From a virus: a stretch of 24,874 nucleotides of DNA. The position numbers and the translations under genes were made by a program. How positions within the stretch are numbered: the stretch's first letter is position 1; each line of letters begins with the position of its first letter. Shown one piece after another: positions 1 to 24,874 of this stretch. The stretch is taken from positions 1-24,874 of IMG/VR virus record IMGVR_UViG_3300025264_000105. One strand, written 5' to 3'. The notes beneath the pieces were generated by a model. The model was given only the letters and a program-made list of their open reading frames with translations. It was not told the origin of the DNA and did not search any database.

Positions 1-719
1 TCTTGAGTGGGAGCAATAGGTTCCGGAAGGATAGGAGGAGGTCCTTGAGGTTCAGGAAGGATAGGACTAGGAACTGGTGCTTGTTGTTGCTGTGCTTGTG
101 TGGCCTGATTCATAGCAATAAGTTTAGCTACTTCTGGGGGTAACTGGTTAGGATCCATTGGATCAGCTTGCGGCATTGGCTGATCTAAAGATCCAACAAA
201 AGGTATAACACCAAGAGCTTGTGCTTGTGCTGCCTGATTTCTAGCAACAATATCAGTACGGCCCGTAAACCTTGCCTCTCGATCTTTCTGCACGGCACGA
301 GTTTTATCTTGAAGAGATAAGAACCTATTCTCTGCGGTCTGTTGTGCCTTAACGGCTTGTTCCTGTTCTTGGTCACTTCTTTCTTGTCTTGCTAGTATTT
401 GCTGAAGGGCCTGTTGAGACTGTTGTCTAGCTAGTGCTTCTCCGGCAAAAAAATCACCTGGAAACGGAGCTGTTGCCGAACCTGGAAGCGGAGCGGGAGG
501 AAGACCACCCCCGGCCTGTGCCTGTCGGTGATACCCAGAAAAGGAATTTATTAGACTTCGTATTTTTTCACCAAAAGGCGTGAACCAATTCTCTTCCGTA
601 AGAAGACTCTTCAACCTTTCTATTTTTTGGCCGGGGTCAGCTTCAGCCTCAACGGGTAAAGCCGACAACGGAGAAGGTTGAAGTATGTTTCTACCAATTT
701 GTTGATAAGGGTTAGCCAT
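1..719 (-). CDS. Gln/Pro-rich putative internal virion protein, C-terminus outside window
   Basis: An open frame of 239 codons starts at the TAATG junction with the preceding gene and runs off the window edge with no stop. It begins MANPYQQIGRNILQPSPLSA, continues with KIERLKSLLTEENWFTPFGE and a Pro/Gly linker, then has a long charged, Gln-rich helix (about residues 92-155; ALQQILARQERSDQEQEQAV), followed by a low-complexity Gln/Pro region with two PILPEP copies. There is no membrane span in the visible part. Composition and neighbours suggest an internal head or ejection protein like the two genes before it, but nothing identifies a family. Confidence 0.72.
   Translation of the reverse strand, partial: MANPYQQIGRNILQPSPLSALPVEAEADPGQKIERLKSLLTEENWFTPFGEKIRSLINSFSGYHRQAQAGGGLPPAPLPGSATAPFPGDFFAGEALARQQSQQALQQILARQERSDQEQEQAVKAQQTAENRFLSLQDKTRAVQKDREARFTGRTDIVARNQAAQAQALGVIPFVGSLDQPMPQADPMDPNQLPPEVAKLIAMNQATQAQQQQAPVPSPILPEPQGPPPILPEPIAPTQ
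18..66. repeat. 30-bp-period direct repeat in Pro-rich coding region
   Basis: AGGTTCCGGAAGGATAGGA (18-36) and AGGTTCAGGAAGGATAGGA (48-66) differ at one base and encode the two PILPEP units in the partial protein. The pattern may continue beyond the window edge. Confidence 0.75.
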
Positions 720-1714
720 TAACCGGTCATCCAGCCTTTAGCTGTGTCCCACAGGTTGCCCCATCCTTGTGCGGGACTCTGAGCTCCAGTACCGCTCGGT
801 GTAGCAAAGAAATTACCGATACCGCTGGCAATACTCGCAATGTTCCCAAGGCCAGTCATGGGTGTATAACCACCGGGGCCACCAAAAACGTCTGTAGCTT
901 CTGTAACCGTTTTTCCATAAGGTAAGTTAGCCAAGGCACCTTGTCTAACGTCAGCCATTTGGAAAGGCCAGTTAATCTCTGCTTTTTCTGTTCGAAGCAA
1001 GTCAGAAAGCTGAGCTTGATTTTGTGCTTGTTGAGCACCACCATAAGTAAAGCCAGCGCCAAGTTCTCTTCCTGTAAGGGCGGCTAAATTAGTAGCTCCC
1101 CCTAGAGCACTTTCTGCTGCTACACCTCGTGCAGCTAAATCCTTAAAATAATTAGGTACAGCTCTATCAAAGGCTTGTCGTTGTAAGTCAGCTTTTTGTC
1201 GTATTACAGAATCTGCTATTTGACCTTCCACAATACCACGGCGATTACCCCCAAAGGCACTATAACCTTGTGACCCCATAGCTCTAGCATCTGCTGCTAT
1301 TTGGGCTTGTTGAGCAGCCCTATCAATTTCTCCACCCAGCGCATCAAGATATGGATTCATAAATGGAGTCAGCGCTCCAGGGTCAGTTATTCGTTGGCCC
1401 GCTAACCCTGTTAGATTTTGTAAAGCACCCGAAGCTGCAATACCGGCTTCTGTTCCACCGGGAGCACCGTAATATTCCTCAGCTCTACCTAAAGCGCCCA
1501 CTTGTCCTGGAGTAAAAGGAGACACACCCGAAACAGAAGGTGGACGATAAGCCTGTTGTGAAAGTTGATCTACGAGTTGAATCTGTTCTCTAGCAAACTC
1601 GTCCAAATAGTCAGGTACCGTTGTTCCTGAAGTTCGGACTGTCGTCTGCGCCTCTTGGCTACGGTCTGGCTCTTTGAACCCCGTAAACTCTAATAAGCTA
1701 TCTATCCAACTCAT
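719..1714 (-). CDS. Putative ejection/internal virion protein (331 aa)
   Basis: A 331-residue Ala/Gly/Gln-rich protein. It starts MSWIDSLLEFTGFKEP, then has DYLDEFAREQIQLVDQLSQQ, PFTPGQVGALGRAEEYYG, ITDPGALTPFMNPYLDALGG, a long helix (DRAAQQAQIAADARAMGSQG) and a segment YSAFGGNRRGIVEGQIADSV. The order NPYLDxLxxE - helix - GxxAFGGxRxG is common in marine phage proteins that I associate with P22 gp20-type DNA-transfer or internal virion proteins. The C-terminus is Gly-rich and weakly hydrophobic (GLGNIASIASGIGNFFATPS). Its stop overlaps the next start (TAATG). The role in DNA ejection is inference. Confidence 0.75.
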   Translation of the reverse strand: MSWIDSLLEFTGFKEPDRSQEAQTTVRTSGTTVPDYLDEFAREQIQLVDQLSQQAYRPPSVSGVSPFTPGQVGALGRAEEYYGAPGGTEAGIAASGALQNLTGLAGQRITDPGALTPFMNPYLDALGGEIDRAAQQAQIAADARAMGSQGYSAFGGNRRGIVEGQIADSVIRQKADLQRQAFDRAVPNYFKDLAARGVAAESALGGATNLAALTGRELGAGFTYGGAQQAQNQAQLSDLLRTEKAEINWPFQMADVRQGALANLPYGKTVTEATDVFGGPGGYTPMTGLGNIASIASGIGNFFATPSGTGAQSPAQGWGNLWDTAKGWMTG

Positions 1715-1731
1715 CTCATTTATCCTTTAGA

Positions 1732-2958
1732 TTAATAGAGCGTACCAGAAATATCTATCTGATTTGGTGTTGGAGTTCCCTGCATAATCTTCCATAAATC
1801 TTCAAATTCTTTCGGTCCTTGGTCTATCCTAAGAGGTGCGGCACGAGCTGGCGCAATGAGCTGTAAAGGTGTAGTTGCGGCGGGTTGCTGTATGGGTGCA
1901 ACGGGTTGCTGTGAAGCAACGGCACCCGCACGTGGATCAGGTCTAAATAGGTTTTGTATTGGACCTTTTACATATTGCTGAAAAACCTTTTTAGCATAGC
2001 CTTCCGGGTCTAAATGTATGTTTGAACTGGTATATACATCTCGAGGAACATTAAAAGAAGTATCTCTAGGTGATGTATCCCAACCAGCTAGTTTAGATAA
2101 TGTTTGATTATCATCAAAGAAGGTATTATAAGCGTCTAACGCTCCTGTAGCAGCTCTGGCTATTGGTGCAAATCGTGAATACGGTCCAATCAAACTTAAT
2201 GCACCGCCTACTGGATCACCCTTTGCTATGCCTGTACCTAGTCCATAGAGTGCGCCAAGTGCGGGATTTATAGCATAAGCAAGAGTACTTAGAACGGGCG
2301 CGTCGAAAGGGTCAAATTCTGTACCTTCATAAAAACCTTCATTAGGATCAAATTCTACAGGCGATTGAAAACCAAACAATCCAGCGATATCAGACCCTAT
2401 GTCTTGACTGCCCTTATAAGCATCAATATAAGATTGTGCTAACGCATTTTGAGATAATGTAGAAGGAGCCAAATTGGTCGTTAATAAAGCCGGATCATGG
2501 CGACCTGTTCGAAACCCTGTTTTAAGGAGTTCCCTAATATCTTCACTTTGTTTTAGAGAAGGATCATCTAAAGAATGTACGCCATAACCAAACCGAGGCG
2601 CAAAACCCATTTCCTCTGGAGTTAGCCCACTCTTTTCTTGACCCGGTATTCCTATAATTCCACGAGCTATCATATCGGCATACGGGTCAGTTCTAACCAT
2701 AGTTGCTGCGGCTTGACCCATATGCTGTTCAACTTGATCTTCAGTCATTTCCCCAGCATCAACTAAACCACTAAAGTCTTCCGGTGTGGGAAGAGAATCA
2801 TCTTGTGGGTCGTCTTGACCATATTCCCCGCCACCGCCACCATCGTCACCATCACCGCCAAAGCAATAGTGCTTTAATTGATACTGGTCAAAACCATATG
2901 CTTCCAAAGGATTTGGATTAAACCAGCCGTCAGACCACATGCCTCTAGGGTTATACAT
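1732..2958 (-). CDS. Putative internal virion protein with Gly-rich N-terminus and hydrophobic segment (408 aa)
   Basis: I do not recognise a named family. The N-terminal 60 residues are aromatic then very Gly/Asp-rich, including GGDGDDGGGGG (34-44), which contains one GGxGxD-like element. Residues 55-215 are acidic and mostly polar. Residues 220-272 are a hydrophobic Ala/Gly/Leu-rich stretch (VLSTLAYAINPALGALYGLG, GGALSLIGPYSRFAPIARAA) with one lysine, K246. The C-terminal region is Pro/Gln/Ala-rich (PVAPIQQPAATTPLQLIAPA). Composition and position among late structural genes suggest an internal or ejected virion protein able to touch a membrane. The ATG overlaps the acyltransferase stop by 8 nt, so the two are probably co-translated. 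Confidence 0.72.
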   Translation of the reverse strand: MYNPRGMWSDGWFNPNPLEAYGFDQYQLKHYCFGGDGDDGGGGGEYGQDDPQDDSLPTPEDFSGLVDAGEMTEDQVEQHMGQAAATMVRTDPYADMIARGIIGIPGQEKSGLTPEEMGFAPRFGYGVHSLDDPSLKQSEDIRELLKTGFRTGRHDPALLTTNLAPSTLSQNALAQSYIDAYKGSQDIGSDIAGLFGFQSPVEFDPNEGFYEGTEFDPFDAPVLSTLAYAINPALGALYGLGTGIAKGDPVGGALSLIGPYSRFAPIARAATGALDAYNTFFDDNQTLSKLAGWDTSPRDTSFNVPRDVYTSSNIHLDPEGYAKKVFQQYVKGPIQNLFRPDPRAGAVASQQPVAPIQQPAATTPLQLIAPARAAPLRIDQGPKEFEDLWKIMQGTPTPNQIDISGTLY

Positions 2959-3385
2959 GGACTATTTTAATCCCTAATTTATTAGGATTTTTTGCCCTGT
3001 GCCAATAAGCACGGTCAATGATGGGTTCAAACTTTTCCCTTAGGTAACGGATGATTTTTCTAGGGCTATAATCCATAGCTATTACATCTATGACCCAAAA
3101 TTGGTCGCCGACATTCCAATCCGATGCCTGTAGTCGTCGCTGGCGTGTCACATACCCGAATGCCGTAGTGTTGGTAAGCCATGCCCACGAGACGAACCCT
3201 GCTGGCTTATTCTGAACCTTGAACAATTCAAACTGATTTAATTGTAGTGGCGGTACAACCAATCGCTTTAAATCAGTCACCGTATAACCTTTATGCGTGG
3301 GAGAATTTGCCATAAGGTCCACAACATCACAAAAGTCTTGTTGACTATAGGTTGGCTCGTTCAAATAACTTACAGCATTTAGCAT
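2951..3385 (-). CDS. HlyC-like toxin-activating lysine acyltransferase
   Basis: A 144-residue protein that fits the RTX toxin-activating acyltransferase family (HlyC/ApxC, Pfam PF02794 from memory), which moves a fatty acyl chain from acyl carrier protein to a lysine of a toxin. Visible family features in order: NSPTHKG (H31 at the place of HlyC His23), LKRLVVPPLQLNQFELFKV, KPAGFVSWAWLT (62-71), SDWNVGDQFWVIDVIA (88-103, D100 at the place of HlyC Asp92). The His-Asp distance is 69 in both. It is shorter than HlyC (about 170 residues) at the C-terminus. No RTX toxin is nearby; it overlaps the next virion-type gene by 8 nt. Its likely substrate is therefore a phage or host protein. No clear Shine-Dalgarno. 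Confidence 0.88.
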   Translation of the reverse strand: MLNAVSYLNEPTYSQQDFCDVVDLMANSPTHKGYTVTDLKRLVVPPLQLNQFELFKVQNKPAGFVSWAWLTNTTAFGYVTRQRRLQASDWNVGDQFWVIDVIAMDYSPRKIIRYLREKFEPIIDRAYWHRAKNPNKLGIKIVHV

Positions 3386-3400
3386 AAGAGGTAAATCTGC

Positions 3401-3664
3401 TTATCTTCCTAAGAGACCACGGTCTTTCATTTGTGTAATCAATGTACCTAAAACATCAGCCACTTCAGCAAGGGTTGTAGAATCTGCATCAAGTACGGTA
3501 TCGGCTGTTACATTGCTTACTTGCCAGCCTTCTCCAATAGCCCGTGATAAAAGCTGGTGAATTAAATCCAGACGATCAATAAGCTGTATCATATAATCAG
3601 GTTCATAGGTTTCAGGCGGTGTTGGTAACGGACCAATTGTACCAATAGTTGTATCTATAGTCAT
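3401..3664 (-). CDS. Small conserved structural-module protein (87 aa)
   Basis: An 87-residue acidic protein coupled to the nozzle gene by a four-base ATGA overlap. The start is Pro-rich (GPLPTPPETYEPDY), followed by a helix (MIQLIDRLDLIHQLLSRAIG) and a C-terminal segment TTLAEVADVLGTLITQMKDR. Small proteins with the ending LxxVLGTLIxxL occur next to nozzle genes in marine phages as I recall, with no known function. No membrane span or cysteine is present. It may be a virion component or an assembly factor. Confidence 0.72.
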   Translation of the reverse strand: MTIDTTIGTIGPLPTPPETYEPDYMIQLIDRLDLIHQLLSRAIGEGWQVSNVTADTVLDADSTTLAEVADVLGTLITQMKDRGLLGR

Positions 3665-5661
3665 CGTTTACCATCCGCCGTGAATTGGAACCGAGTATGC
3701 CCAAATCGCCAATATGTTTGTCCTGTAGAACTTACCTTTAAACGAAGCTGTCGGCCCTTTGCCCGTAGGCTAAGTTTTTCCGTCGTTGAGAATAAATCAT
3801 ACGGACCTTTTGTAACTTCAGTTGAATTGGGGTACTTACGAGTATACAGTGTAATTTGCGGTGTGCCAGATACATCCGGAATAACTTTATCTACCAACAG
3901 CATGGCATCACCGGCTTCACCTAATTCTAAAGCGCCACACTCAACATAACTGGTTATATCAGAACCGTTGTCGCTTCTACCGTTTTCTTGATAATAGACA
4001 TTGCCGCTAGAATCAGTAGTAGTTGGGAATAACAGCCAGTCTTCATCATCAATCCAAACATTTCGATCTAAGCTGCCGACAAACCATTCATTTGTCGTAT
4101 AATTAAGAGCCACATAACGATCAGGACTCGTAGCTTCAGAGCTAGGGTAAAACCACCAGATTTCTGTAAACTTACGATTCGTCCCACCAAAGGAAATATT
4201 TTGGAAATCATCATTTAAATCGTCAAAAACGAAATCACGAACAGGACAAGGAATCGGTTGAACTCTTCCAGAATAAATATAAAAATGTCCACAGCCCATC
4301 CAATACACAGCACCATTAATTTCTACTGCCGCGTTTTGTCCTACGGGCGCACAAGAAGTTGCTATAGCTCTAAATCCAAAGGTATACGGAGGACCTTGAA
4401 AAACCATACCGAACAGAGCTTCATCAGTAAAAATTAAAATCTGATCTCTTGTCTGTTGAATAGCTATAACTCTATGTCCTACTTCCAACCGCTGTGACCC
4501 AGCCGTATTGGTAGCCGAAGCCGACCATGTAGTATTAGCCTCTTGGCTTGACCACTTTACTAAAAGTGGATCATCATCAGCACCAAAACAGATAACATGC
4601 CTATCTGGAACAGAAACCAGACTCAATAAAGCGTTAGTAGGCGCATTACTAAGTGCAATAGCTCTTGTATCTGTACCGTTTGTTGCATCCCATATATAGG
4701 TACCGCCATCACGACGAGTAGCTATTAAATCTTCGCCCCATAAAGTAAATGACCACAACGAGGGTTCTAATACAACCGTAGAAGAAGAAACAGCCGCCGC
4801 AGAACCCCAACCAAATATTAAGGTCGCCTTGCCAGCAGAACCATAGGAAGTGAAACTAGACGTATTGGTACCAGACAATTCAAACGTGTTAGTCGTTACA
4901 TTTGCTGTGGTGTAATAATTACCATTAACCTCAACCATTCCAACCACTTCGGTTAATTTTACTAAATCACCGTTACTAAATCCATGTGCGGTAGCGGTAA
5001 CAACTCCTGGATTAGCTTGTGTAAGACCACTTACAGTTTTTTGCGTGATAGGTGAACCTTCACGATAACTGCCCCATGTATCTATACCCCAACCAAGGCC
5101 TCTTGCTCCAGGTTCAGCACCATTAGAAATCAAATAAGTAGCGGTTACACTACTACCTCCAGTAGCAGTGCTAGAAGCATTACTAGAAAATGTGATGGTA
5201 TAGGTATTTTCATCTACAAAAGTTAAAACAAATTCACCTGTAATTGTTATTCCACCTACAGCACTTGACCCAGTAAATACAACATAGTCTCCATCATTTG
5301 CACCATGAGCAACATCTGCCACTGAGACTGTGGGACTACCGCTTGAAGTTGTGAAAGGATTGGTTAAACTTGCCGTAGCACGAATTGGCGTTATGTCATA
5401 AATTGTATCGTTAAAAACTAAATGAATCTTCTTTTCTGTACCTATAGCTAAAAGTTGATCTCCATTTAAATTACTCCAAGCCTGTAATTGACTGGGTATA
5501 CCAGTAGCAGACCAGTTTGCTTCTTTTAGCCACCCTCCAATCGGTTCGGGCAACCCTTGTTGAAACCTAACTTTATCACTATCAATCCATTTACCGTCTA
5601 TAGCGTAATCAGAACGATCTTTAAATACACCTCCTGGAATTTTTAATTTTTGAAGCGGCAT
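3661..5661 (-). CDS. Tail nozzle / DNA-stabilisation-like protein with FCCH-like insertions
   Basis: A 666-residue beta-rich protein starting MPLQKLKIPGGVFKDRSDYA. The body has repeated blade-like strands (LWSFTLWGEDLIATRRDGGT, RHVICFGADDDP, VIAIQQTRDQILIFTDEALF) suggesting the beta-propeller of P22 gp10-type or SU10-type nozzle proteins, which close the short tail and hold in the packaged DNA. Two similar insertions, about residues 98-175 and 207-281, follow the pattern HGxxxGDxVxxT...G...xxxTFxxTY seen in modules annotated in databases as ubiquitin-activating E1 FCCH-like. The start overlaps the next upstream... neighbour's frame only at its 3' end: its stop region joins the following gene by ATGA. 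Nozzle function is inferred. Confidence 0.82.
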   Translation of the reverse strand: MPLQKLKIPGGVFKDRSDYAIDGKWIDSDKVRFQQGLPEPIGGWLKEANWSATGIPSQLQAWSNLNGDQLLAIGTEKKIHLVFNDTIYDITPIRATASLTNPFTTSSGSPTVSVADVAHGANDGDYVVFTGSSAVGGITITGEFVLTFVDENTYTITFSSNASSTATGGSSVTATYLISNGAEPGARGLGWGIDTWGSYREGSPITQKTVSGLTQANPGVVTATAHGFSNGDLVKLTEVVGMVEVNGNYYTTANVTTNTFELSGTNTSSFTSYGSAGKATLIFGWGSAAAVSSSTVVLEPSLWSFTLWGEDLIATRRDGGTYIWDATNGTDTRAIALSNAPTNALLSLVSVPDRHVICFGADDDPLLVKWSSQEANTTWSASATNTAGSQRLEVGHRVIAIQQTRDQILIFTDEALFGMVFQGPPYTFGFRAIATSCAPVGQNAAVEINGAVYWMGCGHFYIYSGRVQPIPCPVRDFVFDDLNDDFQNISFGGTNRKFTEIWWFYPSSEATSPDRYVALNYTTNEWFVGSLDRNVWIDDEDWLLFPTTTDSSGNVYYQENGRSDNGSDITSYVECGALELGEAGDAMLLVDKVIPDVSGTPQITLYTRKYPNSTEVTKGPYDLFSTTEKLSLRAKGRQLRLKVSSTGQTYWRFGHTRFQFTADGKR

Positions 5662-5670
5662 ATTTTTAAC

Positions 5671-6114
5671 CTACGCTAGAAAAAGTTTCTGTTCAGTCGC
5701 TCGTCTTAAAACCAAGCCTTTTAAGATTTTTCCACCAGCCCTACGCCATTTGGGAAATTCATTGGCAGCGCCTTCATAATCTCCCCGATTTAATTTAGCC
5801 CTAAGAGTACTTGACTGTAAATTTCCACTCCCCAAATTATAAACAAAGGAGCATAACGCGCTGAATTCATTTTCATTCAACTTAACTTTAATTAAATTTT
5901 TGACCGAGCTTTCTGCTGACTGGACATCTTTTTTGAGGAGTTCTTCCCCTTCTTCTTTCGTAATGGCGGCTGTTGTGAGCTTGATTCTCTTTCTATTTTT
6001 ACCTCTGGTGCTGCCGTATCCAATCGTAGGAATCCCCGCAGGACAGAGATAAGCCTTTGAATGAAAACCTTCAAACTGTTTAATAATTTTGAGACCAGTT
6101 TCATTGCAATTCAT
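5671..6114 (-). CDS. Endolysin, GH24 T4/P22-type lysozyme
   Basis: A 147-residue muramidase that cleaves the peptidoglycan glycan chain. The catalytic pattern is E15 (FEGF), C24 (YLCPAG) and T30 (PTIGYG), exactly the E-8-(D/C)-5-T spacing of T4-type lysozymes (T4 Glu11, Asp20, Thr26). The second position is Cys, as in several known phage endolysins. Downstream, FSALCSFVYNLGSGNLQSST and a final helical WRRAGGKILKGLVLRRATEQ complete the fold. Length is typical. There is no N-terminal signal or signal-anchor segment, so release should depend on the holin. The start has little Shine-Dalgarno signal and overlaps the preceding small gene by 14 nt, implying coupling. Confidence 0.95.
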   Translation of the reverse strand: MNCNETGLKIIKQFEGFHSKAYLCPAGIPTIGYGSTRGKNRKRIKLTTAAITKEEGEELLKKDVQSAESSVKNLIKVKLNENEFSALCSFVYNLGSGNLQSSTLRAKLNRGDYEGAANEFPKWRRAGGKILKGLVLRRATEQKLFLA

Positions 6115-6268
6115 ATATTTCTTTTATGTCTTCTGGGTTAAAGCCTAAATGGCCCATATGCTCAACAAATTTTTCAGCACTAATAGCATCATATTCAAAT
6201 TTGTTGATTGTATTGGTTACTAACGAATCCCAAAAAATCCTACTGTCTACAACATTGTTTCTTGACAT
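6101..6268 (-). CDS. Small hypothetical protein between holin and endolysin (55 aa)
   Basis: A 55-codon frame begins directly after the holin TAA (TAAATG) and ends inside the first codons of the endolysin, overlapping it by 14 nt. The product is soluble, mildly acidic and helical (NVVDSRIFWDSLVTNTINKF, ISAEKFVEHMGHLGFNPEDI) without a membrane span or cysteine. I do not recognise the family. The perfect fit between the two lysis genes and the normal coding pattern support it. The weak ribosome-binding site (AGGGG about 12 nt upstream) suggests translation coupled to the holin. It might regulate the endolysin or simply be a passenger. Confidence 0.7.
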   Translation of the reverse strand: MSRNNVVDSRIFWDSLVTNTINKFEYDAISAEKFVEHMGHLGFNPEDIKEIYELQ

Positions 6269-6718
6269 TTATTTTTTACCCCTTGCTATTGCTCTTCCAC
6301 CGAACCAGAAACTGATGACGGCGGCGAATAGTGCTTTTGTATCTTCGTCCCAGATAAGTCCGGCCGCATCCAATCCAGATACCCCTTGGGCAGTGAGACT
6401 AAGATAGGCGGCGACCTCAACGAAAACGAACAGGAGGAAAAAAGAATAAGTAATGACAGGGCGAACGCTACCTCGAAGCCCGTCGATCCAGGGAACTCCC
6501 ACCGGCTGCATAGATTTTTGAAGCGCCTCAACCTCTCTAATATCTGCTTCAACATTGATTGCCTCCAATTTCTGCGAAGCTGCTTCTTTCTGCTGACGTA
6601 CTTGTACTTCCATGACCGCGAGTTCATGTTTCTTATCTTGCTTATCTTGAAAAAAGTCCATGACTTTAGGTAGAAAAGAAGTACCAAAACCAAGAAGTGA
6701 TCCGACTAAACTAAGCAT
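6269..6718 (-). CDS. Holin, GTA-type 3-TM family (putative)
   Basis: A 149-residue membrane protein. An N-terminal hydrophobic segment (residues 2-22, LSLVGSLLGFGTSFLPKVM) is followed by a charged coiled coil (28-70), then PWIDGLRGSVRPV leading into a second span (86-108, PVITYSFFLLFVFVEVAAYL) and a third span (128-145, KALFAAVISFWFGG) with a basic tail RAIARGKK. The WIDGLRxxVRP lead-in and spacing match the 3-TM holin family known from alphaproteobacterial gene-transfer agents (Pfam GTA_holin_3TM, from memory). Holins make pores that let the endolysin reach the wall; the endolysin gene is 155 nt downstream. TAAGGA precedes the ATG. Confidence 0.85.
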   Translation of the reverse strand: MLSLVGSLLGFGTSFLPKVMDFFQDKQDKKHELAVMEVQVRQQKEAASQKLEAINVEADIREVEALQKSMQPVGVPWIDGLRGSVRPVITYSFFLLFVFVEVAAYLSLTAQGVSGLDAAGLIWDEDTKALFAAVISFWFGGRAIARGKK

Positions 6719-6728
6719 CCTTATTTCC

Positions 6729-6827
6729 TTACCATAGTCCTAACCGTCCTGAATGAATAATTGTATATATGATAAAAGTTATAGCCAATAGGGCAACAAC
6801 ACTTCTTCTTTCTGACTGCCACATCAT
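6729..6827 (-). CDS. Tiny membrane protein in lysis cassette (32 aa)
   Basis: A 32-codon frame overlaps the lipoprotein stop (ATGA) and has GGAGG 4-5 nt before the first ATG, a strong site; a second ATG follows immediately, which could give two forms differing by one Met. The product has a basic, charged N-terminus (MMWQSERR), one hydrophobic span of about 16 residues (VVALLAITFIIYTIIH) and a short tail ending SGRLGLW. Size, single span and position before the holin fit a second small holin, a pinholin-like protein or an antiholin. The strong ribosome-binding site and coupling are the best evidence that it is real. Confidence 0.6.
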   Translation of the reverse strand: MMWQSERRSVVALLAITFIIYTIIHSGRLGLW

Positions 6828-7165
6828 ACACCCTCCGGTGGTTTAGCAGTAGCCCAACTCGTACCATATCCTAAGATACACGAGACTAATTCAGGGTTTG
6901 TTATGACAAGTGTCCAAGTTCCACGTTCTGATTTAAAAAGGTTGGCGATGTATTTGCCTTGGCCTGTGGCGAGTACACCCGCTGCCACTTGTGTCTCACG
7001 ATACTGGTCAAATAAAACTCGCGACATTACAGGATAGGGAAAACATTGCATATTTGCTGGCATCAGCAAAGGAGCATCACCGTCCTTATTGACAGCCTCC
7101 TCCTTTGTTTCTACCGTCGTGCAACCCAAAACAAGAAGAAGAGATATAGCAGCAACCCACTTCAT
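6824..7165 (-). CDS. Lipoprotein with signal peptide, possible outer-membrane spanin (113 aa)
   Basis: Residues 1-15 are a short lipoprotein signal (MKWVAAISLLLVLGC) with lipobox VLGC, so the mature protein would start at Cys15 with Thr16, favouring outer-membrane sorting. The remaining 98 residues form a small conserved-looking domain: CFPYPVMSRVLFDQYRETQV, YIANLFKSERGTWTLVITNP, SCILGYGTSW. The pattern C...Y.E...G...S..GTWT is one I recall from phage and proteobacterial proteins of unknown function. Its place after an N-anchored coiled-coil gene makes it the candidate outer-membrane partner. However, Rz1 proteins are usually Pro-rich and less globular, so the spanin call is tentative. AAAGG precedes the start. 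Confidence 0.68.
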   Translation of the reverse strand: MKWVAAISLLLVLGCTTVETKEEAVNKDGDAPLLMPANMQCFPYPVMSRVLFDQYRETQVAAGVLATGQGKYIANLFKSERGTWTLVITNPELVSCILGYGTSWATAKPPEGV

Positions 7166-7503
7166 TAATCGACCTTTGGATGTTTATCATTGTGCATACG
7201 ACGAACGGCTGTCACTTCACGTTCCAAGGACTTCAGCCTTTCTTCAATAGCACCATCACGTTCAGATGACTTTTTCAACGCGTCTGGCGATAGTATCATC
7301 GTAATTGTTTTAAGCTGATTACGCTGTACCGCCTCTCCAGCTTCCACGGTATCCATACGGAGTTCAATCGACTGTAACGCCTTACTGATTTTAGTAATGG
7401 TTCTTTGGGCCTGGGCCAGTTGGCTCTTGATCATAGCCCAACCGCTGGCTAAACCGACTAAGACGGTGCCAAAAGTTAGCAATTCTCTGGCACCTAGCTC
7501 CAT
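7165..7503 (-). CDS. N-anchored coiled-coil protein, possible inner-membrane spanin (112 aa)
   Basis: I choose the ATG at 7503, three bases after the previous stop, with GGGG about 7 nt upstream; a TTG two codons earlier is the alternative. Residues 8-25 (LLTFGTVLVGLASGWAMI) form one N-terminal membrane span. The rest is a helical, charged coiled coil (SQLAQAQRTITKISKALQSI, then DGAIEERLKSLEREVTAVRR) ending in a basic tail. An N-terminal anchor plus periplasmic coiled coil, followed by an overlapping lipoprotein gene (TAATG), is the layout of an Rz/Rz1-type spanin pair, which joins the inner and outer membranes in the last step of lysis. This is inferred from architecture; spanins are not conserved in sequence. 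Confidence 0.65.
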   Translation of the reverse strand: MELGARELLTFGTVLVGLASGWAMIKSQLAQAQRTITKISKALQSIELRMDTVEAGEAVQRNQLKTITMILSPDALKKSSERDGAIEERLKSLEREVTAVRRMHNDKHPKVD

Positions 7504-7505
7504 GA

Positions 7506-7742
7506 TCAACCCCTGTAAACCATCCCCAGTAGAAGAATGATTGTAGTAGCGGCTGTGCTAATAACAATCGTCTCGAGGCGTTTAATCCTACTGATGGTGG
7601 TTTGAAACTGGGACTCGATTTGCGTGTATCGGAGAGCGCACACTTCCTCATGTGTGTTGAGTTCTGCTGCATTTTTTTGCAACGCCTTATCGACAAGGTC
7701 AATACGTTGAAGCATATCGATGTTTGGAGTGTGTGTCGGCAT
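7506..7742 (-). CDS. Small coiled-coil membrane protein, XhlA-like (78 aa)
   Basis: First gene of the lysis cassette. I choose the ATG at 7742, which forms TGATG with the fibre stop; the alternative GTG one codon upstream would lie across that stop. The N-terminal 55 residues are helical and charged (IDMLQRIDLVDKALQKNAAE, QFQTTISRIKRLET), and residues 57-75 are one membrane span (TIVISTAATTIILLLGMVY) near the C-terminus. This plan, an N-terminal coiled coil plus a single C-terminal span, matches XhlA-type holin-associated proteins. It may help permeabilise the membrane or regulate the holin. No conserved catalytic residue is visible. Confidence 0.7.
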   Translation of the reverse strand: MPTHTPNIDMLQRIDLVDKALQKNAAELNTHEEVCALRYTQIESQFQTTISRIKRLETIVISTAATTIILLLGMVYRG

Positions 7743-10204
7743 CACCTAGCTCTTGCTTGTGATGAACCGGAGCCGCCGAATGGATTCTCTGCGAAGGCAG
7801 CATATATCATCGTTTTGCCGCTTTCGTTTGTACTCGTACTTACGGTACGGATCTTAAAACCGTTTGATAAAAGGTCTATATCCGCATTGTTATAGCCTTC
7901 TGCGTTAGTTATATCCGCATTCAAATCACGAGTGTTAGGGTTATAAGTCCTTCGTTTGTTGTCATAAATATGCCAAGTCCCTCCAGCAGCATCCGACTCC
8001 TTAATCATTACCCATGTTGGCGCAAATCCAAGAAAGACAACTGGCCCGTCATTAGCCTGATTTCCAATATAGCTTCCGAAACTGGAATATCCTTCTACAC
8101 CTGCCCAACAATAGGCAACAAAGGCATCGCCACTGCCATTTACATCATTATGACTGCCGAGACTAAAAACAGTAGAGGTAGGCGCTGTGTCATTCCACAC
8201 CGTGGCATCATCGACTAGGGCTCCATTTGTATCTAGCACAAGATAATCAGTCTGTGGATCTGATGACCCAGCTGAATGATAGACCTTCCATGATCGGGCC
8301 GCATCCCGACACTTAACCAAGATCATATCAGGAGCTGCGCTTAATCCGTGGCCAACTGTAGCATTTGATCCTGTGCCAGTATAAGTTCCTATACTGAAAC
8401 CAGCCGTGGCATTTGCATTAACTGTAGCAGTTATTGTTCCATTTGAGTTACTTGAACCACCATACGTACCACCAACCCAGCACCAACCAACATAATTATT
8501 AGAAGCGTGGTTTGTTCTCAACGCATTATTCATCTTCATATGATCAGATGATGGCGCATCAATCTCACCACTAACACTTTCAACTAAAGAACTGTTAGTG
8601 TAAATAATAGCGTGAGTCTCTCCACCGCCACCACCTATGCGGAGGTCGTCAGCTATATCATGATCTGCGGCATTTGTTCTATTCTTAACCCATTGCATAA
8701 ATCCAGTAGAGGTTAGATCCACCGGCAATGTGTCACCAACTTCAACGTCATTACCACCATCACCAGCCCATGTTTGAATCTGAAAATGGAGTCTTGGATC
8801 AAGGATAGCTGGGGCTGGTAAGTGGGCTGTACAAACCGGATTAAACCCGGAAGGAATTGTTCCTTCAAAATCTGTGGGATCAGTTCTAAGAGTGACAACG
8901 TGCCGATTGCTGCCACCTCCCGCAACTACAAACAACGAAACGAGATCACAGGTATTTACGGCCGAAAATGCTGGGTTGGATCCTGCTGCGGGGTCGCCGC
9001 TGTTTGCCCATGTGTCATTAACGCCGAACCACACTTTGCTGCTTTTAACTGCGATTTGATAATAGTCACTAATAGAAAGCGCACTGACAGCCGTCGGGGA
9101 AGCTTCCGAGCCAGATGCATCATTCATGGTGCCTCCAGAGGCTAGCGCCCAGTATATATTGGTTCCCGTCCCAGGGCTGCCTTCTCCATTCTGATAGTCA
9201 GCACTTGCAACATCCACAATTCCAAAACTCGAACCGTTTGATCCCATTACATTACTGTCAATATGAAGTTCTGCATAGAAACCATCAGAACTAGTTGGAT
9301 CCCAAGCGATGTTTGTGCCAAATGCTTCATCTCCTTGATCTCCCTGGTTTGTTAAATTTCCGTTCCGCAGTTCACAATCAGTAGGTGTAATTGGCAGCAT
9401 AACGGCGTAATTGCCAATATCATTATCAGCATCATCCGTGGGCGAATCTTTTCTTTTGTCGTTGGCAGCTAGGCCACTCTCTGTCCAATCAGTACCACCA
9501 AAAGCATCGTTACCAAGATTGGAACTATCCTCAAAATTAAATAAGAAGCCGTTGGTTCCTGGCGTTAGTTTGCTTATGTCTTTAGGCATCCAATTGCCAT
9601 AGTCATCGTCCGCTCCAAAATCAGTAATAGCATGATCGCCGTTCTGGATAGATACTCCATTAAGTCCAAACATCTGTGCTGAATAATAGTCAGCATATTG
9701 AGCACCCCCTACAGTCCGGCCGATATACTGGGCCTGGGTACTGAAGAAATCACTATCGCCATTCTGTGTAGGAGCATTATCTGTGCCAAAATTTGTAATC
9801 TCAGTACCATTAACGAACAGTCGCATCCGGTCACCGGCTGTACCATCAGCACTCTCAAAAGAAGCTACGATTTGCATCCAGGCCGTAGGATCACGAAATA
9901 CTTGAGTTGTTGTAAGTCGGCCGTTACCAGTGCCATCTTGCCAATCAATTTTATCGGCGTTGTCAAATCTGATACTGCTGGAATCATCAGGGCCTGAAGA
10001 CATAATCATCCTAGAGAGGCCGAAGTTACACAGCTTAAACCAACCCCCGATAATAAATCGGTCAAGATTCCCCGCTGAGCCAGGTGTAATTGTCATATGT
10101 GCAGAATCGTCATCGTTAAACCGACAACTCTGCTCAATCGTATAAGCGCTAGGCTCACCAAACCCATCGGTAGATAATCCTATAGAAGACGGAATAATAA
10201 GCAT
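7742..10204 (-). CDS. Large tail fibre/receptor-binding protein with LamG-like, SPRY-like and DUF7483-like regions
   Basis: The 820-residue protein is the likely host-recognition fibre. Residues 22-270 resemble a LamG/concanavalin-type jelly roll (FIIGGWFKL near 50, WMQIVASFES at 109, RLFVNGTEI at 128, YIGRTVGG at 160), a fold used for carbohydrate binding. Residues about 275-470 resemble a SPRY-type beta sandwich (SSFGIVDVAS, IYWALASGG, YYQIAVKSSKVWFGVNDTW). Residues about 600-812 fit the DUF7483 phage tail domain as I recall it (SIGTYTGTGSNATVGHGLSA, MILVKCRDAARSWKVYH, FVAYCWAGVEGYSSFGSYIG, LLSNGFKIR). It is coupled to the preceding fibre by TAATG and to the first lysis gene by TGATG. Domain names are from pattern memory. 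Confidence 0.85.
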   Translation of the reverse strand: MLIIPSSIGLSTDGFGEPSAYTIEQSCRFNDDDSAHMTITPGSAGNLDRFIIGGWFKLCNFGLSRMIMSSGPDDSSSIRFDNADKIDWQDGTGNGRLTTTQVFRDPTAWMQIVASFESADGTAGDRMRLFVNGTEITNFGTDNAPTQNGDSDFFSTQAQYIGRTVGGAQYADYYSAQMFGLNGVSIQNGDHAITDFGADDDYGNWMPKDISKLTPGTNGFLFNFEDSSNLGNDAFGGTDWTESGLAANDKRKDSPTDDADNDIGNYAVMLPITPTDCELRNGNLTNQGDQGDEAFGTNIAWDPTSSDGFYAELHIDSNVMGSNGSSFGIVDVASADYQNGEGSPGTGTNIYWALASGGTMNDASGSEASPTAVSALSISDYYQIAVKSSKVWFGVNDTWANSGDPAAGSNPAFSAVNTCDLVSLFVVAGGGSNRHVVTLRTDPTDFEGTIPSGFNPVCTAHLPAPAILDPRLHFQIQTWAGDGGNDVEVGDTLPVDLTSTGFMQWVKNRTNAADHDIADDLRIGGGGGETHAIIYTNSSLVESVSGEIDAPSSDHMKMNNALRTNHASNNYVGWCWVGGTYGGSSNSNGTITATVNANATAGFSIGTYTGTGSNATVGHGLSAAPDMILVKCRDAARSWKVYHSAGSSDPQTDYLVLDTNGALVDDATVWNDTAPTSTVFSLGSHNDVNGSGDAFVAYCWAGVEGYSSFGSYIGNQANDGPVVFLGFAPTWVMIKESDAAGGTWHIYDNKRRTYNPNTRDLNADITNAEGYNNADIDLLSNGFKIRTVSTSTNESGKTMIYAAFAENPFGGSGSSQARAR

Positions 10205-11361
10205 TAAGCGTCATTCCCTGCGTCAGTAGTTACATCAAGTTTTACACCATGCAGCCTAGCATCTACTGCCATAGTATCATTACTATCTGAAACATCCCTA
10301 AATACCCTAAAGATAACTAAATCTTCAGCAGCAGGAGAACCGGCAACCGTTACAGCAGAAGTTGCAGCAGAAACAAAAACATCATCAGTAGTACCTCCGG
10401 TATCATCTACAACTATGGCAGTTCCCCAGCTTGCATCCAAGGCATCACTATCCCCGTATGCAATACCTTGTATTGCCCACGAAACACCGAAATTGGTAGA
10501 TGTAGAAGCGTGTGACCAATAAAACTTAGCTGTTATCGTACCTTCATTCCAAGACTTTGGCATAGGTACCTGAAATTGCACATATTCATCTGTACTAGTA
10601 TCAAAATCCCAGGTTTTTAACATCACTTTATTAGTGCTGGTTTCCGTTGCTCCTGCAGCAGCTCCGTTTGTTGATGCTGTATACATCCCCGAAGCAGGAA
10701 TAGGAATAGAATGAACACCCGCTAAAGCAACAGCAGTAGAACCAGATTTAACTTTTCCCGTTCCTTTTGGTATAAGCTCAACATCAATGTTGCTGTCACC
10801 ACCAGTTGCTTCTAACTGTGGACCGCTGCCTGAAGCAGCATTTGAAACGGTAAATTCATTAACAGCAGAGGCTACTGTCGTATAAATAGTAAGTTCATTA
10901 CCATTGGTATCTAGGAGTGTAGTTCCATCATTGGTAATGCCTAGTGAATGAGCTTCTACATTAGTACCATCACAAAAAACTAATTGCACACCACCTTGAG
11001 GGATAATGACACCAGTTCCACCAGAGGTTTTAGCAGTTAGAGTGTATGCGCCAGCATTCGTATTCCAAAAAAGATAGGTTTTGGTTCTACCTGGAACAAT
11101 AACAGACCGATTACCTGTAAGCGTTCCACTAGTTTTAATAATGGCCACATGCGATTCACTGGTGTTGGAACCATCATTATGTTCGGTATATTGAGTATCG
11201 TCTAGTGTATAGTCAGAACCCGTTACTGCAATATTTGACATTCCAGCAATGGCCTCTTCAATACGAGACATTGCCGTATTGGCTTTTGTTCCCCATGTCG
11301 TGGCGTTTTCGCCCGTGGTTTGTTTTTCAAACTTTAGGAGATCTGATGCTGTTGAGGCCAT
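10204..11361 (-). CDS. Tail fibre-like protein (385 aa)
   Basis: A 385-residue structural protein. The N-terminal 40 residues (LLKFEKQTTGENATTWGTKA, then NTAMSRIEEAIAG) are a motif I know from the virion-attachment end of tail fibres in marine phages. Next comes a beta-rich section with VIVPGRTKTYLFWNTNAG, GVIIPQGGVQLVFCDG and a repeat-like ELIPKGTGKVKSGS segment that resembles trimeric fibre shafts. The C-terminal 170 residues form a beta domain (MYTAS..., QFQVPMPKSWNEGTITAKFY), possibly a receptor-binding or carbohydrate-binding head. AAGGAG precedes the ATG, and the stop overlaps the next ATG (TAATG). The fibre role is an inference from pattern and order. Confidence 0.8.
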   Translation of the reverse strand: MASTASDLLKFEKQTTGENATTWGTKANTAMSRIEEAIAGMSNIAVTGSDYTLDDTQYTEHNDGSNTSESHVAIIKTSGTLTGNRSVIVPGRTKTYLFWNTNAGAYTLTAKTSGGTGVIIPQGGVQLVFCDGTNVEAHSLGITNDGTTLLDTNGNELTIYTTVASAVNEFTVSNAASGSGPQLEATGGDSNIDVELIPKGTGKVKSGSTAVALAGVHSIPIPASGMYTASTNGAAAGATETSTNKVMLKTWDFDTSTDEYVQFQVPMPKSWNEGTITAKFYWSHASTSTNFGVSWAIQGIAYGDSDALDASWGTAIVVDDTGGTTDDVFVSAATSAVTVAGSPAAEDLVIFRVFRDVSDSNDTMAVDARLHGVKLDVTTDAGNDA

Positions 11362-11372
11362 GATCTAACTCC

Positions 11373-11801
11373 TTACGCTAGTCGAATCAAAGCGTTACTA
11401 GAATCAGCCGCAGGGAAAGTTACGGTAAATGTCCCATTCGTTACGGTGTAATCGCCGCCAAAAGCAAGAACACAGACCGCTTTATTGCTGGCAGAAGTAT
11501 TATAAATTAACGCTCCGTTTGCAGTAAAACTAGCACTGGTCCAACTTGGATCAGCGAAATCTACATACACCGTCGTTCCAGTGGTTGCTATCGCACCACC
11601 CGATAAAGCCACACCACCAGCTGAATAAGCAGAGCCTGAAGTATTCGAAATTTCATTAGAAGACGAATACGCGGTTGTGGCTGCACTTAAAGTCACACTG
11701 CTGGTGAAAAGTGCGATTTTAAATGTGTCCGTATTCATATCGTGCTCTTTATTCAAAAGCTCCGCTTTGAATGACGTACACAACGCTTGAGTAATTGCCA
11801 T
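11373..11801 (-). CDS. Conserved phage structural protein (142 aa)
   Basis: A 142-residue beta-rich protein beginning MAITQALCTSFKAELLNKEH. It contains TFKIALFTSSVTLSAATTAYS, a variable Gly/Ser/Thr region, VYVDFADPSWTSASFTANGA, LIYNTSASNKAVCVLAFGGD and a final FTVTFPAADSSNALIRLA. This signature is widespread in phage structural modules, and I recall it as a tail- or fibre-associated protein without a settled function. AGGAG precedes the ATG. It lies between an adaptor and the fibre genes, fitting a tail-hub or fibre-attachment role, which is inference. Confidence 0.82.
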   Translation of the reverse strand: MAITQALCTSFKAELLNKEHDMNTDTFKIALFTSSVTLSAATTAYSSSNEISNTSGSAYSAGGVALSGGAIATTGTTVYVDFADPSWTSASFTANGALIYNTSASNKAVCVLAFGGDYTVTNGTFTVTFPAADSSNALIRLA

Positions 11802-11813
11802 GAGATTACACTC

Positions 11814-12434
11814 CTATTGAATCTCTTGATAGTTGCCTTGTACTTCTGTACTTAATTTTTGAGCTTCTGCTTCATAGTCTCCACGCAATTCCGTTCTCAT
11901 TTGTGGATCACGATTTAGAAATATACCAGATTCATACAGAGCAGCCTTAAACAATATATTCGGGTGATTTACACTCAAATATGTTGATGTGTTACTAGCA
12001 CTTAATCTCGTCGGTATTCTAGTATATTTTAACGTGTATGAAAAATTTGTATTTGGGATTGGTCCAACCAAAAAAGTTGTCCCACTGGTTGTGGCAGTCT
12101 GTAGTGCATAAAACTTAGGAGTCCCTGTATTTGTAGAAATCCAATAATCTTCTATATATTCATCAGTTCGTTGTTCCAAGAATGTCTTTACATTACTAAT
12201 TGTCATATATAAATAGCGAATAGCTCTGATATCAGTAGCTGTAGTTGTAAATGAATTGTTGCCACTAGTCATCGTTCCTGTTTCTGATGTCCTGAAATTT
12301 AAAAGGCCAGGAATACTATGAAATACTCTATCTTCCCCACGCGCAATGATATCAGGGATTGCTGCAGAAAATTCAGAAGAATCATCTTCATTCCAATCTT
12401 GTAAAAGAGCTAACACTTCAGCATAAGTGCTCAT
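11814..12434 (-). CDS. SU10-type head-tail adaptor protein
   Basis: A 206-residue protein starting MSTYAEVLALLQDWNEDDS and containing IPDIIARGEDRVFHSIPGL, GTPKFYALQ, a strand LVGPIPNTNFSYTLKYTRIP and a C-terminal helix AALYESGIFLNRDPQMRTELR. The order TYAE helix, IPDxIAxGExR helix, G-x-P-x-x-Y-A, PxP strand, Y-x-x-IP, then a final ALxEAxxFL-like helix matches what I remember of the bacteriophage SU10 adaptor family (Pfam PF24175, number from memory). These proteins connect portal or first adaptor to the tail nozzle in short-tailed phages. Its ATG directly follows the stop of the Zn-ribbon gene. Confidence 0.85.
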   Translation of the reverse strand: MSTYAEVLALLQDWNEDDSSEFSAAIPDIIARGEDRVFHSIPGLLNFRTSETGTMTSGNNSFTTTATDIRAIRYLYMTISNVKTFLEQRTDEYIEDYWISTNTGTPKFYALQTATTSGTTFLVGPIPNTNFSYTLKYTRIPTRLSASNTSTYLSVNHPNILFKAALYESGIFLNRDPQMRTELRGDYEAEAQKLSTEVQGNYQEIQ

Positions 12435-13151
12435 TTAATGCCCCCAAGTCTGATAGCCCCATTCATCCTGACCCCAACCATCCCGATCAATGGATTCACT
12501 ACCCAAGGCCGTAGTAATTTCAAAGCCGGTTTCAATAGCAGCGGCTTGCGGGGTTTCATTACCAAGGGCAAATGTAGTTTGAACACCTGTTGCAGAAAGT
12601 ATCGTATCTGATCTAAGTGACTCACTGCCCAGCGAAGTGGTAATCGCAAAGCCTGTTTCAACAACCGTACTGGAAACAATAAGTGACTCACTACCCAGCG
12701 AAGTGGTGATCGCAAAGCCGGTTGAGGTAACAATAACTCCCGTAAAGATACTGATTGTGCCAAGGGCTGAAGTAATCTCAAGGCCACTCGGTGTTGCGGC
12801 CAAAACAACTGTCTCAGTGCCAAGGGCTGAAGTAATCTCAAGGCCCGTTTCTGTAAGAATTGTGTCAGCCCTAACCAGTTTAGAACCGTCTGTTCCCAAA
12901 AGTGATGCGATAGTAACCCCATTGAGAATAACAGCCCTTGCATCTTCTCTTTCATTAGCCCCTGCTCGACTGAAACGTAACGCTTCGCCATCAAACGCGG
13001 TAACTGGAGATAATGAAGGATGTTTAATATCCCAGCACTCGGGGCAAGATCTAACCCCATTCCATTCTGGCCTAAGTTCCAAATATGGGTAGGACAAGCC
13101 GCACTTGTCACATATCGCTTGAGCATAAACACCTGTTGCATATCGAGCCAT
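12435..13151 (-). CDS. Zn-ribbon structural protein with tandem repeats and WG-rich tail (238 aa)
   Basis: The 238-residue protein has two parts. The N-terminus (residues 1-60) carries two CxxC pairs, C14/C17 and C36/C39, around LRPEWNG, forming a probable zinc ribbon of a family that I recall next to phage adaptor genes. Residues about 78-222 are six or seven repeats of 20-22 residues with the core TGFxITTxLGxES. The protein ends WGQDEWGYQTWGH, a Trp-Gly-rich tail seen in phage fibre-like proteins. A repeated beta unit suggests a fibrous or solenoid domain on the virion surface or neck. It lies between the two adaptor-type genes. Some repeats are nearly identical in DNA, pointing to recent duplication. 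Function is inferred. Confidence 0.8.
   Translation of the reverse strand: MARYATGVYAQAICDKCGLSYPYLELRPEWNGVRSCPECWDIKHPSLSPVTAFDGEALRFSRAGANEREDARAVILNGVTIASLLGTDGSKLVRADTILTETGLEITSALGTETVVLAATPSGLEITSALGTISIFTGVIVTSTGFAITTSLGSESLIVSSTVVETGFAITTSLGSESLRSDTILSATGVQTTFALGNETPQAAAIETGFEITTALGSESIDRDGWGQDEWGYQTWGH
12491..12890. repeat. In-frame tandem repeats of 60-66 bp
   Basis: This stretch of the Zn-ribbon gene contains related tandem units. A 44-bp block at 12614-12657 recurs at 12680-12723 with only three differences (66-bp period, 22 residues). A 29-bp block at 12757-12785 recurs identically at 12817-12845 (60-bp period, 20 residues). Another, weaker copy begins near 12491. Two subfamilies (ITSALGTET and ITTSLGSES types) suggest separate duplication events. 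Copy number could change by slippage or recombination. Confidence 0.85.
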
Positions 13152-13163
13152 ATTTTTTCACAA

Positions 13164-13826
13164 CTATGTCGGAATAATCCGTAATGCTGCTTTTTCACCC
13201 TCTTCATCAGAAGCAAAGCCAAAAGAAGTTTCTGCTTGGCTTACTAACATTCCAATTCTAGTTTCAGGGACACCAGGAAGTTTCAAACTAAGTTTTGCCG
13301 CTAACCCTGAACACATGGCTTCTGTCCAACGGTAAGGAATATCAGCATCTTCAAACCCAGCCGTAATGTCTTCTATCTGTGCTAAAGACCAATAAATAAT
13401 CGTATCCGTAGAATTTTCTGGAACAGGCCAAAGATAAATTTGAGGAGTATACTGTCTATCAAAAAAGTATTGATTAGGTTTTCCTTCAGTTGTTTTAGTA
13501 GCCTGAGCATGATAATCAGTCATAGACAACCGCGTTAAAATCGTATCATTATTATCCCTGCGTAACACAGCCGTAAGAATATCTATGGTTCCAACAGGAA
13601 GAGTATATGTGCGAGTAGATTCTGTTAAAGTAAGTGTAGCCTCTGTGGTTGTCCAATAATTAATCCCACGAACAGCCCACTCACTAAATAGAAGATTTAA
13701 ACTACGTCTAGCCGATACAGCAACCTTACGATCAATTAAAGAAGGATCTAACCCACAGCGTTCACAGGCTTCGGTTACTATTTCTTCTACCTCTGGCCTA
13801 TATGTAACTGTTCCAGAAGTCGCCAT
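13164..13826 (-). CDS. Head-tail adaptor, P22 gp4-like (putative)
   Basis: A 220-residue protein with an all-alpha N-terminus (VEEIVTEACERCGLDPSLID, ARRSLNLLFSEWAVRG), a central beta section (YWTTTEATLTLTESTRTYTLP, TPQIYLWPVPEN) and a C-terminal helical part (RWTEAMCSGLAAKLSLKLPG). The helix - LP-x-G strand - YLWPVP - helix plan fits the gp4/gp11-type adaptor that sits under the portal in short-tailed phages and seals the head after packaging. It lies two genes after the capsid gene, among connector genes. Two nucleotides separate its start from the preceding stop. The specific family is inferred from pattern and position; a generic head-completion protein is the alternative. Confidence 0.75.
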   Translation of the reverse strand: MATSGTVTYRPEVEEIVTEACERCGLDPSLIDRKVAVSARRSLNLLFSEWAVRGINYWTTTEATLTLTESTRTYTLPVGTIDILTAVLRRDNNDTILTRLSMTDYHAQATKTTEGKPNQYFFDRQYTPQIYLWPVPENSTDTIIYWSLAQIEDITAGFEDADIPYRWTEAMCSGLAAKLSLKLPGVPETRIGMLVSQAETSFGFASDEEGEKAALRIIPT

Positions 13827-13828
13827 TA

Positions 13829-14242
13829 TTAAGCCTTCTTAATCAGCTCAATGATTATGCTGTATGTATCCCCACTTGTATGATTTCTTGTAGTAAACAA
13901 AACATCTCCATTTACGCCGCCCCCGGCATTGTTTTGTAATCCACCGAAACTACGAAAATCCAAATGACCAGCGCCATTATTACCACCAACAGATAAAGCT
14001 AAAACATTCGTAGAAGCGTTCCACAGAATATCAACATTTATTCCGTCAATAGACCACCAAATTTGACTTATTTTGAGATCAGTTGAAGTGGCTGCACCGC
14101 CAGGACCGCCCATGCTAGATAATGCACTAGCGTCTACTTTTGTAACAGCCGATTCACCAGTGCCATCAGAAACATTGGTAAACGCCATTACAGTCGTTCT
14201 AGGTCCATCCACTAATGTTTGAGAAGTAACTGCGTCTGCCAT
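13829..14242 (-). CDS. Conserved small structural protein (137 aa)
   Basis: A 137-residue protein beginning MADAVTSQTLVDGPRTTVMA, with FTNVSDGTGESAVTKVD, a strand-rich middle (ISQIWWSIDGINVDILWNAS) and GDTYSIIIELIKK at the end. I recognise the opening as a common marine-phage structural family located between capsid and connector genes; its function is not established to my knowledge. It is beta-rich and Gly/Asn-rich, without membrane segments. A strong AAAGGAG site (14250-14256) sits 7 nt before the ATG, suggesting abundant expression and a virion role. It could be a decoration protein or a neck component. Confidence 0.78.
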   Translation of the reverse strand: MADAVTSQTLVDGPRTTVMAFTNVSDGTGESAVTKVDASALSSMGGPGGAATSTDLKISQIWWSIDGINVDILWNASTNVLALSVGGNNGAGHLDFRSFGGLQNNAGGGVNGDVLFTTRNHTSGDTYSIIIELIKKA

Positions 14243-14312
14243 GAAACTACTCCTTTAGGGAGAGGAGGAAAATTAATTTCCCCCGCCCTATGAAAAAGGT
14301 TATGGATTTAGA

Positions 14313-14711
14313 TCAAGATTCTTTTGCCCAAACCCCTTGAACATCTGTAACTTGCCATGCAGTTACATCACCATTCATAGCTTGAATTTTAATGTAGTCC
14401 CCTTTCTTGGCGGTAGCTTTGGTATTTATTACATCCTTATCGTCAGTAGAAGAACCTTTGTAAGTAATACCGTCACTACTATTAGGACTAATGGTTAGCG
14501 TATTTTGAAAATCTTCTGCCGTGTTCACAAAAGTAAAAACATTGCCAACCGCAATGCCAGGAAGTGTGAAAACTACGCCATCAGTTTTGCTGGTAAAGGT
14601 TTTACCGGAGTCATCAGAAATAACTACGGTGTAGCTAGATTCCTTGGCTGCAATGTTGCCGCCAGATTTTGAAGAACCTACTAGAACAGGACCGGAAAAG
14701 TGAGTTGCCAT
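14313..14711 (-). CDS. Small beta-rich structural protein (132 aa)
   Basis: A 132-residue protein beginning MATHFSGPVLVGSSKSGGN and rich in Thr, Ser, Val and Gly, with predicted short strands throughout (YTVVISDDSGKTFT, GVVFTLPGIAVGNVFTFVN). It has no membrane span or catalytic motif. Proteins of this type follow the capsid gene in many marine phage contigs, in my recollection, and are assumed to be head or neck components or decoration proteins. GGAG precedes the ATG. It is the first gene after the double hairpin, so its expression may differ from that of the capsid gene. The exact role is unknown. Confidence 0.75.
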   Translation of the reverse strand: MATHFSGPVLVGSSKSGGNIAAKESSYTVVISDDSGKTFTSKTDGVVFTLPGIAVGNVFTFVNTAEDFQNTLTISPNSSDGITYKGSSTDDKDVINTKATAKKGDYIKIQAMNGDVTAWQVTDVQGVWAKES

Positions 14712-14801
14712 AACATTTTACTCCATCAAATACAGGTGATAAAAAGGTGCAACCTTGCACAAATAAGAAATACACGCATTCTATGGTTAAGGCAAGAAGA
14801 A

Positions 14802-14830
14802 CCCTCCAGCCAAGGGGTTTAGCTGGAGGG
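14802..14830 (-). terminator. Putative intrinsic terminator after capsid gene
   Basis: A perfect 9-bp inverted repeat CCCTCCAGC / GCTGGAGGG surrounds an 11-nt loop. On the minus strand it is followed by TTCTTCTT, a moderately U-rich tail. It lies in the only real intergenic gap of the window (14712-14857), just downstream of the capsid gene. It may be a partial terminator that leaves more capsid mRNA than downstream mRNA. The interrupted U-tract makes complete termination doubtful. Confidence 0.6.
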
Positions 14831-14838
14831 GTCCATCC

Positions 14839-14866
14839 GGCGCTTAATGGGAGGGAATTATGCGCC
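14839..14866 (-). terminator. Hairpin spanning the capsid stop codon
   Basis: An inverted repeat with arms GGCGCTTAAT and ATTATGCGCC (plus strand) forms a 10-pair stem with one T-T mismatch and an 8-nt loop GGGAGGGA. It includes the capsid stop codon at 14858-14860. No run of T follows directly, so on its own it is more likely an mRNA-stabilising or processing hairpin than a true terminator. It is followed within 8 nt by a second, perfect hairpin. Confidence 0.5.
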
Positions 14867-15760
14867 AGGAGTTCCGAAAATGCCTCTCCAATCAGTCCAA
14901 CCGAAGCTGTACCGTTCAGAGGTTTTATATCGGATATTCCCGGTCTCAAAATCACCTTCCATTCCTCTGGTTAACGCACGACGCTGGAACATTTTCAAAC
15001 CGTCTGGCACATCTGTCATGACAAACCAGGCGTCTGTGTCGTTGAGTCGATTATTAACCGTGTAGCCTTGCGGGAGGAAACCAGCAGAACGCACCGCGTT
15101 AATGTCGTTATCAGCCGTAGCTGTACGAAGCGTTGATGCTGTCAATCTTTCCGCAATAAAAGCCAGAGCAGTCGGGATAACAAGTTTTGTCCCCATAGCC
15201 GCAATCGGAATACCCCGATCATCGTCCATATTGGAGATATTAATCAACACTTGTTCCAAACTGGTTTCAGTCAGGTCAGCTGCGGTAGCCAAAATATTAG
15301 ATTGATTACCGGCACCTGTCGGGTGAGTAGTTACACCAAGGTACTGACCATCGCCGCCAGTGCCAGATGTAAACATGTTGTTTAGGATAGTAGAAGCTTT
15401 GATCTCTTTCGTATGTACCATACTACGAGCCAAGGCTTTTACATATCGCTGACCAATTGAACCATATTGACCATCCTCTTCAGCTTCTTCCGTAATAGAA
15501 AAGGCCAAAGCAATAGTCTCATGGTTATACCGAGCCGTCCAGAGTTCAGCAGCCGTATCGTATGCGACCGCACTGCCTTCCGCTTTTACGGAAGCAGCTC
15601 CGAAACCTTCAAGCAGATTATCTTCCTCAAACGCTTTTGAAGAAGTATTCTGTGCAAAGATTTCTTTCCACTGTTCTGGATAGCGTGAATGCTCAAGACC
15701 AAAAAGAGTATTAAGTCCAGGCTCAAGCTGTTTAGCAAACAGTGCTCTATTCATGGCCAT
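14858..15760 (-). CDS. Major capsid protein (HK97-fold type)
   Basis: A 300-residue protein in the expected capsid position after scaffold and decoration genes. The N-terminus (MAMNRALFAKQLEPGLNTLF) is helical. Further segments include an E-rich loop region near residue 95 (SITEEAEEDGQYGSIGQRYV), GDGQYLGVTTHPTG and LVIPTALAFIAERL. The end reads YSFGWTDWRGIFGTPGA, which I recognise from capsid proteins of marine tailed phages. It is somewhat reminiscent of Mu gpT-like capsid proteins, but that family link is uncertain. There is no long N-terminal delta domain, so a separate scaffold (the gene at 16826-17704) makes sense. Two hairpins follow the stop codon. The first ATG is preferred over the second (codon 3) because of its AAGGAG spacing. 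Confidence 0.9.
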   Translation of the reverse strand: MAMNRALFAKQLEPGLNTLFGLEHSRYPEQWKEIFAQNTSSKAFEEDNLLEGFGAASVKAEGSAVAYDTAAELWTARYNHETIALAFSITEEAEEDGQYGSIGQRYVKALARSMVHTKEIKASTILNNMFTSGTGGDGQYLGVTTHPTGAGNQSNILATAADLTETSLEQVLINISNMDDDRGIPIAAMGTKLVIPTALAFIAERLTASTLRTATADNDINAVRSAGFLPQGYTVNNRLNDTDAWFVMTDVPDGLKMFQRRALTRGMEGDFETGNIRYKTSERYSFGWTDWRGIFGTPGA

Positions 15761-15769
15761 TGCTTAATT

Positions 15770-15775
15770 CTCCTT
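15770..15775 (-). promoter_or_regulatory. Strong ribosome-binding site of the capsid gene
   Basis: AAGGAG overlaps the last base of the preceding stop codon (TAAAGGAG on the minus strand) and lies 9 nt before the capsid ATG at 15760. The best Shine-Dalgarno matches in the window precede head and small structural genes (here and before 16338, 14242, 11801 and 11361), while lysis genes have weaker or coupled starts. Confidence 0.7.
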
Positions 15776-16338
15776 TACACGCCCGGAGTAGCGTCATCAG
15801 CGCCCGTTAGTTCATGCTCATAAGGCTGAACGATGAGATTTACGTTCGTGCCATAAGCATTGTCCGGGGCTTCAATTTTACCCAAGACACGGAACCCTGC
15901 TGTGCCAGTACCCGTAGAGCCATTAAGTTCATGTGCTGAAAGGCCCGTTGTAGTCGAACCCGTACCAGCAACATGATCACCAAGAGTACCAACATCAGCT
16001 GCTACAGTTGATCCAGCAGACTGTACTCCAAAGAGCATATGTGGATCATCGTAAACATAAGCAGTGATATTGGTAGCCGTAGTACTCGCGGGCCAGTATT
16101 TTCCGTACTTCACTGACCCGTCTGAGGCCGTGTATTGTACTCCATCGAAAATGCCAATGTGTCTATCACCAGCAGCCGCTAGTTCAAGACCACCACCCGC
16201 TACGAGTTTAACAACATCACCGTGAAAGATGTTCGTACCGTAGGTTGAGGCAATGGTATAAGGACTAGTTCGTGCCATTGATCCACCGGCAAGATGACGG
16301 AGCGGCCAAAAGCCCCGAGGGGCATCTACATTTGCCAT
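15775..16338 (-). CDS. Putative head decoration/structural protein (187 aa)
   Basis: A 187-residue beta-rich, Gly/Thr/Ala-rich protein lying immediately before the major capsid gene. It begins MANVDAPRGFWPLRHLAGGS and contains GDVVKLVAGGG, GIFDGVQYT and KYWPAST, a pattern I associate with small head proteins next to the capsid gene in uncultured marine phages. A strong ribosome-binding site AAGGAG precedes the ATG, consistent with high expression. Its size, composition and position favour a capsid decoration or stabilising protein. This is inferred; no catalytic motif is visible. Confidence 0.78.
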   Translation of the reverse strand: MANVDAPRGFWPLRHLAGGSMARTSPYTIASTYGTNIFHGDVVKLVAGGGLELAAAGDRHIGIFDGVQYTASDGSVKYGKYWPASTTATNITAYVYDDPHMLFGVQSAGSTVAADVGTLGDHVAGTGSTTTGLSAHELNGSTGTGTAGFRVLGKIEAPDNAYGTNVNLIVQPYEHELTGADDATPGV

Positions 16339-16349
16339 GTTTTTACTCC

Positions 16350-16826
16350 TTAATCATCAGCAATTTTTTGACCACGTGAAACGCTACTATGAAGGCTGCG
16401 ATCAATGCCTGGACCTCCAGCACGTTCCACTTTGTTAAGATTCGATTCTACGAATTGATTCATATCCGCATTTTTACGAGCAAAATATGCAGTTCTTGCC
16501 GCAACTTTTCCTTCTGACATTTCGCACAGAATCATGCCTTCAACGCCAATTAATCCTTCCCATTGCCCGTGGGTAATGGTAGGTATTGGAAAGTCTTTGG
16601 GAACTGAATCAGCTGGACGAGGAGTCCAACCTTCGCGAAACCGTTTCATAGTGTGATGTGGTATTTCTTGCCCTAGGATCTGGGTAGATATCCATCTTTG
16701 CCGCATTCCATCCCTTGCAGGGGGAGCTTCCAACAAAGCCGGAGGTGACCACGTTTCGTCGCGAGATATGTCTTCTCGATCTGGATGATTTTTTTCAGCG
16801 GTGCGAGTAGTTCGAGCAATTGCCAT
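16350..16826 (-). CDS. Conserved head-region protein (158 aa)
   Basis: A 158-residue soluble protein whose ATG overlaps the scaffold stop (TAATG), with AGGAG at a good distance upstream. Recognisable segments are RDGMRQRWISTQILGQEIPH, MKRFREGWTPRPAD and EGMILCEMSEGKVAARTAYF. From memory, proteins with this RW-I...LG...R-REGW pattern commonly sit just before the decoration and capsid genes of marine metagenomic phages. I know no experimental function. It has no membrane span or signal peptide. A structural or assembly role in the head is the best inference, and a second scaffold-type protein is another possibility. Confidence 0.78.
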   Translation of the reverse strand: MAIARTTRTAEKNHPDREDISRDETWSPPALLEAPPARDGMRQRWISTQILGQEIPHHTMKRFREGWTPRPADSVPKDFPIPTITHGQWEGLIGVEGMILCEMSEGKVAARTAYFARKNADMNQFVESNLNKVERAGGPGIDRSLHSSVSRGQKIADD

Positions 16827-17704
16827 TATGATAACTCCTGAATTTCTTTAGCGTAGGCTTTAAGTTGAGCTTCCGTTGTAAGACCTAATTCACGAGCCAT
16901 GTTCAATTGATCTTTCGTTAACTGAATACGACCATCCTTTGAGCGGTTTCCAGAACGCTTTTTTCCTCCTGATGGAGAAGTAGGCGGTTTGGCTTTTTTG
17001 CTCACATGTTCCTTGTATAGCTCAGGGAATTTCTCTTGTAAACGATTATCTAACTCAGTGTAGTATTCAGAAGAATTCTTATCAAAGCCTTCTTGATCTA
17101 ATTGGACGTCTATGGCCCTAGCATAGGCTGTTTCAGCAGAGTGTTCTGGAGCATTAAACCAAGGAGTTCTGCTCCACCAAGCATATGCCGCTTGTGGCAC
17201 GTCAGGCTGTTGTTGTTGTGGACTTTCTTGCCGAACCTGCTGTTCTTGAATTCGTTGGTTTTCTGCTATTCGAGCCGTAGCCCTCATATCAGACATTTGT
17301 TCCGTCAAAGCTATTTGTTTCGCCGTATCCCCTTCTTCGGCCGCTTCCATAAGATCCTTTTTTACCTGTTCATATTTATCTTGAAAAGTTTCGACAACAG
17401 CTTGCTCTTGACCAGTTTCGATATTACCTAACCGATCTTGAAGCTGTTGTATTTGCTGATCTTTTATTGCTTCACGACGTTCTGCCTCATGGCGCTGTGC
17501 GGTTAGCTGATCAATGCGTTTTTGAACCCTAGTGGAAACAGGATCATCTTCTGGTTCGGGTTTTTCCTCCGGTTCGGGTTTTTCCTTCTCTTCTTCTGAG
17601 TCAATGATATCTATCAATTCTGATAAATCCGGCTCTTCCTCCGCTAAATCTTTAGCAAGAGCATCTTCTTCATCAGGTTCCCATGTTTCTTTTTCTTCTG
17701 CCAT
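16826..17704 (-). CDS. Scaffolding protein (putative)
   Basis: A 292-residue, highly charged protein two genes before the capsid gene. The first 75 residues are strongly acidic with a duplicated KPEPEE/KPEPED segment. Residues about 78-170 are a coiled coil (VQKRIDQLTAQRHEAERREA, QIQQLQDRLG and on). A Gln-rich linker follows, then a region with PWFNAPEHSAETAYARA, and a basic C-terminus near KKAKPPTSPSGGKKRSGNRS. An acidic helical body with a basic C-terminal end is the classic makeup of phage scaffolds, which direct capsid assembly and then leave the head. The start is preceded by AAAGGAAG. The assignment rests on composition and position, as scaffolds are poorly conserved in sequence. Confidence 0.8.
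   Translation of the reverse strand: MAEEKETWEPDEEDALAKDLAEEEPDLSELIDIIDSEEEKEKPEPEEKPEPEDDPVSTRVQKRIDQLTAQRHEAERREAIKDQQIQQLQDRLGNIETGQEQAVVETFQDKYEQVKKDLMEAAEEGDTAKQIALTEQMSDMRATARIAENQRIQEQQVRQESPQQQQPDVPQAAYAWWSRTPWFNAPEHSAETAYARAIDVQLDQEGFDKNSSEYYTELDNRLQEKFPELYKEHVSKKAKPPTSPSGGKKRSGNRSKDGRIQLTKDQLNMARELGLTTEAQLKAYAKEIQELS
17553..17586. repeat. Short direct repeat inside scaffold gene
   Basis: Two copies of GGTTCGGGTTTTTCCT (plus strand, 17553-17568 and 17571-17586) with an 18-bp period encode the duplicated KPEPEE/KPEPED stretch of the scaffold's acidic N-terminus. It looks like a small in-frame duplication and may vary in copy number between related phages. Confidence 0.8.
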
Positions 17705-17743
17705 GATACTTCCTTTCTACGCGATTACGTCGCGATACGTTAT

Positions 17744-18100
17744 TCAGGCGTAAACTTTTATTACAGTTGGATCTTGAACAACAGCAATAATTTCATCATC
17801 ATTGATAAAACGGTATTCCTTATCCTGTATATCCATTCTAAATTGAGTGAATTTAGGAACAATAATCCAATCGCCAACTTTTGCCCAAGCGCCAGAAGAC
17901 CAGGGCTTGCCAGTTTCACGATCTTTCCAAGCCATCGGTCCAACTGCTACCAACTTGGCGCAAATGCTCAGATAGTTTTCTGCTTCTATAGCCTGATCAG
18001 GCAAAAGAATACCACCGTCTGTTTTTTCTTTTGGTTTGGGCTTTTCAATCAAAAGTTTCCAACCTTGCGGCTGCGGTAATACTCCATTCATTTTGGTCAT
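17744..18100 (-). CDS. GroES-like co-chaperonin (Cpn10 family)
   Basis: A 118-residue protein with the Cpn10 layout: an N-terminal strand GWKLLIEKP, a mobile-loop-like segment with GGILLPD (residues 29-35), AKLVAVGP, then VGDWIIVPKFTQ and a C-terminal strand DDEIIAVV. Host GroES is about 95-100 residues; the extra length is in the N-terminus and in an insertion around MAWKDRETGKPWSSG. Phage co-chaperonins such as T4 gp31 replace GroES on the host GroEL to fold the capsid protein, and this gene lies just upstream of scaffold and capsid genes, fitting that role. No GroEL is present in the window, so it would have to use the host chaperonin. The start overlaps the preceding stop (ATGA). Confidence 0.88.
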   Translation of the reverse strand: MTKMNGVLPQPQGWKLLIEKPKPKEKTDGGILLPDQAIEAENYLSICAKLVAVGPMAWKDRETGKPWSSGAWAKVGDWIIVPKFTQFRMDIQDKEYRFINDDEIIAVVQDPTVIKVYA

Positions 18101-18297
18101 GCTTGGTCCTCCTCATTTAAAGTACGAACAGTTTCATCAATAGAGGTGATTGCCATTTCAATTCCCGATATAGTCCCCACTTTACGAGAATACTCAATGA
18201 AATCACCACAACCACCAGAACCCATGTGTTGTTCTATGAGTTCTTGTTCTTTACGCAAGTTTTCTTGTAGCTTGCGTAAAAATTCCCCTATAACCAT
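18097..18297 (-). CDS. Small helical hypothetical protein before GroES (66 aa)
   Basis: A 66-residue mostly helical protein: an amphipathic charged N-terminus (FLRKLQENLRKEQELIEQH), a Gly/Cys turn (GSGGCGDFIEYSRKVG), then a second helix. Short proteins with a similar EYSRKVG-type segment are, as I recall, frequent in head regions of metagenomic phages, but I know of no assigned function. The start is preceded by GAGAGAAG. Its stop overlaps the start of the co-chaperonin gene by four bases (ATGA), implying coupled translation. It could act with the co-chaperonin or scaffold, but nothing in the sequence demonstrates that. Confidence 0.7.
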   Translation of the reverse strand: MVIGEFLRKLQENLRKEQELIEQHMGSGGCGDFIEYSRKVGTISGIEMAITSIDETVRTLNEEDQA

Positions 18298-18326
18298 ACT
18301 TCTCTCACTTCTGTTGGTTGGTTTCT

Positions 18327-19652
18327 CTACTTCTGGTTAGCTATATCTTTCATAAAACCCGTCAATTTTTTATTAAGGGCTTTATTTTTTTCTGCAATTC
18401 TCAACAAGGCGTCTACAGCAGCTTTTTCTTTTGGGGGAAGAATAGTAAGATAATCTAAGGATTTAGCTAAACTCGGCTTGCCTATACCCTTCTGAGCTCC
18501 AGCTGTCAGAGCAAGATATAACCGACCTACTGCATCTTGCTTTTTTCGCTGACTCATTCCACCAAATATTTTTGGGAATTCCTTATTAGCAGCTTTCAAA
18601 AGCTGACTTGATAAATCTTCTGCTTGCCCACCGAGGGGTCCTCTGGCTCTAGGAGGAACAACATCTAATGCTGATTTTAACGCACGACTAGTTGGAGAAT
18701 CATACCATTCACGACCAGTGCCTAAAGGAGGAGCTTTCGGTTGGGTAAGAAGATCTATCGGTGCTTGGTATTCCCCAGCCATTTTCCTAATGTGAGTGGC
18801 GAGCTCTGCTTCAGTCGGTGCTCTATTAAACTTTGATTCAAAGTTACTGATCAATTTTGGCAACCATGTCCCGGTTCCTGCTCGTCCTGGAGTTTCAGCA
18901 ACTCCATATAAAACCCCAGAAGGTCTAGCTTGCATGTGTAAAACATCACCGGCAAGTTTATCAGTCTCCTTCAATACTGCTCCAGATGGAAGAGTTCCTC
19001 CAGGATGAGTATGAATATTTGTTCCATACTGCGACAATTTTTCTATATCACCAGCTTCAGCGGCGGCTTTTCTCCATTCACTAAATATTTCACCCTTTTT
19101 AATGTCGCGTCTAGGAACCGTCAGTTCGTTAGGTCGAACACCCCAACGATAATGAGGGCCTGGATTTGTTGGATAGGTTAAAGCACTAAATTCTTGTTCA
19201 GGAAAAGAAAACCGATTTACCCCTGCTTGCCCTTTAATTGATAATCCTTCTGGGGCCGCAAGACCCTTACCATATAAAGATTGAAATATACTCTGCAGCA
19301 TCTTGGCGTCAAGTGTTATGCCTTTCTGTGCAGCCCACCTTTGAATCGCTGCGCCCAAATGCTTAGGAATGTGTGGAAGTGCCGTATATCCAACTTTCCG
19401 ACGCGTTACTCCCCAAGGGTCTTGATTACCGGAAGGAACAGGTAAAGGTCTAACGGCTGGATCAACACGCAACCCTGATTGTTGTTGCATTAAAGCTCGG
19501 ATGGCACGTTGTACCTCATCTGATAAACCGGGTTCTGGACCTCTACCTCCTCCTAATATATTTTCTAAAGAAATATCGGGTTCCAATTCATAACTTGGGG
19601 AGTTGAGAATAAATCCTAGCCCCCGCCCGCGTCTCTCTATAGAATGTGGCAT
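18327..19652 (-). CDS. Hypothetical protein with JAMM/JAB-like HTHP motif (441 aa)
   Basis: A 441-residue protein starting in a TAATG overlap. The N-terminal 100 residues are Pro/Gly-rich and look disordered. The centre contains NIHTHPGGTLPS (residues 212-223) followed by D231, then a likely strand GVLYGVAE (246-253). HxHP followed by PS and Asp resembles the zinc site of JAMM/JAB (MPN) metallopeptidases, though the Ser-to-Asp spacing is 8 residues instead of the usual 3. Glu174, Glu188 and Glu192 upstream are candidates for the catalytic Glu. The C-terminal 100 residues are Lys-rich and helical. It sits between portal and scaffold, where many phages carry a prohead protease. A zinc hydrolase role is therefore attractive but unproven; a deaminase-like or DUF4329-like HTHP fold is an alternative. 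Confidence 0.75.
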   Translation of the reverse strand: MPHSIERRGRGLGFILNSPSYELEPDISLENILGGGRGPEPGLSDEVQRAIRALMQQQSGLRVDPAVRPLPVPSGNQDPWGVTRRKVGYTALPHIPKHLGAAIQRWAAQKGITLDAKMLQSIFQSLYGKGLAAPEGLSIKGQAGVNRFSFPEQEFSALTYPTNPGPHYRWGVRPNELTVPRRDIKKGEIFSEWRKAAAEAGDIEKLSQYGTNIHTHPGGTLPSGAVLKETDKLAGDVLHMQARPSGVLYGVAETPGRAGTGTWLPKLISNFESKFNRAPTEAELATHIRKMAGEYQAPIDLLTQPKAPPLGTGREWYDSPTSRALKSALDVVPPRARGPLGGQAEDLSSQLLKAANKEFPKIFGGMSQRKKQDAVGRLYLALTAGAQKGIGKPSLAKSLDYLTILPPKEKAAVDALLRIAEKNKALNKKLTGFMKDIANQK

Positions 19653-19852
19653 TAGACTTGGCCCCCGGTTTGCTCAGAAGCGATCAAGGTTAATGTTTCC
19701 TTGAACCCTTTATCTAACATTTTGGCTGCTTTTGCAAATTTTCTTGGAGAAAGGTCCTTTGGCATGATTTTTCTCCTAGTTAACCAGCTCTTTGCTGCGC
19801 GTATTTCAGCGGCGGTAAGTTGGTTACTTTTTGGCACGAACAGCCTTTGCAA
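19652..19852 (-). CDS. Small helical hypothetical protein (66 aa)
   Basis: A 66-residue protein that I do not recognise. It is basic and predicted helical through most of its length (LTAAEIRAAKSWLTRRK, then PRKFAKAAKMLDKGFKETL), with no cysteine, membrane span or signal peptide. It is sandwiched between two uncharacterised head-region genes: the start overlaps the preceding gene by 29 nt and its stop forms TAATG with the next start. The tight coupling on both sides is the main reason for calling it a gene. A role in head assembly is possible only by position. Confidence 0.6.
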   Translation of the reverse strand: MQRLFVPKSNQLTAAEIRAAKSWLTRRKIMPKDLSPRKFAKAAKMLDKGFKETLTLIASEQTGGQV

Positions 19853-20660
19853 GTGCTTTAATCAATTGTTCCATTTGTTCCTCAGTTTTAATAACACTAT
19901 ATGGCCCATCAAATCCACGTTCTAGCGGAGATAGTGCCTTATGGTCTATACCTTGCCGCAATGCACGAAGCAAATCATCGTTATGTTCTTTGGTCAATGG
20001 GCCACGATTTACAAGAGTGCTTAAATTTTCTTTTTGCTGTGCGGTTGCCCCCATCTTATTTGCTTCGCGTAAGGCTTCATCCTGCAATTTAAGTGCTAAT
20101 TTTTCTTGTTCTGTTTTTGGCTTAATACCAAATGGATTACGAGAGCCAGGAGGCCGAAGTGTTACCGGTAATCGTGGTCCTGTTAGTTGCTTCATTAAGT
20201 TCCAAATTTTATCAACAGGTGCTGATTTTGCTTCTGGCGCTATAGCACCTAATGCTCCTCCTCCGAGTAATGCTGTTAAAGGATGTTTTAGTCCTTGCCA
20301 AGCAGCAGACATACCTTCACCTAAAAGTGAGTTACTAATGCTTGGAAGAAATTGAAGTCCTCCTTTAGCAATTTGGGTACCAATCAGACTCGCTGGACCA
20401 AGTGTTGCGGCTAACGCTGCACCTGTTGGATTACCTCTGCTTAATTCTTCAGCTCCAGTTAACTGCGACAAGCCTTTCGTTATCATTGAAGCTAAAGCGC
20501 CTCCTTGTGATAAAGGACTTAACGGGTCAGCTTGCCGGTTTCCATAAATAGCCTGTCGTTGACGTTCTTTAACGCCAGCCCAATAGTCCTCAAAAAAACC
20601 AGGACCAGAACTCTCTTTCCTAGGAAAATGCGTATGGCGTCTAGCTTCGTATGGCGTCAT
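19824..20660 (-). CDS. Hypothetical protein with Gly/Ala-rich hydrophobic middle (278 aa)
   Basis: I do not recognise this family. The frame is open from 20714, but I prefer the ATG at 20660 (MTPYEARRHTHFPR), which overlaps the portal end by only 20 nt and has AAGG about 12 nt upstream; the longer 296-residue form would overlap the portal by 74 nt. Roughly residues 45-150 are rich in Gly, Ala and Leu and hydrophobic (GAALAATLGPASLIG, LTALLGGGALGAIAPE), with no clean single membrane span. The rest is charged and helical (TEQEKLALKLQDEALREANK; EEQMEQLIKALAKAVRAKK). Position after the portal and composition suggest a virion-internal or membrane-interacting protein, which is inference only. The 3' end overlaps the next gene by 29 nt. 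Confidence 0.7.
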   Translation of the reverse strand: MTPYEARRHTHFPRKESSGPGFFEDYWAGVKERQRQAIYGNRQADPLSPLSQGGALASMITKGLSQLTGAEELSRGNPTGAALAATLGPASLIGTQIAKGGLQFLPSISNSLLGEGMSAAWQGLKHPLTALLGGGALGAIAPEAKSAPVDKIWNLMKQLTGPRLPVTLRPPGSRNPFGIKPKTEQEKLALKLQDEALREANKMGATAQQKENLSTLVNRGPLTKEHNDDLLRALRQGIDHKALSPLERGFDGPYSVIKTEEQMEQLIKALAKAVRAKK

Positions 20661-23154
20661 CTTGAATTTCTGCCTTGGCTTCATTAATAGCAATCTGTGA
20701 AGCCGCCTTTTCACGTTCTACATCTATTAGCGCATCAGCACGTTCACGGGCGAGTTGTATATCAGCCTCTGTTTTAAGAATTAACTGCTGAATTTCAGCA
20801 TCAAGTTCTTTTTCATCCAGTTCCTGCTGGTTTTCGTTACGCAGCTTGTTTTCTTCTATACGGGCCTGAACACGAATACGTTCAATTTCCATATCCATCT
20901 GCGTTTGCGCCATTTTAATCTGCATGTCGAGTTGCGCTTTACGAGTTTTAGCTTCAATATCTGCTTGCGCTTTAGCCTGTGTAGACATGGCCTCGATTTG
21001 GATCATCATTTGCGCTTGTTGCATTGGATCAGGCTGATTTTGCTGCTCGCCAACCGGAGGTGGTGGTGGGCCGATCATGGGTTGTGGATTCTGATTAATA
21101 ATAGTAGCTGCCGCCTGACTAATTTCTGTATCTAGTTCAACGGGCGTTGGCGGCACATCATCATCTTTTCTACCCAGCGGTGGCATAGACGCAGCCATTT
21201 GTGCCTGAAGCATGGTTCTATAATAATAAGCCTGATGTTCTGCTCGGTGGCTCACATACGGCATAAAGAACTGTTGTTGTTGCTCAGGAGGAATGCGCTT
21301 AAACCAATCATCTAATACGGTCATATGCGCCATGTGGTCCTGGTCTTCATATGCTCTAACGGGCCTTCCCATCATCATAAAGGAATTTTCCGTTACAGCA
21401 TCTCGGCGATCACCGCTATCCGGATCTTTAAGTATTTCGTCATAGTTGGGCATCCGAATAGCTTCATACATTCTCTTCAGTGTTTTATATTGGTCATGGA
21501 ATTGCGGAAACTGCGTAGCCATTTGCATCATGGCCTGAGCCTGAGCAATACGCTGCGTTGAACTGAAGGTGTTAGGATCGGAAACGGGAATTATATCAAT
21601 ACGTTCGTCAAAATCAGCCCTAAGAATAACTTCTTGGGTTTTTGTACGATACGGATATCGGTCCGGTAGATAAATGCCATTCAATTTAGCTATCAGCTTG
21701 AATTCTTTACGCTGACTACTATGCAACCGCTTATGAACAGCTGAAAATACTCGGCTGTTTTCCTCCAACAGCGCCATCGTTGTTCCAACAGGCGTGTTTT
21801 GGTTTGCATCGGCAAGATTTGTTTCTACGGTGTTTGCGAACTGCTTGCCCGTTTGAACAACAAACTGAAGAAGAGCCATCATAGTCTGACTAGGCTCTTT
21901 AAACGGCAAAGGCATAATCGCCTTTTTAACGTCATCTACGGCTGCGTCTATATCTGTAAATTCACCAGGGGCAATCTCCATATCGCCGCCCTTAACGCGA
22001 CCCCTTAATTTGAATCCTCCCTGCATATTGGCAAAAGCAGCGGCATCCAGTAGAGCTCGCAATGCTCCGGTGGCGGCTTTACCCAATCCACCAATAATGT
22101 GATACAGGCCGTAACCGTATGGACCCAGCCCCGGCAGGAATTTGTAAGAAACAAACCAAACATTCTTTTTAAACTTAGTATCGCCTTCGTCCCAGTTACG
22201 ACGAATAGCAACAACTTTTTCAGATTCCTTGTGAATCGTAATAACTACGGGTTTTTCCGGTTCATCTTTTTTAGATAAAACATCAGAAAACGTATGAACC
22301 TCTAATAATTCTACAGGCGCATCGTTATCAGCATAAACGGCATCTATACCGTCAATTTCCTGTACGGTTGTTTCTCCTGTAGATTCATCCCGAGTTGGAA
22401 CAGGTAAATAAAAGCCATTTGCTACATATTGATTATATTCATGGCGAGGAACTCGCAGAACATGGGTATACCGTGAAGCTGATTCTAAATCCGTAGCTCC
22501 TGCATCAATAACAAAATCTTCAGCTTGCACAAACCGACTGGTAATTCGCCTAAGATTAATATCAAACCAGCTTTTCTTATATGTTTGACCAACCAGCGGG
22601 AGATGGAACAACATCTGATCAAGATCAGGAAAATATTCCGGCATTTCCTCCGTTAGCTGGTAGTTCATATAGGTAGAAACACGCTCAGCCTGTTTTTGTG
22701 TTTCTTCTGTTGGTTCGCCTAAAATTGTAGTGCCGACTGGGCCTCTGGGCGGGAATAATTCAGTAATAGCCTTGGCCTGAAACTGGGTAGCAGCCTCAGC
22801 AATCATTGGATGAACAACATTGGTCAAACGGCGGCTTTCTCTTGCCCCGCCTTGCGGATCAATTTGCCGTTCATCTGGTTTAAGGGTTTCTAGGCCATGG
22901 GTATAAACTCTAAGCCAGTCCTCACGAGCGTTAACATCATCAGAATAGTCGTCTAAAATAGACGAGGCCAGCCTGTTTTGATCTTCAAGTTCTAATGTTT
23001 CCGCTAAGTTAGCGTCCCATTCCCGTAAATCAAGTTCTTCTATTGTGTCTGGTTCGGGGGTACCTATTAAAAAGCTACCGTCAGGCATTTCCTCCAACGG
23101 CACATTGCTGAGTGTATCTTCAATAAGCTGAAACGGTGGTGCATATTCAGCCAT
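20641..23154 (-). CDS. Portal protein (large, with long C-terminal coiled coil)
   Basis: The 837-residue protein directly after terL is the dodecameric portal, through which DNA enters the head and to which the tail attaches. The middle reads GLGPYGYGLYHIIGGLGKAA and is followed by a helical stretch with DANQNTPVGTTMALLEENSR, typical of large portals of short-tailed phages. A Pro/Gln-rich linker around residues 690-710 (PPTPVELD, PPPPPVGEQQNQPDP) leads into about 125 residues of almost pure charged helix (repeated QA, AQ, IE, KA patterns). That helix would suit a P22-like portal barrel extending into the head. A ribosome-binding site CCTGGAG lies inside the end of terL just before the ATG. 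The P22-type fold is inferred from length and architecture, not proven. Confidence 0.93.
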   Translation of the reverse strand: MAEYAPPFQLIEDTLSNVPLEEMPDGSFLIGTPEPDTIEELDLREWDANLAETLELEDQNRLASSILDDYSDDVNAREDWLRVYTHGLETLKPDERQIDPQGGARESRRLTNVVHPMIAEAATQFQAKAITELFPPRGPVGTTILGEPTEETQKQAERVSTYMNYQLTEEMPEYFPDLDQMLFHLPLVGQTYKKSWFDINLRRITSRFVQAEDFVIDAGATDLESASRYTHVLRVPRHEYNQYVANGFYLPVPTRDESTGETTVQEIDGIDAVYADNDAPVELLEVHTFSDVLSKKDEPEKPVVITIHKESEKVVAIRRNWDEGDTKFKKNVWFVSYKFLPGLGPYGYGLYHIIGGLGKAATGALRALLDAAAFANMQGGFKLRGRVKGGDMEIAPGEFTDIDAAVDDVKKAIMPLPFKEPSQTMMALLQFVVQTGKQFANTVETNLADANQNTPVGTTMALLEENSRVFSAVHKRLHSSQRKEFKLIAKLNGIYLPDRYPYRTKTQEVILRADFDERIDIIPVSDPNTFSSTQRIAQAQAMMQMATQFPQFHDQYKTLKRMYEAIRMPNYDEILKDPDSGDRRDAVTENSFMMMGRPVRAYEDQDHMAHMTVLDDWFKRIPPEQQQQFFMPYVSHRAEHQAYYYRTMLQAQMAASMPPLGRKDDDVPPTPVELDTEISQAAATIINQNPQPMIGPPPPPVGEQQNQPDPMQQAQMMIQIEAMSTQAKAQADIEAKTRKAQLDMQIKMAQTQMDMEIERIRVQARIEENKLRNENQQELDEKELDAEIQQLILKTEADIQLARERADALIDVEREKAASQIAINEAKAEIQDDAIRS

Positions 23155-24724
23155 AAATAGCTCCAGGTAGATTTACTACGTTTGATTCATTAAATGGGTC
23201 ATCACGGAAGGCTGTTTCTGGTTCCCACTCATCATCTTCTGGCGGCTGAGCATACCACATTGCGCGTAGACGAATTAAGGCTTGGGTTACAGTATCTACT
23301 ATGTCGGCGCCATCCCCTGATGGGAAAACGGCGCAGTGCCTTATTACCTCTTTTGCCCAACGTCGGTCAGGATACCACACTAATCCAGATTCTAGCAAGG
23401 CGCTCGCCGCATGGGCGCGGGCCACTTTATCCCGATCTGGGGAATACGGTATGGTGGGTATCCCCATCTGACGTAAATCCTGAATTAATGACTGCCCGCT
23501 GGCCTTCTTTTCTATGAGGACCGCGTCTGGCGAAAATTCTTCATACAGTTCTTTTGCTGCCCTTCTCAGATTGGGGAATGAGCACCTGTCCCGCCAACGG
23601 TGAAGCAGCATGATGTTATAGCGGCTTCCGTAACTGAATACTCCCCATGTTGTACAGGCTGAATAACTGGCGGTATCTTTTTCACTAAAGGCCGTATCCC
23701 AAGACTGGAGAACATATATCAATTGCGGGTTGGCATCTCTTTCCCATAAGCGCCACCATTTTTCACGGAGGATGCCGCCGCCTTTCGGAGCGGGCCGTTG
23801 CTGAAGTTGCCCTGCCGTTGCATATTCGCCCAGGCTGCTACTTAAATTCGAAATGGCTTTTTCATTAAAGCGACTGGGCCACAACAGTTCGTCTTCCTCA
23901 GAGCGGGGGTCTTCTGGAATACTGCAATCCGGCAAAATTGAAAAATATATGTGCGGGTGATTGGTCTCATATTTTGCTGGCACACATAAATGAGTCCATT
24001 CTTCCGGTTCTGTCTGAAATTTGTCTGCTACGGCTTCGGCCTGTTTTCGTAGAATATGGCCCGTTAAATCACGTTCATGCACACGCTGCATAATGATAAC
24101 GAAAGCACCCGTTTTGGGATCATTCAATCGCGAGGGTACCGCCGTGTCCCACCATTCTAAAACATCCTGCCTAACCAATTCACTTTCGGCCTGTTTAACA
24201 TTGTGCGGGTCGTCTATTACTATAATGTCGCCGCCTTCACCCGTTAAGCCGCCACCGACGGATGTAGCAATACGATGCCCGTTGCGGTTATTTTCAAAGC
24301 GTTGCTTTTGGTTCTGATCGCCGGTTAGCTGAAATATATCGTGCCAATTGTCCTGGTACCACTTTGAAGTCAACAATCGTCTGCACTTCACGCTGTCCCG
24401 TGTAGATAGGGACTGGGCATAACTAGCAAACAAGAACTGCTTGTTGGGCTGGTGTATCCATGTCCAGCAGGGAAATGCCACCGAACAGGTTAGTGACTTC
24501 ATGTGGCGGGGCGGTATGTTGATTATCAGCCGTTGCAGCTCGCCTCTGCTTACCGCTTCCAAGTGCTCGCAAATTGCTTCAATGTGCCAGTTGTCATAAT
24601 ACCGGCGTCCAGGTTCTAGGGTGTCCCAGGCACCTTTAATAAACTCGTGCATGTAGCGGCTTTGTAACTCGCGCTCTACGGCTTGCGGCGTCAAACTGTG
24701 GGCAAGTTCCTGTAGGTCATTCAT
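23147..24724 (-). CDS. terL: Terminase large subunit (packaging ATPase/nuclease)
   Basis: This is the 525-residue DNA-packaging motor, which pumps phage DNA through the portal and cuts it. The N-terminal ATPase shows a Walker A-like loop PPRHMKS (residues 71-77), a Walker B strand DIIVIDD (166-172) and a coupling-type segment IIMQR (210-214). The C-terminal RNase H-fold nuclease shows three acidic motifs: D343 in SWDTA, E405 in VLIEKKASGQS, and D474/D477 in GDGADIVD. The C-terminal half matches the pattern I remember for the psiM2 ORF9-type terminase domain (TIGR01630). The length is normal and no motif is broken. The 3' end overlaps the portal start by 8 nt, the standard terL-portal order. 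No small terminase subunit is visible; it may lie beyond the window. Confidence 0.96.
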   Translation of the reverse strand: MNDLQELAHSLTPQAVERELQSRYMHEFIKGAWDTLEPGRRYYDNWHIEAICEHLEAVSRGELQRLIINIPPRHMKSLTCSVAFPCWTWIHQPNKQFLFASYAQSLSTRDSVKCRRLLTSKWYQDNWHDIFQLTGDQNQKQRFENNRNGHRIATSVGGGLTGEGGDIIVIDDPHNVKQAESELVRQDVLEWWDTAVPSRLNDPKTGAFVIIMQRVHERDLTGHILRKQAEAVADKFQTEPEEWTHLCVPAKYETNHPHIYFSILPDCSIPEDPRSEEDELLWPSRFNEKAISNLSSSLGEYATAGQLQQRPAPKGGGILREKWWRLWERDANPQLIYVLQSWDTAFSEKDTASYSACTTWGVFSYGSRYNIMLLHRWRDRCSFPNLRRAAKELYEEFSPDAVLIEKKASGQSLIQDLRQMGIPTIPYSPDRDKVARAHAASALLESGLVWYPDRRWAKEVIRHCAVFPSGDGADIVDTVTQALIRLRAMWYAQPPEDDEWEPETAFRDDPFNESNVVNLPGAIYG

Positions 24725-24849
24725 GCTGTACGTTTGGGCTTCCAGCCGGTCTTTCGCAACGTGCCATAAACATACGCTTTGGCTCGTTTGCCCTTCAGAC
24801 CCTTTTTATGTGCTCGTCGCTTTAACTTCCGTTCAAGCGGCTTGGGCAT
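24721..24849 (-). CDS. Small basic phage protein upstream of terminase (42 aa, possibly 5'-extended)
   Basis: A 42-codon reading frame starts with MPKPLERKLKRRAHKK and ends in TGA that overlaps the terminase ATG by four bases (ATGA), so the two are probably translationally coupled. It is very rich in Lys and Arg, and the C-terminal part reads AYVYGTLRKTGWKP. From memory, short proteins of this kind often occur beside phage terminase genes; their function is not known to me. The same frame stays open upstream to the window edge (codons for KEKEQEEV), so the gene could begin earlier and the visible ATG could be internal. It does not look like a small terminase, which would normally be longer and have a helix-turn-helix. 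A nucleic-acid-binding role is only a guess from its charge. Confidence 0.6.
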   Translation of the reverse strand: MPKPLERKLKRRAHKKGLKGKRAKAYVYGTLRKTGWKPKRTA

Positions 24850-24874
24850 TACTTCTTCTTGCTCTTTTTCTTTT

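Follow-up and report, generated by a model that had tools for sequence, protein, structure and literature searches.

Does a gene with a metalloprotease-like zinc motif, lying in a phage morphogenesis operon, encode an enzyme of head maturation? The stretch of viral DNA analysed here, an IMG/VR record 24,874 bases long (the window), raises this question at positions 18327–19652, where a minus-strand ORF (the stop codon counted in the end coordinate) encodes a protein of 441 amino acids. The first-pass annotation read it as a JAMM metalloprotease that would mature the head or remove the scaffold.

The gene and its surroundings

The residues singled out earlier are found where they had been placed: H214-T215-H216-P217 (19002–19013), the candidate zinc-binding pair; S223 (18984–18986); and D231 (18960–18962), the first candidate for the acidic ligand. 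E154, in the sequence EFSAL (19191–19193), is a candidate for the JAMM glutamate, judged from its position relative to the motif. Among 20,000 shuffles of the protein, 22 contained the pattern H[ST]HP and 196 the looser pattern H.H.{4,7}S.{2,12}D. The HTHP motif is above chance expectation and unlikely to be accidental, though by itself it is no proof of fold.

On the minus strand the genes run in the order terminase, portal protein (20641–23154; PHROG 1216, E 5e-34), a 296-residue ORF (19824–20714), a conserved 66-residue ORF (s66a, 19652–19852), the 441-residue gene, a second conserved 66-residue ORF (s66b, 18097–18297), the co-chaperonin GroES (Cpn10; 17744–18100), a scaffold-like protein, two ORFs and the major capsid protein (Mu gpT-like; 14858–15760). 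The label scaffold-like was assigned from position and composition. The gene had been described as lying between portal and scaffold; this holds loosely, with the 296-residue ORF, s66a, s66b and GroES also intervening, and the slot itself is variable. GroES is a conserved anchor of the slot, and the capsid protein is used below as a yardstick. The 296-residue ORF, whose true start may be internal, evolves fast and is the second variable gene of the island. s66a adjoins the 441-residue gene directly upstream and s66b directly downstream. The stop codon of s66a overlaps the start codon of the 441-residue gene (TAATG) in all four lineages of the family (window, L008, L109 and L116), so that translation of the two is probably coupled. 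Across seven aligned relatives s66a shows 51–86% identity and in every case borders the variable slot on its upstream side.

The portal protein is matched in 18 records and the capsid protein in 21, and sequence comparison places the phage lineage beside the Roseobacter phages CRP-901 and CRP-902 and the pelagiphages HTVC023P and HTVC027P. The gene order is that of CRP-901/CRP-902 and HTVC023P-type phages (PMC10149686, PMC9599517), and capsid, portal and GroES are homologous. A homologue of the 441-residue protein, in contrast, is absent: no place resembling it was found in 50,697 phage records (E up to 0.1).

Three further observations concern the rest of the window. A minus-strand gene at 2951–3385 in the late region encodes a 144-residue HlyC-type acyltransferase (PF02794, E 4.8e-25; PHROG 20210, of unknown function) and is adjoined by two ORFs of 331 and 408 residues that match no family. 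Two minus-strand ORFs, at 11814–12434 (E 1.2e-17) and 13164–13826 (E 1.9e-12), match PF24175, the family of the SU10 adaptor, and the tail connector may therefore resemble that of phage SU10. In the 666-residue virion protein encoded at 3661–5661 (minus strand), residues 217–280 match the E1 FCCH model PF16190 (E 1.8e-13); this stretch is perhaps a repeat common to tail proteins.

Motif and putative fold of the family

The portal and s66a were used as anchors in finding diverged relatives. The family falls into four lineages that have diverged from one another and occupy one and the same slot. The window lineage includes copies that are 98–100% identical and carry the same motif in three other IMG/VR samples (L002, L003 and L004). 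The other lineages are represented by L008/L009 together with L096 (28–29% identity to the window protein, blastp E about 2e-23), L116 (27%, E 6e-19) and L108/L109 (28%, E 1e-7). The set viral_contigs holds none beyond these lineages, and the set genome_contigs holds no homologue. Regions outside the motif are retained across the lineages. Between L008 and L116, 26 of the first 30 aligned residues are shared, against 6–17 in each later block of 30 (29 in the last block); this conserved N-terminus might fit a leader or docking segment, and its conservation is weak in the copy of the window. As a separate observation, the gene of L003 is nearly identical to that of the window except close to the N-terminus, where roughly 30 bases (about 19596–19628) are exchanged in frame, with GRGLGFILNSP in the window against KAPPSPTG.

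The JAMM motif of the JAMM/JAB (MPN) domain, exemplified by AfJAMM, is EXnHS/THX7SXXD (PMC300881). L008 reads HTHPGGTPASIQD with EFGGL upstream, and L116 reads HTHPSGGPMSAVD with EFSGL upstream. Both thus carry HTHP-x5-S-x2-D behind EF[GS]GL, with Glu, HTHP, Ser and Asp in the order of the JAMM motif and close to its consensus. The window matches HxHP with H214 and H216 as predicted ligands, and its spacing from HTHP to S223 is that of L008 and L116. L109 reads QSRPGPLIPSEQA with MISRL upstream; Met occupies the Glu position, QSRP replaces HTHP, and with Q, R and Q at the ligand positions no ligand is left. Conservation of HTHP among homologues is divided, the motif being identical in two of the three other lineages and lost in the third.

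The position of the Asp in the window depends on where a gap is placed. MAFFT and BLAST both set it between S223 and D236 (18945–18947). Every single 10-residue deletion of the window protein was scored against L008 and L116. Against L008, the alignment that places D236 opposite the conserved Asp scores 57, with V226 a close second at 53 (a margin of 4 units); against L116, the corresponding scores are 52 and below 47. Replacement of the Asp by V226, as in an initial alignment, is superseded by the D236 alignment. None of the six top-scoring one-gap alignments listed with L008 or L116 favours D231; in the best-scoring ones it falls inside the inserted loop. D236 follows S223 after 12 residues, with about 10 inserted ahead of the conserved Asp position. 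Because the relatives show HTHP-x5-S-x2-D and the upstream EF[GS]GL, the copy in the window looks like, and plausibly is, an inserted version of a JAMM-type motif with D236 as the putative ligand. The earlier description of the motif as divergent or inserted thus stands with respect to the insertion, while its choice of D231 gives way to D236.

The protein kept in L109 without ligands, the insertion in the S-to-D loop of the window and the retention of non-motif regions across lineages would all suit a late protein that is structural or serves in ejection but is no enzyme, and whose JAB-derived domain is degenerating; the window motif would then be a remnant. However, three of the four lineages have the identical HTHP at an overall identity of 27–30%, a pattern suggestive of selection for the site in those lineages, and we consider this reading the less likely one, though by no means negligible.

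The fold was approached through profiles and models. Likeness to known JABs extends to the sequence preceding the His pair, which resembles that of lambda-K-type JABs. Lambda tail protein K, a Prok-JAB protein (PF14464), is likewise a phage late gene and carries HSHP...S..D, but it is a tail gene fused to NlpC/P60, whereas the 441-residue protein, encoded between portal and GroES, shows no match to NlpC/P60. The family also differs from the JAMM consensus in having six rather than seven residues between the second His and the Ser, and the window differs in its extra residues ahead of the Asp. The 441-residue protein matches nothing in Pfam, PHROGs or NCBIfam (each at E up to 1) or in a PDB sequence search; PF14464 and PF14220 are matched in none of 31 records, while the positive control, lambda K, matched PF14464 at 6e-05. 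AlphaFold2 models of the whole window protein (3 rows; mean pLDDT 40.5) and of the L116 core (4 rows; mean pLDDT 42.4) are not interpretable. A core profile built from the window, L008 and L116 aligns weakly with lambda-K-type JABs, at a probability of 9.3% and P 0.0035, the lambda-K set being 7 sequences from 11 loci after the 4 without a motif match were dropped before the test. HTHP, Ser and Asp fall on the JAB columns in this alignment. With HTHP masked, P is 0.016; eight unrelated alignments used as controls give P 0.08–0.62.

The island holds two further proteins with a similar motif. One, of 310 residues, lies just upstream of the portal in L010/L011 (L010:2614–3543) and reads HSHPDRAPFSNQD; the other lies between portal and s66a in L113/L114 (437 residues in L114, 1089–2402) and reads HSHPNDTTFSDPD. 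Both carry HSHP-x5-S-x2-D. Neither shows BLAST similarity to the 441-residue family (profile P 0.0046–0.1), and we did not count them as members, the motif being in common and detectable homology absent. They suggest that JAMM-like proteins may recur in this island. HxHP in two proteins of one region that are unrelated to the family by BLAST may have other causes, and this, with the empty profile and PDB searches and the uninterpretable models, is what could be expected if HTHP had arisen by chance in a differently folded protein with no JAB relationship. Against this, L008 and L116 combine EF[GS]GL, HTHP, Ser and Asp in the right order, and the alignment to lambda-K JABs, though weak, exceeds the controls and falls on the right columns; we regard coincidence as quite improbable, and tentatively assign a JAB/JAMM-like domain to the family.

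Turnover of the slot

The slot was surveyed in the best 80 of 316 s66a relatives together with loci found earlier, at loci carrying both s66a and a downstream anchor; slots under 300 bases were called empty. Of 52 distinct slot sequences, 38 are occupied by other proteins and 6 by the 441-residue family, and the remaining 8 are empty. The gene is also missing from two complete relatives: in Planktothrix phage Pag-Yong1 a single 63-residue ORF separates portal from GroES, and in Alcaligenes phage QDWS535 no ORF lies between the two.

What fills the slot thus changes, whereas the capsid genes flanking it are conserved. Between window and L008 the 441-residue gene is 28% identical and the 296-residue ORF 27%, as compared with 88% for the portal, 86% for s66a, 81% for GroES and 94% for the major capsid protein. 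Between lineages generally the gene stands at 22–30% identity while capsid proteins hold 84–94%. The sharpest comparison is L109 with L116: the 441-residue gene is 22.6% identical and the motif is present only in L116, while s66a is 98% identical (44 residues), GroES 92% and the major capsid protein 93% over a 90-residue stretch.

These data bear on the proposed role in maturing the head or removing the scaffold. In favour of that role, the motif exceeds chance expectation and two homologues have it in full, the gene sits in the morphogenesis operon, and no alternative head protease was identified: the models PF10123 (Mu-type), PF04586 (S78) and PF00574 (Clp) were unmatched in 20 records, 10 of them complete named phages, the PF10123 negative being weak since its control matched in 2 of 14 genomes, none above the cut-off. 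A head protease would be expected to persist with the capsid genes; the gene, however, is missing from 46 of the 52 slots, which are empty or otherwise filled, and from both complete relatives, and it diverges to 22–30% identity beside an almost unchanged capsid. Its site is lost in L109 although the capsid segment and GroES of that lineage are 92–93% like those of L116, which is unexpected for a head protease, whose active site should be kept while its substrates are conserved. On slot turnover, the complete relatives and the ligand loss in L109, we set the head-protease reading aside as very improbable; a role for the 441-residue protein as a head-maturing enzyme is not supported by these comparisons.

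A proposed accessory cargo role

The reading we prefer, at roughly even confidence, is that the gene encodes a late accessory cargo protein that evolves rapidly, is probably either packaged or active early, and bears a tentatively assigned JAB/JAMM-like domain. The gene would be accessory cargo carried between s66a and s66b in the late operon of a lineage related to CRP-901 and HTVC023P. The protein would be made late and enter the virion or act soon after entry, and its putative JAB/JAMM-like zinc fold may be directed at a host or defence component, whether peptide, isopeptide or nucleic acid. An arms race with the host could then account for the rapid divergence of the family and the loss of the metal site, two lineages having the whole motif, the window a version split by an insertion, and the fourth lineage none. 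Fast evolution can also occur in structural genes, which counts against taking it as a mark of cargo.

The neighbours of the slot in relatives are of a cargo type. The region between portal and GroES encodes a PBECR5 nuclease (E 2e-11) and a GNAT protein (E 2e-4) in CRP-902, and an SNase (E 7e-7) in L010. A survey of polyvalent proteins (PMC5512222) regards the larger proteins with PBECR domains, encoded amid virion components, as probably packaged and injected. The 441-residue protein resembles these in being coded among virion genes, near the portal, with PBECR and GNAT neighbours in relatives, but differs in lacking a recognised partner domain: polyvalent proteins join several effector domains in one polypeptide, and Pfam, PHROGs and NCBIfam recognise no domain here. 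RadC, a JAB clade, is listed among the polyvalent domains in the survey, but only in polyvalent proteins of conjugative elements (PMC5512222). From position and neighbours we infer that the 441-residue protein is probably packaged.

A separate feature of this clade is that otherwise different proteins (PBECR5 nuclease, GNAT and unknowns) have in common an N-terminal leader, some 30 residues long and starting with MANPVKGAIGQLGERVID. Its carriers are gp65, gp66, gp68 and gp72 of CRP-902 (L085), gp66 and gp68 of CRP-901 (L089) and the product of 799–2181 in L178. A profile of the leader matches this clade only, plus a weak match in L065. The leader could be a packaging or delivery tag.

Some bacterial anti-phage defences, among them CBASS and Bil, use ubiquitin-like conjugation. 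A more specific form of the cargo reading would make the protein a solo JAMM-type isopeptidase, carried in the virion and delivered with the DNA, that reverses conjugation of this kind, its zinc site being gained, remodelled and lost as hosts change. We give this form only a very small likelihood.

The locus illustrates that operon position can mislead on function: the supposed protease slot would be a cargo slot. For this phage group, the slot marks where fast-changing, probably host-directed proteins are kept. If the JAB-like domain is real, the family offers four natural variants of it (two complete, one inserted and one lost) in otherwise similar phages, and, once the domain is confirmed, their comparison would allow what a phage-carried zinc domain contributes to be assessed.
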